Part shown: positions 1 to 64,000 of the stretch, in pieces
Position numbering within the stretch: the first letter of the stretch is position 1
Layout: every line of letters starts with the position of its first letter
Assembly (NCBI RefSeq): GCF_000013865.1
Contig: NC_007948.1
Location: forward strand, 1,364,001-1,428,000
Length of the DNA: 64,000 nucleotides
Origin: Polaromonas sp. JS666
GTDB taxonomy: Bacteria > Pseudomonadota > Gammaproteobacteria > Burkholderiales > Burkholderiaceae_C
Direction: 5' to 3'
The notes under the pieces: generated by a model
What the model saw: the letters and a program-made list of their open reading frames with translations, nothing else
What the model was told of the DNA's origin: nothing
Databases searched by the model: none
Position numbers and translations under genes: made by a program

Positions 1-1
1 A

Positions 2-481
2 CTGCTGCAGGCCTCGCAAGCCGGCGCTCAGGCGCCTACCCAGCTGACGCCCCTGATGCCCCAGCGGGTCGAGCAACTGGTCTGGCTGGGGCTTGCCCCG
101 GAGACGCTTGCCGCGCTGGAACCCTACATCACGCTGCTGCCCGTGCGTACCCCTGTCAACCTCAATACCGCCAGCGCCGAAGTTATTTATGCCAGTACAG
201 CCGGGCTGGAGATGGCTGAAGCGCAAAAGCTGGTGGCCGCGCGTGCGCGCAGCCACTTTCGAACGCTGGCCGATGCCAATCAGCAACACAGTGGCCCAAG
301 CGGGGCGTTCAATGACGGCCAGCACGCGGTGGCCTCCCGGTTTTTTGAAGTACGCGGCAGATTGCGGCTCGACCAGACGGAGGTCCAGGAGCGTTCAGTG
401 CTGCAGCGCGACGGCCTGACGGTGCGCACGCTCCGGCGCGACCGGGGCGTTGTCACGGTGACAGACGTGGCCCGCCGCTGA
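2..481 (+). CDS. gspK: Type II secretion minor pseudopilin GspK, C-terminal part
   Basis: The reading frame is open from the window edge, so only the C-terminal ~159 residues are seen and the start lies outside. GspK is the large minor pseudopilin that caps the type II secretion pseudopilus tip with GspI and GspJ in the periplasm. The segment PVNLNTASAEVIYAS, near the middle of the visible part, is the typical GspK stretch of its helix-hairpin-like domain. It is followed at 600 by gspL on the same strand, which fits the standard K-L order. The 118-bp spacer before gspL is larger than the other gsp spacers and could hold an internal promoter (a TACAAT hexamer lies about 25 bp before gspL). Confidence 0.9.
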   Translation: MLQASQAGAQAPTQLTPLMPQRVEQLVWLGLAPETLAALEPYITLLPVRTPVNLNTASAEVIYASTAGLEMAEAQKLVAARARSHFRTLADANQQHSGPSGAFNDGQHAVASRFFEVRGRLRLDQTEVQERSVLQRDGLTVRTLRRDRGVVTVTDVARR

Positions 482-599
482 GACGCAGAGAAGAATTGCA
501 TCCATTGCATCCGGCCGCGGTCGGGGTACGTTGAGGGTACGTTGGGGTATTCATAGTCAAAACGCTACCCTACAATGAAATGAACCGGGGTCTTTGCCC

Positions 600-1823
600 A
601 TGAGCACACTGATCGTTTATCTCCCCTTGGCGGCACCCGGTGCTGCGGCAAGCTATGACTACGTACGCACGCACGACGGTCGAACGATGACGGACCACGC
701 CAGTGTGCCGTTGGCCCTGCTGCCGGGCGCCGAGCGCGGCGGCGAGGTGATCGCCGTCGTGCCCGTGGGGTTGCTGTCGTGGCATCTGGTCGAGTTGCCC
801 AAGGGCGTTGGCATGGGCTCACCGCGGCTGCGCTCCATCCTGGAAGGCCTGCTCGAAGACCGGCTGCTGGATGAGCCGGAGCAACTGCATCTGGCCCTGG
901 CGCCGGGTGCCGTTGCCGGTGGACAGGCCTGGGTCGCTGTTTGTGACAAGCACTGGCTGCGTGGGCACCTGCAGGCGCTGGAACTCGCGCAACGTCCGGT
1001 CACCCGCATCGTGCCGGAGTTTGCCCCGGCGCCTGGCCCTCTGTACCTGCACGCTGTGGGTGAGGCCGACCTGCCGCAGCTGCTGGTTACCGGCGATGTT
1101 GCAGCGGGCGTGATGCTACTTCCCCTGAACGCCGCAGCGATGACCCTGATCCCGGTCACCAGTGAATCCGATGAAGAGCTTCAGGCCCTGGCTGAACCCG
1201 GCGTGGCCGCACTGGCCGAGCAGGTGCTTCAGCGCAAGGTCGGCGTGATGACCCGGCCCCAGCGCTGGCTGGAGGCCGCCCGTTCGCCCTGGGACCTGGC
1301 GCAGTTTGAGCTCGCCTCCTCGAGCCGCGCGCGCACGGTCAAACGCCTGTCCAGCGTGGGCCGCGAGCTGTGGCAATCGCCCGCCTGGCGACCGGCGCGG
1401 TGGGGCGCTGCGCTGCTGCTGCTGGCCAATCTGATCGGTTTGAATGCCTGGGCCTGGAAAGAGCAATCGGCGCTGCAGGCCCGGCGTGCGGCGGTCAAGG
1501 ACACCCTGATGCAGACCTTTCCGAACGTCAAGGTGGTGGTGGATGCGCCGCTTCAAATGGAGCGTGAGGTGGCGGCATTGCGGCAGGCCACCGGAGCCGC
1601 CTCGGGGCGCGATCTGGAGGCCATTCTGGCGGCGCTGGGCGCAACCATGGCTCACGGCCGGACCGCGGGCGCCATTGAATTCGTGGCTGGCGAGGCCCGC
1701 ATCAAGGGCCTGCAACTCGGTCCCGAGGAAGCGTCCACCCTGTCCGTCCAGCTCAAGGGCCAGGGCTACAGCGCGCGGGCGGAAGGCGACACCATGTTCA
1801 TCAAGCAGGAGCTGGCCCCATGA
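600..1823 (+). CDS. gspL: Type II secretion assembly platform protein GspL
   Basis: About 407 residues. GspL links the cytoplasmic ATPase GspE to the inner-membrane platform and pairs with GspM. The N-terminal ~260 residues have the actin-like cytoplasmic domain pattern (MSTLIVYLPL start, central FAPAPG segment). One membrane span lies near residues 267-287 (AALLLLANLIGLNAWAW), followed by a periplasmic ferredoxin-like domain. The frame is open to a TTG at 594, but ATG at 600 gives the usual GspL N-terminus. The stop overlaps the gspM start by ATGA, indicating translational coupling. Confidence 0.93.
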   Translation: MSTLIVYLPLAAPGAAASYDYVRTHDGRTMTDHASVPLALLPGAERGGEVIAVVPVGLLSWHLVELPKGVGMGSPRLRSILEGLLEDRLLDEPEQLHLALAPGAVAGGQAWVAVCDKHWLRGHLQALELAQRPVTRIVPEFAPAPGPLYLHAVGEADLPQLLVTGDVAAGVMLLPLNAAAMTLIPVTSESDEELQALAEPGVAALAEQVLQRKVGVMTRPQRWLEAARSPWDLAQFELASSSRARTVKRLSSVGRELWQSPAWRPARWGAALLLLANLIGLNAWAWKEQSALQARRAAVKDTLMQTFPNVKVVVDAPLQMEREVAALRQATGAASGRDLEAILAALGATMAHGRTAGAIEFVAGEARIKGLQLGPEEASTLSVQLKGQGYSARAEGDTMFIKQELAP

Positions 1824-2323
1824 AAATCGCCGATGCCCTGGCCCCTCTTCAGGCGCGCTGGCATGCACTTGGCCAACGCGAGCAAACCTTGCTCCGCAGC
1901 GTTGCGTTGCTGGTGGGGCTGGCATTGCTCTGGTGGGGGCTGATGGCGCCCCCGTTGCGCACTTTGCGCCAGGCTGAGGCGCAGCAGCGCAGCCTGGATG
2001 CGCAGTGGCAGAAAATGCAGGGCCTGCGGGCGCAGGCTCAGGCCCTGCAGTCGCAGCCCAGGATCAGCCGTGACGATGCGCTGCGCGCGCTCCAGGCTTC
2101 GGTGAAGCTTCTGGGCGCGTCTGCGCAGCTGAGTGTGGTGGGCGACCGCGCCACCGTCACGCTGCGCAACACGCCGGCCGATGCTTTGGCCCAATGGTTG
2201 GCCCAGGCACGAGCGAATGCGGGCGCCATCCCGGATGAGGCGCGCCTGGTGCGCAACGCCTCCAACCCGGCCGGTCCGGCCGCGTGGGACGGCATGCTGG
2301 TACTGAGGCTTCCGGTGCAGTAG
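1820..2323 (+). CDS. gspM: Type II secretion protein GspM
   Basis: A 167-residue bitopic inner-membrane protein of the secretion platform. A short cytoplasmic N-terminus is followed by one hydrophobic span at about residues 27-47 (VALLVGLALLWWGLMAPPL), then a coiled-coil-prone region rich in Gln and Ala, then a small periplasmic ferredoxin-like domain. GspM stabilises GspL; the two genes overlap by 4 bp, which supports the assignment. Size fits the family (about 160-180 aa). Confidence 0.9.
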   Translation: MKIADALAPLQARWHALGQREQTLLRSVALLVGLALLWWGLMAPPLRTLRQAEAQQRSLDAQWQKMQGLRAQAQALQSQPRISRDDALRALQASVKLLGASAQLSVVGDRATVTLRNTPADALAQWLAQARANAGAIPDEARLVRNASNPAGPAAWDGMLVLRLPVQ

Positions 2324-2387
2324 GCCGGTCCCGTTTCATTCGATCATCTCTCTGCTTCACGCCTTCAAACCAAGTCTGAATCCCACC

Positions 2388-3191
2388 GTGTTGCGCCCCC
2401 GAGCCTCCTCCCGCCATCCTGCCGAAGTTGCACCATGGCGTTGGGCGCTTTCGGGAGCTTTGATCGGGTTGGTTACGGCTTTACTCGTGTACGCGCCGGC
2501 GGCCTGGCTGGCCGCGGCCGTGTCCGGGGCCACATTGGGGCGGGTTGAATTGATCGAGGCGCGCGGTACGGTCTGGACCGGCTCGGCAAGGCTGCTGCTG
2601 ACGGGGGGTGCCGGCAGTCGTGACAGCGCTATCCTGCCGGGGCGTGTGGACTGGCATCTGCGTCCCGGCTTGCTGGCCCTGAACCTGCAAGTGACCGCCG
2701 ACTGCTGCACGCCCACGCCGCTGCGGGGGCGACTGGCCCCGCGCCGGGGCGGGGTGATCCTGCAGGTGGCCGATGGCGCAACGCAATGGCCGGCGGCCAT
2801 CCTGGCGGGGTTGGGTACCCCCTGGAACACAGTGCAGGCCGAGGGCAGCCTGCGGCTCGTAACGCAAAACCTTTCCCTGGAATGGACCGGGGGCCGGACG
2901 GTGGTGTCGGGACGCGCCGAGTTGACGGCGCTGAGCCTGTCGTCGCGCCTGTCTACCCTCAAACCCATGGGGAGTTACCGTATGACTCTCATCGGAGGCA
3001 ACACAACCTCACTGGAACTTGCTACGCTCGAGGGAAGCCTGCAATTAAGTGGCAGTGGGCGCTGGGTGGGTTCACATCTGCGTTTTGAGGGGGTGGCCAG
3101 CGCCCAGCCTGAGCATGAAGCGGCACTGGCCAACCTGCTGAACATCATCGGGCGCCGTGACGGCAGTCGTTCCATCATTACCTGGGGTTAA
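2388..3191 (+). CDS. gspN: Type II secretion protein GspN
   Basis: 267 residues beginning with GTG at 2388, 64 bp after gspM. GspN is an accessory membrane protein present only in some type II systems. It has one N-terminal membrane span (roughly residues 23-46, ALIGLVTALLVYAPAAWLA) and a periplasmic beta-rich remainder with a VWTGSARLLL segment typical of GspN. Position between gspM and gspD is the Burkholderiales arrangement. The GTG start is the first initiation codon in frame after an upstream stop; a slightly later start cannot be excluded. Confidence 0.87.
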   Translation: MLRPRASSRHPAEVAPWRWALSGALIGLVTALLVYAPAAWLAAAVSGATLGRVELIEARGTVWTGSARLLLTGGAGSRDSAILPGRVDWHLRPGLLALNLQVTADCCTPTPLRGRLAPRRGGVILQVADGATQWPAAILAGLGTPWNTVQAEGSLRLVTQNLSLEWTGGRTVVSGRAELTALSLSSRLSTLKPMGSYRMTLIGGNTTSLELATLEGSLQLSGSGRWVGSHLRFEGVASAQPEHEAALANLLNIIGRRDGSRSIITWG

Positions 3192-3196
3192 GAAGT

Positions 3197-5440
3197 ATGA
3201 CAAACATCCAGACCCAAGCCCATGTGCTCTCAACCCTGGCCACATTGCCCAGGTTTCCGATTGCTGTCGTTTCGATAGCGGTTTGTGTTCTTTTTGCAGG
3301 GGATGGGAGGCCATTGCATGCCCAAACACCGCGAACCAGCCCGGCGCCGGCCAACGGCGCAGTGCGGCCGGGTGGCCCGGTCACCCTGAATTTCGCCAAC
3401 GCGGAAATCGAAGCCGTGGCGCGCACCATGGCGGTCATTACCGGCCGCAATGTGGTGGTCGATCCGCGTGTCAAGGGCACGATGACGCTGGTGACCAGCT
3501 CGCCTGTGACGCCGGCGCAGGCGCTGCGGCAGTTTTCCGCCCAGTTGCGGACGCAGGGCTTTGCGCTGGTGGAGTCGTCCGGCCTGTACCTCGTGGTGCC
3601 GGAGGCGGATGCCAAGCTGCAAAGCGGCACTGTGTCCGCCGGTCGCGTGCCGCCCGCGAGCGGGCAGATCCTCACCCAGATTTTCCGGCTCAATCACGAG
3701 ACGGCCAACAACCTGGTGCCGGTATTGCGCCCGTTGATCAGCCCGAACAACACCATCAATGTGAACCCGGGGAACAATTCGCTGATCATCACCGATTACG
3801 CAGACAACCTGCAGCGCATCGGCACCATCATCGCGGCCCTCGATGTGGCGAATGCCACGGGCGTGGAAGTCATCCGCCTGCAGCACGCCATCGCCACCGA
3901 CCTGGCACCGCTGGTTTCCCGCCTTATCGACTCCGCCGGAGCGGGGGGCGTCGCTCCGGGCCAGGCCGATACGTCCTTCAGGACGACGCTGCTGGCCGAG
4001 CCGCGCAGCAACTCGCTGATCCTGCGCGCCGCCAATCCGGCGCGCCTGGCGTTGGTCAGGACGCTGGTGGAAAGGCTCGATCAGGCCGCGATCGGTGGCA
4101 GCGGCGCGGATCCTGCCAGCGGCAATATTTATGTGGTTTACCTGAAGAACGCCGATGCCACCAAGCTGGCGACCACCTTGCGGGCCGCCATGGCGGCAAA
4201 CACCCTCGGCGCCATTGCGGCGGGCCCCGTGGTAACCGGTGCCCCGCTGCCTGGTCCCGGATCAGTCGCAGCGGCAGGCGCCGCAACCGCCACCCTCACC
4301 AGCAGCCAGCCATCCACCGGCGGGCAGATCCAGGCCGACCCGTCCACCAACTCACTGATCATTACCGCGCCCGAGCCGCTATATCGCCAGCTGCGTGCGG
4401 TGATCGACAAACTTGACGCGCGGCGCGCCCAGGTCTTCGTTGAAAGCCTGATCGCGGAGGTCAATGCCGACAAGGCTGCCGAGTTTGGCATCCAGTTCCA
4501 GGGCGCGCTGGGTAAAAAAGGCGACAACAACATCGGCTTGCTGGGTACCAACTTCAACATCGGCGGCACCAATATCATCACCCTCGCCACCCAGGCTGCC
4601 GCCGGCGTCATCGCGCCATCCACGGGGGCCAACCTTGGCGTGGCGCATCTGACCAACGGCGTGTATGTGCTGGGATTCCTGGCGCGATTCCTGGAGGCCA
4701 ATGGCGCCGGCAATATCCTTTCGACTCCCAACCTGCTGACGCTGGACAACGAGGAGGCGCGTATCGTGATTGGTCAGAACGTGCCGTTTATCACCGGCCA
4801 GTACACCAACGCCAACACCAGTGCCGGTTCAGTCAATCCGTTCCAGACCATCGAACGAAAAGATGTGGGCCTGACGCTGCGGGTAAAACCCCAGATCAGT
4901 GAAAATGGCACCGTGAAAATGCAGATCTTCCAGGAAGTCAGCAGCGTGCAGCCTTCATCGATCAACTCCGCAACCGGCCTGATCACCAACAAGCGATCGA
5001 TCGAGTCCAACGTGCTGGTGGATGATGGCGCCATCGTGGTGCTGGGTGGCCTGCTGCAGGACGAATACTCGGGAAACGTGGAAAAAGTGCCGGGCCTGGG
5101 TGATATTCCGATACTGGGTCACCTCTTCAAGGGGGAAACACGCTCGCGCAAAAAGACCAACCTGATGGTGTTCCTGCGGCCGGTGGTGGTACGCGATGCG
5201 CCGTCCAGCGAAAGCCTGTCCATGGACCGCTATGACCTGATGCGAGCCGTGCAAAAAGATGCCCAGCCCGCGTCCAGCGTGGTGGTACCTGTCAATGAGT
5301 CAGCGGTGCTGCCGCCGCTGCGTCCGGCTGCCGCAAGCTCCGTCGTGCCGCCTGCCGCATCACCAGAAGCACCGCCGGCAGTGCCGACTGTCACCCCGCC
5401 GCCCGTCGCAACCCCGCTCGTGCCCGCCCCGGGCCAGTAA
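3197..5440 (+). CDS. gspD: Type II secretion outer-membrane secretin GspD
   Basis: 747 residues. It forms the multimeric outer-membrane channel. A Sec signal peptide ends near residue 43 (VCVLFAGDGRPLHA-QT). The N0 domain follows (VTLNFANAEIEAVARTMA), then N1-N3 repeats with the VIRLQHA and IYVVYLKNADATKLA motifs, then the secretin core with VPFITGQYTN, DVGLTLRVKPQI and GGLLQDEYSG, ending in the VPGLGDIPILGHLF motif. The last ~50 residues are a Pro/Ala/Val-rich tail. No lipobox is visible, so targeting to the outer membrane may need a pilotin or be autonomous. It starts 5 bp after gspN. Confidence 0.96.
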   Translation: MTNIQTQAHVLSTLATLPRFPIAVVSIAVCVLFAGDGRPLHAQTPRTSPAPANGAVRPGGPVTLNFANAEIEAVARTMAVITGRNVVVDPRVKGTMTLVTSSPVTPAQALRQFSAQLRTQGFALVESSGLYLVVPEADAKLQSGTVSAGRVPPASGQILTQIFRLNHETANNLVPVLRPLISPNNTINVNPGNNSLIITDYADNLQRIGTIIAALDVANATGVEVIRLQHAIATDLAPLVSRLIDSAGAGGVAPGQADTSFRTTLLAEPRSNSLILRAANPARLALVRTLVERLDQAAIGGSGADPASGNIYVVYLKNADATKLATTLRAAMAANTLGAIAAGPVVTGAPLPGPGSVAAAGAATATLTSSQPSTGGQIQADPSTNSLIITAPEPLYRQLRAVIDKLDARRAQVFVESLIAEVNADKAAEFGIQFQGALGKKGDNNIGLLGTNFNIGGTNIITLATQAAAGVIAPSTGANLGVAHLTNGVYVLGFLARFLEANGAGNILSTPNLLTLDNEEARIVIGQNVPFITGQYTNANTSAGSVNPFQTIERKDVGLTLRVKPQISENGTVKMQIFQEVSSVQPSSINSATGLITNKRSIESNVLVDDGAIVVLGGLLQDEYSGNVEKVPGLGDIPILGHLFKGETRSRKKTNLMVFLRPVVVRDAPSSESLSMDRYDLMRAVQKDAQPASSVVVPVNESAVLPPLRPAAASSVVPPAASPEAPPAVPTVTPPPVATPLVPAPGQ

Positions 5441-5460
5441 ACCCGAACCAGTAAACCCCT

Positions 5461-6885
5461 ATGCGCTACCCATTGCCTTACGCCTTTGCCCGCAGCAATA
5501 CCCTGCTGCTGGAAGACGATGGCCATGCGCTGACGCTGTGGCATCCGGCCCGGCCCGACCCTGCGGCCCTGGGTGAAGTGATGCGCAAGTTCGCGGCGCA
5601 CAGCCCCGCGCTGGTCCTTCAGTGCGCCGACGCGGGAACCTTGACCCAGCGCATCAGCGCCGCCTACGCGGCAGGGGAGTCGAGTGCGGCCGCCGTGGTG
5701 AGCGAGGTGGAGTCCGACGCCGACCTGTCGCGCATCATGCAGGAGTTGCCGGCGGTCGAGGATCTGCTGGAAACCTCCGATGACGCGCCCATCATCCGCA
5801 TGCTCAATGCGCTGTTGACACAGGCCGCGCGCGACGGCGCGAGCGACATCCACATCGAGCCTTACGAGCGGCATTCGAGCGTGCGTTTTCGCGTGGACGG
5901 CACCCTGCGCGAAGTCGTGCAGCCCAACCGGGCGCTGCACGCCGCGCTGATCTCGCGCCTGAAGATCATGGCGGACCTGGATATTTCGGAAAAACGCCTT
6001 CCGCAGGATGGCCGCATCAGCCTGCGCATTGGCACGCGAGCGGTGGACGTGCGTGTGAGCACCTTGCCCAGCGCCCACGGTGAGCGCGCCGTGTTGCGCC
6101 TGCTGGACAAGAGCGAGAGCAAGCTGAGCCTGGAGTCGGTCGGCATGCAGGGTGATGTGCTTCACCGTTTCGAACACCTGATCGCCCAGCCGCACGGCAT
6201 CATCCTGGTCACCGGCCCCACGGGTTCGGGTAAAACCACCACCCTTTATGCTGCCTTGCAGCGGCTCGATGCCAGCGCCAGCAACATCATGACGGTCGAA
6301 GATCCCATCGAGTACGAGCTTGCGGGCATCGGGCAGACGCAGGTCAATTCAAAGATAGACCTGAGCTTTGCCAAGGCGCTGCGCGCCATCCTGCGCCAGG
6401 ACCCGGACGTGATCATGATCGGTGAGATCCGGGATTTTGAGACCGCGCAGATCGCCATACAGGCCTCGCTGACCGGCCACCTGGTGCTCGCCACGCTGCA
6501 CACCAATGATGCGTCCAGTGCCGTGACGCGCCTGACCGATATCGGTGTGGAGCCCTTTTTGCTGAGTTCGTCCCTGCTCGGCGTGCTGGCACAGCGGCTG
6601 GTGCGCAAGCGGTGCACCTACTGCCATGCTTCTTCGGCAGGTCCGGGCCTGGCCGCCGGCTGCGAGCATTGCGGCTATACCGGTTACGCGGGCCGTACGG
6701 GCGTCTTTGAGTTGCTGGTGACCGATGACGCTGTTCGCGCCCAGATTCACAACCGCGCGTCTGAGGCAGAAATTCGCGCAGCCGCGCTGCAGGCGGGCAT
6801 GATGCTGATGCGCGACGACGGTGAGCGGCTGGTCACCGCCGGCGTCACCTCGCGCGAGGAGTTGCTGCGCGTGACCCCCGACTGA
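5461..6885 (+). CDS. gspE: Type II secretion ATPase GspE
   Basis: 474-residue cytoplasmic hexameric ATPase powering pseudopilus assembly. Visible features in order: N2 domain with DGASDIHIEP and RFRVDGTLRE, Walker A GPTGSGKTTT near residues 251-260, Asp box, Walker B DPDVIMIGEIRD, His box TGHLVLATLHTND, and the C-terminal zinc-binding CxxC...CxxC element (CTYC, CEHC) that is diagnostic of GspE-class ATPases. Compared with E. coli-type GspE the N-terminal N1 domain is short. Confidence 0.96.
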   Translation: MRYPLPYAFARSNTLLLEDDGHALTLWHPARPDPAALGEVMRKFAAHSPALVLQCADAGTLTQRISAAYAAGESSAAAVVSEVESDADLSRIMQELPAVEDLLETSDDAPIIRMLNALLTQAARDGASDIHIEPYERHSSVRFRVDGTLREVVQPNRALHAALISRLKIMADLDISEKRLPQDGRISLRIGTRAVDVRVSTLPSAHGERAVLRLLDKSESKLSLESVGMQGDVLHRFEHLIAQPHGIILVTGPTGSGKTTTLYAALQRLDASASNIMTVEDPIEYELAGIGQTQVNSKIDLSFAKALRAILRQDPDVIMIGEIRDFETAQIAIQASLTGHLVLATLHTNDASSAVTRLTDIGVEPFLLSSSLLGVLAQRLVRKRCTYCHASSAGPGLAAGCEHCGYTGYAGRTGVFELLVTDDAVRAQIHNRASEAEIRAAALQAGMMLMRDDGERLVTAGVTSREELLRVTPD

Positions 6886-6919
6886 ACCCGCACCGGCCCG
6901 AATACTGCGCCAAGCCATC

Positions 6920-8152
6920 ATGCCCGCCTATTCTTTTGAGGCCATGCAGAACGACGGCAAGCTCCGCCGGGGGGTGATCGAGGCTGACACGGCCAAGGCA
7001 GCGCGCGGCCTGCTGCGCACGCAGGCGCTGGTGCCACTGGTTGTCGAGCCGGTGAGCGGCAGCGCTGGCCCGGGCATCCCCCGTTCGTTGCTGCAGACGC
7101 CCTTGTTTGGCGGCCGCGTCTTCAATACCGCGAACCTGACGATCTGGACGCGCCAGCTCGCCGGGCTGGTTTCGTCCGGCCTGCCGCTGGAGCGTGCGCT
7201 GACCGCGCTGACCGACGAAGCCGAGGACGAGAAGCAGCGCAACCTGGTGGCCGCCCTGCGCGCCGAGGTGAACGGCGGGGCGAGCTTTGCCCGGGCGCTG
7301 TCGCACCACCCCGGCGAATTCTCGGCGATCTACATCGCCGTCATCGGCGCGGGGGAGCAAACCGGCTACCTGGGCCTGGTGCTTGAACGTCTGGCTGACG
7401 ACCTGGAGGAGCGCCAGACGCTCAAGGCCAAACTCATAGGCGCGGCGCTGTACCCGGCTATCGTGACGCTGGTGGCCATCGTGATCGTGATGTTCCTGGT
7501 CGGCTATGTGGTGCCGCAGGTGGCCAGCGTCTTTGCGGGCACCAAGCGGGCGCTGCCTTTCCTTACCGTGGCCATGCTGGCCATCAGCGGCTTTGTGCGC
7601 AGCTATGGATGGGCGCTGCTGGGTGCTCTTGTTCTGATAGTGACAAGTATCCGTCTGGCCTTGAGAAACGAAGGTTTCCGCGAGAAATTCGACGCCAGAA
7701 CCCTGACCCTGCCGCTGGTCGGACGGCTCTCGCGTGACTACAACGCGGCGCGCTTTGCCAGCACGCTGGCCATGCTGGCTGGCGCGGGCGTGCCCATTCT
7801 CAAGGCCTTGCAGGCGGCTGCCGAAACCCTGTCCAACCGTGCCATGCGCGCTGACGCGCTCGATGCCCTCCTGCTGGTGCGCGAGGGTGCTCCACTGGCC
7901 TCGGCGCTGGCGCAGAAAAAACGCTTTCCCGGCCTGGTGAGCATGTTTGCGCGCCTGGGCGAGCAGACGGGCCAGCTGCCCGTGATGCTGCAGCGCGCCG
8001 CCCTGCAGCTGTCCAACGAAGTGCAGCGGCGCGCCATGGCACTGGCCACCATTTTGGAGCCGCTGCTCATAGTGGCGATGGGGCTGGTGGTGATGCTGAT
8101 CGTGCTGGCGGTGCTACTGCCGATTATTCAGCTCAACCAGTTCGTGAAATGA
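6920..8152 (+). CDS. gspF: Type II secretion inner-membrane protein GspF
   Basis: 410 residues. GspF is the polytopic platform protein contacting GspE and GspL. It has the two tandem T2SSF domains (TIWTRQLAGLVSSGLPLERAL and NAARFASTLAMLAGAGVPIL, each followed by an EQTG motif) and three membrane spans near residues 173-195, 213-245 and 378-402. It is the last gene of this gsp block; gspC is not seen and G-J would lie upstream of the window. Just after the stop there is a small run of GAGCGATAT repeats and a strong hairpin. Confidence 0.95.
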   Translation: MPAYSFEAMQNDGKLRRGVIEADTAKAARGLLRTQALVPLVVEPVSGSAGPGIPRSLLQTPLFGGRVFNTANLTIWTRQLAGLVSSGLPLERALTALTDEAEDEKQRNLVAALRAEVNGGASFARALSHHPGEFSAIYIAVIGAGEQTGYLGLVLERLADDLEERQTLKAKLIGAALYPAIVTLVAIVIVMFLVGYVVPQVASVFAGTKRALPFLTVAMLAISGFVRSYGWALLGALVLIVTSIRLALRNEGFREKFDARTLTLPLVGRLSRDYNAARFASTLAMLAGAGVPILKALQAAAETLSNRAMRADALDALLLVREGAPLASALAQKKRFPGLVSMFARLGEQTGQLPVMLQRAALQLSNEVQRRAMALATILEPLLIVAMGLVVMLIVLAVLLPIIQLNQFVK

Positions 8153-8188
8153 GCGATATGAGCGATATGAGCGACTGAGTTTCGGCTG

Positions 8189-8213
8189 CGATCCCGGACG
8201 CCTGCCGGGATCG
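8189..8213 (+). terminator. Hairpin after gspF, possible terminator
   Basis: A perfect 9-bp inverted repeat, CGATCCCGG / CCGGGATCG, with a 7-nt loop lies 37 bp after gspF. The T-run is weak and delayed (TTTTT about 10 bp later), so this may be an imperfect intrinsic terminator or only an mRNA 3' stabiliser. Confidence 0.5.
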
Positions 8214-8271
8214 ACCGGTGGTTTTTAAACAAGTTACGCGGCGCGGCCTCAAGGCACGCATTTGGCCATGC

Positions 8272-8277
8272 TATAAT
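8272..8277 (+). promoter_or_regulatory. -10 element of the tRNA-Arg promoter
   Basis: A consensus TATAAT lies 10 bp before the mature tRNA 5' end, as expected for a tRNA promoter. The -35 is weak: TCAAGG about 17 bp upstream is the best candidate. Confidence 0.6.
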
Positions 8278-8287
8278 CTTAAGCTAC

Positions 8288-8364
8288 GCGGCTGTAGCTC
8301 AGTTGGATAGAGTACTTGGCTACGAACCAAGGGGTCGTGGGTTCAATTCCTGCCAGCCGCACCA
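8288..8364 (+). tRNA. tRNA-Arg (anticodon ACG)
   Basis: 77-nt cloverleaf. The acceptor stem GCGGCTG/CAGCCGC pairs perfectly, the anticodon stem CTTGG/CCAAG holds the loop CTACGAA with anticodon ACG, the T-arm contains GTTCAATTC, and CCA is encoded. The wobble A would be deaminated to inosine by TadA to read CGU/CGC/CGA. Confidence 0.97.
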
Positions 8365-8370
8365 AAAACG

Positions 8371-8406
8371 AAAGCCTGCAACGAAAGTTGCAGGCTTTTT
8401 CGTTTT
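8371..8406 (+). terminator. Rho-independent terminator after tRNA-Arg
   Basis: AAAGCCTGCAAC and its exact complement surround a GAAA tetraloop, followed by a T-rich tract (TTTTTCGTTTTTT). It begins 6 bp after the tRNA CCA. Confidence 0.92.
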
Positions 8407-8469
8407 TTCGCCGGTCATTTTTGCTGTGGATCAGCAGCCTCAGCGCCTCAGTGCTATTCTGGTCAGGCC

Positions 8470-9042
8470 ATGAGCAAAGCTTTCACCCGGGAAACCGAAC
8501 AGGACGACGAAGACTTGGCGCTTGCGCCACTGCCTGCGGGCGGCAAGAATTACATCACGCCGGTGGGTTACGAGCGCCTGCGCGCCGAATTGCTCGACCT
8601 GATCGACAACGAACGTCCCAAGGTCGTGGAGATTGTTCACTGGGCTGCCAGCAATGGTGACCGGTCTGAAAACGGGGACTATCACTACGGTAAAAAACGC
8701 CTGCGCGAGATTGACCGGCGCATCCGGTTTTTGACGCAAAGGCTGGAAATCGCCGAGATCAGCAACCCCTCCATCCACCATGGCAGCGACCAGGTGTTTT
8801 TTGGCGCCACCGTGACTTATGTCGATGACAGGGGCGAGGAGCGTACCGTCACCATTCTGGGGATTGATGAAGCCAACAGCGCCTTGGGGCAAATCAGCTG
8901 GATTTCTCCGGCGGCCAGGGCGCTGCTCAAATCACGGGTGGGTGATGAAGTGAACCTGGTCACGCCCCAGGGCCTGCAGGTGCTCGAAGTGCTGAAGGTG
9001 GACTATCCAGCGCCCGATGCCCGCGAGGACCTCAAGCAGTAA
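8470..9042 (+). CDS. greB: Transcript cleavage factor GreB
   Basis: 190 residues. GreB stimulates cleavage of backtracked RNA by RNA polymerase. The N-terminal coiled coil carries the acidic tip (GDRSENGDYHYGKKRLREID, around residues 61-81), and the C-terminal FKBP-like domain contains FGATVTYVDD and ISWISPAARALL. The LREIDRRIRFL segment is the GreB-type coiled coil rather than GreA. An extra ~25-residue acidic N-terminus precedes the conserved YITPVGYERLR. It is transcribed alone after the tRNA terminator; the next gene is convergent. Confidence 0.93.
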   Translation: MSKAFTRETEQDDEDLALAPLPAGGKNYITPVGYERLRAELLDLIDNERPKVVEIVHWAASNGDRSENGDYHYGKKRLREIDRRIRFLTQRLEIAEISNPSIHHGSDQVFFGATVTYVDDRGEERTVTILGIDEANSALGQISWISPAARALLKSRVGDEVNLVTPQGLQVLEVLKVDYPAPDAREDLKQ

Positions 9043-9104
9043 AACGCAGAAACGTTACCCCTGCAATGTCACATCGAGGCCACAGAGCTACAGGTTAACG
9101 AACG

Positions 9105-9224
9105 TGGGGGCCAAGTGGCAGCTCTCCAGCCCAGCAGGGGCCGCGGAACCGGCTTAGCCGGGCCGCAGGCGCAGCGGCCCCCTCGGGGGGCAGCGGCTAC
9201 ACGAAGTGAGCAAGCGTGGGGGCC
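9105..9224. repeat. Dispersed intergenic repeat, copy 1
   Basis: Between greB and spoT lies a GC-rich segment with a CCCCCTCGGGGGG-type hairpin core, flanked by ACACGAAGTGAGCAAGCG on one side and CCGGCTTAGCCGGG on the other. Its reverse complement aligns over ~110 bp with 16912-17030 (shared blocks include CGTGT, AGGGGGC, AAGCCxGTTCC and CTGCTGG). This looks like a REP/BIME-like family of Comamonadaceae. The end abuts the spoT stop codon. Confidence 0.7.
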
Positions 9225-9228
9225 AATT

Positions 9229-11475
9229 TCACCCCGCCGCCTTGGCGCGCTGCACCCGCAGCACGGAGGGGGTGCGCTTGACGCTGCGCAGCGCCGATGC
9301 CAGGTGAACACGGTCCCGCACCGCCACCCCAAAGCGCAGGTCGGTTGCATCCTGCGCGGCTTCCTGCCCCATATCAACATGCGTGATGTCGGCTTCGGCG
9401 CTGGCCAGCGCGGCGGCCACCCGGGCCAGAACTCCTTTGCCGTTGGCCACCGTCACCAGAAGATTGGTCTCAAATGTGCGCACCGGTTCGTCGGACCAGT
9501 CCACGGCAATGAAGCGCTCGCTGTCGCGGTGCTGCAGGCGCTTGGCCACGGCGCAGTCGTCCGTATGCACGACCAGCCCCTCACCCCGGCCCAGGTAGCC
9601 GACAATGCCATCGCCCGGGATGGGCCGACAACAGGGCGCAAACTGCACCGAGGCGCCCTCACTGCCATCAAGCAGCAGCGCACCCTGTGATACCGACTCA
9701 TGGGCGGTATAGCGTTCACGGCTCATCAGCAGGGCGTCGGGTTTTTCGCCGGTTTCTGCCAGCAAGGTCACAATGCGCTTGGCCACCATGGTTGCGATAC
9801 GCTTGCCCAGCCCGATGTCGGTGAGCAAATCGGCACGTGAGCGGTTGCCGGTAAAGCGCAGGATTTTTTCCCAGGTTGCCTGATGGGCTTCGTCGTCCTC
9901 GGGGATGCGCTCCCTTTCGATGCCTTCCGCACGCAAGGCCTGCGTCAGCATTTTTTCACCCAGCTCCTGCGATTCCGCCAGTGCCATGGTCTTGAGGTGA
10001 TGACGGATTTTGGAGCGAGCCTTGCCGGTGCGCACAAAGCCGAGCCAGCCTGGGTTGGGACTGGAGACCGAGGCCGTGATGATTTCGACCACGTCGCCGT
10101 TGTGCAGCTCGGAGCGCAGGGGGACCTGCTCGCCGTTGACCTTGGCCGCTACGGCGCGGTGCCCGACATCGCTGTGGATGGCGTAGGCGAAGTCCACAAT
10201 GGTCGCACCCCGCGGCATGGCCATGATCTGGCTCTTGGGGGTGAACACATAGACGGCTTCCGGAAACAGGTCGATCTTGACATGGTCCCAGAACTCGGCG
10301 GCGTCGCGTGTTTCCTGCTGGATATCCAGCAGGGACTGCAGCCATTGGGCGCCCAGGCGCTGGGAGGCATCACTCTCGGGGTCTGTGGCCTTGTAGAGCC
10401 AGTGCGCGGCTACCCCCGACTCCGCCACCACATGCATGGCGTCGGTACGCATCTGGAACTCGATATTGGTGCCGAACGGACCGACCAGTGTGGTGTGCAG
10501 CGACTGGTAGCCATTGATCTTCGGAATCGCAATATAGTCCTTGAATTTTCCGGGCAGCGGCTTGTACAGCTGATGCAAAACGCCCATGGCCGTGTAGCAG
10601 GCGGTGAGGTCCTGCACGATGATCCGAAAGCCGTAAAGGTCGGTGACCTGGGCGAAAGACAGGTGTTTTTCGTCCATCTTGCGGTAGATGGAATACAGCG
10701 TCTTCTCACGCCCATAGATGTGCACCGGGATGCCGGCATTGGCAAACGCCGATTCGACTTCGGACTGCACCCGTTTGATCACGTCGCGCCGGCGGCCGCG
10801 GGCGCGCAGCAGGGCCTTGGTCAGTGTCGCGTAGCGCCAGGGGTGCAGGTGCTGGAAGGAGAGGTCTTGCAGTTCCCGGTAAGTCGCGTTCAGGCCCAGG
10901 CGGTGGGCAATCGGTGCGTAGATGTCCAGGGTTTCGCGCGAGATGCGGCTCCACTTGGCGCGCGGGACATCGCCCAGCGTGCGCATGTTGTGGGTGCGGT
11001 CGGCCAGCTTGATCAGAATGACGCGTACATCGCGCGCCATCGCCAGCAGCATCTTGCGGAACGACTCGGCCTGGTTTTCCTCGCGGGTATTGAACTCCAG
11101 CTTTTCCAGCTTGGTCAGGCCATCCACCAGCTCGGCCACCGGCGCCCCAAAGCGCTCGATCAGTTCGGGCTTGGTCACGCCGCAGTCTTCAATGGCATCG
11201 TGCAGCAGTGCCGCCATCAGCGCCTGGGCGTCAAGCTTCCACTCCGCGCACTGTTGCGCGACGGCAATCGGATGGGTGATGTAGGGTTCACCGCTGTTGC
11301 GCAACTGGCCCAGGTGAGCTTCGTCGGCGAAACGGTAGGCTCGCCGGACACTGTCGATATCCGCAGTGCTCAGGTAGTCGAGCCCGGCCGTGAGTGCAGC
11401 GAAACTGGCCGCGGCAGCATTGGCGGCGGCCGGGGTCGACTTGCTGGAAACGGCGGGCAAAACCATGGCTTTCAT
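9229..11475 (-). CDS. spoT: Bifunctional (p)ppGpp synthetase/hydrolase SpoT
   Basis: 748 residues, the long RelA/SpoT homologue. Order of domains: HD hydrolase (THPIAVAQ, LLHDAIEDCG, KLADRTHNMRTL), synthetase (GRRRDV, YSIYRKM, DLYGFRIIVQD, PKINGYQSLHT), TGS (VYVFTPKSQIMAMPRG), helical/CC region (CCRPIPGDGIVGYLGRGEG) and a C-terminal ACT domain (LLVTVANGKGVLARVAAAL). The intact HD motif indicates active ppGpp hydrolysis. It lies downstream of rpoZ on the same strand, separated by a hairpin terminator, so expression may be partly independent. The N-terminal ~30 residues are Ala/Ser-rich and the exact start could be a few codons later. Confidence 0.96.
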   Translation of the reverse strand: MKAMVLPAVSSKSTPAAANAAAASFAALTAGLDYLSTADIDSVRRAYRFADEAHLGQLRNSGEPYITHPIAVAQQCAEWKLDAQALMAALLHDAIEDCGVTKPELIERFGAPVAELVDGLTKLEKLEFNTREENQAESFRKMLLAMARDVRVILIKLADRTHNMRTLGDVPRAKWSRISRETLDIYAPIAHRLGLNATYRELQDLSFQHLHPWRYATLTKALLRARGRRRDVIKRVQSEVESAFANAGIPVHIYGREKTLYSIYRKMDEKHLSFAQVTDLYGFRIIVQDLTACYTAMGVLHQLYKPLPGKFKDYIAIPKINGYQSLHTTLVGPFGTNIEFQMRTDAMHVVAESGVAAHWLYKATDPESDASQRLGAQWLQSLLDIQQETRDAAEFWDHVKIDLFPEAVYVFTPKSQIMAMPRGATIVDFAYAIHSDVGHRAVAAKVNGEQVPLRSELHNGDVVEIITASVSSPNPGWLGFVRTGKARSKIRHHLKTMALAESQELGEKMLTQALRAEGIERERIPEDDEAHQATWEKILRFTGNRSRADLLTDIGLGKRIATMVAKRIVTLLAETGEKPDALLMSRERYTAHESVSQGALLLDGSEGASVQFAPCCRPIPGDGIVGYLGRGEGLVVHTDDCAVAKRLQHRDSERFIAVDWSDEPVRTFETNLLVTVANGKGVLARVAAALASAEADITHVDMGQEAAQDATDLRFGVAVRDRVHLASALRSVKRTPSVLRVQRAKAAG

Positions 11476-11534
11476 GCCTTAAATGTATCGCGGCATGAAT
11501 AAAACATGAAAAAAACGGATTTTACGGCGCCCAA

Positions 11535-11566
11535 AAAGAAAAAAGCACCGGGTCACGGTGCTTTTC
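11535..11566 (-). terminator. Intrinsic terminator between rpoZ and spoT
   Basis: On the minus strand the stem GCACCG/CGGTGC with a TGACC loop is followed by TTTTTTCTTTTT. It lies ~20 bp after the rpoZ stop and ~60 bp before spoT, so it could attenuate read-through from gmk-rpoZ into spoT. Confidence 0.85.
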
Positions 11567-11586
11567 AACAACAGGTCAGCGCGGGC

Positions 11587-11790
11587 TCAGCTGGGTACTT
11601 TTTTGAGCATTTCCAGGCCGATCTTGCCTTCGGCAATCTCGCGCAGGGCTGTGACGCCGGGCTTGTTCTTGCTTTCGATCTTGGCGGCATGCCCCTGGCT
11701 GAGCATGCGGGCGCGGTAAGTGGCGGCCAAAACCAGCTGGAAGCGGTTGGGGATTTTTTCGAGGCAATCTTCGACGGTAATACGGGCCAT
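11587..11790 (-). CDS. rpoZ: RNA polymerase omega subunit
   Basis: 67 residues starting [15 protein letters not shown] and including [15 protein letters not shown], the conserved core of omega, which helps assemble beta-prime and forms part of the ppGpp site. The frame is open further upstream into the gmk spacer, but ATG at 11790 with an upstream GGAGAT is the canonical start. The gene order gmk-rpoZ-spoT is conserved in proteobacteria. Confidence 0.96.
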
Positions 11791-11815
11791 GGTGATCTCC
11801 GGTGTGATCAATAAC

Positions 11816-12436
11816 TTAAGGAATTTGAAGGGCCCTGAAAGTCTCGGCGCGAGCGCGTCGCTGGGCCGAAAACTTGAGCCGCTGGGCATGGACAATGGTT
11901 TTCAGGTCGAAAACTGCCCGCTCAAACAACTCATTGATTATAACGAAGTCGAATTCCCTGGCCTGGGCCATCTCGGTGGCGGCGTTTTTCAGCCTCAATT
12001 CGATGACTTCGGGGCTGTCTTCGCCGCGCCGCTGCAGGCGGGAGCGCAATTCTTCCCAGCTCGGGGGGAGGATGAAAATCAGCACGGCGTTCGAGAAAAT
12101 CCGCTTGATGTTGATCGCACCCTGGAAATCAATCTCCAGAATCACGTCTTTGCCGTGCGCGATGCGCTCTTCGATGGCCTGCCGCGAGGTGCCGTAACGG
12201 TGCCCGTGCACATGCGCCCACTCCAGAAATGCATCGCGCTGTACCATGCTGTCAAACTCTTCCGGCGACAGGAAAAAGTACTCCCTGCCATGCTTTTCCT
12301 GCCCGCGTGGAGGCCGCGTGGTGTGTGAAACGGCGGGCTGGATGGCTGAGTCCAGCTCCATCAGGGCCTTCACCAGGCTGGATTTGCCCGCACCACTGGG
12401 GGCGGCCACAACAAACAGGTTTCCGGGGTAGTCCAT
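11816..12436 (-). CDS. gmk: Guanylate kinase
   Basis: 206 residues. Converts GMP to GDP with ATP. P-loop [11 protein letters not shown] lies near residues 12-22, the GMP-binding segment contains [17 protein letters not shown], and the lid/NMP regions include [15 protein letters not shown] and EIDFQGA. Size and order fit the family. It sits 25 bp upstream of rpoZ and probably shares its transcript. Confidence 0.97.
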
Positions 12437-12501
12437 GCTTAGTGGGCGTTAATTGCTATTGATTTGGTAGTAATTCGGTATTGAGTGATTGTCGCTCAGG
12501 C

Positions 12502-13419
12502 TCACTCGATGTTCTGCACCTGTTCGCGGATCTGCTCGATCAGGACTTTCATGTCCACAGAAATGCGGGTGAGTTCCAGCGAGGCGGACTTGGAGCCCAG
12601 GGTGTTGGCCTCGCGGTGCAGTTCCTGAATGAGAAAGTCCAGCCGCTTGCCGAGTTCGCCGCCGCTGGCGAGCAGGCGGTCTATTTCATCCAGGTGGGAC
12701 GACAGGCGGGTGATTTCCTCGGCCACGTCAATCCGGATGGCAAAGGCCGTGGCTTCGGTCAGTGCCCTGTCCTGGGCGATTTCCGGCAGCGTGGTGCTGT
12801 CGGACAAGGCCATGGCCTCTTTCCAGCGTTCCAGAAAACGCGTCTTTTGCTGCTCCACCAGCTTGGGAACCATGGGCACAGCGGCCGCTGCCAGCGCGCG
12901 CAACTGCGCAGTCCGGTCGAGCAGCATGACCGTCAGGCGCGCGCCCTCGCGCTCCCGGGCGGACATCAGGTCTTTCAGAGCCTTTTTGGCCAGCTTGAGC
13001 AGTTCTTCGCTGAAATCATGCGGCTTTTTGTCCTCGTTGGTGGCGATCCTGAGGATATCGGCCACGCTGAGGGCCGCAGCCTGCGGCAGCCACGACTTGA
13101 TGTTGTCTTCCAGCGAACCCAGGCGCTGCAGCGTCACCGACGAGGGGGCGCGAAGGCTGCTGGCCGAGGTGCTTTCAAGCGACACCCGCAGTTCCACCTT
13201 GCCGCGTTTGAGCTTGCCGGTGAGCAATTCACGCAGGGCCGGCTCTGCCTGGCGCAATTCATCGGGCAGGCGAAAGGCCAGGTCGAGAAAGCGGCTGTTC
13301 ACCGAGCGTATTTCGACACCCAGCCGGGAACTGGCGTCCGGGCCGGAATCAGTTTCGGGGCCGGATGGCGCCGCGCTGGACTGCACGGTCGCATAACCCG
13401 TCATGCTGTAAACTGACAT
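12502..13419 (-). CDS. yicC: YicC family endoribonuclease
   Basis: 305 residues from ATG 13419 (MSVYSMTGYATV), the usual N-terminus; the frame is open 18 codons further upstream but that part looks non-coding. It contains the YicC-like N-terminal domain (VEIRSVNSRFLDLAFRLP) and the C-terminal DUF1732 domain ending in ELTRISVDMKVLIEQIREQVQNIE. YicC proteins are RNA-degrading endoribonucleases. It lies 65 bp upstream of gmk on the same strand and 69 bp from the divergent kinase gene; the spacer contains an inverted repeat GGTGAC-GTC-GTCACC. Confidence 0.93.
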   Translation of the reverse strand: MSVYSMTGYATVQSSAAPSGPETDSGPDASSRLGVEIRSVNSRFLDLAFRLPDELRQAEPALRELLTGKLKRGKVELRVSLESTSASSLRAPSSVTLQRLGSLEDNIKSWLPQAAALSVADILRIATNEDKKPHDFSEELLKLAKKALKDLMSAREREGARLTVMLLDRTAQLRALAAAAVPMVPKLVEQQKTRFLERWKEAMALSDSTTLPEIAQDRALTEATAFAIRIDVAEEITRLSSHLDEIDRLLASGGELGKRLDFLIQELHREANTLGSKSASLELTRISVDMKVLIEQIREQVQNIE

Positions 13420-13488
13420 GTACTTATACGCTTTATTAGAGAGAGAACAAGACTTGGGTGACGTCGTCACCATGGCTCATCCCAAATT

Positions 13489-14496
13489 ATGTCAAAGGTC
13501 AAGCCCGCCTCATTGCCACCCGACACCGTGATTGGTGGCTACCGTGTTGTGCGCAAGCTTTCGGCCGGCGGGTTTGGTGTAGTTTACTTGGCTGTTGACA
13601 ATGAGGGCCAGCAGGTCGCCATCAAGGAGTATTTGCCGTCGTCACTGGCAACCCGTTCGCCCGGGGAACTGCTGCCCCAGGTGCAGCCTGAAAAGCTTTC
13701 GCTGTACCGTCTGGGCCTCAAGAGTTTTTTTGAAGAAGGCCGGGCGCTTGCCCAGATTGCGCACGGCTCGGTGGTGAGCGTGCTGAATTTCTTCCGGGAA
13801 AACGAAACCGTCTACATGGTCATGAATTACCTGGAGGGCGGCACCCTGCAGGACTTCATCATTACCGCCCGCGAGCTGAAAAAGCAGAAGGTGTTCCGCG
13901 AGTCGACCATCCGGTCCCTGTTTGACGAGATCCTGCGCGGGCTGCGCATCGTGCACCAGCACAAGATGCTGCACCTGGACATCAAGCCCGCCAACATTTT
14001 CATTACCGACGACAACCGGGCCGTGATGATCGACTTTGGCGCGGCCCGCGAGGTGTTGAGCAAAGAGGGCAACTTCATCCGGCCCATGTACACCCCCGGT
14101 TTTGCCGCCCCGGAAATGTACCGCCGCGACTCGTCGATGGGCCCCTGGACCGATATTTATGCCATCGGCGCCTGCATCTACGCCTCCATGCAGGGCTATC
14201 CGCCCAATGACGCACCCCAGCGCCTTGAGAAAGACCGCCTGTCCCTGGCGCTGTCCCGGCTGCGGGGCGTTTATTCCGACAACTTGATTGAAGTCGTCGA
14301 GTGGTGCATGTCGCTGGACCCGCTGTCCCGTCCGCAGTCGGTGTTTGCCTTGCAAAAAGAACTGAGCCGGGAAGGTGAGCGTCGTTACACCAAACTCACC
14401 GTCAGCGAGAAGGTGCGCCTTCAGTTTGACAACATCGTGTCCGATACCAAAAAAACCGCGCGTAAGGCCACCGGCTTTGCGACCAAATTCAAATGA
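13489..14496 (+). CDS. Serine/threonine protein kinase
   Basis: 335-residue soluble Hanks-type kinase. Visible elements: glycine-rich loop KLSAGGFGVVYLA (residues ~24-36), catalytic Lys in VAIKEYLP, catalytic loop HLDIKPANIF, and DFGAAR in place of the usual DFG-(L/I/A)x. No membrane span or PASTA domain; the C-terminus is a short basic helix. It overlaps by 4 bp the PP2C phosphatase gene, so the two are almost certainly a cognate kinase-phosphatase pair. The substrate is unknown; no type VI secretion genes are nearby. Confidence 0.92.
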   Translation: MSKVKPASLPPDTVIGGYRVVRKLSAGGFGVVYLAVDNEGQQVAIKEYLPSSLATRSPGELLPQVQPEKLSLYRLGLKSFFEEGRALAQIAHGSVVSVLNFFRENETVYMVMNYLEGGTLQDFIITARELKKQKVFRESTIRSLFDEILRGLRIVHQHKMLHLDIKPANIFITDDNRAVMIDFGAAREVLSKEGNFIRPMYTPGFAAPEMYRRDSSMGPWTDIYAIGACIYASMQGYPPNDAPQRLEKDRLSLALSRLRGVYSDNLIEVVEWCMSLDPLSRPQSVFALQKELSREGERRYTKLTVSEKVRLQFDNIVSDTKKTARKATGFATKFK

Positions 14497-15395
14497 AATT
14501 CTCCGTGTTTCAGGTCAGCCGCAAGGGCGGGCGCGAGAAGAACGAAGACCGCATGGGCTATTGCTACACGCGCGAATCGGGCTTGTTCGTCCTGGCCGAC
14601 GGCATGGGCGGCCACCCCGACGGCGAGGTGGCGGCCCAACTGGCACTGCAGACCATTTCCGCGCTGTACCAGCAGGAAGCCCGTCCCACGATCCCGGACA
14701 CCACGGAGTTCCTGTCGACCGCCCTGATGGCGGCCCATCACCAGATCATTCGCTATGCCAGCGAAAAAGGCATGCTTGACACGCCCCGCACCACTCTGGT
14801 GGCTGCCATTTTGCAGGGCGACGGGGCAACGTGGGTGCATTGCGGTGACTCCCGCCTGTATGTCGTGCGCGATGGCGAACTGCTGACGCGCACCCGTGAC
14901 CACTCCTACCTCGAACAGCAGAGTGCCGGCGTGATCAGGTTTGAGCGCATCAACCGCAACATCCTCTTTACCTGCCTGGGCTCGCCGAGCAAGCCCGTCT
15001 TTGACATTGCGGGCCCCGTCACGCTGCAGCAGGGCGACAAGCTGCTGCTGTGTTCTGACGGCCTGTGGGGCAGCCTGAGTGATGACGAAATTGTTCGGCA
15101 GCTGTCTGCCAAAGGCGTGTCCGATGCGGTGCCAGACCTGGTGGAAAGCGCCTTGCGCGCCGGCGGAGAACAGAGCGACAACGTGACCGTTCTGGCCATG
15201 GAGTGGGAAACGCCGGATGCGTTTGAATCCACCCGGGGTGTTTCTACCGACAGCATCATGGACGGGGTGTTCGCTTCCACCATTCAGGCCGGCCTGATGG
15301 ACACCGTGGTGGACGACCTTGACGAAGCCACGATCGAGAAATCGATCGCAGAAATCAACGAGGCCATCCGCCGCTCGGCTGCCAAGAAAGCCTGA
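14493..15395 (+). CDS. PP2C-family serine/threonine phosphatase
   Basis: 300 residues. PP2C motifs: KGGREKNEDR (Asp/Arg motif 1), VLADGMGGHPDGE (metal-binding), VHCGDSRLY, CSDGLWGS and GGEQSDNVTV (final metal Asp). The core ends near residue 235; the remaining ~65 residues are acidic, with no recognised domain. Its ATG overlaps the kinase stop (ATGA). It probably dephosphorylates the kinase or its targets in the cytoplasm. Confidence 0.93.
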   Translation: MKFSVFQVSRKGGREKNEDRMGYCYTRESGLFVLADGMGGHPDGEVAAQLALQTISALYQQEARPTIPDTTEFLSTALMAAHHQIIRYASEKGMLDTPRTTLVAAILQGDGATWVHCGDSRLYVVRDGELLTRTRDHSYLEQQSAGVIRFERINRNILFTCLGSPSKPVFDIAGPVTLQQGDKLLLCSDGLWGSLSDDEIVRQLSAKGVSDAVPDLVESALRAGGEQSDNVTVLAMEWETPDAFESTRGVSTDSIMDGVFASTIQAGLMDTVVDDLDEATIEKSIAEINEAIRRSAAKKA

Positions 15396-15531
15396 GTATC
15401 GGCGCGAAGGCCCGTGCGCCATTGAGCGGCTTTGAGCGTTCCATCGCGCTCTTTCACGCTTGTTACCTCTTTTTCCTTCCTTTACTGCTTTTTCCATTCG
15501 TTCGGCGTTTTCCGCCAGAAAGCCATCCACC

Positions 15532-16263
15532 ATGAGTCAGTTTGTCAGAGTCGACGCGCGTGCTGCCGATGCCCTGCGTCCGGTGCGCATTACCCGCCAC
15601 TACACCGCCTATGCCGAAGGGTCCGTGCTGATTGAATTCGGCGGCACCAAGGTGCTGTGCACAGCCTCCGTCGAGGAGAAAGTACCTGGCCACAAAAAAG
15701 GCAGCGGCGAGGGCTGGGTGACTGCCGAATACGGCATGCTGCCGCGCGCCACGCATACCCGCAGCGACCGCGAAGCCGCGCGCGGCAAGCAGAGCGGCCG
15801 TACCCAGGAAATCCAGCGGCTGATCGGCCGCTCCATGCGGTCCGTGTTTGACCTGAAAAAGCTGGGCGAACGAACCATTTATCTCGATTGCGACGTGATC
15901 CAGGCCGATGGTGGCACCCGCACGGCCAGCATCACCGGTGCCTTCGTGGCTGTGCAGGATGCGGTCAACCAGCTGCTGGCCCTTGGCAAGCTTCAGGAAA
16001 CCCCGATCCTCGATCACGTGGCCGCCATCTCGGTGGGCATTGTGCAGGGCACCCCCCTGCTTGACCTGGAATACACCGAAGACTCGGCCTGTGACACCGA
16101 CATGAACGTGGTCATGACCGGCGCAGGCAACTATGTGGAGGTGCAGGGCACGGCGGAAGGCGCCGCTTTTTCTCGCAAGGAAATGGACGCGCTGCTGGTG
16201 CTGGCTGAAAAAGGCATCGCCGAGCTGGTCGGCCTGCAGAAGAAATCGCTATCAAATGAATAG
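15532..16263 (+). CDS. rph: Ribonuclease PH
   Basis: 243 residues from ATG 15532 ([13 protein letters not shown]); the frame is open upstream but that part has no similarity. RNase PH is the phosphorolytic 3'-5' exoribonuclease of tRNA maturation. Motifs: [20 protein letters not shown] segment ([16 protein letters not shown]), [21 protein letters not shown] (phosphate-binding Arg), [20 protein letters not shown] and [17 protein letters not shown]. The protein has normal family length. It is followed by rdgB, as in many proteobacteria. Confidence 0.97.
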
Positions 16264-16302
16264 CTTATCAGCTCCGTAAAATAAGAGATAGAGTTACTTT
16301 TC

Positions 16303-16908
16303 ATGATGAAAATCGTCCTGGCCTCCAACAACGCCGGCAAGCTCGCCGAGCTGCAGGCCATGCTCGCGCCGCTCGGCGTGGAGTTGCTGCGCCAGGCTGA
16401 CCTGAACATCCCCGAGTCGGAGGAGCCGTTTCGCACCTTTGTGGAAAATGCGCTCGCCAAGGCCCGCCACGCGTCCCGGCTGAGCGGCCTGCCGGCGCTG
16501 GCAGACGATGCCGGCTTGTGCGTGGACGCCTTTGGCGGCCTGCCGGGCGTGGACACCGCGTTTTATGCCACGCAGTTTGGCTACGCCAAGGGCGATGACA
16601 ACAACGTCAGGGCCTTGCTGGAGCAGATGGCCAATATCACCAACCGCCGCGCGGCGCTGGTGAGCACCCTGGTGGCGGTGCGATCCGAGATGGACCCCGA
16701 GCCCCTGATCGCCTGCGGGCGGGTGGTGGGCCTCATTGCCCGTGAGCCGGTGGGCAGCAACGGCTTTGGCTTTGACCCGGTCATGTTCATTCCGGAATTC
16801 GGCCAGACCTTTGCGCAGTTGCCGGTGGAAGTCAAGAACGCCAACAGTCACCGCGGCCGGGCCACGCGCCAGATGATGGATTTGATGCGCGAGCGGTGGT
16901 GGATATGA
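16303..16908 (+). CDS. rdgB: Non-canonical purine NTP pyrophosphatase (RdgB/HAM1)
   Basis: 201 residues. Hydrolyses dITP/ITP/XTP to prevent base-analogue incorporation. Motifs: VLASNNAGKLAELQAML (N-terminal substrate loop), SEEPFRTFVENALAKARHA, LADDAGLCVDAFGGLPGV with catalytic Asp, and GFGFDPVMFIPEFGQTFAQL. It lies 39 bp after rph. Downstream the dispersed repeat separates it from hemW. Confidence 0.96.
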   Translation: MMKIVLASNNAGKLAELQAMLAPLGVELLRQADLNIPESEEPFRTFVENALAKARHASRLSGLPALADDAGLCVDAFGGLPGVDTAFYATQFGYAKGDDNNVRALLEQMANITNRRAALVSTLVAVRSEMDPEPLIACGRVVGLIAREPVGSNGFGFDPVMFIPEFGQTFAQLPVEVKNANSHRGRATRQMMDLMRERWWI

Positions 16909-16911
16909 ACC

Positions 16912-17030
16912 ACCCCCGTTGCTCCCCCACTGCGTGTGGGTCGCCTCCCCCCTCAAGGGGGCGACGCCAGTGGCCTGGCAAAGCCAGTTCCACGGCGTCT
17001 GCTGGCCAAGCCACGCTGGTTGCCGACATC
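16912..17030. repeat. Dispersed intergenic repeat, copy 2
   Basis: A GC-rich segment with the hairpin CCCCCCTCAAGGGGG and flanking motifs ACTGCGTGTGGG and AAGCCAGTTCC. It is a diverged inverted copy of the element at 9105-9224. An open frame runs through it into hemW, but repeat identity argues that this part is not translated. Confidence 0.7.
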
Positions 17031-17052
17031 GCGAACCGTGGGGATTGATCGC

Positions 17053-18237
17053 GTGAAAGACATCCAGCACTACATGCGCAGCGGTACGCTGCAGCTGGCC
17101 GCCTTGCCGCCGCTGTCGCTGTATGTGCATTTGCCGTGGTGCCTCAAGAAGTGTCCTTACTGCGACTTCAACTCGCATGAAGTCAGTGGCGAGATGCCCG
17201 AGCAGCGCTACCTGGATGCGCTCATCGCTGACCTGGAGGCCGCCCTGCCGCTGGTCTGGGGCCGGACGGTGCACAGCATTTTTATTGGTGGTGGCACGCC
17301 CAGCCTGTTCTCGCCGCAGGCGATTGACCGCCTGCTCGGCGATATTCGCGCCCGGCTCAGGCTGGAGGCCGATTGCGAGATCACGCTCGAAGCCAACCCC
17401 GGTACGTTTGAAAAAGACCGCTTCAAGGCCTTTCGCAGCGCCGGGGTGACGCGCCTGTCCGTCGGCGTGCAGAGTTTTGACGACCGGCACCTGAAGGCCT
17501 TGGGCCGTGTGCACGACCGTGCCCAGGCGATTGCGGCGGTTGAAGAGGCGGCGCAGGCGTTTGACACCTTCAACCTCGACATCATGTATGCCTTGCCGGG
17601 CCAGACGCTGGACAACCTCGCGCAGGACATGCGGCAGGCGCTTGCGTTGCAGCCACCGCATATTTCGATTTACCACCTGACGATTGAGCCGAACACCTAC
17701 TTTGCCAAATTCCCGCCGGCCATTCCGGAAGAGGACATGGCTTATGCGATGCTGGACAAGATCACCGAGATGACCGAAGGCGCCGGGCTGCAGCGTTATG
17801 AGGTGTCGGCCTATGCCAGAGCCGGTCACCAGTGTTTTCACAACCTCAACTACTGGCAGTTTGGCGATTACCTGGGCATCGGCGCAGGCGCGCATGGCAA
17901 GCTCAGCTTCGCGCACAGGGTGGTTCGCCAGGTCCGCTACCGCGACCCCAAGCTCTACATGGAAAAAGCCCTGGCCGGGGATGCCGTGACGCAGGAAACC
18001 GAAGTCAGCCGCACCGAGTTGCCTTTTGAGTTCATGCTCAACGCCTTGCGCCTGAGGGAGGGTTTCAAGCTCCAGGATTTTTGCGACAAGACCGGCCTGC
18101 CTCTCACCGCCATCCAGCAAGGCCTGGAAGAGGGCGAGCGCAAGGGCCTGCTTGAGCGCGACTTTGTCCGCGTGAAGCCGACCGAGCGCGGTTTTGATTT
18201 TTTGAACGACTTGCAGTCACTGTTTTTGGCGCAGTAA
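17053..18237 (+). CDS. hemW: Radical SAM heme chaperone HemW
   Basis: About 394 residues. Radical SAM protein of the HemN-like family, now regarded as a heme chaperone rather than a coproporphyrinogen oxidase. The cluster motif CLKKCPYC (CxxxCxxC) is near residue 37, followed by FIGGGTPSLFS and the VGVQSFDDRHLKALGRVH segment. HemN_C domain is at the end. The start is uncertain: GTG 17053 has GGGGA upstream, ATG 17074 is the alternative. The upstream open frame to 16936 crosses the dispersed repeat and was excluded. Confidence 0.92.
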   Translation: MKDIQHYMRSGTLQLAALPPLSLYVHLPWCLKKCPYCDFNSHEVSGEMPEQRYLDALIADLEAALPLVWGRTVHSIFIGGGTPSLFSPQAIDRLLGDIRARLRLEADCEITLEANPGTFEKDRFKAFRSAGVTRLSVGVQSFDDRHLKALGRVHDRAQAIAAVEEAAQAFDTFNLDIMYALPGQTLDNLAQDMRQALALQPPHISIYHLTIEPNTYFAKFPPAIPEEDMAYAMLDKITEMTEGAGLQRYEVSAYARAGHQCFHNLNYWQFGDYLGIGAGAHGKLSFAHRVVRQVRYRDPKLYMEKALAGDAVTQETEVSRTELPFEFMLNALRLREGFKLQDFCDKTGLPLTAIQQGLEEGERKGLLERDFVRVKPTERGFDFLNDLQSLFLAQ

Positions 18238-18269
18238 GCCAGTAAGCCAGCAAACAGCAGCGCGATCTT

Positions 18270-18488
18270 ATGGAAACCACCAACATCATTCTTCTGCTTG
18301 TCACCTGTGCCATCAGCTTCGGGTTGGGCCGGACCATCATGCACCTGCGCAACAAGAAACGCCAGAAACAGGCCGAAGAGCAAAAGGCGCAGGCCTTGCG
18401 CAACCGGCCCGCCGAGCCGGAATCAAAAAACAAGAGCAAACGAAAACGGCAGCTGCAGCAGATGGATAAAGGCGCCAGAAAACCGTAG
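18270..18488 (+). CDS. Small membrane-anchored basic protein
   Basis: 72 residues. One N-terminal hydrophobic span (IILLLVTCAISFGLGRTIM, residues 6-24) followed by a Lys/Arg/Gln-rich tail predicted to be cytoplasmic (KNKSKRKRQLQQ). It lies 32 bp behind hemW on the same strand. No family was recognised; the composition resembles small single-pass proteins of unknown role. Coding status rests on the start context and clean hydrophobic-basic layout. Confidence 0.6.
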   Translation: METTNIILLLVTCAISFGLGRTIMHLRNKKRQKQAEEQKAQALRNRPAEPESKNKSKRKRQLQQMDKGARKP

Positions 18489-18568
18489 CGCCACAAACCG
18501 GCGGTTGGCCGAACCCGATCGAACCGGATTGAACTTGAGCGAGCTGTTACCCGCGCTGGTTTAAACGC

Positions 18569-18892
18569 TCAGCCGCAGTTGACGCGAATCACGCGGCCAG
18601 CCTGGTCGACCGCGAGGTTCAGTCGCTCCGCATTGAATTCCATCGTCACGACCTCGTTGGGCCGCAACACCCGCACCGTCCTTGCGCCCGAACGGATGCG
18701 TGCCTCCTCGGCCATGGCCGCGTCCGCCGTCCGGCCTATCGCAAACTGGGCGGGCGCCGCATTGCAGCGCGGGGAGACAGCTGTGGGTGGCGGCTCCGGC
18801 GAACCCGCGGCCCGCGGTGCCTCCGCGCAAGCAGCCAGAAGCACCGGCAAGAGCAGGGCAGGCACGGCCGGGTTGAAGCGTCTAATACGCAC
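18569..18892 (-). CDS. Peptidase inhibitor I78 family lipoprotein
   Basis: 107 residues. A lipoprotein signal ends in LLAAC (Cys ~21). The mature part carries the I78 pattern: Cys-Asn start, QFAIGRTAD, a SGARTVRVLRPNE segment and the RLNLAVDQAGRVIRVNCG ending, with the two cysteines positioned for a disulfide. I78 members (elastase-inhibitor type) block serine proteases; here it would act in the periplasm. Its start overlaps by 11 bp the end of the upstream secreted protein gene, suggesting co-transcription. Confidence 0.78.
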   Translation of the reverse strand: MRIRRFNPAVPALLLPVLLAACAEAPRAAGSPEPPPTAVSPRCNAAPAQFAIGRTADAAMAEEARIRSGARTVRVLRPNEVVTMEFNAERLNLAVDQAGRVIRVNCG

Positions 18893-19358
18893 GATTGGAC
18901 TCTTTCCGGATTTGAGACACAGGTTCGTCCACGGCGGCCACCGTCACGCAGGCCGCCTTGATCACCCGGTCGCTCGGGTTGCCGGGCAGGGACTCAAAAC
19001 GTACCGGACGCGCGAAGGGCTTGAACAGCTGCACACCCAGCGGGGCACCGTGGAAGGCCGGTTGTTTGTAGGCCCTGGATTGGGTGTAATAGGCCGATTT
19101 CGTCCGGCAATCCACCACAATGGGCGCCTCAAAAGACCGGAAGGCCACGCCCTCGTCCGTTAGTTTGTTGGCCGCATGGTTGACTCTCACCACCAGTGAC
19201 TTGAGGCCATCACCCACCTCGACAACGGCGGGGTCGACCTGGACATAGTCCGAGTTGGGGTTATCCGCATCACCGGTAATCGTTAGCCAGTTGGCGGCAT
19301 GCACCGAGGCGGCCAACGCAAAAAACATGAAAAACATGGCCAGGACAAGACGTTTCAT
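18882..19358 (-). CDS. Secreted protein, surface-adhesin E-like
   Basis: About 158 residues from ATG 19358, which has GGAGA 9 bp upstream; a second ATG at 19373 is possible. A clear Sec signal peptide (LVLAMFFMFFALAASVHA) is cleaved near residue 19. The mature part has the WLTITGD...DYVQVDPAVVEVGD layout seen in small periplasmic/adhesin E-like proteins, with two cysteines. It forms a pair with the I78 inhibitor gene. Function is not established; the family label is tentative. Confidence 0.6.
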   Translation of the reverse strand: MKRLVLAMFFMFFALAASVHAANWLTITGDADNPNSDYVQVDPAVVEVGDGLKSLVVRVNHAANKLTDEGVAFRSFEAPIVVDCRTKSAYYTQSRAYKQPAFHGAPLGVQLFKPFARPVRFESLPGNPSDRVIKAACVTVAAVDEPVSQIRKESNRAY

Positions 19359-19488
19359 GGTCTGTATCTCCATCGGGAAGGGGGAAGAGATTGCAGAAAA
19401 CGCAACCGTGTCAGGGAGGGTTTTCGTTGAGTTGGGGGCACGGCACCAGCCGAGAGCCAGCCGGCCGTGTTGTCTTCAGATTCATTGT

Positions 19489-19509
19489 GAGCCCTGAAGG
19501 GCTCTTTTT
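19489..19509 (+). terminator. Orphan intrinsic terminator
   Basis: GAGCCC-TGAA-GGGCTC followed by TTTTT on the plus strand. No plus-strand gene lies immediately upstream, so it may be left from a lost gene at the edge of the accessory segment. Confidence 0.6.
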
Positions 19510-19594
19510 CCGCTTGGCGCTGAAGGCTGTGGTGATCAGTTGTAACAGCCGGGGGCCAATATGCCCGGATGGCGCTTGGTGAGCAAGGACTTTC

Positions 19595-19900
19595 TTGAGG
19601 CTATCGACGCTGACGCGCCGAAAGGTCAGAAGGCTGAAGGTCTACAAGATCGACTGCCTGGCTCGCTCGCTGATTGATCTGCTTTCCATCCTGGAAAAAA
19701 TTCAGAAGCCAGGCGCAGCGTTCCAAAGCCTCACGGAGCCTGTCGACACCAGCACCTCAGCCGGCCGCATGATGACCCACATGCTGGGGGCCTTCGTAGA
19801 GTTCGAGCGTGGAATCATTCGAGAATGGTCCATCGCAGGCCAGACAGCGGCCATGATGCGGGGTATCAAGTGTGGGCGGCCGCGATCAATTGGCTACTAA
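19595..19900 (+). pseudogene. Tn3-type serine resolvase fragment, inactive
   Basis: About 100 residues match the middle of Tn3-family resolvases from a KIDxLARSL segment through SILEKIQKPGAAFQSL, TSAGRMMTHMLGAFVEFERGIIRE to GRPRS. The N-terminal catalytic Ser region is missing, and the Arg of the KIDRLARS motif is replaced by Cys (KIDCLARSL), removing a residue needed for catalysis. The C-terminal helix-turn-helix is cut by a stop. It marks a decayed transposon next to the integron-type cassette. Confidence 0.82.
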
Positions 19901-20005
19901 AACCGGGGCATTCGAGCTTACGCTAACGTGTGAGCTCCTGTGTAAAGAGCGCCGCAGAGGCGCGGTGGAAAAAGCACTGGAGCTTGATCGAATAGGCCCT
20001 GTAGC

Positions 20006-20060
20006 ACCTAACGAATTAAGCCGCCTCGTAAACCGGCTTGGGTATGAATGAATTGTTGCC
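20006..20060 (-). other. Integron attC-type recombination site
   Basis: On the minus strand the segment reads CAACAATTCATTC, AAGCCGG, a short variable loop, CGGCTTAATTC and GTTAGGT. This matches attC layout: R''-L''-loop-L'-R' with R' fitting GTTRRRY exactly and AAGCCG/CGGCTT pairing as L boxes. The last codons and stop of the neighbouring gene (20016) lie inside the site. Confidence 0.8.
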
Positions 20061-20501
20061 ACCGTACGCCAGCATCCCCAGATGAAAGCCAGAAACGGCA
20101 TTGATCTTGCCGCGCCAAAGAACACCTCCATTGGTAGGCATGCTGCCGTTTAGGAACTGAATCCTCGCATTTTGCAAATGTATGTATTGCGGCGGCATCG
20201 GCAGTTGCTTTCGCTTTGCTGGGTCGTAAATATCGCCGTACGCAGCGAACGAATTGTGAATTTCATCTTTGTCTTCGCCAGTCCATGCCGCGGAAAAGTC
20301 AGCAGCGAAGGTGTCAAAGTACTTCCTGCCGCCAATGAGGATTCCGGAGACTACGCTGCCGCCCAGCAAAAGCGTTATGCCAATTTCGTATTCATTCTCG
20401 TTGGCAAGTGAAACAAGCTGCTGGAGATAGTAGTCAACACTTTGACCATGAATCTCGCGCTCGCAGTCGATGGTGCTAGGTTCTTCAGATTTTTTGTTCA
20501 C
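20016..20501 (-). CDS. Integron cassette gene, possibly GvpU-like
   Basis: 161 residues. The central EYEIGITLLLGGSVVSGILI and GGRKYFD segments resemble proteins named GvpU-like (gas vesicle accessory) in other bacteria, but no gas vesicle genes are present and the assignment is weak. The rest (PPQYIHLQNARIQFLNG) is typical of this small family. The gene sits between two GTTAGGT core sites (20525 and 20012 on the minus strand) with GGAG before the start, so it is a complete single-gene cassette. The upstream leader is very short, typical of cassettes. Confidence 0.7.
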   Translation of the reverse strand: MNKKSEEPSTIDCEREIHGQSVDYYLQQLVSLANENEYEIGITLLLGGSVVSGILIGGRKYFDTFAADFSAAWTGEDKDEIHNSFAAYGDIYDPAKRKQLPMPPQYIHLQNARIQFLNGSMPTNGGVLWRGKINAVSGFHLGMLAYGGNNSFIPKPVYEAA

Positions 20502-20518
20502 AACGATCTCCTTGTGAT

Positions 20519-20550
20519 ACCTAACGAATGAAAGAAACTTCCCCGTCCCG
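20519..20550 (-). other. Cassette boundary core site plus a sequence shared with 56593-56625
   Basis: On the minus strand GTTAGGT marks the upstream cassette junction. The ~25 bp before it (GGGACGGGGAAGT then CTTTCATTC) recur before the GTTGAAC core at 56593. The shared block may be the L' half of a preceding attC or the end of an IS110-type element that targets attC. Confidence 0.55.
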
Positions 20551-20981
20551 AGCTAACTCTGCAGTCAATTCTAGGCGGCAGGTTTCGGGGGTGCATCCTC
20601 TAAATAGACTAGGACAACAAGAGCCGCCGTTTTCCTTGTATTCCGTCCTGGCTAGCGGCAACCCGGCCTGGCTGCATCCTTTGGCGCCAGTCGCTGCGCT
20701 TGGTGTCACGTCGGCTGCGGGCGCCAGGCCTGCATCCTGGAAAAACCGGCATGCCCCGGTGCCGCTACCGGGGGAACGAGGACGCTTGAGCGGGAGGGTT
20801 TTTGGGCTTCCCTTGTGCGTCAACTTCGGCATCAGAAGTTCTTTCGAGAACCGACTGGTTGACAAGGTCAGCCGCTGGCCATGATGCAGCTATCCAGAGC
20901 CTGAAGCACTCCGCAACGAAATAGAAGTCGCACATCAACTCATGATGTCGCATCAACGTTGCTGGACAGGGATGATGGGAG
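20551..20981. other. Stretch without a recognisable gene
   Basis: Both strands have open frames of 76-118 codons, but none shows a family match, a good ribosome-binding site or a sensible hydrophobicity pattern. The DNA is between the cassette and tRNA-Ser and is probably relic accessory sequence. Confidence 0.5.
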
Positions 20982-21008
20982 AAAAGAAAAAGGGCCCAAA
21001 GGGCCCTG
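20982..21008 (-). terminator. Terminator of tRNA-Ser
   Basis: Minus-strand stem AGGGCCC-TTT-GGGCCCT followed by TTTTCTTTTC, 14 bp after the tRNA 3' end. Confidence 0.88.
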
Positions 21009-21021
21009 TTCATGCGGTTAT

Positions 21022-21111
21022 TGGCGGAAGCTGTGAGATTCGAACTCACGGAGGACTCGCATCCTCGGCAGTTTTCAAGACTGCTGCATTCAACCGCTCT
21101 GCCAAGCTTCC
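21022..21111 (-). tRNA. tRNA-Ser (anticodon TGA)
   Basis: 90-nt class II tRNA. Acceptor GGAAGCT pairs with AGCTTCC, the anticodon stem GCAGT/ACTGC encloses CTTGAAA with anticodon TGA, a long variable arm (GAGGATGCGAGTCCTC) is present, and the CCA end is encoded. It reads UCA codons. Foreign-looking DNA on its 3' side suggests use as an integration hot spot. Confidence 0.96.
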
Positions 21112-21184
21112 GGACTAATGATTTTAACCCAGGTGGGCGACGGGCTCGAATGGACCCAAAAGACTGGGCTGGGGTATCTGCCGC

Positions 21185-21841
21185 TCAGCCGGCCTGCAGC
21201 ATGCCTTTGGTTTCGATGAACGCGATCACCTCGGCCAGGCCGGTGTTGGTTTTGAGGTTGGTCATGACGAAGGGTTTCAGGCCTTTTGGTGTGGTGCGCA
21301 TGCGTATGGTGTCGGCTTCCATCACGCCCAGGTCGGCGCCCACGTAGGGGGCCAGGTCAGTCTTGTTGATGACGAACAAGTCGCTTTTGGTGATGCCGGG
21401 GCCGCCTTTGCGTGGGATTTTTTCGCCGGCGGCGACGTCGATCACGTAGATGGTCAGGTCGCTCAGTTCGGGGCTGAAGGTGGCGGCCAGGTTGTCTCCG
21501 CCGGATTCGACGAACACCACGTCGGCATCGGGAAAGTCCACCAGCATGCGGTCAATGGCTTCCAGGTTGATGGATGCGTCTTCGCGTATGGCCGTGTGCG
21601 GGCAGCCGCCCGTTTCCACGCCCATGATGCGCTCGGCGGCCAGCGCGCCGCTCACGGTCAGCAGGCGCTGGTCTTCCTTGGTGTAGATGTCGTTGGTGAT
21701 GGCTACCAGGTCGTACTTGTTCTTCATGGCCTTGCACAGCATCTCAAGCAGGGTGGTTTTGCCGGAGCCCACGGGCCCGCCTATGCCGACGCGCAGGGGC
21801 GGCAGTTTTTTGGTGCGGTTGGCGATGTGGTGCAAGCTCAT
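21185..21841 (-). CDS. ureG: Urease accessory GTPase UreG
   Basis: 218 residues. SIMIBI-class GTPase that delivers nickel to apo-urease with UreE, UreF and UreD. P-loop [15 protein letters not shown] near residue 21, Asn-Asp pair [11 protein letters not shown], the metal-binding [15 protein letters not shown] with the conserved Cys-Pro-His, [13 protein letters not shown] and [12 protein letters not shown]. Family-typical length. It is the last urease gene, about 62 bp after ureF; the spacer contains repeated GTTCAGG units. Confidence 0.97.
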
Positions 21842-21903
21842 GGATCTACTCTGGTTGGATACGTTGGAGTTCAGGACGTTCAGGTTCAGGGCGTTCGGGA
21901 TAT

Positions 21904-22611
21904 TCAGGAGCGGAACAGCCGCGAATACTGGGTTTCGTGCTGGGAAGAAAGAATTGCGAGCATGGGCGAAAACGCCTGACGCTCGTCGTCGGGCAACGAG
22001 ATTGCGGCCTCGACGGCTGTGGGGATGTCACTGGCCAGACGCGCGAGCATGCGCTGGCCCGCGCTCTGACCCAGGGGCACGGACTTGAGCGCGGCCTGCA
22101 TCGCGTTCTCCGCCCAGCCAAAGGCATAGGCCAGCAGGCAGTCGCGCACACCGGCGGCGGTCTGCGACGCGGCCAGCGCAAACGCGACCGGGTAGGTGGG
22201 CTGCATCTGCGCGCAGGCTGTTATGTGCTGCGCATTGGCGCCGTCATGATTGCGCAGCCAGTCCAGCAGTGACCTGCCCATTTGTTCGGCCTGGGCCCGC
22301 ATCTCGCTGGTCTCGCGGGTTTGCAGCACCCAGTCATTGAGCTCACGAATGCGTTGCACATCGCCGACGCGCCAGGCCGGAATTGCCTGCGCGATGACGG
22401 CGAGATCGCCGCGTGCGAGGCTCAGGTGCAACTGGTCCCGGAGCCAGTCGCCGGCCAGGACTTCGGTCGTGACGCCGGCCCGCTCCACCGCTGTTTCAAG
22501 GCCTTCGGAGTAGGAGAAGCCGCCGACCGGCAGGGCCGGCGAGGCCAGCCAGATCAACTGCAGCAGGCTGGCTGCCGGCAGTTGCGCTGCGGGGGAGGCT
22601 GGCATGTCCAC
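21904..22611 (-). CDS. ureF: Urease accessory protein UreF
   Basis: 235 residues, all-helical. UreF bridges UreD-urease and UreG during nickel insertion. The signature [18 protein letters not shown] is near residues 26-43, followed by [34 protein letters not shown] and ending in the conserved C-terminal helix. A second in-frame ATG two codons in (MPASP) is an equal start candidate. It is preceded by a G/T-rich simple repeat that separates it from ureE. Confidence 0.95.
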
Positions 22612-22613
22612 GG

Positions 22614-22652
22614 GGTTTAAAGGGCTCAGAGGGTTTAGGGGGTTTAGGGGGT
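22614..22652. repeat. Simple repeat between ureE and ureF
   Basis: Plus-strand GGGTTTAGGG-type units (GGGTTTA, four near copies) fill the whole spacer. Comparable low-complexity spacers are seen between ureF and ureG (repeated GTTCAGG). Confidence 0.7.
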
Positions 22653-23315
22653 TTAGAGGTTGTCGGGCCGGCGTTTGTGGATTTGTATCGTGGCCGGCTT
22701 GGCCTCATGCGCATGATCATGGCCGTGGTTGCAGTCGGGCCCGTGCACATGGGCTGCGGGGGTTGCCGCTGTGGCCGGTTTAGCTGGCGCGTGGTCATGC
22801 TTGCCGTGGTCATGGGCGCTGTGCTCGTGGCTGCCGTGATCATGACCATGGCCATGGCCCCCGGCGCTGTAAGCCCCGCCCTCCGGCTCAAACGCTTCCT
22901 CGACTTCATGGACGATCAAATGCATGGCGCGCAGCATGTCGGCGAGCACATGGTCGGGCTCGATCTTGAGGTGATCGGGCTTGAGTTCGATGGGCACATG
23001 GCGGTTGCCGAGGTGGTAGGCCGCGCGGGTCAGGTCAAACGGCGAACCGTGTGCGCTGCAAGCCGTGATGCGCAGCACCGGCTGCGGCGAGGCAATGACC
23101 TTGATCATCGAACCATCTTCGGCGACCAGCACATCGCCGCCACGCACCAGGGTGCCGCGCGGCAAAAAAACGCCGAGCGTGCGGCCCAGCGAATCGGTCG
23201 CATCGAAGCGGCTTTTCTGGCGCACGTCCCAGTCGAGTTCAACGGTCGATGCGCGTTTGACGAGAACAGGCGCGAGACCCGCGCCCTGTGGAATGACTTT
23301 GGAAACCTGGATCAC
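22653..23315 (-). CDS. ureE: Urease nickel metallochaperone UreE
   Basis: 220 residues. The N-terminal peptide-binding and metal-binding domains end near residue 150 ([29 protein letters not shown]). The C-terminal tail is very His-rich with [21 protein letters not shown] and [10 protein letters not shown] blocks; such tails bind extra nickel. The gene is 108 bp after ureC. The His-rich tail is long for the family, pointing to nickel storage or buffering. Confidence 0.95.
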
Positions 23316-23423
23316 GTTTAACCTTAAAAAAACGAGTATGCCAGCGCGGCAAGCCCTGCGTAAACAAGGGTTGAACGCAGCACACCCACCCAGCGGCTGG
23401 CCCGGGCGGCCATGACTCGTTGG

Positions 23424-25141
<1,718 letters not shown>

Positions 25142-25142
<1 letters not shown>

Positions 25143-25480
25143 TACGTCGTTTCCTTGTGACTCTGCCCGGATGCGTCCAGGCCACCCTGCACCAGGCCCC
25201 GGAAGCCAAACACCTTGCGCTCGCCCGCATAGTCCACCAGTTCCACCGTGCGCTGCTGGCCCGGCTCAAAGCGCACGGCCGTGCCGGAGGCAATATTCAG
25301 CCGCATGCCGTGCGCCGCCTGGCGGTCAAAGCCCAGTGCGGCATTGGTTTCTGCAAAGTGGTAGTGCGAACCCACCTGGATGGGCCGGTCTGCGGTGTTT
25401 TGCACGACCAGTGTCAGCGTGCGTCGCCCTGCGTTGAGGACGTGGTCGGGGCCGTCGGTAAACAGTTCGCCGGGTGTCAT
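25142..25480 (-). CDS. ureB: Urease beta subunit
   Basis: 112 residues. Structural beta subunit with the conserved [10 protein letters not shown] start, [39 protein letters not shown] and [14 protein letters not shown] motifs. It follows the small membrane-protein gene by 33 bp and runs into ureC. Confidence 0.97.
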
Positions 25481-25513
25481 GGCTGCCTCAAGGGTTGTTG
25501 TGTCTTGTTGTGC

Positions 25514-25711
25514 TTATTTGCCGCCACGGGACATCCAGATGGCCAGCGCCGTCAGCGCGGCAACCGCCAGAAACCCCCAGGTGTCGGTGGCGTGCCAGTG
25601 GGTGGCGCTCATGGTGGCGTCTATGCCATGCCCCTCATGGGCCAATGCGGCACCCGCCCACATGATCATTGGGAAAACAGCTATTTTTTTGAGAGCGTTG
25701 GAAGTTTTCAT
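25514..25711 (-). CDS. Small membrane protein inside the urease operon
   Basis: 65 residues from ATG 25711. A signal-like N-terminus (IAVFPMIMWAGAALA) is followed by AHEGHGIDATMSATHWHATD, rich in His, and a C-terminal membrane span (FLAVAALTALAIWMS). The AHEGHG start after the signal recalls the mature N-terminus of HupE/UreJ nickel permeases, but the rest of that family is absent. Location between ureA and ureB suggests a nickel- or urease-related role; this is inference only. Confidence 0.65.
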   Translation of the reverse strand: MKTSNALKKIAVFPMIMWAGAALAHEGHGIDATMSATHWHATDTWGFLAVAALTALAIWMSRGGK

Positions 25712-25769
25712 GATGAGCAATCGAAGGTTATAGGGGAGCGTGATTGAAGATGAAAGTGGCGCGGCCCGC

Positions 25770-26072
25770 TCAAACAATGGGTTGGTGCACGGTCACGAGC
25801 TTTGTGCCATCGGGGAAGGTGGCTTCCACCTGGATGTCGGGAATCATCTCGGCAATGCCGTCCATCACATCGGCCCGGCCCAGGACGGTGCGGCCTTCGC
25901 TCATGAGCTGGGCCACGGTCTTGCCGTCGCGGGCGCCTTCCATCACGGCAGCGCTGATCAGCGCGACGGCTTCCGGGTAGTTGAGCTTGAGGCCGCGGGC
26001 GCGGCGCCTCTCGGCCAGCAGGGCCGCGGTAAAAATGAGCAGCTTGTCTTTTTCTCGGGGGGTCAATTCCAT
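25770..26072 (-). CDS. ureA: Urease gamma subunit
   Basis: 100 residues from ATG 26072 ([23 protein letters not shown]); the longer frame is not used because family members start here. Conserved [31 protein letters not shown] and a [21 protein letters not shown] ending. First gene of the operon; it faces the permease-kinase gene across 117 bp. No ureD lies in its usual place upstream. Confidence 0.97.
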
Positions 26073-26189
26073 GGGTCTCTCTCGGGGCTGGCTGCCTGCT
26101 TGATGAGGTGGTCGGGGTGCAAGAATGGTGCCACAAACATCGTGCCACTGGGGCGGGCAGACCAGGGGCCTCCGGGGCCCCGCAGCGCC

Positions 26190-29100
26190 ATGGCACAGAA
26201 CCTGCACGCAAAACAGGTCACCACTTCGCCGCCAACCCCCCCCATGGACGCCCCGGTCATGCCTTCGCCGCTGCCAGCCCGACCCGATGCGCCCCCGGCA
26301 TCGCCGGACGCGCGCGCCAGGCCCGAGGTGGCGGTGCAGCGCATCATCAAGGTCCGGCGCGACTACAACAGCTGGGTCGCCAGCGAGACCATGGAGGACT
26401 ATGCACTGCGCTTTACCCCCCAGCGTTTTCGCAAATGGTCGGAGTTCCGGGTGGCCAACACGGCGTTTGGCGCGGCCTCCTTCCTGATCCTGGAGGCCGT
26501 GGGCGCCACCCTGCTGGTGAAATACGGCTTTACCAATGCCTTCTGGGCGATTGTGGCCACCGGGCTGATTATTTTCCTGGCGGGGCTGCCCATCAGCATT
26601 TACGCCGCCCGCTATGGGGTTGACATGGATTTGCTGACCCGCGGCGCGGGTTTTGGCTATATCGGCTCCACGCTCACCTCGCTGATCTACGCGTCATTCA
26701 CCTTCATTTTCTTCGCGCTCGAGGCGGCCGTCATGGCCTACGCGCTGGATCTGGCCCTGGGCATACCGCCCAGCTGGGGTTACCTGATCTGTGCGCTGGT
26801 GGTGATCCCGCTGGTCACCCACGGGGTATCGGCCATCAGCCGCCTGCAGGTCTGGACGCAACCTTTGTGGATCGTGATGCTGGTGGTCCCCTTCATCTAC
26901 GTATTGCTGCGCAATCCTGGTGCTTTTTCGGGTGTTCTGCACTATGGAGGTGAGCGGGGCGTAGGTGGCGAATTTAATTTGCACCTGTTTGGTGCTGCTT
27001 TGACGGTGGGCATTGCGCTGATCACGCAAATGGGCGAGCAGGCAGACTACCTGCGCTTCATGCCGGTGCAGACCCGGGCCAATCGCTGGCGCTGGTGGGG
27101 TGGGGTGCTCGTCGGCGGGCCTGGCTGGGTTGTGCTGGGGGTGGTCAAGATGCTGGGCGGCGCCCTGTTGGCCTACCTGGCCATTACCAACATGGTGCCG
27201 CCCGACCGCGCCGTTGACCCCAACCAGATGTACCTGGCGGCCTATGAGTATGTGTTTCCTGATTACGGCCTGGCGGTGGCGGCCACGGCATTGTTCGTGG
27301 TGATCTCGCAGCTCAAGATCAACGTCACCAACGCCTATGCCGGCTCACTGGCCTGGTCCAACTTCTTCTCGCGCCTGACGCACAGCCACCCCGGTCGCGT
27401 GGTGTGGGTGGTGTTCAACACGCTGATCGCCTTCATGCTGATGGAGATGAATGTGTTCCAGGCGCTGGGCGACGTGCTGGGCCTGTATTCCAACATTGCC
27501 ATTGCCTGGGTGATGGCCGTGGTGGCCGACCTGGTGATCAACAAGCCGCTGGGCCTGTCGCCGCGGGGCATCGAATTCAAGCGTGCGCACCTTTACGACA
27601 TCAACCCGGTGGGCGTGGGCGCGATGGCGCTCGCTTCCCTGTTGTCCGTGGCGGCTTACCTTGGGTTGTATGGCGAACTGGCGCGGGCTTTTTCGGCGGT
27701 GATCGCCATGGGGACCGCCTTTGTGACGGCGCCCCTGATTGCCTGGGCGACCAGGGGCCGCTACTACATTGCCCGCAGTTCCGGAACGTCGGAGGCCGAC
27801 GCGTCGTACCAGCGCTATGCGACGCAGCAGTGCGTGATCTGCGAGCGCGCTTATGAAGGCCCCGACATGGCGCATTGTCCGGCTTACCAGGGCCCGATCT
27901 GCTCGCTGTGCTGCACCCTGGACGCGCGCTGCGGCGATTTGTGCAAGCCGCAGGCAAGCCTGTCGGCGCAATGGTCGGCGGCCCTGCGCTGGCTGCTGCC
28001 GCACCGAATCTGGCCTTATCTTGACACCGGGCTGGGCCACTTCCTGTTGCTGATGCTGATCATCGTGCCGCTGCTGGCCAGCGTGTTCGGGCTCCTCTAC
28101 CACCAGGAGATGGGGGCACTCGGCGACTTCATGCTGTCCGGGTCGGCCCTGCGCTCGGGTTTTTTGAAGGCCTACATGGCGCTGCTGGTCATCGCCGGGC
28201 TGGTTGCCTGGTGGCTGGTACTGGCGCACAAGAGCCGGCAGGTCGCGCAGGAAGAGTCCAACCGGCAGACCCATTTGCTGATGCGCGAGATCGAGCTGCA
28301 CCGCCAGACCGATGAAGCCCTGCAACTGGCCAAGCTGCATGCCGAGCACGCCAGGCACGCGGCCGACCAGGCCAACCAGGCCAAGAGCCGCTACATCAGC
28401 GCCATCAGCCATGAGCTGCGCACGCCGCTCAACAGCATTCTGGGCTATGCCCAGCTGATGGGTGAAGACGCCGCGATACCGCCGCACCGCAAGCAGGCGG
28501 TCAGTGTGATCCGGCGCGGCGGCGAGCATCTGCTGTCGCTGATTGAAGGCACGCTGGACATTGCCCGCATCGAGGCGGGCAAGCTCACGCTCACGGTCAA
28601 GCCCATGCAGTTTGCCGATTGCGTGCATGAAATGGCGGGGATGTTCGAGCTGCAGGCCGCCGCCAAGGGCCTGGGCTTCCGGTTTGAGACCGCCGGCAAC
28701 CTGCCCGAGCTGGTGCGTGCTGACGAAAAACGGGTCCGCCAGATCCTGATCAACCTGCTGGGCAACGCCATCAAGTTCACCGCCCAGGGGCAGGTGATCT
28801 TCAGGTTGCGCCATGCGCGCGAGATGGCCTACATCGACATTGAAGACACCGGCCCGGGCATGAGCGAAGCGGAACTGGCGCAGATTTTTGAGCCCTTTGC
28901 GCGGGGCGCCGCGGCCGGCCACAGTGCGGAAGGCACGCCCGGCGCCGGCCTGGGCCTGACCATCGCCAAAATGCTGACCGACCTGATGGGTGGCGAGATG
29001 ACGGTGCTCAGCACGCCGGGCCAGGGGTCGGTGTTCCGCGTCCGGCTGTTTTTGCCGGAAGTGCATGTGACGGCCGGCGCCGGCAAGAGCACGCTCGCCG

Positions 29101-29783
29101 CACCGGCCAGGCGCCAGCCACGCGGCTACGAGGGCGTGCGCCGCAAGCTGCTGGTGGTGGACAACGAGGAGCCCGACCGTGAGTTGCTGGTGCAACTGCT
29201 CGAACCCATGGGCTTTGATTTGCGCACCGCGGCCAGCGGCCATGATTGCCTGGACCTGCTGGCCGCCGGTTACCAGCCGGATGTCATTTTCATGGACCTG
29301 GCCATGCCGGGCATCGATGGCTGGGAAACCCTGCGCCGCGTGCGCAGTGCCGGGCATACCGGCACCCATCTGGCGATCGTGTCGGCCAATGCGTTCGACA
29401 AGGGGCTGGACAACGATGTCGGCATCCCCCCGGAGGATTTCATTTTGAAGCCTGTGCGCCACACCGAGTTGATCGACTGGCTGGAGCGGCGGCTCGGCTT
29501 GCGCTGGTGTTATGAGGCGCAGGCGGATGCGGGCCAGCTGCCTGCGCCGGCGGCGCCGCCACCGCGCGTCCTGCCCGATGCGCCGCAGCTGGCAGCCTTG
29601 CTGGAAGTGGTCACGCTCGGGTTCTACCGCGGCATCATGAACAAGCTGGCGGAGATTGAAACGCAACAACCCGCTACCGCCGCCTTCGTCGAGGACATGC
29701 GGGCGCTGGCGCGGCAGTTCCAGTTCGAAGCCATGGGCCGGCAGCTCACCAACCAGGAGGCCGCCCATGAGCAGCGTGCTTGA
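26190..29783 (+). CDS. NCS1-type permease fused to hybrid histidine kinase/receiver
   Basis: 1197 residues. Residues ~40-540 are a purine/cytosine-type NCS1 transporter with about 12 spans ([27 protein letters not shown]). A cysteine cluster follows at 548-585 (CVIC, C, CSLCC, C, C spacing). Two more spans precede a dimerisation region with phosphoacceptor His741 ([14 protein letters not shown]), ATPase boxes [16 protein letters not shown] and GAGLGLT, and a receiver domain with Asp1036 (FMDLAMPG). A ~90-residue tail follows. The start ATG 26190 is the first plausible one; the frame is open upstream through ureA antisense. The layout recalls CbrA-like transporter-kinases and predicts sensing of a transported nitrogen compound. 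Confidence 0.9.
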
Positions 29784-30816
29784 TTCCACCCGCGCTATGG
29801 ACCGCAAGCTGGACCACACCCTGGACCGCGCCAACAGTGACGTGGTGCTGATCGTGGACGACGTGCCGGACAACCTCTCGGTGCTGCATGATGCGCTCGA
29901 TGAGTCGGGTTACACCGTGCTGGTCGCCACCAGCGGCGAAGCCGCCCTGAACCGGGCCCGGCAGGCCGTGCCGGACATCGTGCTGCTCGACGCCATGATG
30001 CCTGGCATGGACGGCTTCGAGGTGGCCAAACGCCTGAAAGCCATGGCCGAGACGGCGCACATTCCCATCATCTTCATGACCGGGCTGACCGAGACCGAGC
30101 ATCTGGTCGCTGCGCTGGAGGCAGGCGGCGTCGATTACGTGACCAAGCCGATCAAGCCCAAGGAGGTCATGGCGCGCATGGGGGTGCACCTGCAGGGCGC
30201 TCGCCGTGCCCGGCAGGAGGCCCGGCAGGCGGGCCAGGCGCGCAATGCGCTGGATGCGTTCGGCTATGCCAGCATCACGGTGCGCATGGGCGGGCCGGGC
30301 GACGGCAGGCTGATCTGGCAGACCCCGCTGGCGCGCGACCTGCTGATGCGCTACTACGGCACGTCGGCCCCGCAAACCCCCGAACCGGTGCTGAACTGGC
30401 TGCGCCGCCACCAGGCCGAGGCCGGGCGCGAGCACGAGCTTGAACCGCCGCGCCTGGCCATGGAACTGGGCCCGCGCCGCCTGACGTTCCGGCTGCACCG
30501 GCACACCGGGGACGCGGGAGGAGACGGTGAGGGCGCGAGCGACTGGCTGATCGTGATGCGCGAGATCTCCGACGATGCGGTGATCGAGGCCATGAGCCTG
30601 AGCTTCAAGCTCACGGCCCGCGAGGCCGAGGTGCTCTACTGGGTGATCAAGGGCAAGATCAACCGCGACATCGCCGGCATTCTGGGTGCCAGTCCGGCCA
30701 CGGTCAAAAAGCATCTGGAGCATGTGTACGCCAAGCTGGGCGTGGAAACCCGCACGGCCGCCGCCGGCATGGCGCTGAACCGCATCCGGCAGCTTCATCC
30801 GCAGTTTGAGGCCTGA
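29767..30816 (+). CDS. Response regulator with LuxR-type output
   Basis: 349 residues from ATG 29767, overlapping the kinase gene by 17 bp. Receiver domain: acidic pair D31-D32, phosphoacceptor D75 (IVLLDAMMPGMDG), T105 and K128 (VTKPIKP). A ~130-residue linker without a recognised fold follows, then a LuxR HTH (LTAREAEVLYWVIKG, GASPATVKKHLEHVYAKLGVETR). It is the likely partner of the permease-kinase and a candidate regulator of the facing urease operon. Confidence 0.92.
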   Translation: MSSVLDSTRAMDRKLDHTLDRANSDVVLIVDDVPDNLSVLHDALDESGYTVLVATSGEAALNRARQAVPDIVLLDAMMPGMDGFEVAKRLKAMAETAHIPIIFMTGLTETEHLVAALEAGGVDYVTKPIKPKEVMARMGVHLQGARRARQEARQAGQARNALDAFGYASITVRMGGPGDGRLIWQTPLARDLLMRYYGTSAPQTPEPVLNWLRRHQAEAGREHELEPPRLAMELGPRRLTFRLHRHTGDAGGDGEGASDWLIVMREISDDAVIEAMSLSFKLTAREAEVLYWVIKGKINRDIAGILGASPATVKKHLEHVYAKLGVETRTAAAGMALNRIRQLHPQFEA

Positions 30817-30975
30817 GAGGCTGAGAGTCTTTTGTTCATACCCGCTTATCACGCCAAAACGCACCCACTCGTTGTTGCAAATGCGCGCCATAGCCCGAGC
30901 TATGGCTGTGCTTTGCGCCTCGATTGGGCACGTTTTGACGCGCTACTCGGGCACGACCAAAAAACTCTCAGCCTC
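30817..30975. repeat. Large imperfect inverted repeat (about 78-bp arms)
   Basis: The left arm starts GAGGCTGAGAGTCTTTTG right after the response-regulator stop; the right arm is its complement ending CAAAAAACTCTCAGCCTC. Between them complementarity continues through ACGCCAAAACGCACCCA and TTTTGACGCG to a centre at CCATAGCCCGAGCTATGG. By eye about three quarters of positions pair. It could be a MITE-like element or a structured 3' RNA/terminator; there are no coding features. Confidence 0.8.
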
Positions 30976-31337
30976 TGAGGGATCATCCGGAGCGCAATCC
31001 GGGCCAGGCTGTTACAATAGCAACTTCGGTACAGCACCAGATTTATACATCGAAGCCCTTTTGCCACGGGCTTCCTTCTCAAATACGGCGCTTCTCAGAG
31101 CCCGAATTCACAGTGCGTTCAGTGCCCCTACAGCCCTGAGCCCCTCACAGCACTGTTCCATTTCCTGGCGAGCACTCCCCAACAGTGCCCCTCAAAGGCT
31201 CAACCGGCCCAGCCCTTTCCGAAGGGCCTGGCAGGCAGAAACCGAACAGCCGCCGGCTTGTTCGCAAGCCGTCTACTCTCTATTTTTCGACTATGAAGCT
31301 GGGACCCAATACTTGGCAACCCGGCCAGGACATTTTT
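30976..31337 (+). other. Long leader region before the 31338 gene
   Basis: No gene is seen. A TACAAT hexamer at 31013 is a possible -10. A short hairpin GAAGCCC/GGGCTTC at 31048-31070 follows. If transcription starts near 31020 the leader would be about 320 nt, unusually long, and could fold as a temperature- or translation-responsive element. Confidence 0.4.
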
Positions 31338-31577
31338 ATGAACATTGATCACAACAAAATCGCGGTGGGCAAGTACCTTGTTTCCCCGCTTGCCAAAGAG
31401 CAGGGCGAAGGACGCTACGCCGCTTCGGTATCCATCCGTTCCGGGCGCGGCAGCGCGTCGCATGACCGCGTGCTGCGTTTCAGCGGCCTTTTTGACAGCG
31501 CCGCAGCCGCGCTGCATTACGCCACCGAGCACGCGCTGGGCTGGATTCATGAGCGCTCATCGCCGGCTTGCGCCTGA
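31338..31577 (+). CDS. Conserved hypothetical protein, CspA-neighbour type
   Basis: 79 residues starting MNIDHNKIAVGKYLVSPL with AGGA upstream; an in-frame ATG at 31293 would add 15 residues. It contains YAASVSIRSGRGSASHDRVLRFSG and an AALHYATEHALGWI ending. This family is common in Burkholderiales as an unassigned small protein. It precedes the second IF-1 gene by 119 bp. No catalytic motif was seen. Confidence 0.7.
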   Translation: MNIDHNKIAVGKYLVSPLAKEQGEGRYAASVSIRSGRGSASHDRVLRFSGLFDSAAAALHYATEHALGWIHERSSPACA

Positions 31578-31696
31578 CGGTCGGCGGCCCCCGTCGGGGT
31601 CAGCCGGGACGGCCAGGTAGACGTTAGATAACCAAACCAGCCAAAAGACAGACAGATAGTCAAACAGGTTTTTTTCAAATCTCAAGGAGTTACATC

Positions 31697-31954
31697 ATGG
31701 CCAAAGAAGAACTGATTGAAATGCATGGACTGGTAGACGAAGTGCTGCCCGATTCGCGTTTCCGCGTGACGCTCGACAATGGCCACAAACTGGTGGCCTA
31801 TACCTCGGGCAAGATGCGCAAGAACCATATCCGCATCCTGGCCGGCGACCAGGTGTCGCTGGAGTTGTCGCCTTACGACCTGAGCAAGGGCCGCATCACC
31901 TTCCGCCACATCGCTGGCCGCGGCCCGGGCCCTGCCCAGCGGCCTTCGCGCTAA
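31697..31954 (+). CDS. infA: Translation initiation factor IF-1
   Basis: 85 residues with the S1-like OB fold: [42 protein letters not shown] and [13 protein letters not shown]. Compared with the usual 72 residues it has a C-terminal extension [15 protein letters not shown]. It is not in a ribosomal protein operon, so it is probably a second infA as in many Burkholderiales; AAGGAG precedes the start by 7 bp. Confidence 0.95.
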
Positions 31955-32157
31955 GCCAGGCCTTCGCAACGGAGCGGGAGACCTGCGTTCAGGGACAAGC
32001 GTTGCCGCAGTGAGGGTAGATCCGATGGCGGCTTCTTTCGTGCCCGCCATGTGATCCGTCGTCTGGTCCAGCCGCATCCCGGGCTCCCTCCAATCAGTCT
32101 GCTTAAGGATCAAGGCGAGGCATCAGGTAACGGGCGATACAGGTGTCCCGTCCCGCC

Positions 32158-32778
32158 TCAGGTCGCGGGGCCTGCGCTGCCGGGATGCGCGCTTGGCGCC
32201 GGCCGAGCCATCCAGGCAATCAGCGAGGATCGCATGGCTTCTTCCACCGACATGTCAATGGGTTGCACCCACTCAGTCGGCACGAACACGGTGTAGCCGC
32301 CGATCATGTAGCCCATGGGCAAATACACCGCCACGCGCTCACCCGGCAAAAAGCCCGCCGGCAAATCGGCAAAACTGCGGCGCGTGATCAGGCCCACGAT
32401 TTCCATCGCGTGGCCCGGCATGCGCAGAATCACCACGCTTTGTTCCGCCTGCTTGCCGGCCGGCGAGAAGTAGTCGGCAAAACTTTTTAGCGACGAATAA
32501 ATGCTCTTTACCACGGGCAGGTTGGTGAAAGGCAGTTCGGCAAAAGACAGCAGCTTTCGCACACCGGGCTTGGACACCATGTAGCCAATCATCAGAATGC
32601 CCAGAATCCCGAACACCAGCCCCATGCCGGGCACGTAGAAACCACCAATCAGGGGGTTCAATACCCACAGGGCGGCGGCTTCCGTCCAGGCCAGAAAAAC
32701 ATAAAACAGGTACAGCGTCAGGACCACCGGCAAGATGGTGATGAGGCCGCGAAAGAAATATTTGTAGAGGTTTTTCAT
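32158..32778 (-). CDS. DUF502 family inner-membrane protein
   Basis: 206 residues from ATG 32778. Two N-terminal membrane spans (residues ~8-30 and ~45-70) and the family motifs NLPVVKSIYSSLKSFADYF, MPGHAMEIVGLITR and VAVYLPMGYMIGGYTVFVP. Function of the family is unknown. Upstream frame extension to 32889 was rejected because ATG 32778 gives the canonical MKNLYKYFFRGLI start. Confidence 0.9.
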   Translation of the reverse strand: MKNLYKYFFRGLITILPVVLTLYLFYVFLAWTEAAALWVLNPLIGGFYVPGMGLVFGILGILMIGYMVSKPGVRKLLSFAELPFTNLPVVKSIYSSLKSFADYFSPAGKQAEQSVVILRMPGHAMEIVGLITRRSFADLPAGFLPGERVAVYLPMGYMIGGYTVFVPTEWVQPIDMSVEEAMRSSLIAWMARPAPSAHPGSAGPAT

Positions 32779-33107
32779 GGGGTGAGGGTATTTGTTCGCG
32801 GCCGCCGGAGTAGCCGAAGGAGCCGACCAGGGCATCACCGCAGATGACGTTGGCAGCGCGGGGGTAACTCCGGGCCCCAATATAACCATTTCACGTGACC
32901 GACCATCGACCCCCGACTTCTGTCATCGGCGCCGTCCTACATCGGCAGGGTATGAAGAACTGCCCGCGCCGGCCTGCATGGGTCTAGAGTTGATTTTGAA
33001 CCGGTCCGTCCTTATTGACAGATCGGTTCCGCTGTGAATGTTGAGGAAAAAATTTCCAATAATTTTCAGGCGGATCGCCATCGGTTCGCCTGTACCTGGA
33101 ACAAGCC
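32779..33107. other. Divergent intergenic region
   Basis: Separates the DUF502 gene from the plus-strand pair at 33108. An AT-richer segment with an imperfect inverted repeat GAACCG...CGGTTC (32998-33029) around TTATTGACAG could hold a promoter or operator. No gene is seen. Confidence 0.4.
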
Positions 33108-33488
33108 ATGAATCAGTCAAAACCGGTCAGCGCGCAATTCAGGGCGCCGTTGCGCTCGCTGGCCCTAACCGTCGAAGAAACGGGCCCCGGAGATTTTCGC
33201 TGGCGTATTCTGGAAGGCTTCGGCAATCCTCCCGTGTTTGAATCCGTGAGTTGCGCCAACCGGACGTTTTCGGCCTACGATACGGCGTTGGCAACCGGCT
33301 ATGGTGAGTTGCAGCGCCTGATTGGCCTTGAGCTTCAGCATGGTCCGCGCGCGGCACCCGACGCTGTCGTAGACTTCATCCGCCTGGCCTCCACGCCGCG
33401 TCCGAGGCCTGTTGAACGGGCCGATCCCGTGAAGTCCCCGCCCGTGAACGGTGGAAGCTTCACCCCGCGCATACGAAGACCCGCATGA
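33108..33488 (+). CDS. Hypothetical protein
   Basis: 126 residues. The N-terminal ~80 residues look folded (LALTVEETGPGDFRWRILEG, FSAYDTALATGYGELQRL); the C-terminal 45 are Pro/Arg-rich and probably disordered. No family recognised. Its stop overlaps the next small gene by 4 bp (ATGA). Confidence 0.6.
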   Translation: MNQSKPVSAQFRAPLRSLALTVEETGPGDFRWRILEGFGNPPVFESVSCANRTFSAYDTALATGYGELQRLIGLELQHGPRAAPDAVVDFIRLASTPRPRPVERADPVKSPPVNGGSFTPRIRRPA

Positions 33489-33658
33489 AACCCGACCTGA
33501 AGGCCGACTACACCCGCCTGCGGACCGAGCTGGAGGCCTTGATGGCCCAGCCTGTGAAAGACTTTGCGCGCATCGACCAGATCGTGCACCAGCTCGAGCA
33601 GGTCCAGCTCGCCATCAAGGAAGAGCACGGCGTCAAAGGCAACAACCCCAACGAATAG
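33485..33658 (+). CDS. Small helical protein
   Basis: 57 residues, starting at an ATG overlapping the upstream stop. It is highly charged and predicted to be helical (LKADYTRLRTELEALMAQP, IDQIVHQLEQVQLAIKEEHG). Translational coupling and codon use support it as real. Function unknown. Confidence 0.55.
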   Translation: MKPDLKADYTRLRTELEALMAQPVKDFARIDQIVHQLEQVQLAIKEEHGVKGNNPNE

Positions 33659-33874
33659 CCGGCGACCCGGACTGAGGCTCCACCCGGCGCGGGCCGGGTA
33701 CTTGCGATGTGGTACATGGGTAGCATTTTGTGACCTCGCTTGTCCTACATGGTCCTTCGCATCGAACCGACGCTGCGCCAGCCGCGGCTCCGCGTAAATT
33801 AACAGCAGCTGGCAATACGGCCAGCCTTCGACGAACCTCAGTGCCTGTGATGGGCACGCTTAAGGAGTAGAAAT

Positions 33875-34099
33875 ATGAAAGCATCAAAACCCCTGGCTTC
33901 TGCCGTAGCCGCTGCGGCTGTTGTCGGTGCCATCGGGCTGGCTTATGCCCAGACACCGGATCCTGGCACGCAACCGGCAACACCGGCCGACACCTCCAGC
34001 CAGACCATGCAAAACCAGGGAACCACCAGCCCTGCCACCAGCCCGGGCATGAGTACGGAAAGCCCTATCGAGCGTCCGGCCCAGGCTGACCGCAACTAA
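33875..34099 (+). CDS. Small exported Ser/Thr/Pro-rich protein
   Basis: 74 residues with AAGGAG 8 bp before the ATG. A signal peptide (LASAVAAAAVVGAIGLAYA, cleaved before QTP) and a mature part rich in Thr, Pro, Gln and Ser without structure. Probably periplasmic; no family. Upstream, 33659-33874 holds two hairpins (ACCCGGC/GCCGGGT and GCTGGC/GCCAGC). Confidence 0.6.
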   Translation: MKASKPLASAVAAAAVVGAIGLAYAQTPDPGTQPATPADTSSQTMQNQGTTSPATSPGMSTESPIERPAQADRN

Positions 34100-34213
34100 G
34101 CCTGACCGAACCCGTGCGCGGGTGTGAGTTCTTCCCGGGCCGGCAGAACGCATTTCGCGTTGCCGGCCCGAGGTGCGTTCATCCGCGCTAAAGTTCGTTA
34201 AAGGTCTGTACAC

Positions 34214-35035
34214 ATGGCCCTCGGCAGAGAGTTCATGCAAATCGTGCGATCCATTCAAGTGCCCGGCTCCCAGGCCGCTGGTGGTGAGACGGCCCTGCCT
34301 CTGCCAGAGCCGGGCGAAGCCGCCAGCCGACGCTCGGATCTGCTTGATGGCATCAAGCAGGGCGTCTTGCTGGGCGCTGCGATTCTGGCGCTCACATTGC
34401 CACCGCTGCGTATGGGTACCCCTCACAGCCAGCCGGGGCCGCGCTATGCGGACTTCGCCGGTGAAAGCGCATCCGCCGATGCGCAGCATGTCGCCAACTG
34501 GGTGGTCGACTCGGGCGACAACCAGCAACTTTTTTTCGTGATCTTGGACAAGAAAAATACCCGGGTGTTTGTGTTTGACCCTTCCGGCAAGCTGCGCGGC
34601 GCCACCCCGGTGCTGGTCGGCGCCGCGAAGGGCGACGACTCCGTCACCGGGATTGGCGGGCGGCCGATTGCGGAAGTGGCGCCGCACGAGCGCACCACGC
34701 CAGCCGGCCGCTTCATGGCGGAACCTGGCCGCAACACCCTCGGCGAAGACGTGGTGTGGGTGGACTATGAGGCGGCCGTTTCCATGCACCGGGTACGCGC
34801 CCTGGAGCCCGCCGAGCGCCGGCTGGAACGCCTGGCGTCGCCCACCACCGATGACAACCGCATTTCCTATGGCTGCATCAACATGCCGGTCGAGTTTTTT
34901 GAGAATGTGCTCAGGCCGGCCTTCAACGCCCGCTACGGCGTGGTCTACGTGTTGCCGGAGGTCAAGACCGTTGGCGAAGTGTTCACGTCGGCCTATGACC
35001 TGGTCGCCAGGTATGGCCTGAAACCCGCAGGCTGA
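34214..35035 (+). CDS. YkuD-like (L,D-transpeptidase fold) protein, altered motif
   Basis: 273 residues. One membrane anchor near residues 45-63 (GVLLGAAILALTLPPL), then a domain ending in NRISYGCINMPVEFF. This corresponds to the L,D-transpeptidase SHGC active-site block with His replaced by Tyr; the Cys is kept, and an upstream MHRV offers a His about 29 residues before it, further than in canonical enzymes. It probably acts on the periplasmic side on cell wall or a protein target. A close paralogue follows at 35405. Confidence 0.65.
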   Translation: MALGREFMQIVRSIQVPGSQAAGGETALPLPEPGEAASRRSDLLDGIKQGVLLGAAILALTLPPLRMGTPHSQPGPRYADFAGESASADAQHVANWVVDSGDNQQLFFVILDKKNTRVFVFDPSGKLRGATPVLVGAAKGDDSVTGIGGRPIAEVAPHERTTPAGRFMAEPGRNTLGEDVVWVDYEAAVSMHRVRALEPAERRLERLASPTTDDNRISYGCINMPVEFFENVLRPAFNARYGVVYVLPEVKTVGEVFTSAYDLVARYGLKPAG

Positions 35036-35322
35036 CCTCGGCCCGTGCCTTCCTCTTCCCCCCTTTCCGGCGAGCTGATCTGTAACAGCCTGCCCTGACT
35101 GGCCGGAGGGATTTCGCCTGATGAAAAGGAGGGCGCCATGCGGAAAATAAACCACAACCTGGCGTCTGTTACACAGCACCACGGTGATGAGGAAAAATCA
35201 GGCTCAGCCCGCGAGAGTTAACCACTTCCTGCTACAGAGTTAATAGCGGATTGGGCTGTCATCTGAAGGGGTTTTCCGTTGTAAACATTTACTTGCATCG
35301 CTAACATCATCGGTATTCGTAG

Positions 35323-35355
35323 CCGGGCCAATCACCGCAGGGTGGGCCCGGTTTT
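35323..35355 (+). terminator. Terminator between the two YkuD-like genes
   Basis: Stem CCGGGCC/GGGCCCGG with a ~14-nt loop followed by TTTTCTTTC. It lies 50 bp before the second gene's ATG, so it could also act as attenuator. Confidence 0.6.
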
Positions 35356-35404
35356 CTTTCTCTGTGCGCTTGCGCACGTAGTTGGCGCAACCCACAGGAT
35401 CCCG

Positions 35405-36097
35405 ATGTTGTTCACAGGTCAGCGGCTGCACGCTTGCATCGTCCACGTGGCACTGCTCGTGGGCGCGGCGCTGTTTCCGGTGATGTCTTCCGCCGCGCCG
35501 GCGATGGCTGCGGAACCCCTGGACGGCCTGGACACTGGCCTGGCGCTGGAGTCCGCGTCGGACGATGCGCGCCATGCGCTGCAGTGGATTGTCGGGCTGG
35601 GCGATAACCAGGGGCTGCCCTTTGTCATCGTCGACAAAAAGGGCGCCCGCATCTTTGTATTTGCAGCGGACGGCCGCCTGCGCGGCGCTTCGGCTGCGCT
35701 GCTGGGGCTTACGCCGGGCGATCATTCGGTGCCGGGTATTGAGCAGCGCAGCGTGGCCAGCCTGCGGGTGGACGAGCGCACCACGCCGGCCGGCCGGTTT
35801 GTCTCGGAGCCGGGCCACAACCTCCAGGGCGAAGCGATTGTCTGGATCGACTATGCCGCGAAGCTGGCCATCCACCGACTGCGCCCGGCCGACCCGAAAG
35901 AACGCCGCGCGGAACGGCTGGGCTCGGCCACGCCTGACGACAACCGTATTTCCATCGGCTGCGTCGTGGTTCCCGCGGACTTCTATGACGCAGTGGTGGC
36001 CCCGGTGCTGGGAAGAAGCTACGGCGTGGTGTATGTGCTGCCCGAAACCCAACCCGTGCGGCGCATGCTGGGCGCCATGGCGCTGAGCCAGCGGTAA
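35405..36097 (+). CDS. YkuD-like (L,D-transpeptidase fold) paralogue
   Basis: 230 residues from ATG 35405. A signal peptide (VALLVGAALFPVMSSAAPAMA) replaces the anchor of its neighbour. Shared blocks with the 34214 product include DERTTPAGRF/HERTTPAGRF, VWIDYAAK/VWVDYEAA and DDNRIS(I/Y)GC. Here the block reads RISIGCVVVPADFY, so the SHGC His is Ile. Upstream 35036-35404 contains no other gene. Tandem arrangement indicates a duplication, one product anchored and one soluble. Confidence 0.65.
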   Translation: MLFTGQRLHACIVHVALLVGAALFPVMSSAAPAMAAEPLDGLDTGLALESASDDARHALQWIVGLGDNQGLPFVIVDKKGARIFVFAADGRLRGASAALLGLTPGDHSVPGIEQRSVASLRVDERTTPAGRFVSEPGHNLQGEAIVWIDYAAKLAIHRLRPADPKERRAERLGSATPDDNRISIGCVVVPADFYDAVVAPVLGRSYGVVYVLPETQPVRRMLGAMALSQR

Positions 36098-36351
36098 ACC
36101 GCGTCTTGTCCGGGCTCGATCAGGGCTATCCCATCCGTCCAGGCCGATGAGGTCAGCCAGACTAACCCAGCACAGGTGGAGGCTTGGGTAACTGCTCCTT
36201 GCCCACTTTTCAGCCAGCTGGGCCAGACGCATTCAGTGGCCCCGCGTCAGCCATTCCTTACCGGCACAAAGCCTGCAGGCCGGCACGGGCGCCCCGGTTC
36301 AAGACCTACAGTGAAGCTGTCTTTCAACTTGTTACCCAGAAGGAGACACAC

Positions 36352-36426
36352 ATGCCCCTCATTGCCTGGCTACTTGGCGTGCCACTCAGCGTTATTTTGA
36401 TATTGATGCTGCTGGGTGTATTTTGA
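36352..36426 (+). CDS. 24-residue hydrophobic membrane peptide
   Basis: MPLIAWLLGVPLSVILILML plus LGVF: a single membrane span with AAGGAG 7 bp before the ATG and an intrinsic terminator 15 bp after the stop. Placement as an isolated transcription unit supports a genuine micropeptide. The role is unknown; the 254-bp upstream stretch is non-coding. Confidence 0.6.
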   Translation: MPLIAWLLGVPLSVILILMLLGVF

Positions 36427-36440
36427 ATACGGATGAATTC

Positions 36441-36466
36441 AAAAGCCCGCAACAGCGGGCTTTTTT
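36441..36466 (+). terminator. Rho-independent terminator
   Basis: AAAAGCCCGC-AACA-GCGGGCTTTTTT is symmetrical enough to end both the plus-strand micropeptide gene and the convergent helicase gene. Confidence 0.9.
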
Positions 36467-36493
36467 GTGCCTGCCGGCGGGCAGTGCCAGCCT

Positions 36494-38899
36494 TCAGGCC
36501 GATGCCAGGCTGCTGTGATCGTTGCGATCGCTGCTGCGCTTGCGCCGCGCGCGCAGGTTCACCACTTCCCACCAGCCCGGCAACAGGCTCTGGATCTCAG
36601 GCCGGGTGAAGCGGTCATCCATCAGGTAGACCACGCCGCGGTCCGAGGTGGTGCGGATCACCCGTCCTGCCGCCTGCACCACTTTTTGCAGACCGGGGTA
36701 GAGATAGGTGTAGTCGTAACTTTGGCTGGCGCCAAAGTTGGTGCCCATGCGCTCCCTGATCTGCTCGTTCACCGGGTTGACTTGCGGCAGGCCCAGAGTG
36801 GCGATGAAGGCGCCGATCAGCCGGTCGCCCGGCAGGTCTATGCCTTCGGCGAACGAGCCGCCCAGCACGGCAAAGCCAATGCCTGTGGACGCCGGCGTGA
36901 AGCGCGCCAGAAACGCATCGCGCGCGGCTTCCTCCATGCCGCGCGTCTGCTCCCACATGGGGATATGCGGGTAGCGTTGCCTGAACAGCGCAGCCAGTTT
37001 TTGCAGGTAATCGTAGCTGCTCAGAAACGCCAGGTAGTTGCCGGGCTGGCCCTCATATTGCCGCGCCATCAGGTCCACGATGGGTGACAGCGAATCGTTG
37101 CGGTGCTGGAAGCGCGTAGAGATATCGCTGACCGCCTTCACGGCCAGCTGTTCGGCCAGAAAGGGCGACTGCACATCCGTCCAGACCGTGCCGGCGGGCA
37201 GGCCCAGGGTGTCGGTGTAGTAGTTTTTCGGGCTCAGCGTGGCCGAAAACAGGGCCACCGACTGCGCCGCCGCAAAGCGGGGCGCCAGGAAGGGCGCCGG
37301 CACCACATTGCGAATGTTCAGCTGGGCAGTGTCCGGGCCCGCCTGCAGGGCATTTTGTTCGCCGGGTTCCTGGCGCAGCGTCACGTCAAACAGCGAGTGC
37401 TCGCCAAACGCATCGGCCATGCGCGAGAAGTGCAAGGCCTCGAAGTAAAAATCCTGCAGGGCGCCGTCCACGCGGGTTGGGTTGGCCAGCAAAAAGTCGG
37501 TGATGTGGGTGAGGGCCTGCTGCAGCACCTTGAGAAAGCTGGCGGGCAGCTCGGGGTAGACCTGGTAGCTCTCCTGCCGTGCCTGCTGCGCCTGGTGCAG
37601 GTCCTGCAGGCTTTTGTCCAGCCGCTGCAGCGAAGCCTTCACCGCTTTGGGCGCCAGCGCATGAACCTGCTGCAGCTGGGCCTGGTCCAGCAGGGCCGAG
37701 TACATTTTTCGCCCGCGCTCGACCATGTTGTGCGCTTCATCCACCAGCACGCTCACGCGCCACTGGTTGGTGCTGGCCAGACTGTGCAGGAGCGCGCTGG
37801 TGTCAAAGTAATAGTTGTAGTCGCCCACCACCACATCCGACCAGGTGACCAGCTCCTGGCTCAGGTAGTAGGGGCAGACCTGGTGCGCCAGCGCGACTGC
37901 GCGCAGGGCGCTCTTGTCCAGCACGCCGCGCGCTGCTGCATGGCCTATCGCGGCGCTGCGCGCTTGCGGCAGGCGGTCGTAAAACCCTTTGGCCAGGGGA
38001 CATGAGTCGCCGTGGCAGGCCTTGTCGGGATGTTCGCAGGCCTTGTCGCGCGCCACCAGCTCCAACACGCGAAGGGGTAGGGGCAGAGGCGGGGGCTTAG
38101 CCTGTGTTTTCTCGGGTGCGGCGGTGCTGCTGGCCCGGATGCGTTCCAGTGCATCCAGTGCGAGCTTGCGGCCCGGGGTTTTGGCCGCCAGAAAAAACAG
38201 CTTGTCCAGTTGCTGCCCCGGGACCGCCTTGAGCAGCGGAAACACCGTGCCCATGGTCTTGCCGATGCCGGTGGGAGCCTGCGCCATCAGGCAGGTGCCG
38301 GCCTGGGCTGTTTTGTACACGGCCCCGGCCAGCGCGCGCTGCCCGGGCCGAAATTCGGGGTGCGGAAACTCCAGGGCCTTCAGGGCCGCATCGCGCGCTT
38401 TGCGGTGCGCCAGCTCCTGGCTGGCCCAGGCCAGAAAGCGTTCGCACTGCGTTTCAAAATACTGTTTCAGCGACGCGGCCGAAAATTGCTCGGTGAGCGG
38501 CGTTTCCTGCAGGCTGGCCACGTCAAAGTAGACCAGCGTCAGGTTGATGTCTGGAAGGTTTTTTTCGGCGCACAGCAGCCAGCCATAAATCTTCAGCTGC
38601 GCCCAGTGCAGCTGCCTGCGGTTCTCGGCCATCGCATGCAGATCGCCGCGAAAGGTCTTGACCTCTTCGAGCTGGTTGAGCGCCGGGTCATAGCCATCAG
38701 CCCGGCCTCGCACGGTCAGCGTCTTGTAGTCGCCCTGCAGGCTCACTTCCGCCTGGTAGGACTCGCCGCGCCGCGCTGCCACCAGCGCATGGCCGGCCAT
38801 GCCTTCCTGCGCGGAGGGCGATGGCGTAAAGCGCAGGTCGAGGTCACCATGCTTGGCGGTGAACGCGCACAGGGCCCTGACGGCTACAAGGTATTTCAA
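36494..38899 (-). CDS. DinG/XPD-type helicase with N-terminal PD-(D/E)XK nuclease
   Basis: 801 residues. The first ~170 hold a Cas4-like nuclease fold: GRADGYDPALNQLEEVKT supplies the Asp and ExK motif. Then SF2 helicase motifs: APTGIGKTMGTVFPLL (Walker A), an Fe-S cysteine set (CEHPDKACHGDSC and CPYYLSQEL), VLVDEAHNM (DEAH), SATLSPKNYY, GSFAEGIDLPG and QAAGRVIRT. XPD-like enzymes unwind 5'-3'; the nuclease fusion suggests a role in replication-associated repair. It stands alone, convergent with the micropeptide. Confidence 0.88.
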   Translation of the reverse strand: MKYLVAVRALCAFTAKHGDLDLRFTPSPSAQEGMAGHALVAARRGESYQAEVSLQGDYKTLTVRGRADGYDPALNQLEEVKTFRGDLHAMAENRRQLHWAQLKIYGWLLCAEKNLPDINLTLVYFDVASLQETPLTEQFSAASLKQYFETQCERFLAWASQELAHRKARDAALKALEFPHPEFRPGQRALAGAVYKTAQAGTCLMAQAPTGIGKTMGTVFPLLKAVPGQQLDKLFFLAAKTPGRKLALDALERIRASSTAAPEKTQAKPPPLPLPLRVLELVARDKACEHPDKACHGDSCPLAKGFYDRLPQARSAAIGHAAARGVLDKSALRAVALAHQVCPYYLSQELVTWSDVVVGDYNYYFDTSALLHSLASTNQWRVSVLVDEAHNMVERGRKMYSALLDQAQLQQVHALAPKAVKASLQRLDKSLQDLHQAQQARQESYQVYPELPASFLKVLQQALTHITDFLLANPTRVDGALQDFYFEALHFSRMADAFGEHSLFDVTLRQEPGEQNALQAGPDTAQLNIRNVVPAPFLAPRFAAAQSVALFSATLSPKNYYTDTLGLPAGTVWTDVQSPFLAEQLAVKAVSDISTRFQHRNDSLSPIVDLMARQYEGQPGNYLAFLSSYDYLQKLAALFRQRYPHIPMWEQTRGMEEAARDAFLARFTPASTGIGFAVLGGSFAEGIDLPGDRLIGAFIATLGLPQVNPVNEQIRERMGTNFGASQSYDYTYLYPGLQKVVQAAGRVIRTTSDRGVVYLMDDRFTRPEIQSLLPGWWEVVNLRARRKRSSDRNDHSSLASA

Positions 38900-39168
38900 T
38901 CGGGGCTCGCTTGGGCGGGGGGATGCGTCATTTCAGAGGGGGTGGCTCATGGTAGTACAGTCGCGGCCCCCGTCACGCCCGGCGATTGTTCAGGGGCCGG
39001 CAATATTCAACGCTCCAGCCATTTACCCCCGCGTCCAGGCCGTCTACAGTCCGTTTTGGGGGATTTTTATGGGGCTTTATGCTCTTATGTCCTTATGTAT
39101 CCTGATGGACGCCTGCGGTGTGGCCCGCAATGCCACGCCGAAACCCGCAACCTGACAGCATTGAATCC

Positions 39169-40134
39169 ATGGAACAAATTATCCAGTGGCTGGAGCAATA
39201 CGGCCTGGCCGCCGTCTTCCTGAACATCGTTCTGGAGCAGCTCGGCCTGCCCATTCCGGCCTATCCGGTGCTCATCCTGACGGGGGCACTGAGTGTTAAC
39301 GGCCAGTACTCGGCAGGTGGCCTGCTTTTCATCGCCGTGCTGGCCTGCCTGATCGCCGACAGCGTCTGGTACTGGGCCGGCCACCACTTCGGCGGCCGTG
39401 TCCTGAAAACCCTGTGCCGCATTTCCCTCTCACCCGACTCCTGCGTGCGGCAGACCGAGTCAATCTTCACGCGCTGGGGTGCCAAGTCGCTCATCCTGGC
39501 CAAGTTTATTCCGGGCTTTGCCTCGCTCGCCACGGCATTGGCCGGCAGAACCGGCGTGCCCTTTGGCCGCTTCGTTTTCTTTGACGCGATCGGCTCCGTC
39601 CTGTACGCCAGCGGCGGGCTGGCCATTGGCCTGGTGTTTCACGATGCGGTGGCCGATGTACTGCTGGTCTTCGAGCAACTGGGGCGCATCGGGGTAGTGG
39701 TGCTGCTGATTTGCTTCGGCCTGTTTCTGGCGCACAAATGGTGGCAGCGCCAGCGCCTGTACCGGCAGCTGCGCATGGCCCGCATTTCGCCCCATCAGTT
39801 GCAGCAGTGGACACAGGACAACAAGCCCACCGTGATCCTGGATGTACGCACGGAGCTGAGCCGTGCCGGCGGCGGCATCATTCCCGGCGCGCTGGTCTGG
39901 TCGGACCTGGACCGCAAGATGGCCTCGCTCGATCTGCCCCACGATGCGCATGTGGTGGTTTACTGCGCCTGCCCCAACGATGCGTCTGCCGCCCAGGTCG
40001 CCAAGCGCCTGATGGCCGCGGGTTTCAGCAATGTGCGCCCGCTACACGGCGGCATCGATGCCTGGGAGGCGGCGGGATTTCCGCTGGAGTACCCCAGCCG
40101 GCTTGAGCCCGTCGACGCGGTGAGGACGAGTTGA
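39169..40134 (+). CDS. DedA-family membrane protein fused to a rhodanese domain
   Basis: 321 residues from ATG 39169 (an ATG at 39133 is possible). N-terminal ~205 residues: DedA/VTT fold with LEQLGLPIPAYPVLILTGAL, WGAKSLILAKFIPGFASLATALAG and about five spans. A C-terminal cytoplasmic rhodanese domain (residues ~210-310) has ILDVRTELSRAGGGIIPGAL and the active-site loop VVYCACPNDASA with a Cys in the catalytic position. Fusions of this type are known in proteobacteria; the sulfur or lipid-related role of the fusion is not established. Confidence 0.88.
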   Translation: MEQIIQWLEQYGLAAVFLNIVLEQLGLPIPAYPVLILTGALSVNGQYSAGGLLFIAVLACLIADSVWYWAGHHFGGRVLKTLCRISLSPDSCVRQTESIFTRWGAKSLILAKFIPGFASLATALAGRTGVPFGRFVFFDAIGSVLYASGGLAIGLVFHDAVADVLLVFEQLGRIGVVVLLICFGLFLAHKWWQRQRLYRQLRMARISPHQLQQWTQDNKPTVILDVRTELSRAGGGIIPGALVWSDLDRKMASLDLPHDAHVVVYCACPNDASAAQVAKRLMAAGFSNVRPLHGGIDAWEAAGFPLEYPSRLEPVDAVRTS

Positions 40135-40203
40135 GGCCGTGAAGTCTTGAATGTGAACTTGAACGTGAACGGGAGCGGGAGCGGGAACTTGAACGGGCAG
40201 ACC

Positions 40204-40566
40204 CTACTGGGGCTTTCTGCCGTTCAGTGCGCTTTCGAATTCCTCGCTTGAAAGGAATCCGTCGCGGCTGGTGTCGGCTTCGTCAAAGTGCCTGGCCACG
40301 CCGCGAAAGCCGGCCGCTTCTTCGCGGCTGACCTTGCCATCCTTGTTGGCATCCATGTAGCTGAAGGCCCGAACCATGTCCTTGGCCGCGTATTTGGGTG
40401 CCGCCGCCGGGCTGGGGGCCGCTTGCGCGGGGGCTGCTGCGGCAGGCTCGGGCGTCTGGGCTTGCGCGCGCATGGCCAGCAGCGCGCCTGCAGCGGTCAG
40501 CGTCAGCATCATGACGCCGGCATAAAGCCAGGACCGGTGAGACGCATGAACGACGCGCGAAGACAT
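40204..40566 (-). CDS. Exported EF-hand protein
   Basis: 120 residues from ATG 40566, chosen because it gives a compact signal peptide (LYAGVMMLTLTAAGALLA, cleaved near AQAQ). An earlier ATG at 40632 would add 22 residues. After an Ala/Pro-rich linker come two calcium-binding EF loops, DANKDGKVSREE and DTSRDGFLSSEE. Probably periplasmic calcium binding. The upstream frame to 40824 has repetitive CTTAAG(A/G) units and was excluded. Confidence 0.75.
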   Translation of the reverse strand: MSSRVVHASHRSWLYAGVMMLTLTAAGALLAMRAQAQTPEPAAAAPAQAAPSPAAAPKYAAKDMVRAFSYMDANKDGKVSREEAAGFRGVARHFDEADTSRDGFLSSEEFESALNGRKPQ

Positions 40567-40897
40567 TTGCCGTGAGATCTGTTTTGCGGTGAAGGGTTTG
40601 GCGGTAAGGGTCTTAAAGGTCTTAAGGGTCATGGGTTGGCTGCTGAATGTTTGATGTCTGGGATGTTTTGGATTTTTTGAATGTTGTTGGCCAGGTTCAG
40701 GTCGAGTCCTGATGAACATTGAACACCAATAAGTGCCCGCGGGCCAGTACGCTTGCAGGGTGTTTCGCCGCTTTACATTGGGGCGCGCGGCGGACACATA
40801 TCTTTGCCTCATACCTCTCGTCATCCCGCCTCATTCGGCCCATGTTGCCACGAAGTCTTGTCCGCACCTGAAGTGTGGCCTTCTTGTGGCCCGCAGC

Positions 40898-41935
40898 TCA
40901 GATCGCAAATTTCAGGAAGATCGCACAGTGGTCCGAGGCCACGTTGCGGCTGGACACGTCCTTGAAGCGCTCAAACTGGAAATCAATCGACAGCGGATCG
41001 GGGTCGTCTTCGATGGCTTCCACCCGCACCTGCCTGGGCAGGTAGCCGCCGTCGACTTTCTTCGATTCAGCCCGAAAGCCGATGCCGCGCCGCTCGACGG
41101 TGATTCCGTTTTGCTTCAGCTTGCCGGCCAGGGCGGGGGACAGCAGCACATGGTCCAGTTGCGACACGCTGTTTTTGGCTTTCCAGTAATGCGTCCACCG
41201 TTCCTCCGGCTCCAGCATGGCCAGCGCATCCACCAGGCCCGACTTCAGGCAGAGCCGGGAGAGCTGGGGTGCCAGCGGCGTGTCGTTCAAATCACCGAGC
41301 ACGGCGAAATAGTCGGACTGGAAGGCCGCGCCGGGAAACCGGGTCTTCAGCAGCTTGGCCACGGTGTCGGCCTGGAGCTGGCGCTTCTCATTGGCTGCGG
41401 CGCGCTCCCGGTTGCGGGCTTCTTCATTGGCGCCCAGCGCCAGCTTGGATTTGAAGTGGTTGATGAACAGGGTGACGAACGCGGTCTTTTTGACGCGCAG
41501 CCGCACCTCCAGGCAGTCGCGGCTGAAGATGTATTTGCCGGCGGCCGTGTCGTCCACATGGGTGGCCACACTGTCAAGCGGGTACTTCGACAAGATGCCC
41601 ACATCAATCTGCCGCAAATCACGCGAGTCCAGCACCACGGCATACGGATAAGCCGCTGCCAGGAAGCGTTCATTGAACTCGCGCAACGCAATCAGGCTCT
41701 CCACTTCCTGTATGCACACAACGTCGGGCAGCACGGTATTGCCCTGGGTAATGGCCAGCGCTGCCAGCTTGCGCTGCTCGGCGTTGAAGATCTCGAAGGC
41801 GCCCTTCTGGTAGAGCGGCAAATAGCCCACATTGGGGTTGGTCACCCGGCTCTTGCCACCTTGGTCGCCCGGGAATGTCTTCCCGAACTTGTAGCGCACA
41901 AACAGGTTGTTGACGTTGAAGTTGCACAGTAGCAT
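40898..41935 (-). CDS. Endonuclease/exonuclease/phosphatase family protein
   Basis: 345 residues. EEP fold: LLCNFNVNNLF start, VVCIQEVESL (metal Glu), INHFKSKLALGAN, VLGDLNDTP and a VASDHCAIFLKF ending (catalytic Asp-His). No signal peptide, so likely cytoplasmic. Might be a nuclease or phosphodiesterase; the substrate cannot be read from sequence. It is transcribed away from the ArsR gene, with 190 bp between. Confidence 0.85.
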   Translation of the reverse strand: MLLCNFNVNNLFVRYKFGKTFPGDQGGKSRVTNPNVGYLPLYQKGAFEIFNAEQRKLAALAITQGNTVLPDVVCIQEVESLIALREFNERFLAAAYPYAVVLDSRDLRQIDVGILSKYPLDSVATHVDDTAAGKYIFSRDCLEVRLRVKKTAFVTLFINHFKSKLALGANEEARNRERAAANEKRQLQADTVAKLLKTRFPGAAFQSDYFAVLGDLNDTPLAPQLSRLCLKSGLVDALAMLEPEERWTHYWKAKNSVSQLDHVLLSPALAGKLKQNGITVERRGIGFRAESKKVDGGYLPRQVRVEAIEDDPDPLSIDFQFERFKDVSSRNVASDHCAIFLKFAI

Positions 41936-42125
41936 GACACGCCCCCTGGAGTGGATGACAGGCGCAGTTTATCCAGCGGGGCCGTGCGGCGCATCCTCCA
42001 ATTGCAGCATGTCGGCGGGCAGACCGGCGGGGCGGCATTATTCCCCATCGACGAATACACATGGAAACAGATTTCTCCGCCTTGATGGGTTGACAAGCCG
42101 CGTCATCTGGCAAATACTTATCCAT

Positions 42126-42635
42126 ATGGTTAAGTATCAAGACAATGTAGACGATGTGCTCAACGCCGTGTTTGCCGCGCTGGCCGACCCGACGCGCCGC
42201 AAAGTGCTGCAAACCCTGGAGCAGGGAAGTCTCTCGGTGGGCCAGCTGGCCGAGCCGCATGGCATGTCCCTGCCCGGGTTCATGAAGCACCTGCGCGTGC
42301 TGGAAACCGCGGGGCTGGTGACCCGCGCCAAGGACGGGCGGGTCGTCAACCTGGCCCTGTTGCCGGAGCCCATGCAGGAGGCCGCCATGTGGCTGTCCCG
42401 TTACGAGAAATTCTGGTCCGATCGCCTCGATGCGTTGGGCCGCTACCTGTATCAGCAAGAGGAGTTAAACCCCCCATGGAAAACAGTAAAAACAGCGAAG
42501 ACGGCCAAGGAAGTCAAGGCAGCCAAGGTAGTGAAGCCAGCAGCCCCCAGGAGCGGCCGTCCGTCAACTTCATCCGGCACTACAAGGCCCCGCCCGAAAA
42601 AGTCTGGCGGGCCTGGACCGACCCGCAAGCATTAG
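42126..42635 (+). CDS. ArsR-family transcriptional regulator
   Basis: 169 residues from ATG 42126. Winged HTH of the ArsR type: VFAALADPTRRKVLQTL, LSVGQLAEPHGMSLPGFMKHLRVLETAGLV. No metal-binding Cys in helix 3. Residues after ~115 (Lys/Pro/Ser-rich, ending KSGGPGPTRKH) lie in a region that also encodes the next gene in another frame: the overlap with 42476 is 160 bp, far longer than usual. Either the tail is real low-complexity sequence or a frameshift removed the proper stop. Confidence 0.85.
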   Translation: MVKYQDNVDDVLNAVFAALADPTRRKVLQTLEQGSLSVGQLAEPHGMSLPGFMKHLRVLETAGLVTRAKDGRVVNLALLPEPMQEAAMWLSRYEKFWSDRLDALGRYLYQQEELNPPWKTVKTAKTAKEVKAAKVVKPAAPRSGRPSTSSGTTRPRPKKSGGPGPTRKH

Positions 42636-42976
42636 TCCGCTGGTTCGGGCCCGACCCCGAAAGTGTGGTTTCGGTGGCCGACCTCGATGTGCGCGTCGGC
42701 GGCAGGTACCACATCCGGTTTGGCGCGCCCGGCGGCGAGGTGCATGACGTGAGCGGCGTGTACCAGGAGGTGGTGCCCTCCGAGAAGCTGGTTTTCAGCT
42801 GGGCCTGGAAGAGCACGCCCGAGCGTGTGTCGCAGGTTACGGTGATGCTGCGGCCCTGGGACGGCGGCACCAAACTGATCTTTGTCCATGAAAAGTTCTT
42901 CGACCAGGCCGCGCGCGATAGCCACAACCAGGGCTGGACGGGGGCCTTCGCCAGACTCGACCTTCTTTTCACCTGA
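42476..42976 (+). CDS. AHSA1/SRPBCC domain protein
   Basis: 166 residues with GAGG 13 bp before the ATG. A disordered Ser/Gln/Gly repeat-like N-terminus (GSQGSQGSE) is followed by an AHSA1 START-like fold: FIRHYKAPPEKVWRAWTDPQALVRWFGP, VGGRYHIRFGAP and FDQAARDSHNQGWTGAFARL. ArsR-AHSA1 pairs are common; the ArsR partner probably controls it. Ligand unknown. Confidence 0.88.
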   Translation: MENSKNSEDGQGSQGSQGSEASSPQERPSVNFIRHYKAPPEKVWRAWTDPQALVRWFGPDPESVVSVADLDVRVGGRYHIRFGAPGGEVHDVSGVYQEVVPSEKLVFSWAWKSTPERVSQVTVMLRPWDGGTKLIFVHEKFFDQAARDSHNQGWTGAFARLDLLFT

Positions 42977-43000
42977 TATGCCAATCTACAGGAGACCACC

Positions 43001-43378
43001 ATGCTCGCAAACAGAAACGCCATGGCCACCATCGCCGTCAAGGACATTGACGTGGCCCACAAGTTCTACGGAGGCACGCTGGGCCTTCAGCCCCTGGAGA
43101 GTTCGGAAAAAGGCGTGCTCAGCTACCAGAGCGGCGGCGCTACCGTGATTGTGTATGCCTCGCAATACGCCGGTACCAACCAGGCCACGTCGGCTACCTG
43201 GAGCGTGGGCGACGAGTTCGACAGCGTCATGCGGGCGCTGAAGGCCAAGGGCGTGGTGTTTGAACACTACGACCTGCCCGGGTTGACGCGGCAGGGCGAT
43301 GCCCATGTAGCCGGCAGCTTCAAGGGTGCCTGGTTCAAGGACCCGGACGGCAACATCCTTCACATCGTTAACCGCTAA
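43001..43378 (+). CDS. VOC (glyoxalase/dioxygenase fold) protein
   Basis: 125 residues, one VOC unit: NAMATIAVKDIDVAHKFYGGTLGL, then LSYQSGGATVIVYASQ, and an ending AWFKDPDGNILHIVNR with the metal-binding Glu position replaced by His-Ile, so metal chemistry is uncertain. It follows the AHSA1 gene by 24 bp with AGGAG before the ATG and is likely co-transcribed. Confidence 0.85.
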   Translation: MLANRNAMATIAVKDIDVAHKFYGGTLGLQPLESSEKGVLSYQSGGATVIVYASQYAGTNQATSATWSVGDEFDSVMRALKAKGVVFEHYDLPGLTRQGDAHVAGSFKGAWFKDPDGNILHIVNR

Positions 43379-43426
43379 ACCCCGCCCGGCCTTTTCACGC
43401 CAGACCATCTTTCAAGGAGCGCGCCA

Positions 43427-44248
43427 GTGAACAAGACAGTCAACAAAACAGTGAGCGAAAACTCCGCCATCCATGCCGTCGTCTCACCCGAAGAATGGGT
43501 GGCCGCCCGCCAGCACCTGCTTGCCCGGGAAAAGGAGTTCACCGCTCAGCGCGACCTGTTGAACGCCGAGCGGCGCAGGCTGCCCTGGGTGAAGGTTGAC
43601 AAACCCTACGTGTTTGAGGGGCCCCAGGGCAGGCAGACCCTGGCCGACCTGTTTGAAGGGCGCAGCCAGCTGATCATTTACCACTTCATGTTCGGCCCGG
43701 GCTGGAAGGAGGGCTGCCCCAGCTGTTCGTTGCTGGCCGACCATCTGGACGGCGTGTTGACGCACATAGCGCAGCGCGACATCACCGTGGCCGTGGTGTC
43801 GCGTGCGCCGCTGGCCGAGCTGGCCGCCTTCAGGCTGCGCATGGGCTGGCGCTTCAAGTGGCTGTCGTCATACGCCAGCGACTTCAACCACGACTACCAC
43901 GTCTCCTTCACCAAAGAGGAACTGGCCCGCGGCAAGGTGTATTACAACTACCGCATGACGGAAGGCTTTGAGGAAGGCTTTGACGAACTGCCGGGCGCCA
44001 GCGTGTTTTGCAAAGACGACCAGGGCAACATCTTTCATACCTACTCCACCTACGCGCGCGGGCTCGAGCTGCTGCTGGGAACCTACAGCTGGATAGACCT
44101 CACACCCCAGGGTCGCAATGAAGACAGTTTGCCTTTCACCATGGCGTGGGTGCGCCACCACGACAAATATGACAACTATGAAGGGGCGCCCAAGCCGGCC
44201 GCGCAGGCTGCCCCAGCCTGCTGCCATGCGGACGCCAGCGCCGCATGA
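43427..44248 (+). CDS. DUF899 thioredoxin-like protein
   Basis: 273 residues. Contains the LIIYHFMFGPGWKEGCPSCS segment with a CxxC-like pair, VVSRAPLAELAAFRLRMGW and GASVFCKDDQGNIFHTYSTYARG, all family hallmarks. The Cys-rich C-terminus (ACCHADASAA) may bind metal. Stop overlaps the MFS gene start (ATGA). Catalytic role unproven. Confidence 0.88.
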   Translation: MNKTVNKTVSENSAIHAVVSPEEWVAARQHLLAREKEFTAQRDLLNAERRRLPWVKVDKPYVFEGPQGRQTLADLFEGRSQLIIYHFMFGPGWKEGCPSCSLLADHLDGVLTHIAQRDITVAVVSRAPLAELAAFRLRMGWRFKWLSSYASDFNHDYHVSFTKEELARGKVYYNYRMTEGFEEGFDELPGASVFCKDDQGNIFHTYSTYARGLELLLGTYSWIDLTPQGRNEDSLPFTMAWVRHHDKYDNYEGAPKPAAQAAPACCHADASAA

Positions 44249-45774
44249 GTGATACCGCCGGGACACCCAGGGCCACACGGCGCGAGTGGATTGGGCTTGC
44301 CGTCATTGCGCTGCCGTGCCTGCTGTACTCCATGGACCTGACGGTCATGAACCTCGCGGTGCCGCACATCAGCGCAGATCTCAAGCCCACGGGCGCGCAA
44401 CTGCTGTGGATGGTGGACATCTACGGCTTCATGATTGCCGGCTCGCTGATCACCATGGGCACGCTGGGCGACCGCATTGGCCGGCGCCGGCTGCTGCTGA
44501 TGGGGGCTGCCGCGTTTGGCATTGCCTCGGTGCTGGCGGCGCTCTCGACCACTGCCGGGATGCTGATCGCCACGCGCGCGCTGCTCGGCCTTGCCGGGGC
44601 GACGCTGGCGCCTTCCACGCTTTCGCTGATCCGCAACATGTTTCCCAATCCGGAGCAGCGCACGGTCGCCATCGGCGTGTGGATCACTAGTTATTCGACC
44701 GGCGGTGCGATAGGCCCCCTGGTCGGCGGCCTGCTGCTGGAGCATTTTTGGTGGGGTTCAGTGTTCCTCGTCAGCGTGCCGGTGATGGTGTTGCTGCTGG
44801 TGCTGGGCCCCGCGCTGCTGCCCGAATACCGCGATGCCGACGCGGGGCCGCTTGACCTGCCGAGTGCTGTGCAGTCGCTCGCTGCCGTGCTGGCTGTGAT
44901 CTACGGCCTCAAGCGCATCGCCGAGGACGGTGTGGGTTGGCTGCCCGCCGTGTGTATCCTGGCGGGGCTGGCCATTGGCGCGGCGTTCTTGCGCAGACAG
45001 CGCACGCTGACCAGCCCGCTGATCGACCTGGCGCTGTTCCGCGCGCCGGCTTTCAGTGCGGCCCTGGTCATCAACACCCTCTCTTTCTTCGGCGCGTTCG
45101 GGGCTTTTCTTTTTATCGCGCAGTATTTGCAACTGGTGATCGGGCTTTCGCCCCTGCAGGCGGGCCTGTGGTCGGTGCCTTCGGCGCTTGGTTTCATCGT
45201 CGGTTCCATGCTGGTGCCGCTGATCGTGCGACACATCTCTTCGGGCCTGGCGGTCGTGGCTGCCCTGGCGCTTTCGGTCGTCGGCTTCGGTGTGCTCACG
45301 CAGGTGGGCGGCGCCTCCGGGCTGACCATCCTGGTGACCGGTTCGGTTATCTTTTCGCTTGGTCTGGCGCCGGTGGTTACGCTGGGCACCGACCTGATTG
45401 TCGGCTCTGCGCCGCCCGGGCGCGCCGGCGCAGCAGCGGCGATTTCAGAGACCAGTTCCGAATTTGGCGGTGCACTGGGCATCGCAGTGCTGGGCAGCGT
45501 CGTAACGGCCGTGTACAGCCATGCCATGGCCGATACCGTTCTCAGCGGTGTACCACCCGCCGCCATGCAGACGGTGCGTAGCACGCTGGGCGGCGCCGTG
45601 GCCGTGGCCGCGGAGTTGCCCGGCACCAGCGGCGCAGCGCTGCTCGATACCTCGCGTGACGCGTTTGCCCAGGCATTTCAGGTAACGGCCACGATCAGCG
45701 CGGCCCTGCTGCTGGCAACTACCATTCTGGCTGCCGTCATGCTGCGGCAGACGCGCACCAGTGCAGTGGGCTAA
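44245..45774 (+). CDS. MFS drug transporter, DHA2 (14-TM) type
   Basis: 509 residues, about 14 hydrophobic spans. Motif A GTLGDRIGRRRLLLMG sits after span 2; WMVDIYGFMIAGSLITMG and SYSTGGAIGPLVGGLLLEHFWW are characteristic of SmvA/QacA-like exporters. Start overlaps the DUF899 stop, so the ArsR-AHSA1-VOC-DUF899-MFS genes form one coupled unit. Substrate unknown; quaternary ammonium or dye export is typical of the subgroup. Confidence 0.9.
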   Translation: MSDTAGTPRATRREWIGLAVIALPCLLYSMDLTVMNLAVPHISADLKPTGAQLLWMVDIYGFMIAGSLITMGTLGDRIGRRRLLLMGAAAFGIASVLAALSTTAGMLIATRALLGLAGATLAPSTLSLIRNMFPNPEQRTVAIGVWITSYSTGGAIGPLVGGLLLEHFWWGSVFLVSVPVMVLLLVLGPALLPEYRDADAGPLDLPSAVQSLAAVLAVIYGLKRIAEDGVGWLPAVCILAGLAIGAAFLRRQRTLTSPLIDLALFRAPAFSAALVINTLSFFGAFGAFLFIAQYLQLVIGLSPLQAGLWSVPSALGFIVGSMLVPLIVRHISSGLAVVAALALSVVGFGVLTQVGGASGLTILVTGSVIFSLGLAPVVTLGTDLIVGSAPPGRAGAAAAISETSSEFGGALGIAVLGSVVTAVYSHAMADTVLSGVPPAAMQTVRSTLGGAVAVAAELPGTSGAALLDTSRDAFAQAFQVTATISAALLLATTILAAVMLRQTRTSAVG

Positions 45775-45810
45775 CGCCAATACGGTTCAGTCAAGCCCTT
45801 GCCCCTGGTT

Positions 45811-45865
45811 TGTCATCCGGACTTGATCCGGGATCCATGGATGGCGGGCCAAGCCCGCCATGACA
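45811..45865. repeat. Palindromic intergenic element
   Basis: TGTCAT...ATGACA ends enclose nested hairpins CCGGACTTGATCCGG and GGCGGGCCAAGCCCGCC. The layout resembles small palindromic repeats found in many proteobacteria. It lies 36 bp after the MFS gene. Confidence 0.65.
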
Positions 45866-45970
45866 AGCCAAGGTTTTGGTCATTCCGACATTCCGATTCA
45901 AGGTGAATAACTTAACTGAACAGTATTGGGGCTAATGCCGCATGCAGATCTGCCTTGCTTCCGGCAAGCT

Positions 45971-46020
45971 CAACTGATTCTTCAATTGATTCTTCAATTG
46001 ATTCTTCAATTGATTCAATT
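45971..46020. repeat. 12-bp tandem repeat
   Basis: About four copies of AATTGATTCTTC (first and last imperfect), AT-rich in a GC-rich genome. It lies between the MFS gene and the receiver-protein gene. Potentially variable in copy number. Confidence 0.8.
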
Positions 46021-46114
46021 CAGAACAGAAGGAAGGACAAAAATGCTGCTCACAGACAAGGTCTGCCGTCATCTGACGGCGCAGGCGCGCCCCGCTGAAG
46101 TTCCCGTACGTCGC

Positions 46115-47122
46115 TCAAAGTCTCGACCAGCCGGAATAGGTGACCAGATCAGGGTGCGGTGAATCGCCGAACAGTTCGCGCAGGGCGATACACAACTCGC
46201 TGAGGTCATGGGTCTTGCTCATCACCAGGGCTGCCCCCGCATCGTGAGCGCTGGCCCTCAGCGCGTCATCCACGTAGCCCGAAATGATGATCACCGGCAG
46301 GTCTGCGCGCAGCCGCTTGATCTGCTTGAGCAATTCAATACCAGAATAGCCTTGCAAGCGGTAGTCGGTGACCACCGCATCACATCCGGACGGATCCGCC
46401 TTAAGGGCCGGCAGGGCGTCCCGGCCACTTTCATAGCAGGTGACCCGAAAGCCGGCATCGGACAGTGCCTCGCTGACCAGGCCCCGCATGGCTTGATAGT
46501 CGTCCACATAGATGATGTGCCTGAGGTCGGCGCCCGACGAGTGGGCCGCCGGAGTTTCCCTGGGCAGTGCGGTGGGAAGGTAAATATCAAAAGCGGTTCC
46601 CCGGCCCGGCTCCGGCGACGCGGTGATCATGCCATGGTGCTGGGCGATGATCTTGCTGATCTCGACCAGCGGAAGCCGGCGCGCACTCGAAGGCCTGTCG
46701 TCAATCTGCGTGGGTGCGGGCATCAGCCTATGGGCAGGGCCCGCTGTCACCCGGCTGCTGTTGCTGACGACCAGCCGCGCATAACGCCTGGGCGGGAGCC
46801 CGCCCTGCAATTTTCCCGCATCGGGGTCCAGCACGACGTCGTCCAGCAGCACCTCGCTCATCTCCACCACGATTTGTGTTGCCAGGCCGACCATGGAGTG
46901 CCACGCCACGATGAAAACACTCACCAGCGCCTGCTCCAGCCGGTCTGCATGCGCGCGCACCTGGGGGTGTTCATGGACCAGCTCAACCGCAAGCTCGACC
47001 TCGCCCGGAAGCAGGGCGCGAAAGCGCTGCAGGGCGTGCGCCACGATGGGCTCAAGCCCTTGATTGACCGGCCCGGCGGATTGTAGAAGGTCAGGATGCA
47101 CGGAAGCCTTTCCAATGACCAT
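46115..47122 (-). CDS. Receiver-domain protein with decayed histidine kinase ATPase
   Basis: 335 residues. Residues ~40-195 resemble a histidine-kinase ATPase domain, but the N box (RLEQALVSVFIVAWHSM), G1 and G2 boxes have lost their Asn, Asp-Gly and Gly residues and ~20 positions are missing, though the end APGRGTxFxIYLP survives as PEPGRGTAFDIYLP. No phosphoacceptor His helix. The receiver domain (residues ~205-325) is intact: YVDDYQ, Asp in VVTDYRLQG, SGYV and a Lys in MSKTHD. It may act as a single-domain regulator or phosphate sink. Confidence 0.75.
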   Translation of the reverse strand: MVIGKASVHPDLLQSAGPVNQGLEPIVAHALQRFRALLPGEVELAVELVHEHPQVRAHADRLEQALVSVFIVAWHSMVGLATQIVVEMSEVLLDDVVLDPDAGKLQGGLPPRRYARLVVSNSSRVTAGPAHRLMPAPTQIDDRPSSARRLPLVEISKIIAQHHGMITASPEPGRGTAFDIYLPTALPRETPAAHSSGADLRHIIYVDDYQAMRGLVSEALSDAGFRVTCYESGRDALPALKADPSGCDAVVTDYRLQGYSGIELLKQIKRLRADLPVIIISGYVDDALRASAHDAGAALVMSKTHDLSELCIALRELFGDSPHPDLVTYSGWSRL

Positions 47123-47328
47123 GCGAGGTGGTGTCTTTCTGCGGCGACCGCAAGTGCTGGCAGCTTATTTCGCCTCGTTCCGCCTCGCGCGCCAGAGTGA
47201 CAGCGTAGAACTTTTGGCTGAAGGCGTCAATGATCGCCTACCCGCTCGCTTTGAGCGCACGCCAGTACAACAAACGCCAAAACCCAATACAACCAAAACC
47301 CCGAAAACGGAAAACGCCCTGGGTTCAA

Positions 47329-48057
47329 TCAAAGCGTGCGGCGCAGCGCGTCAAAGAAAAGCTCCGATTGCAAACGCTCACCCATGGTTTCCCCGGCCAC
47401 GCGCTCGACAATCGCCGCATCGACCGGCACGAGGGGCCGGCCGGTGGACTGTGCCAGCACCTGCACCATGCAGGCCCGCTCCAGGTAGTAGAGGTCGTCA
47501 TACGCATGGTCCATGCGCGCGCCGCAAACCACCACGCCATGGTTGCCCAGAAACACCACGTCCGCCCCCTGCATCGCCTTGGCAATGCGCAGGCCCTCGG
47601 TGGCGTCCAGCGCCAGGCCGTTGTAGTCCGCGTCAATGGCCACCCGGCCGTGAAAGCGCATCGCGTTTTGCGACAGCGTGGTGTCCAGTCCGCGGTCGGC
47701 CGTGAGCGTCAGGGCCGTGGCGTAAGGCATGTGAGTGTGCAGCACGCAGGCCTTGCGGGCATGGCCATGAATCGCACCGTGGATAAACATGGCCGTGGGC
47801 TCCACCTCACGATGGCCCGCCAGCTTGTTGCCTTGCACGTCAATCATCACGATGTCGTCCGCGCCGATCTCGCTCCAGAGCAGGCCACGCGGGTTCAGCA
47901 GAAAGCGGCCCGAGCCGTCCGGCAACTCCACGCTGAAGTGGTTGCAGACACCTTCGGCCAGCCCATGCCGCGCGGCGGCGCGCAAGGCCAGGGCGAGGTC
48001 GCTGCGCAGCTGGTGCGCCGCCTCAAAATCTTTCTGGTGTGAAACGGCGTGTGGCAT
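47329..48057 (-). CDS. Class II aldolase/adducin family protein
   Basis: 242 residues from ATG 48057, with GAGAAAGG upstream; a TTG 18 bp earlier is less likely. Zinc-site motifs: GNxxVR-like N-terminal EGVCNHFSVELPDG, HTHMPYATAL and GNHGVVVCG, plus EPTAMFIHGAIHG. Family members cleave sugar phosphates or act as decarboxylases; the substrate is unknown here. No sugar catabolic genes adjoin it. Confidence 0.88.
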   Translation of the reverse strand: MPHAVSHQKDFEAAHQLRSDLALALRAAARHGLAEGVCNHFSVELPDGSGRFLLNPRGLLWSEIGADDIVMIDVQGNKLAGHREVEPTAMFIHGAIHGHARKACVLHTHMPYATALTLTADRGLDTTLSQNAMRFHGRVAIDADYNGLALDATEGLRIAKAMQGADVVFLGNHGVVVCGARMDHAYDDLYYLERACMVQVLAQSTGRPLVPVDAAIVERVAGETMGERLQSELFFDALRRTL

Positions 48058-48131
48058 GAAGGGGGCCTTTCTCAAAAATCAAACGCAGGGCCCCTCTTTA
48101 TAGCGCTGCGCAAGGCCACCGGGGCAGGGCG

Positions 48132-48383
48132 TCAGAAATGCGGCGGCAGCTCGTCGCGCAGGCTGCGGCCCACCACCACGTCACCGTCGCGCACCGGCTG
48201 CTGCTTGAGTTCGGCAATCTCGTGTATCAGGGCATCAATTTGCTGCTGCTGGCGCACGATGACCTTGTCGAGCTGGTCCAGCAGGTCTTCGGTAAACGAT
48301 GCCTTGATCTCCAGATCGGTCAGGCGCTGGTCGGTGTTGCTGGTGCTGGTGTCGTTGGCTTGTTCCATAGCTGTATTGGACAT
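48132..48383 (-). CDS. slyX: SlyX family protein
   Basis: 83 residues from ATG 48383 (ATG 48368 also possible). Coiled-coil pattern RLTDLEIKASFTEDLLDQLDKVIVRQQQQIDALIHEIAEL and the C-terminal RDELPPHF ending are diagnostic of SlyX. Function of SlyX is unclear. It stands between the aldolase and soxR genes on the same strand. Confidence 0.88.
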   Translation of the reverse strand: MSNTAMEQANDTSTSNTDQRLTDLEIKASFTEDLLDQLDKVIVRQQQQIDALIHEIAELKQQPVRDGDVVVGRSLRDELPPHF

Positions 48384-48512
48384 GAAGCAGTGGGTGGGTT
48401 TTAGAGGATCCCAAAAAAATCCGCGGCGATGGATATTGTTAAGCGTGTTGCTAACCCTTATTCGACGGGCACAAGTCGCCATATTTGTGATAGCGACTGA
48501 AGCGTGCCGGGC

Positions 48513-48992
48513 TCAATTGGCAGCTGGTTTGCCGACCCACAGGCGCTGCGGGCCTGGCCCTTCCGCCGCCAGCTTGTCGAGCGGGTTGCGCAGCCGACAC
48601 CGGTCAATCGACAGGCAACCACAGCCAATGCAGTCGTCCAGTGTGTCGCGCAGTTTCTTGAGTTGTGCCATGCGTTCATCCAGCTCGGCCCGCCAGGCGC
48701 TTGACAGCCGTTCCCAGTCTGCGCGGCTGGGCGCCGCCGTTGCGGGCAGGGTGGCCAGTGCCGCTTCGATGTCTGCCAGCGCAATGCCCACCCGCTGCGC
48801 CACGCGGACGAAGGCCACACGTCGCAACACATCGCGTGCATAACGGCGCTGGTTGCCCTGCGTGCGGCCGCTGCTGATCAGGCCCTTGGCTTCATAGAAG
48901 TGCAGGGTAGACACTGCCACCCCGCTGCGGCGTGCCACTTCGCCCACGGAGAGCGTGGGCGCGAATCCAGCCTGTTCAAGTGAAATATTCAT
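48513..48992 (-). CDS. soxR: Redox-sensitive MerR-type activator SoxR
   Basis: 159 residues. N-terminal MerR HTH (LSVGEVARRSGVAVSTLHFYEAKGLI), a dimerisation helix, and the four-Cys [2Fe-2S] motif CIGCGCLSIDRC near residues 121-132. Divergent from the ABM gene, with a well-formed SoxR box between them. In most non-enteric bacteria SoxR directly controls a few exporters or oxidoreductases; here the neighbours are an ABM monooxygenase and a GST. Confidence 0.96.
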   Translation of the reverse strand: MNISLEQAGFAPTLSVGEVARRSGVAVSTLHFYEAKGLISSGRTQGNQRRYARDVLRRVAFVRVAQRVGIALADIEAALATLPATAAPSRADWERLSSAWRAELDERMAQLKKLRDTLDDCIGCGCLSIDRCRLRNPLDKLAAEGPGPQRLWVGKPAAN

Positions 48993-49002
48993 TCAATACC
49001 CC

Positions 49003-49033
49003 TTGACCTCAACTTTACTTGAGGTTTTAGACT
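49003..49033 (+). promoter_or_regulatory. SoxR-controlled promoter
   Basis: SoxR box CCTCAACTTTACTTGAGG (49007-49024) has perfect 6-bp arms and 15 of 18 bases match the enteric soxS operator CCTCAAGTTAACTTGAGG. It sits between a -35 TTGACC (49003-49008) and a -10 TAGACT (49028-49033) with a 19-bp spacer, the long spacing typical of MerR-family promoters. Direction is toward the ABM gene. Confidence 0.85.
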
Positions 49034-49088
49034 TCTGTTTCTGCGTGCGAATCGGCGCGTATTTTTAACTTCCAAGGAGTTTCCCAAG

Positions 49089-49427
49089 ATGCCCAGCGAA
49101 TCCCCAGCCAATGCCAGCGCTCCTGTGTTTCGGGTTGATAAATTCCAGGTGCCGGCCGAATCGTTGACGCCCTTTATTGACCAAATTCAACACGTCCAGC
49201 GCACGCTGGGTACATTGCCGGGGTGCCGCCAAAAACATGTGCTGACGCAAACAGGCGGCCCCAGCGAGTTCAATGTGGTCACCATCGTCGAGTGGGCCAA
49301 TGCCCAGGCGCTGGCCGCGGCCCAGGCCGTCGTCCAGAAGCAGCTGGCAGAAGAAGGCTTTGATCTGGCTTCCTTCAGGCAGAAGCTGAACGTGCGCGGC
49401 GACTCGGGCTTTTACAGCCAGGTCTGA
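49089..49427 (+). CDS. Antibiotic biosynthesis monooxygenase-like protein
   Basis: 112 residues with AAGGAG 11 bp before the start. ABM/dimeric ferredoxin-like fold pattern: FQVPAESLTPFIDQI, RTLGTLPGCRQKHVL, FNVVTIVEWANAQALAAAQAVVQ. Such proteins often are dimeric oxygenases or quinol-type enzymes. Its promoter carries the SoxR box, so it is likely induced by redox-cycling compounds. Confidence 0.85.
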   Translation: MPSESPANASAPVFRVDKFQVPAESLTPFIDQIQHVQRTLGTLPGCRQKHVLTQTGGPSEFNVVTIVEWANAQALAAAQAVVQKQLAEEGFDLASFRQKLNVRGDSGFYSQV

Positions 49428-49525
49428 ATTGCCGTACCGCCTTGTTGAATACCCCCTCCGGCTGCTTGGAATCCCCCTGGCGCTGAACCTGCGCCCGCTT
49501 TTTACCAACACAATCCTGCTCCATC

Positions 49526-50230
49526 ATGACCCAACTCTCTGCCTTCCCCATCACCCGGAAATGGCCCGCCCAGTATCCCGACCGGATCCAGCTTTACTCC
49601 TTGCCCACGCCCAATGGCGTCAAGGCATCGATCATGCTCGAAGAGACCGGCCTGCCGTATGAGCCTCACCTCGTCAGCTTTGAAACCCGTGACCAGATGT
49701 CGCCGGAATTTCTATCGCTGAGTCCCAACAACAAGATTCCCGCCATCCTCGACCCGAACGGCCCCGGTGGCAAGCCGTTGGCATTGTTCGAATCGGGCGC
49801 CATATTGCTGTACCTGGCCGACAAGTCCGGTCAATTCATGCCGCAAGATGCCGCCGCCCGCCACGAGACGATCCAGTGGCTGATGTTCCAGATGGGCGGC
49901 ATCGGCCCCATGTTCGGCCAGCTCGGTTTCTTTCACAAGTTCGCCGGCAAGGCGTACGAAGACAAGCGCCCGCGCGACCGCTATGTGGCCGAGTCAAAAC
50001 GCCTGCTCGGCGTACTGGAGCAGCGGCTGGAAGGCCGCAGCTGGCTCATGGGCGATAGCTACTCTATCGCCGACATCGCCATCTTCCCCTGGGTGCGCAA
50101 CCTCGTCGGGTTTTACGAGGCGGGTGAGCTGGTGGGGTTTGACGGCTTCCCGAATGTGAAGCGGGTGCTGGAAGCGTTTGTTGCGAGGCCGGCGGTTGCC
50201 AGGGGCCTGGCGATACCGAAACGGGGTTGA
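49526..50230 (+). CDS. Glutathione S-transferase, YfcG/YghU-like
   Basis: 234 residues. N-terminal thioredoxin-like domain with TPNGVKASIMLEETGLPYEPH and NKIPAILDPNGPGG, ESGAILLYLA; the C-terminal helical domain contains QMGGIGPMFGQLGFFHKFAGKAYED and SYSIADIAIFPW. The Nu-class pattern (Thr-Asn near residue 28) suggests disulfide reduction using glutathione. It lies ~98 bp after the ABM gene and may share the SoxR-regulated transcript. Remnants of a related gene occur at 51908 and 57075. Confidence 0.92.
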   Translation: MTQLSAFPITRKWPAQYPDRIQLYSLPTPNGVKASIMLEETGLPYEPHLVSFETRDQMSPEFLSLSPNNKIPAILDPNGPGGKPLALFESGAILLYLADKSGQFMPQDAAARHETIQWLMFQMGGIGPMFGQLGFFHKFAGKAYEDKRPRDRYVAESKRLLGVLEQRLEGRSWLMGDSYSIADIAIFPWVRNLVGFYEAGELVGFDGFPNVKRVLEAFVARPAVARGLAIPKRG

Positions 50231-50274
50231 CGGCTGCGCGGGTTGGTCGATAGCTGGCGAACGGTTGTCGCTCG

Positions 50275-51192
50275 TCAGGCTTGCGCACAAAGACTCGGTT
50301 GGGTCACCGCTTCGTGGCCCAGTCCATGGCTCCACTCGAACCAGCCGCCGTCATACACGCTGATGCGCTCCCAACCCATCAGCCATGCGTAGTAAAACGC
50401 CACTGATGCGCGCCAGCCCGTGCCGCAGTAAAACGCTGTTTGTAGGTCGGGGTGTATGCCCTCTTCCGCCCAGAACTGGCATATCTCGCGGGCAGGCCGC
50501 ATGGTGCCGTCCGGCCATTGAAATGCGCTCATGTTGTTCACATCGGCGCCATGGCCAGCCCGGCCCCAGCGTGCCCCCGCAATGTCGCCCCGGGCTTTGA
50601 TGTAGCTGTAGCCAGAGGTCTTGCCGGTGAACTCATCCCACGTGCGAATGCTGGCCAGCGCCCCATCAGGCTGCGATAAAAGCGACTTCGCCTGGTGCCT
50701 GTTGATCAGGTACTGCGGACACCCCGGAAAGGCCGCACCAAAGCTGGCCGCTGGCGGGTGGCGCTGCGGCGCGCCTTCCGCACAGGGCAGCGCCGCGCGC
50801 AACCAGGCGTCAAAACCGCCGTCCAGCAAGCGCACATCCTTCACACCCGCATAAAGCATCAGGTGAGCGGCACGCGCCGCGGCCGTTGTGTTTCGGCCGT
50901 ACAGGATCACCGTCGTGTCATGACGAATACCCAGGCCCAACAACAGTTGCAGCAAGGCCGAGTCGGGCACCTTGTTCCAGAACGGCCCTTCTTCCAGGCA
51001 GAGGGTGTCCAGGTAGGCGGCGCCGGGTATGTGGCTTTTTAGGAATGCGGTGGGCGCGCCGCAATCGACTTCCAGCAAACGCCAGTTGTTCGCCGGCGCG
51101 GCGCTCACGCTGACGCCCGCCATCAGCCCGGCGAGCCAGGCTGGCGTGATGAGCTGTTGCCAGCGTGGCGAGGCGACGTGAAAGAAGGGCAA
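50275..51192 (-). CDS. Sulfurtransferase (tandem rhodanese)
   Basis: 305 residues with two rhodanese domains. Domain 1 (LLEVDCGAPTAFLKSHIPGAAYLD) is inactive; domain 2 has active-site loop CGTGWRAS. Linker and DGGWFEWSHG end match thiosulfate/mercaptopyruvate sulfurtransferases. The GTGW loop differs from both TST (CRKGVT) and MPST (CGSGVT), so the donor cannot be named. Convergent with the GST gene, 44 bp apart. Confidence 0.88.
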   Translation of the reverse strand: MPFFHVASPRWQQLITPAWLAGLMAGVSVSAAPANNWRLLEVDCGAPTAFLKSHIPGAAYLDTLCLEEGPFWNKVPDSALLQLLLGLGIRHDTTVILYGRNTTAAARAAHLMLYAGVKDVRLLDGGFDAWLRAALPCAEGAPQRHPPAASFGAAFPGCPQYLINRHQAKSLLSQPDGALASIRTWDEFTGKTSGYSYIKARGDIAGARWGRAGHGADVNNMSAFQWPDGTMRPAREICQFWAEEGIHPDLQTAFYCGTGWRASVAFYYAWLMGWERISVYDGGWFEWSHGLGHEAVTQPSLCAQA

Positions 51193-51503
51193 AGCGCGTG
51201 CGTATTTTTGGAGGCCAGGATTCAGGCGATGCCCGAGCCAGTGGATTGCAATGAAGGGATAGATTTTCTCACGTCACGGCCGGGCGAACCCGCGCCCGTG
51301 CGGCAAGACCCCAGACTGTTGATGGAGTGGGCTATGGACCCAGTGAATACCTGTGAGAGAAGCTATCGTTTTGAGAGTGACTAGCGGGAATCTCCGATTA
51401 AATCAAGCGGCGCTGCCAAGGCCATTTGCAGAGTAATTTCATTGCCCTGATTTGCCTTGAACCCCAAGAAGGCATAGAGTGATTTCTCTTACGAAGGACC
51501 AAC
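51193..51503. other. Intergenic region before the acidic-protein gene
   Basis: No gene is supported; a 75-codon open frame is not coding-like. The AT-richer part near 51385-51500 may hold the promoter of the acidic-protein gene; CGAAGGA lies 7 bp before its ATG. Confidence 0.4.
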
Positions 51504-51854
51504 ATGGCAACCAGCAGTCTTTTCGGCGGCCTGCACGCTCCCGAACATGTCCGGGGCAAGGACACCAACGCACTTGGCCCCAGCGACAACTCCGACAGCG
51601 GCAGCGATGCCCAGGGCGCCTACGGTGACGACGAAATGTCCAGCGACAGCGACGCCGTGGGCACTGGCGAGCGCGCGTCGGCGGGCGCAGGCATGGACCC
51701 GTCGGACGCAGACATCCTGCCCGACCATATTGAAGGGGAAGACGACGACGAGTCCTCGTCCGATGTCGACTCCGACTTTGACGCCGCCGTAGCCGACGTG
51801 CATGACCTGGCGGTGGATGAGTCGGATGAGGAAGATGAAGACAAGGACGGCTAG
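51504..51854 (+). CDS. Asp/Glu/Ser-rich acidic protein
   Basis: 116 residues, strongly acidic (roughly 40 percent Asp+Glu in the C-terminal half), no Cys, predicted disordered. Starts MATSSLFGGLHAPEHVRGK and contains GMDPSDADILPDHIEGED and DLAVDESDEEDED. Similar proteins exist in Comamonadaceae without known function; charge suggests metal or basic-protein binding. The part from residue ~48 onward is duplicated at 56818 fused to another N-terminus. Confidence 0.8.
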   Translation: MATSSLFGGLHAPEHVRGKDTNALGPSDNSDSGSDAQGAYGDDEMSSDSDAVGTGERASAGAGMDPSDADILPDHIEGEDDDESSSDVDSDFDAAVADVHDLAVDESDEEDEDKDG

Positions 51855-51965
51855 CAAGGACGGCTAGGGCTGAATTCGCGTGCCTTCCTGATGCCGGCCT
51901 GCCGGGCTGGCCCGGTTTCTTCCGCAAGTTCGCCGGAAAAAACTACGAGGAAACGTGCACGCCAC
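51645..51965 (+). repeat. Direct repeat copy A (acidic C-terminus plus GST remnant)
   Basis: Matches 56818-57142 in the same orientation, nearly 90 percent identical in the coding part by eye and weaker after the stop codon. The repeat starts inside the coding sequence (GACAGCGACGCC) and continues into the downstream GST remnant. Confidence 0.85.
51908..51960 (+). pseudogene. Glutathione transferase remnant A
   Basis: About 17 codons translating as PGFFRKFAGKNYEE correspond to GFFHKFAGKAYED of the intact GST at 49526. The reading frame is lost on both sides. Confidence 0.65.
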
Positions 51966-52044
51966 CTGCAAGTTTTGAATCCAGATGTCTGCCAAGCGTG
52001 TCGCGCCTGTGGCCCATTGGCAATGGCGCGCTCTACATTCCGTA

Positions 52045-52131
52045 GGCGGCGATCGACGCTCCGGGCAAGTCGGAATCGTGCGCGGTGCTGTGTTGATTCA
52101 CCACCGTGTGATCGAGCCGTTCAAAGAAGAA
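52045..52131. repeat. Local direct repeat, copy 1
   Basis: About 87 bp nearly identical to 52587-52673 (same direction), including GTGCGCGGTGCTGTGTTGATTC. This copy contains the 3' end of the minus-strand gene at 52098. Confidence 0.85.
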
Positions 52132-53033
52132 CCGTGCTGCGGTATCCCCGTCGTGGCTCGCTCGTTGATCTGATCGGCGTCTCCTTGCGCTTTCGCAGCG
52201 GCCTGATTTGCCGTGACCAACTCTTGCAGTTTGGATATTTCAGCTTCAAGGTTGGCGATGCCCTTGGCATAGCTTGCTGTCACGCCTGTGCTGTCATTCA
52301 GGGCACCGCGCGCCTGCCTGTCGGCCAGGGTTTGCTGCAGCTGCGCGAGCTTGGCTTTGGGCGTTTCATCCTTGCCCAAGTCGGCCATACCCTGCCAGGC
52401 CTTCCCACCGGCGCCCTTGACGGCATCCCAGAAGGCTTCAATCGACCCTTTGTTTTCCTTGGCCATGGCCGCAATGGCATCCATGGCTTCGGTGGCCCGG
52501 GTCTGTACCAGCACGTCCGCTTCCTGCTGTTTTCCCTGCTCGGCAAGCGCATGGGCTTGCTGGTAGGTGACGACGGAGTCCCCATACGCGGCGATGGACG
52601 CTCCGGGCAGGTCGGATTCGTGCGCGGTGCTGTGTTGATTCACAACCGAGTGATCGAGCCGTTCAAAGATAAAGTGTCTTTCCGCAACTGTTTTGGTCTG
52701 AGCACGGGTCGGCGCGGCCACGGCGGCGCCTGCGTCGGGCACGCTTGAACCGCAGGCAACGAGCAGTCCACCGAGAATCACGACGCCTATCAGGCCGCAA
52801 GCTCTCAGCGCGATGGAAGCGATAGGCGGGCGCTGCCGTCCGCGGCTGAAGGTCCGTCTGAGCCCTCGAAGCAGCGGTGCCACGATCAAGCGATCGATTT
52901 CCTTAGCCCGGGTTTCGCGGGCTTTACGCTCAACTTGCTCTCGCAGGTTCAGGTTGCGGTTGCGGTTGCGGCGGTAAGCTTCGTAGATGACGTTTCCCAT
53001 GGTGGTTTCTCCGGCATTGGGTTTCTTTGTCAT
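52098..53033 (-). CDS. Hypothetical protein with internal membrane/lipobox segment
   Basis: 311 residues. A basic N-terminus (EAYRRNRNRNLNLREQVERK) of ~75 residues precedes a hydrophobic segment ending LLVACGSS, which looks like a lipoprotein signal in the middle of the protein. If translation begins near residue 78 it would be a normal lipoprotein; the longer form could be two genes joined. The rest is helical with Ala/Gln/Lys heptads. The C-terminal ~12 residues arise from duplicated DNA (52045-52131), so the original end may be altered. No family recognised. Confidence 0.6.
   Translation of the reverse strand: MTKKPNAGETTMGNVIYEAYRRNRNRNLNLREQVERKARETRAKEIDRLIVAPLLRGLRRTFSRGRQRPPIASIALRACGLIGVVILGGLLVACGSSVPDAGAAVAAPTRAQTKTVAERHFIFERLDHSVVNQHSTAHESDLPGASIAAYGDSVVTYQQAHALAEQGKQQEADVLVQTRATEAMDAIAAMAKENKGSIEAFWDAVKGAGGKAWQGMADLGKDETPKAKLAQLQQTLADRQARGALNDSTGVTASYAKGIANLEAEISKLQELVTANQAAAKAQGDADQINERATTGIPQHGSSLNGSITRW
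52587..52673. repeat. Local direct repeat, copy 2
   Basis: Partner of 52045-52131, lying inside the coding part of the minus-strand hypothetical gene (segment HSVVNQHSTAHESDLPGAS). Confidence 0.85.
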
Positions 53034-53367
53034 ATGCAGCTCCTGGTGAGAAGTGTCGTGGTGAAGTCCATCGCGCCAAGTGAGTGCGACCTCGCCGCGA
53101 TGCGCACAGTGCGTCCTGGTCAGGTTGTGAGCTTAGGCAATCACCCTGGCCGCCGCGTCATCGGAAGCGATGATGCAAGGAGGTCCCTGGCCAGAATCAG
53201 GGTTTCCCTGACCCCGGATCGGGGGCCTGCCCCGATGGCCCGCTCTGCGCGCGGGCGATAAGGTGGGCCTCAGGTTCACGGCCCAAGAGAGGTCACCCGG
53301 TTCGATAGGAAAAGGAAAAGGTTAAGGGCATGGCTTCTCGACATTCTTCGGATAGCAAGGTTTTACC
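53034..53367. other. Divergent intergenic region before LuxR gene
   Basis: No gene. Two hairpins are visible: TCATCG-GAAG-CGATGA (53159-53174) and ATCGGGG...CCCCGAT (53218-53236). They may belong to regulatory or relic sequence. Confidence 0.4.
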
Positions 53368-54525
53368 GTGATCGGGCTGGAGGGAGTTTCCGCTCAGGAG
53401 CTGTCCGACCTGATAGGGGCGATCTATGACTGTGCGCTCGATCCGCAGCGCTGGCCGGCCACTTGCCGAAAGGTTGCAGATCTCTGTGAAAGCACAGCGG
53501 GCGGAATATGCGTTCATGATCTGCGGCACGTGCAAAATGACCAGCTGTTCGTCTTCGGGTATCAGCCAGAATTTCTGGGGAAGTTGGGAAGTCACTACGC
53601 GGAAAGTCCCATGGCCGCTGCGGATGTCGTCTCGGATATCGGCGACGTCAGCGCCCTCTCCATGGAGCGTTACCAGCTGCTCGAAAGCCGGTTCTTTCGA
53701 GAGGTGCTAAAGCCGTTTGGACTGCTGGACATGATCTGGTTTCCCGCGTTGCGGACCGGAGGGCGCATGGCTTCCATGCATGCCTCCCGGAGCGAGACGG
53801 CCCCGCATTTTCAGCAGCGTGATGTCAGTCTGTTCAAGCTTCTTTCTCCGCATGTATGCCGAGCACTCGCCATCTCCGATGTGCTCGATATCAGGGCGCT
53901 CAGGTCGGAGATGCTCGAAAAAACGCTGGATGGACTTGTTGCCGGTGTTTTCCTCACGGCGCGCGATGGTCACGTCGTTTACATGAACCAGGCTGCCGAG
54001 CGCCAGATCAAAACCGGCAATTCGATTCGTCTCGTCAACAATCGGCTTTCTCCCACCGATTCCGCGGCGCGCGCTGCACTGTCGAAGGCGATTGAAGAGG
54101 CGGCGCGCGACGACGCCGAAATGGGTATGAGCAAACATTCCGTGGCGATTCCAGACAGCCTCGGCGGCGGCTACGTTGCGACCCTCCTGCCGATTGAGAG
54201 CGGTCAGCGCCGCGGCATTCTTGCACCGTTTGCCGCATCGGTCGCAGTGTTCACGCAGGATCCCGTTCAGGCGCCACTCATGCCGGGTGAGGCCTTCGCC
54301 AGGCTGCATGGGCTCACCGGCGGCGAACTGCGCGTGCTGCTGGCGCTTTCCCAGGGGCTGGGCGGCATGGAGGTGGCCGACATGCTCGGCATCGGCGAGT
54401 CGACTATTCGCACCCACCTGCAGCACATGTTCTCCAAGACCGGCACGTCCAGGCAGGCCGACCTCCTGCGCCTGTTGCATAACTCGGCGCCGCCGATTCG
54501 TACCCTGTCAACGACTGCCCATTGA
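53368..54525 (+). CDS. LuxR-family transcriptional regulator
   Basis: 385 residues starting with GTG 53368. The C-terminal HTH is clear: LTGGELRVLLALSQGLGGMEVADMLGIGESTIRTHLQHMFSKTGTSRQADLL in two halves of the classical fold. The N-terminal ~180 residues have no receiver; a central region DGLVAGVFLTARDGHVVYMNQAAER resembles a PAS fold. Similar solitary PAS-LuxR proteins occur in Bradyrhizobium and Burkholderiales. Target genes unknown. A 9-bp inverted repeat CCCATTGAG/CTCAATGGG straddles its stop codon and may terminate it. Confidence 0.85.
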   Translation: MIGLEGVSAQELSDLIGAIYDCALDPQRWPATCRKVADLCESTAGGICVHDLRHVQNDQLFVFGYQPEFLGKLGSHYAESPMAAADVVSDIGDVSALSMERYQLLESRFFREVLKPFGLLDMIWFPALRTGGRMASMHASRSETAPHFQQRDVSLFKLLSPHVCRALAISDVLDIRALRSEMLEKTLDGLVAGVFLTARDGHVVYMNQAAERQIKTGNSIRLVNNRLSPTDSAARAALSKAIEEAARDDAEMGMSKHSVAIPDSLGGGYVATLLPIESGQRRGILAPFAASVAVFTQDPVQAPLMPGEAFARLHGLTGGELRVLLALSQGLGGMEVADMLGIGESTIRTHLQHMFSKTGTSRQADLLRLLHNSAPPIRTLSTTAH

Positions 54526-54624
54526 GTCCAGAGAGTCCAGGGAGGCTGACCTCAATGGGCTGCACAGTCGACCTGCGGCCCGGTTCAAGGCGACGTTACT
54601 TTCTTCCGAGATATCATCAAGTCA

Positions 54625-54948
54625 ATGCGACGAGTGCTCTTCATCTGCAGCAGGAATAGGCTTCGCAGTCCCACTGCAGAACGTGTGTTTTCAGCCATGC
54701 CCGATATAGAAACGGATTCCGCTGGCTTGGCATCGGATGCAGATTGCCCGGTAAGTTCCGACCAGATTGAGTGGGCGGACGTCATCTTCGTCATGGAAAA
54801 ACGGCATCGCGTGCAGCTTGCGCAGAGATTCACGCGGTATCTTGAAGGAAAGAAAGTCGTGTGCCTGGATATTCAAGACAACTACGAGTTCATGCAGCCT
54901 GAGCTCATCTCATTGCTGGAGAAGAGAGTGCCACCCCACTTGCGGTAA
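54625..54948 (+). CDS. Low-molecular-weight phosphotyrosine phosphatase-like protein
   Basis: 107 residues. Starts MRRVLFICSRNRLRSPTAERVF; the LMW-PTP loop would be CxxNxxRS, and here Cys-Ser-Arg-Asn-Arg-Leu-Arg-Ser keeps Cys, Asn and the Arg-Ser end. The C-terminal ADVIFVMEKRH holds a normal D-V-I-F-V-M segment, but the general-acid Asp-Pro pair is replaced (LDIQDNYEF). These short phosphatase-like proteins are frequent in integron cassettes. Here it is on the plus strand, opposite to the attC-linked genes that follow. Confidence 0.75.
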   Translation: MRRVLFICSRNRLRSPTAERVFSAMPDIETDSAGLASDADCPVSSDQIEWADVIFVMEKRHRVQLAQRFTRYLEGKKVVCLDIQDNYEFMQPELISLLEKRVPPHLR

Positions 54949-55061
54949 AGAAGCCATTTCTCCAACTGCTTTGCAGCGGGCCATCCTGGACTCCTGATGC
55001 TTGACGCATCAGCAGGCAGACAAATCACGCGCCAGGTCTGGCCTCATGGGCTAAAAATACA

Positions 55062-55122
55062 GCCTCAACGCCTGAATTAAACCGACCCGCGAAGCGGGTT
55101 CGGCTCGAATGAATTGTTGTAC
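55062..55122 (-). other. Integron attC-type recombination site
   Basis: Minus-strand order: GTACAACAATTCATTC, GAGCCGAACCCGC, TTC loop, GCGGGTCGG, TTTAATTCAGGCGTTGAGG. The arms fold with ACCCGC/GCGGGT and show the typical AACAATTC and TTAATTC blocks of attC. It lies ~60 bp after the DUF1801 gene stop, so that gene and site form a cassette. Confidence 0.8.
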
Positions 55123-55183
55123 GGCAATTACCTGAGCTTCACAGAACTCGCCCGCGGTAGGACCTGTTCAGGCGCGAAATCCC

Positions 55184-55603
55184 TTAGGACTTCGCTTTCT
55201 TCGAAGGTTTCGACTTGCCGGAACTGTTGAGGGAGACCGCTTGGCGAACGAGCGCCTTGAAGGCGGACTCGTCAACTTCCTCTCCTTCGTGGATGTCGAT
55301 CGCGCGGCGTACGTTTCCGTCGAGACTCGAGTTGAAGAGGCGGGCCGGATCCTTCAGAGACGCGCCCTTGGCGAAGGTAAGCTTCACCTTGTCCTTGTAG
55401 GATTCGCCAGTGCAGATGATGCCGTCGTGCGACCAAACCGGAGTGCCCATCCACTTCCACTCCTCGGCAACGTCCGGGTCTGCCTCCTGGATGAGCTGGC
55501 GCATTGTGCCGAGGGTTTCCCCACGCCAGTCCCCGAGTTCGGTGATTCTTTTCGAGATGAGCTCCGATGCCGACTGGCCTTGGCTCGCGTCCGATTTTTT
55601 CAT
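55184..55603 (-). CDS. DUF1801 (YdhG-like) protein, cassette gene
   Basis: 139 residues from ATG 55603 (AGGA upstream); an upstream open frame runs through the attC-like half-site and was dropped. Family pattern: [61 protein letters not shown] as the central block in two parts, with [21 protein letters not shown]. Function unknown; common as mobile cassette cargo. An attC-like site follows. Confidence 0.85.
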
Positions 55604-55647
55604 GGGCTCATCCTGGAAGTTCCAGATACAGTTTATTTGCAAGACCG

Positions 55648-55671
55648 TCGGCTGGAACGCATTGTTGGGCT
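55648..55671 (-). other. attC half-site (R''-L'' type)
   Basis: Minus-strand GCCCAACAATGCGTTCCAGC then CGAC: GCCCAAC fits RYYYAAC exactly and the following bases match attC left halves. The expected R' half is not recognisable before the DUF1801 start, so the site is truncated or diverged. Confidence 0.6.
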
Positions 55672-55710
55672 GCAAATTGGAAAAACAATGAGGCAAGGCT
55701 GGGGCTACTG

Positions 55711-56574
55711 TTACTTCGCCGCCGGTGCGTCCAGAAACGCGCTGATCGTCGGCACCAGCCACTCGGTGCGCGCCGTCACCTTCATGTGATCGGTGCCCGG
55801 GAGCACGGCCAGCTGCGCGTGTGGGAGTGCCCGGAACATCTCCACGGCGTGTTCGGGGCGTATGACGTCGGCGTCGCCGACGATAACGAGCGCCGGCGCG
55901 GTGATGCCGCGGATGGCGTCAGCCGGGATGTCCTTGAAGTCGCGCACGCGCTGGGCGGCCTTGTCGTGAAATAGTCGCAGGTTCTCGGGGTGCGGCGCGA
56001 CCTTGAGATACTCCTCCTGCAATTCCTTCGGCATGTTCTCCAGCCTGGCCTTGGCCATCGCCTCCCAAAGCCAGGGATAGGCGCCCTCGCGCCTGGATAA
56101 GGCCGATGCCAATACGAGCTTGCGCACGACTTTCGGATGCCGGATCGCCACCTGCAACGCGATCGTGCCGCCATTGCTGAAACCGAAGAGATCGGCTTTT
56201 TCGATGTGCAGGTAGTCCAACAACGCGGCAGTGTCGTCCGCCGACTGCTCGAAGCTGAACGGCCGGTCGGCAATGTCCGCCGTGTGCCCGTAGCCCTGCT
56301 GCTCGAACGCGATGATCTGCCGGTCACGCGCAAGCTCCGGCAGGATGTGGCCGAAAGAGGTCTTGATTGTGTCGCCGCCGCCATGCAGCAGCACGATTGG
56401 CGGTCGCGCCGGGTTGGCAATGCCGTGGATCTCAAAGTAAATTCGCAGGCCGTTGACGGGAGCATAGCCGGTCTGAACAGGCTGTTTGACGACGCCACTG
56501 GCGAGACTACGACTGCCGCAGCCAGATAACACAGCGACACCAAGTAGCAGGATTGCCACGCCGAAAATCTTCAT
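55711..56574 (-). CDS. Alpha/beta-hydrolase lipoprotein
   Basis: 287 residues from ATG 56574 (GAAGGAG upstream). A lipoprotein signal ends LSGCGS (Cys ~19). Hydrolase features: [12 protein letters not shown] (oxyanion), nucleophile elbow GFSNGG, acid in [12 protein letters not shown] and His in LPGTDHMKV. Homology suggests esterase or related activity at the envelope. It is bounded by a GTTGAAC core site upstream and the attC half-site downstream, consistent with cassette origin. Confidence 0.88.
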
Positions 56575-56592
56575 AGGTCTCCTTCTCTTTCG

Positions 56593-56625
56593 GTTCAACG
56601 AATGAAGGGACTTCCCCGTCCCAGG
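56593..56625 (-). other. Cassette core site plus sequence shared with 20519-20550
   Basis: Minus-strand GTTGAAC fits GTTRRRY exactly. Before it come GGGACGGGGAAGTCCCTTCATTC; GGGAC/GTCCC forms a small hairpin. The block recurs at the tRNA-Ser island cassette. It adjoins the left end of the IS110-type sequence. Confidence 0.6.
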
Positions 56626-56718
56626 CGAGCCGCAATCCGTCAGGGTTGCGGTTTACGGCAACTGAGTGCCACGATGGAGAGATCAAACTTTTCATCAACT
56701 CACTTGAGAGGAGAAATC

Positions 56719-57045
56719 ATGGCGATCGTAACCGTTGGAATTGACCTCGCCAAGAGCGTCTTTGCGGTGCATGGCGTGGATGAGTCCGGCAAGCCTGCGA
56801 TGGTGACGATGACCGGCGACAGCGACGCCGCAGGCACCGGCGAGCGCACATCGGTAGGCGCAGGCATGGACCCGTCGCGCGCAGACATCCTGCCCGACCC
56901 TATTGAAGGGGAAGAAGACGACGATGAGTCCTCGTCCGATGTCGACTCCGACTCCGACTTTGACGCCGCCGTAGCCGACGTGCATGACCTGGCGGTGGAT
57001 GAGTCGGATGATGAGGAAGACGAGGAGAAGGACGGCTCGGGCTGA
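56719..57045 (+). CDS. Chimeric ORF: IS110 transposase N-terminus fused to acidic protein
   Basis: 108 residues with GAGAGGAG before ATG 56719. Residues 1-29 (MAIVTVGIDLAKSVFAVHGV...) are the start of an IS110-family DEDD transposase, including the first catalytic Asp in GIDLAK. From about residue 33 (GDSDAAGTGERTSVGAG) the sequence switches to the acidic domain of the 51504 product, ending DDEEDEEKDGSG. The rest of the transposase is absent. The fusion is in frame and keeps the IS translation signals, so the acidic domain could be expressed from the IS promoter. Confidence 0.8.
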   Translation: MAIVTVGIDLAKSVFAVHGVDESGKPAMVTMTGDSDAAGTGERTSVGAGMDPSRADILPDPIEGEEDDDESSSDVDSDSDFDAAVADVHDLAVDESDDEEDEEKDGSG

Positions 57046-57142
57046 ATTCGAGTGCCTACTGATGCCTGCCTACTGGGCCAGCTTGGCTTCTTCCACAAGT
57101 TCACCGACAAAGGCTACGAAGACAAACCAAACGCCCACGCGA
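56818..57142 (+). repeat. Direct repeat copy B (acidic C-terminus plus GST remnant)
   Basis: Partner of 51645-51965. Small in-frame length differences (GAA, GACTCC and GAT insertions) lie in the acidic codons. Confidence 0.85.
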
Positions 57143-57165
57143 CTACTACGTTGCCAAATCCAAAA
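57075..57165 (+). pseudogene. Glutathione transferase remnant B
   Basis: GQLGFFHKFTDKGYEDK is read, then after a +1/-1 shift RPRDYYVAKSK; together they match residues ~131-160 of the GST at 49526. The rest of the gene is missing. Beyond it, to 57356, no gene is seen. Confidence 0.75.
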
Positions 57166-57356
57166 ATTCCTGCTCAGCGCGCCGCGGCTTAAAGGCTGTT
57201 CCTGGATCATGGACAACAGGGGCAAGGTCAGACTACCTGTTGATGAGGAACTCAGGGCGCTGCTTCGAATTTCAGTTATCGGCAATGTTCGATTGTCGAT
57301 GGCCAGCCCAGCACAGCTTTTATCCTACCGTCGCATGGCTGGTTCTTCTTTGATTG

Positions 57357-58562
57357 TCATGACGAAATTTCTTGAGATATAGCTACCGCACTGCCTGCCG
57401 CGAGCGTTAGCCCGAGTGCACCATGCCCAACATTCAAGAACAGATTTTTGAACCTGGAGCGCCCTACGATTGGGACGGAGGTCGGCGTGGCAGGCCGTAA
57501 ACCCGCCCAGGGGCGAGTGGACGACAAATCGCATAGGCCAGGAAAAACAGATTCAACCGACGCCACCATTTGCTTGATGCGGTCACCCGGAATGGAAAGA
57601 TCATGGCCGCCGATCTCGGCCATCGCGGCCACTCTCAGGTTTTGTGCGAGGGGAGCAAAAACTGTCTTGAGAGAAAGATCCGTGACGCTGGCTTTTGGCG
57701 CCTGGCGCCCACCCTTGATCGGCAGCGTGATGCTGTAGCCCTTGAGGGGGTAAACAGGAAGGTAAATACCGAGTTTCGACGCATGAGCTGGGGCCGTCAC
57801 GCCGGTGGCCAGCACGAAGGCGTCGGACCTCAGGTCGCCTTTGCTGGTGCGAACGGTATCCAGACGCTCACCCGAAGTGACAAAGTCATTCACCCTGGCA
57901 TTGAACGAAACATTCGCACCCATGCGCACCAAGCTTCGGAGCAGCTCCTGGCAGAGCTTGTAAGGGTCGGCCACCCGCTCTTCGGCAGTCCACACGCCGC
58001 CGGCGAATTTCCCGGAGTAGCTTTGCAATGAGGGTTCTTTTTCAACGCATTCCCGCACGCCCAGAATTTTCTGATGGCATCCGAACTGGCTTTGGAATTT
58101 GATCTGCGCTTCCTGGCGTTTCAGGCAGTCCCGGGTGGGGCAAAGGACCAGCTTCCCGTTGATTTTGTAATCAAACGACCAATCCTCGCTTTCCATCCAT
58201 CTCATCAGCGTGTCGCGGCTGAGCTGCGATAGCTGCAGCAGTGTTCGGGTCCCGCTTTCAACCTGTTTTGCGGTGCATGCCTTGAGAAACTGGAAGCCCC
58301 AGTACCACTGCCTCCAATCCAGCCTGGGCCGGAACCGAAGGGGCGACCCGCGTGAAAGCAACATGCCGGGAAGTCCGCCCAGGGTGTGCGGTGAGGCCAG
58401 TGGCTCCACATAGCTGTAGCTGAGCTGGGCCCCGTTGGCGTTGCTCGTTCCCAGGCCCGGACCGGCGGCCTCATCCACGAGGTGCACCTCATGCCCCATG
58501 CGGGCCAATTGATAGGCCGTCGAGCAGCCCACGATGCCGGCGCCGATAACGCAGACTTTCAT
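57357..58562 (-). CDS. DadA-type FAD-dependent D-amino acid dehydrogenase
   Basis: 401 residues. Rossmann FAD motif VIGAGIVGCSTAYQLARMGHEVHLVDE at the start, SNANGAQLSYSYVEPLASP as in DadA, and the C-terminal WAGLRPATPTSVPIVG and NVGHGALGLTLAAGSA. It would oxidise D-amino acids or N-substituted amino acids (opine-like) and pass electrons to quinones. Its ATG overlaps the upstream stop by 4 bp (58559-58562). Last gene of the operon. Confidence 0.9.
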   Translation of the reverse strand: MKVCVIGAGIVGCSTAYQLARMGHEVHLVDEAAGPGLGTSNANGAQLSYSYVEPLASPHTLGGLPGMLLSRGSPLRFRPRLDWRQWYWGFQFLKACTAKQVESGTRTLLQLSQLSRDTLMRWMESEDWSFDYKINGKLVLCPTRDCLKRQEAQIKFQSQFGCHQKILGVRECVEKEPSLQSYSGKFAGGVWTAEERVADPYKLCQELLRSLVRMGANVSFNARVNDFVTSGERLDTVRTSKGDLRSDAFVLATGVTAPAHASKLGIYLPVYPLKGYSITLPIKGGRQAPKASVTDLSLKTVFAPLAQNLRVAAMAEIGGHDLSIPGDRIKQMVASVESVFPGLCDLSSTRPWAGLRPATPTSVPIVGRSRFKNLFLNVGHGALGLTLAAGSAVAISQEISS

Positions 58563-59521
58563 GCGGCGAGCTCCTGCGCTGAAGCCTCACGGGCTTTTGG
58601 GGATAGGGTATAACGGGCATAGGCCAGATAGGCGCAGGCCACATCTGCAAGGCCAACACCCACCGACTTCGCGACAATGATGTCCTCGTCACTTCCACGC
58701 CATGGTATGGATTGGCGGTACAACTCCGGCAGATCCACGATCTTTCCACGCTCCCGGGCGTTTTTAGGGCGCCACAAGACGAGCTCACCTGCTTCGCGTT
58801 CGCTCTGCGGCATCCATTCCACAATGATCCGGCTTGCCCGCGACAGGGTTGCATCGTCAAGTTCACGCCCTTTAGGCGCACTGATTCCGATGGCGGATAC
58901 CAACGCGCCGGGCTTGAGCCAGCTTCCGTCGAAAACGGGTTCCAGCGAACGCGTTGCCGTGACCACGATGTCAGCGTCGTGAACAGCGGCTTCCGCGCCG
59001 CACAGGTTAACGCGGCAGCCTGTCTGGAGCGCCAGGCGGCTGCACCAGCTATCGTCCCCCAGTGGGTCAACGACCGATATCTGTTCGAACTTGAAGATCT
59101 CGCAGAGCGCATGTGCCTGGGCGCGCCCCTGGAATCCCGCCCCGAACAGAGCCAGCTTTCGAACCTGTTTTGCGGCAGCTTTGGATGCGATCAGCGCCGT
59201 CAATCCGGCCGTGCGGAATTTGGTGATCTTGCCGCCGTCGAGGACGGCGATCGGCAGGTTGCTTTCCAGGTCGAACAAAGTGATCAGGAAAGAAAACTTC
59301 TCTTTGACAGTGGGATAGACCTTGACGCCGCCCACTTGGCGTGCGTTCCAGACGGCGCCCATGGTGCTCAGCCGGATACCGCAGCTGTCGGTTCGCTGCC
59401 GGGCATGGATCGCCGCGTTGCCGGCCGCGAGATCGGCGAAAGATTCGCCCAGGATGTCGGCCACGCTTTTGTAGTCAAGCAGGCTGGAGACTGTTTTGTC
59501 GTTGAGATAAGTAAGTTTCAT
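58559..59521 (-). CDS. Ornithine cyclodeaminase/mu-crystallin family protein
   Basis: 320 residues. NAD(P)-binding motif LALFGAGFQGRAQAHAL near residue 126, substrate-side GGVKVYPTVKEKFSFLI, and VDLADVACAYLAYARY near the end, as in this family. Members deaminate ornithine to proline, reduce ketimines or make opines; the pairing with DadA favours amino-acid interconversion. Start ATG 59521. Confidence 0.9.
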   Translation of the reverse strand: MKLTYLNDKTVSSLLDYKSVADILGESFADLAAGNAAIHARQRTDSCGIRLSTMGAVWNARQVGGVKVYPTVKEKFSFLITLFDLESNLPIAVLDGGKITKFRTAGLTALIASKAAAKQVRKLALFGAGFQGRAQAHALCEIFKFEQISVVDPLGDDSWCSRLALQTGCRVNLCGAEAAVHDADIVVTATRSLEPVFDGSWLKPGALVSAIGISAPKGRELDDATLSRASRIIVEWMPQSEREAGELVLWRPKNARERGKIVDLPELYRQSIPWRGSDEDIIVAKSVGVGLADVACAYLAYARYTLSPKAREASAQELAA

Positions 59522-59567
59522 ATTTTTTTCTGGTGCGATTCCCGTGATTCACCGTCGGTCTGTGTGC

Positions 59568-59774
59568 TCAGGGAATGCCGTATTTGTTCGGGAAACGAAT
59601 GTTTTCCTTCATGTAAGCATTCATGGGGACGCGAAGGCTTTCGGTGTCGAACCACTTCTTGTAGATGGCAAGAAGTTCGTCCATCCCAGCACGAAGGCGG
59701 GTATCAGCATCGATCTGACAAGGCTGGAGGACTTGATGTGCAACATGGGAAACCTCGTGGCAAATGACTTGCAA
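59568..59774 (-). pseudogene. Remnant of an amino-acid ABC substrate-binding protein
   Basis: The last ~45 residues (LRAGMDELLAIYKKWFDTES, then RVPMNAYMKENIRFPNKYGIP) look like the C-terminus of a polar amino-acid binding protein. There is no signal peptide or ligand domain; the upstream part of the frame is unrelated. It lies between the amidase and the cyclodeaminase, marking a deletion or recombination joint. Confidence 0.7.
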
Positions 59775-59838
59775 AAAAGACCTTCACATCGATCAGGCCG
59801 ATGGCCGGAAATCGCCCACCGGGGCCAGACTCAGGACT

Positions 59839-61242
59839 TCAGTCAAGACCGGCGGGAAATGATTGGTTCCACGACGTTGCTTTCTCGAAGGCGAACGCCG
59901 CCCTCAATATCGTTGGCTCTGCAAACGGGCGCCCAATAACCTGGATGGAGACCGGGAGGCCGTTGGCGGAAAGTCCTGCAGGAATTGCAACCGAACACAA
60001 ATCAAGTAGGTTCACAAAACGGCCAAATCTCGACAGCGGCGTGGCGAGTTCGTCGACCTCACTTACCGGAATTGCGGTGATCGCGTTGGTCGGAAATACG
60101 CAGACATCCACGCCGTCCATGGCTTCCAGCATCGCGGCCTTCGCGGACTCACGGTCCCGGAGAAGGTCGATGTATTGAGCGGCGCCGATATCGCGGCCCA
60201 GCATGATCCGCCGCTTGATGTTCGGGTCGAACTCCAGTTCGCTGCGCTCGAAAAGCGTGCCGAGATTCGCATAGCCTTCGGCGCTCATCAGGCTGCCCGC
60301 GATGCGCATGGATTGGGTGAGGCTTTGTGGAAGTGGCTTGTCCACCAGGGTCATGCCAAGCTCAAGGAATACAGAAAGGGACCTGTCGTAGGCCTTCAGG
60401 ACTTCCGGGTCCACTTCCACGCGTTCAGCCTTGGGAAGGGTCCAAACCCTCATTCCCCTGACATCTTTCTCAAGCCCTTTCGAGACCGAACGCGAAGGAG
60501 AAAAGCGGGACGCTACGTCTTGCGGATCGGGCCCCGCCAGGACGTCAAGCAGCGTCGCGCAATCCCTCACGGTTCGTGTGATGGGGCCGACCGTGTCATG
60601 TGTGGGGCATAGGTCAATCAGGCCATATCTGCTGATCAGGCCATGCGTCGTCTTCAGCCCCACAAGCCCGCAGAGCCCGGCCGGGATGCGAACGGATCCA
60701 CCGGTGTCCGTTCCAAGTGCGGCGCAGGCCATGCCCGCTGAGACCGCAACTGCGGAGCCGCTGCTGGAGCCGCCAGGAACGCGGTGGATCGCAAGGTCCC
60801 AGGGGTTCCAGGGCGTCCCCATGGAGGTGTTGGTTCCCCAGCCGCCAAAAGCGAATTCCACCGTGTGCGTCTTTCCCAGGACGATCGCGCCGGCCGCTCT
60901 CAAACGGTCGACCACCGTCGCCGTGATGGAGGAGGTTCGTGGCGGGAGCGATTTGGACCCCGCGGTGATGGCATGCCCCTTGATTTCAAAAAGGTCTTTG
61001 ACGGCGATGGTCACACCGTGAAGCGGGCCGACCGTGAGGCCGGCTTGCCTGAGCTTGTCCAGTCCGCGGGCGGCCTGCAAGGCCTCTTCAGCATAGAGGT
61101 CTACGTAAGCGTGCAGCTTGACATCAAAGGTCTCTATGCGCGACAAGTGATTTTCGACCAATGCTTCGCTGTTGATCGCTCCGCTGGTCAAAGCTTCGAG
61201 GGTCTCCTCTATGGAGGCGTAAGTAAGAGATTTATCGGTCAT
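59839..61242 (-). CDS. Amidase (GatA-like, amidase-signature family)
   Basis: 467 residues. Amidase-signature catalytic triad visible: Lys in VAVKDLF-type IAVKDLFEIKG, cis-Ser in GGSSSGSA, and nucleophile Ser in GTDTGGSVRIPA. It hydrolyses an amide, perhaps releasing an amino acid imported by the ABC system; it is not GatA, since no gatB/gatC neighbours exist. Start ATG 61242 overlaps the permease stop. Confidence 0.93.
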   Translation of the reverse strand: MTDKSLTYASIEETLEALTSGAINSEALVENHLSRIETFDVKLHAYVDLYAEEALQAARGLDKLRQAGLTVGPLHGVTIAVKDLFEIKGHAITAGSKSLPPRTSSITATVVDRLRAAGAIVLGKTHTVEFAFGGWGTNTSMGTPWNPWDLAIHRVPGGSSSGSAVAVSAGMACAALGTDTGGSVRIPAGLCGLVGLKTTHGLISRYGLIDLCPTHDTVGPITRTVRDCATLLDVLAGPDPQDVASRFSPSRSVSKGLEKDVRGMRVWTLPKAERVEVDPEVLKAYDRSLSVFLELGMTLVDKPLPQSLTQSMRIAGSLMSAEGYANLGTLFERSELEFDPNIKRRIMLGRDIGAAQYIDLLRDRESAKAAMLEAMDGVDVCVFPTNAITAIPVSEVDELATPLSRFGRFVNLLDLCSVAIPAGLSANGLPVSIQVIGRPFAEPTILRAAFAFEKATSWNQSFPAGLD

Positions 61243-61925
61243 GTCGAACCCATTACCCTTCGGCCACGCGAGAGGTGCTTCTCAAGCGCTCGCGAAACCA
61301 TTGACAGGGGAAAAGCAATTGCAAAGTAGAAGGCGCCCACCAGCAGGAATATGTGCAGGGGCAGGAAGAACTCGCTGGACATGGCCCGTGCCGTGAGCAT
61401 CAGCTCGTCCGTAGCAATCAGTGCGCAGAGTGAGCTGTCTTTTAAAAGCGCCACATAGGTGTTTAGCAACGGAGGAAGCATCACGCGCAGAGCCTGGGGA
61501 AACACCACATGCATAAAGACCTGGTGAGGCGCCAGGCCAACAGCCAGGGCTGCTTCGCGCTGCCCGCGGTGAATGGACTGCAGGCCCCCGCGCAAAATCT
61601 CGGCAACGTAAGCAGCGCCGTGGAGACCCAACCCGATAATCCCAGCCCAAAAGCCCGGCAGTGTGATCCCGAGCGGCGGCAGTGCAAAGTAGAGCGCCAG
61701 CAGCAGCGCGAGCAAGGGCACGGTGCGTACGAACTGGATGAAGAAGTTCGCTGCAAAGCGCAGGGCTGGCCGGCCGCTGCGGATCATGGCGACCAGGATC
61801 GCGCCCAGGAGCAAGGCAATCGCGAAGCCTGCGGATGACAACTTGGCAGTAACCTTTGCCGCTTCGGCGAGGCGAGGACCCCACTCGGGCCAGTATTGGT
61901 AGAACACTGAAAGAATGCTGTTCAT
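61239..61925 (-). CDS. Polar amino-acid ABC transporter permease
   Basis: 228 residues, HisM/GlnP-type. About five spans, with the ABC EAA-loop QREAALAVGLAPHQVFMHVVFPQALRVMLPP region. Coupled by 4-bp overlaps to the amidase and to the second permease. Forms a heterodimeric membrane domain with the 61922 product. Confidence 0.93.
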   Translation of the reverse strand: MNSILSVFYQYWPEWGPRLAEAAKVTAKLSSAGFAIALLLGAILVAMIRSGRPALRFAANFFIQFVRTVPLLALLLALYFALPPLGITLPGFWAGIIGLGLHGAAYVAEILRGGLQSIHRGQREAALAVGLAPHQVFMHVVFPQALRVMLPPLLNTYVALLKDSSLCALIATDELMLTARAMSSEFFLPLHIFLLVGAFYFAIAFPLSMVSRALEKHLSRGRRVMGST

Positions 61926-62581
61926 CGCTTGTTCTCCATGCGGCTTTCGGTCTTGGCAAATCCCCAGCTGATCGGCAGCACCATGGCCGCATATAAAAGC
62001 ATGGCAGCGAGGTAGATCAAGGTGGTCTCGAAGGTTGAGGTCACCAGGTTTCTGGCGAAAAACATGATTTCTGGCGCGGCAATCGCGGATGCGATCGACG
62101 TGTCTTTGAGCAGCTGGCTGGTGTAGTTTCCCAGTGAAGGCCAGGTCACCCGAAACATTTGCGGAAGGAGGATATGGGCCAAGGTCTGCCCTGGTGTCAT
62201 CCCGACTGAAAGAGCGGCCTCACGCTGGCCGGCATGAATGCATTTGAGTCCGGCGACAAAAACATCGCACAGGACCGCCGCGCCAACGAGTCCCAGGCCC
62301 AGGATCGCGGCCACCAGCGGCGAGAGCCGGATGCCGACGGCTGCCAGCCCGAAATAGATCACGAAGAGGTGAGCCAGTGCCGGAACGTTGCGCATCCATT
62401 CGATGTAAGCGGCGATGACGAATTTGAGCAAGCGAAAGCGCGCGAATGTGACTGTCACCGCGAGCAGCATTCCGCCTGCCAGTGCAATGACGAAGGCACC
62501 CAGGGCCACCTCCGCGGCAGTGATCGCGCCGCCCATCAGTATGGCGAGGATGCCTCCGAAAATCCCAAGCTGTTCCATCAC
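61922..62581 (-). CDS. Polar amino-acid ABC transporter permease
   Basis: 219 residues, second HisQ/HisM-type subunit. RNVPALAHLFVIYFGL, the EAA loop AGQREAALSVGMTPGQTLAHILLPQMFRVTWP split by a short turn, and SQLLKDTSIASAIAAPE. Start overlaps the ATPase stop by 4 bp. Confidence 0.93.
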   Translation of the reverse strand: MMEQLGIFGGILAILMGGAITAAEVALGAFVIALAGGMLLAVTVTFARFRLLKFVIAAYIEWMRNVPALAHLFVIYFGLAAVGIRLSPLVAAILGLGLVGAAVLCDVFVAGLKCIHAGQREAALSVGMTPGQTLAHILLPQMFRVTWPSLGNYTSQLLKDTSIASAIAAPEIMFFARNLVTSTFETTLIYLAAMLLYAAMVLPISWGFAKTESRMENKR

Positions 62582-63366
62582 TTGGCCAGCCCTGGGTTGT
62601 CCGTCACCTGGCCGAGGAAGCAGCGGGTGCGTTCCAGCTGGGGGTTATTGATGACGTCAGCTGCGGGGCCCTGTTCAACGATGTGGCCGCCATCCATGAA
62701 GATCACGCGATCTGCGACGTCCCTCGCAAAGCGGATTTCATGCGTGACCAGGATCATCGACCGGCCTTCTTCGGCCAGCTCGCGAATGACCGTCAGCACC
62801 TCACCGACCAGCTCCGGGTCGAGCGCGGAGGTTGGCTCGTCAAAAAGAATGAGCTTGGGCTGCTGGGCCAATGCCCTCGCAATCGCAACACGCTGCTGCT
62901 GTCCTCCGGACAATCGTTCCGGGTACTCATCCGCCTTGTTGGAGAGGTGGACTTTCTCCAGCATTTCGTCGGCGAGCTCATACGCTTCAGGTTTCGACAT
63001 TCCACCGGCTTTGATGGAGCCCAGGGCGACGTTGTCCCGAACGTTCAGGTGCGGCCACAAATAGAACAACTGGAAGACCATCCCGATCTCGCGGCGTTGG
63101 GGCGCGAGTTCACGATCGCTCATGAAACGAAAACCCCCATGACGGGCTGGAACCTGGCCGATCCGTTCGCCGTCAAGCACGATGGACCCCTCGCCCGGTT
63201 GCTCCAGAAAATTCAGACAGCGCAGGCACGTCGACTTTCCTGAACCGCTGGGCCCGATCAGCGAAAGGGTCTCGCCTTTACTCAAGTCAAAGGAAATCCC
63301 CTTGAGGACTTCAAGCGGGCCGTAGCTCTTCTTAAGCCCATCGACTCTTAACAGTGTGTTGTTCAT
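62578..63366 (-). CDS. Polar amino-acid ABC transporter ATP-binding protein
   Basis: 262 residues. Walker A GPSGSGKSTCLRCLNFLE, Q-loop with MVFQLFYLWPHLNV, signature LSGGQQQRVAIARAL, Walker B LILFDEPTSALDPE and H-loop VTHEIRFAR. Matches the GlnQ/HisP/AotP subgroup that powers amino-acid and opine importers. Confidence 0.96.
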   Translation of the reverse strand: MNNTLLRVDGLKKSYGPLEVLKGISFDLSKGETLSLIGPSGSGKSTCLRCLNFLEQPGEGSIVLDGERIGQVPARHGGFRFMSDRELAPQRREIGMVFQLFYLWPHLNVRDNVALGSIKAGGMSKPEAYELADEMLEKVHLSNKADEYPERLSGGQQQRVAIARALAQQPKLILFDEPTSALDPELVGEVLTVIRELAEEGRSMILVTHEIRFARDVADRVIFMDGGHIVEQGPAADVINNPQLERTRCFLGQVTDNPGLAK

Positions 63367-63430
63367 TTGATTTAATTGTTTGAAACAGGCAAACGCGCAA
63401 GCGCCCGCCTGTATCCATGCTTCGATGGGA

Positions 63431-64000
63431 TTACTTGCAGGCCGGCAATTTCCAGTCGGCGGGACGGTCTACGCTGGCACGGAAGTTCTGTCCCACAGGT
63501 ACGTACCAGACGTCCTGCACCAAGCCATACTTGCCGCCAATCTTCTTCAGGTCGCAGTTCTGCCAGAGCCTGGCGATTTCAGCGTTTACTGCCTTGGCGA
63601 GTTCCGGGTTGTCCTTGTTCAGGCCAAATACCACCTGGCCGAGCCCGGTGAGGAGGGGGTAGTCCGGATTGTTGTCAACAAAGGCGTTGAACTTGAGCTT
63701 CCACTGCGGGTTGCGCGAAATGGCGTATTGCATGACAGGCGGATCGCCGATGACGGCATCGATGCGGCCGGCAAGCAGATCACGGACTGCCGCGTCGGAT
63801 GTGTCATACATCGTCAGTTGCAGGCCGGTGATTTTCCGAAGCTCGGGGATGAAGGAGAAACCGGTGATCGTGCCGACCTTCTTGCCTTCCAGGTCCTTGA
63901 GGTGCGACCAGTTGGTCTTGCTCGACTGGGTGATGCCGTTTTTGAAGTAATGGATCGGGTCGCTCAAGGTCATGATCTTGGAGCGTTGCTCCGTCCAGCC
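63431..64000 (-). CDS. Amino-acid ABC substrate-binding protein, C-terminal part
   Basis: The frame is open to the window end, so about 190 C-terminal residues are present and the signal peptide is outside. SBP family 3 features: VGTITGFSFIPELRK, LLAGRIDAVIGDPPVMQYAI and LLTGLGQVVFGLNKDNPELAKAVNAEIARL. It sits 64 bp upstream of the ATPase gene, so it is likely the first gene visible of the operon. Ligand unknown. Confidence 0.92.
   Translation of the reverse strand, partial: GWTEQRSKIMTLSDPIHYFKNGITQSSKTNWSHLKDLEGKKVGTITGFSFIPELRKITGLQLTMYDTSDAAVRDLLAGRIDAVIGDPPVMQYAISRNPQWKLKFNAFVDNNPDYPLLTGLGQVVFGLNKDNPELAKAVNAEIARLWQNCDLKKIGGKYGLVQDVWYVPVGQNFRASVDRPADWKLPACK

Follow-up and report, generated by a model that had tools for sequence, protein, structure and literature searches.

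A chimeric open reading frame joining an IS1111-attC type left end to a truncated acidic-protein gene in Polaromonas sp. JS666 is probably an ordinary relic

The region analysed here is a 64,000-nucleotide window of a 5.2-Mb contig of Polaromonas sp. JS666. An intact glutathione transferase (GST) gene with Pfam GST_N/GST_C domains (49526-50230, forward strand) lies to the left of a complete gene for a 116-residue acidic protein (copy A; 51504-51854, forward strand). Copy A is followed by a GST remnant (51888-52024, forward strand), which is best preserved at 51904-51966 and aligns poorly over the remainder. A truncated acidic gene (copy B; 56809-57045, forward strand) was delimited by sequence alignment and is likewise followed by a GST remnant (57070-57215, forward strand), which runs past 57165 and ends in the alignment at about 57215. 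The two remnants resemble the intact GST gene, each being 74% identical to it over 58 nt. A search of the genome with the acidic protein gave two matches at E <= 10, and these are copies A and B. An 88-nt direct repeat of 92% identity (52040-52127 and 52582-52669) adjoins the GST remnant of copy A; in it, a segment from within the leftward ORF 52098-53033 recurs at the 3' end of that same ORF.

A preliminary description, made from the sequence of this DNA alone, reported two direct repeats that carry the same acidic coding end and a decayed GST segment, and the alignment blocks confirm them. Ungapped blocks pair 51636-51751 with 56809-56924 (89% identity), 51732-51841 with 56914-57023 (81%) and 51856-51885 with 57028-57057 (93%); in the gapped alignment of 51636-51842, 15 of 204 aligned columns differ. 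Common to both copies are approximately the last 70 acidic codons, then about 40 bases, then the GST remnant. The copies were also said to differ by in-frame indels only. This holds for the 3- and 6-nt gaps, which fall within GAC/GAA/TCC-like runs, but not for roughly 10 additional nt where the A frame ends (aligned as 3+7 or as 10), which are off-frame and have no counterpart in B. As a result of this 3' difference, A and B have different stops and different tails.

Copy A belongs to a family of 1021 proteins (protein database search, E <= 0.001), whose record titles name Polaromonas, Ramlibacter, Duganella and their relatives. One record is titled "Chemotaxis protein"; the acidic protein matched nothing in Pfam or NCBIfam. 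The protein is present in 17 of 61 genomes searched, its own included, and the 16 others have one match each, beginning at query residue 1 in 13 genomes and at residue 4 or 6 in three. In Polaromonas P2-4 an orthologue of A, 87% identical in the best segment, adjoins the same rhodanese gene (rhodanese protein 90% identical), and because the locus is kept in this way we take A to be the native copy. No GST match was found within 10 kb around the P2-4 orthologue. Whereas A is a full member of the family, B lacks the conserved first 44 or so residues. In an alignment of 14 sequences the conserved N-terminal GPSDNSDSGSD segment is missing from B, and the GTGER...DILPD segment is kept but altered at conserved places, including changes of D to R and H to P within DADILPDHIE.

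In place of its own N-terminal half, the acidic part of copy B continues the beginning of a transposase. ORF 56602-57045 is open and, read from the ATG at 56719, gives MAIVTVGIDLAKSVFAVHGVDESGKPAMV followed by the acidic segment. The resulting chimeric ORF (56719-57045, forward strand) encodes 108 amino acids, 28-29 transposase residues and a C-terminal acidic part, and one relative, P0121, is 99% identical. As first described, the acidic part lies in frame behind an IS110-type transposase start, with the ribosome-binding site and start codon of the IS intact; this start and residues 1-28 of a full IS110-family transposase share 79% identity. A full transposase is encoded elsewhere in the genome by a plasmid relative on another contig, and is a DEDD/Transposase_20 protein with matches to PF01548 and PF02371. 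The stub ORF in the window has no Pfam match and retains only transposase residues 1-28/29.

The junction lies inside the transposase gene, at codon 29 (about 56805), and not at an end of the IS. Here the IS and acidic sequences overlap at GGT(G)ACGA-like bases; likewise, in the DNA search the two halves of the query overlapped, the IS part extending to position 206 and the acidic part beginning at 194. A short shared sequence and no IS terminus at the join suit the illegitimate-recombination model, and we infer that the join was probably made by illegitimate recombination rather than by transposition. The earlier proposal that IS-linked recombination captured the acidic domain is not borne out, since the break falls within the transposase gene and a few shared bases suffice for a join. 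A break hot spot near codon 29 was considered and rejected, because transposase end points were scattered from residue 27 to residue 157 among 83 proteins; the survey used a hand-made consensus, and the 83 include P0122, an acidic homologue whose end point is meaningless.

The IS piece begins at about 56599, making it longer than originally stated, and stops near transposase codon 29 (56599-56805, about 207 bp, forward strand). An alignment with 31 other left ends, drawn from 29 loci, identifies it as the left end of an element of the IS1111-attC type. The IS1111-attC group, which reportedly includes ISKpn4 and ISPst6, is said to have been treated by Tetu and Holmes in 2008 and by Post and Hall in 2009. 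The left motif, CGAATGA followed by AAGGGACTTCCCC, is exact in 26 of the 31 other left ends (exact CGAATGAAAGGGACTTCCCC, 26/31 left ends compared). The right motif, GGGGAAGCCCTT followed by GTA, is exact in 11 of 17 loci (exact GGGGAAGCCCTTGTAG downstream of the transposase match, 11/17). The loci that miss it are L127, L140, L130, L118, L126 and L005, three of which have short flanks (225, 360 and 219 nt), and it is also found in L120 and L125, both with broken transposase genes. In a published account, the subterminal inverted repeats of IS1111-attC elements lie 7 bp in from the left terminus and 3 bp in from the right (PMC11187229). In the window the left subterminal repeat is present, one A short. 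A search of the window for the right-end motif gave two matches with three mismatches, at 37553 and 43295, both far from B, where 0.53 would be expected by chance. Thus, of the IS110 ends anticipated beside the fusion, the left was found, from about 56599, and the window yielded no right one.

Elements of the IS1111-attC group insert into integron attC sites, at one of the ends, and the noncoding region downstream of their transposase gene gives a guide RNA that matches the target and the ends. Full-length relatives of the stub share with this group a DEDD transposase, subterminal inverted repeats, a long downstream region and attC-like flanks; segments like CTAACGAATGA and GACCGTTTGTAGT were recognised by eye downstream of their transposase genes. 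The stub in the window, in contrast, has neither these segments nor a downstream region, and its right end and all of the transposase past codon 29 are missing. Its start point is a GTTGAAC core (56593-56599, reverse strand), which we take to fit the attC end consensus GTTRRRY. RYYYAAC stands at the same place, directly before GAATGA, in 18 of the 31 other left ends, a count made without a chance control, and the right flanks of the relatives often resemble attC arms when judged by eye.

To the left of the IS are two cassette-like genes, both transcribed leftward. The nearer is an alpha/beta hydrolase gene (55711-56574, reverse strand; Pfam Abhydrolase_1), whose ATG at 56574 is 18 bases from the GTTGAAC core (the listed ORF starts with TTG at 56598), and the next is a DUF1801 gene (55184-55603, reverse strand; Pfam DUF1801, E 4e-22). 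At the 3' end of the latter, two genes from the core at which the IS left end begins, the sequence at 55062-55127 (reverse strand) has similar counterparts in 3581 of 72,556 plasmid records. Of the best 20 matches, the majority are at catB8, catB3 or catB10, with 82-86% identity, and no record covers 80% of the 86-base query. The catB genes are known integron cassettes. From this similarity we read 55062-55127 as an attC; the matching plasmid records carry no attC annotation. Behind the abhydrolase gene, what may be half of a degenerate attC (55640-55672, reverse strand) was recognised by eye and had no similarity match. None of three attC candidates gave a significant fold as single-stranded DNA, including the half site and 55062-55127 taken alone (z -1.33), and attC scans, strict and relaxed, found nothing above shuffled sequence and also missed the attC supported by similarity. 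An integron-integrase model had 21 matches in the genome, none over the cut-off, the best scoring 115.8 of 265 bits. A CALIN has two or more attC sites and no integron integrase. The surroundings of copy B resemble one in their cassette-like genes, their recognisable attC and the genome's having no integrase over the cut-off, but differ in that only one attC is supported by a search and the second was seen by eye only.

More stubs of the same left end are present on the same contig (L004, L006 and L007) and at 20522 in the window. Those of L004 and L006 appear by eye to stand directly in front of cassette-like genes. The stub at 20522 is about 40 bp long and lies, with a GTTAGGT core, in front of a leftward gene for 161 amino acids, which has an attC-like 3' end at about 20003-20062 with two weak plasmid matches; this segment (20003-20557) looks like a lone gene cassette. 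A preferential keeping of left over right ends was considered and not upheld, the right-end queries being insensitive, with few matches, mostly to one other query segment.

A match across the junction was found in only one of 87 genomes of the genus, that of JS666 itself; 27 of the 87 matched the chimera query in any part, those besides JS666 over only one of its two halves. Similarly, 208 of 399 genomes of the family match some part of it, and a whole match occurs in the genome of JS666 alone among the matches listed. Among the best 120 of 185 protein matches is one further chimera, P0121, which is 99% identical, has an identical acidic part and is encoded on a 5.43-Mb contig. The chimera has therefore persisted. 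Of 82 listed proteins with the same transposase start (P0123-P0204), three have an unrelated Pfam domain (Abhydrolase_1, DUF1585 and Phage_integrase); fusions of this start to other sequence thus occur now and then. In P0130, P0203 and P0195 the transposase start is fused to a tyrosine-recombinase-like C-terminus, identified by a Phage_integrase Pfam match for P0195 and by eye for P0130 and P0203. A literature search for in-frame IS110 chimeras returned no paper combining all of the terms.

Over the region they share, A and B differ by 4 synonymous and 8 nonsynonymous changes (dS 0.10, dN 0.06), against 13 and 10 between A and the P2-4 orthologue (dS 0.40, dN 0.08); B and P2-4 differ by 11 and 13. 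The recent origin suggested for the duplication is partly right, in that A and B have the lower dS. With a neutral expectation of 0.76 nonsynonymous, A and P2-4 are clearly constrained (dN/dS 0.20, p 0.0008), whereas the ratio for A and B, the comparison by which selection was to be judged, is not distinguishable from neutral (0.61, p 0.50). Four of the five changes on the B branch are nonsynonymous and one is synonymous (p 1.0), a ratio that fits neutrality given the 0.76 expected, and two of four are nonsynonymous on the A branch (p 0.24); these counts are small, and two three-way sites were not assigned to a branch. Trials with 5, 10 and 20 random substitutions preserved the open frame in 90%, 81% and 65% of cases, and since 81% survive 10 changes an open B frame is unsurprising. 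The open frame and in-frame indels, offered at first as a sign of selection, thus suggest it weakly at best, the indels lying in repeat-like runs. One observation does favour it in spite of a substitution pattern like that seen without constraint. Between A and B, 19 of 239 columns differ in the acidic region (51636-51885) and 16 of 63 in the GST remnant (Fisher p 0.0005), the acidic part being about 7% diverged and the adjacent remnant 25%; for synonymous sites alone (4 of 43) against the remnant, p is 0.045. Neutral decay of both parts does not predict this inequality, which could reflect gene conversion, a degree of constraint, or misalignment of the remnant with its many gaps.

Expression of the chimera from IS signals, as had been proposed, is doubtful. 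The stub contains no promoter-like site; the only one in 56400-57400, searched on both strands, lies some 275 bases ahead of the start codon, at 56414-56443, and the gene upstream of the chimeric ORF is divergent. Moreover, in IS1111/IS110 elements, according to the same source, the promoter that presumably drives the transposase is created at the joint between the two ends in the circular form (PMC11187229). A function of the chimeric ORF is unlikely.

We consider it likely, with a probability of roughly 0.8, that the chimeric ORF reflects a chance join within decaying DNA, an ordinary relic; most likely it is not a functional gene. An IS1111-attC type element would have inserted at the attC-like core before the cassette-like abhydrolase gene, as its left end and its relatives suggest, and the second copy of the acidic gene and GST remnant would have arisen, going by dS over few sites, after the split from the P2-4 lineage. 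Illegitimate recombination at the GGT(G)ACGA-like bases may then have fused the transposase, at codon 29, with the acidic copy near its middle; the remainder of the IS and the acidic N-terminus would have been lost. The frame would be open because the join fell in phase by chance and because acidic, GC-rich sequence has few stops. This reading draws on the left end, the subterminal repeats, the attC-like flanks of the relatives, the attC further left and the genome's having no integrase over the cut-off, and also on the conserved A locus, the restricted spread, the dS and dN values, the lost N-terminal half, the other stubs and the similar fusions elsewhere. Against simple decay stand the lower divergence of the acidic part than of the GST remnant, the persistence of P0121 and five proteins that are nearer to A than B is.

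These five, the metagenome proteins P0006, P0003, P0007, P0002 and P0005 (the last by 0.001), come from a tree of C-terminal protein segments, by which B may be older than the closest relatives of A, or foreign. We therefore weighed whether B is a second allele from another Polaromonas, perhaps brought in with the cassette region, and not a duplicate of A. Its longer C-terminal tail, like those of P0006, P0007 and P0008, would agree with this, but A is the nearest protein to B in the same tree, the GST remnant is joined at the same place in A and B and is missing in P2-4, and the long B branch may reflect decay, with about 70 residues compared; on balance a foreign allele seems unlikely. Gene conversion between A and B, homogenising the acidic parts and leaving the GST remnants to drift, would account for divergence that differs along the repeat and is compatible with an accidental junction. 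We give it similarly low odds, as at alignment columns 51 and 59 B agrees with P2-4 in states no longer present in A, and the several indels between the copies imply that any conversion was incomplete or not recent.

The unequal divergence would also suit a new gene, made by IS-linked recombination, with IS signals driving its expression and selection maintaining it, as would the intact ribosome-binding site and start codon, the open frame and the chimera on a second contig (P0121). Such a gene is nevertheless quite improbable given neutral-like B-branch substitutions, a stub without a promoter-like site, a junction away from the IS end with no right end found in the window, and the missing conserved N-terminal half. 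Most improbable of all, in our view, is that IS1111-attC left-end stubs act as portable start signals, a ribosome-binding site and about 29 codons, that repeatedly make in-frame chimeras with adjacent gene fragments, the acidic one being kept and expressed.

The chimera is thus best regarded as a real but ordinary relic, and no result here shows that the fused gene does anything. Were it expressed, it would clearly exemplify an insertion sequence giving a start and a new N-terminus to a fragment of a host protein. As a relic, it indicates that stubs of attC-targeting elements, together with decayed duplicates, can yield open, annotatable ORFs that resemble new genes.
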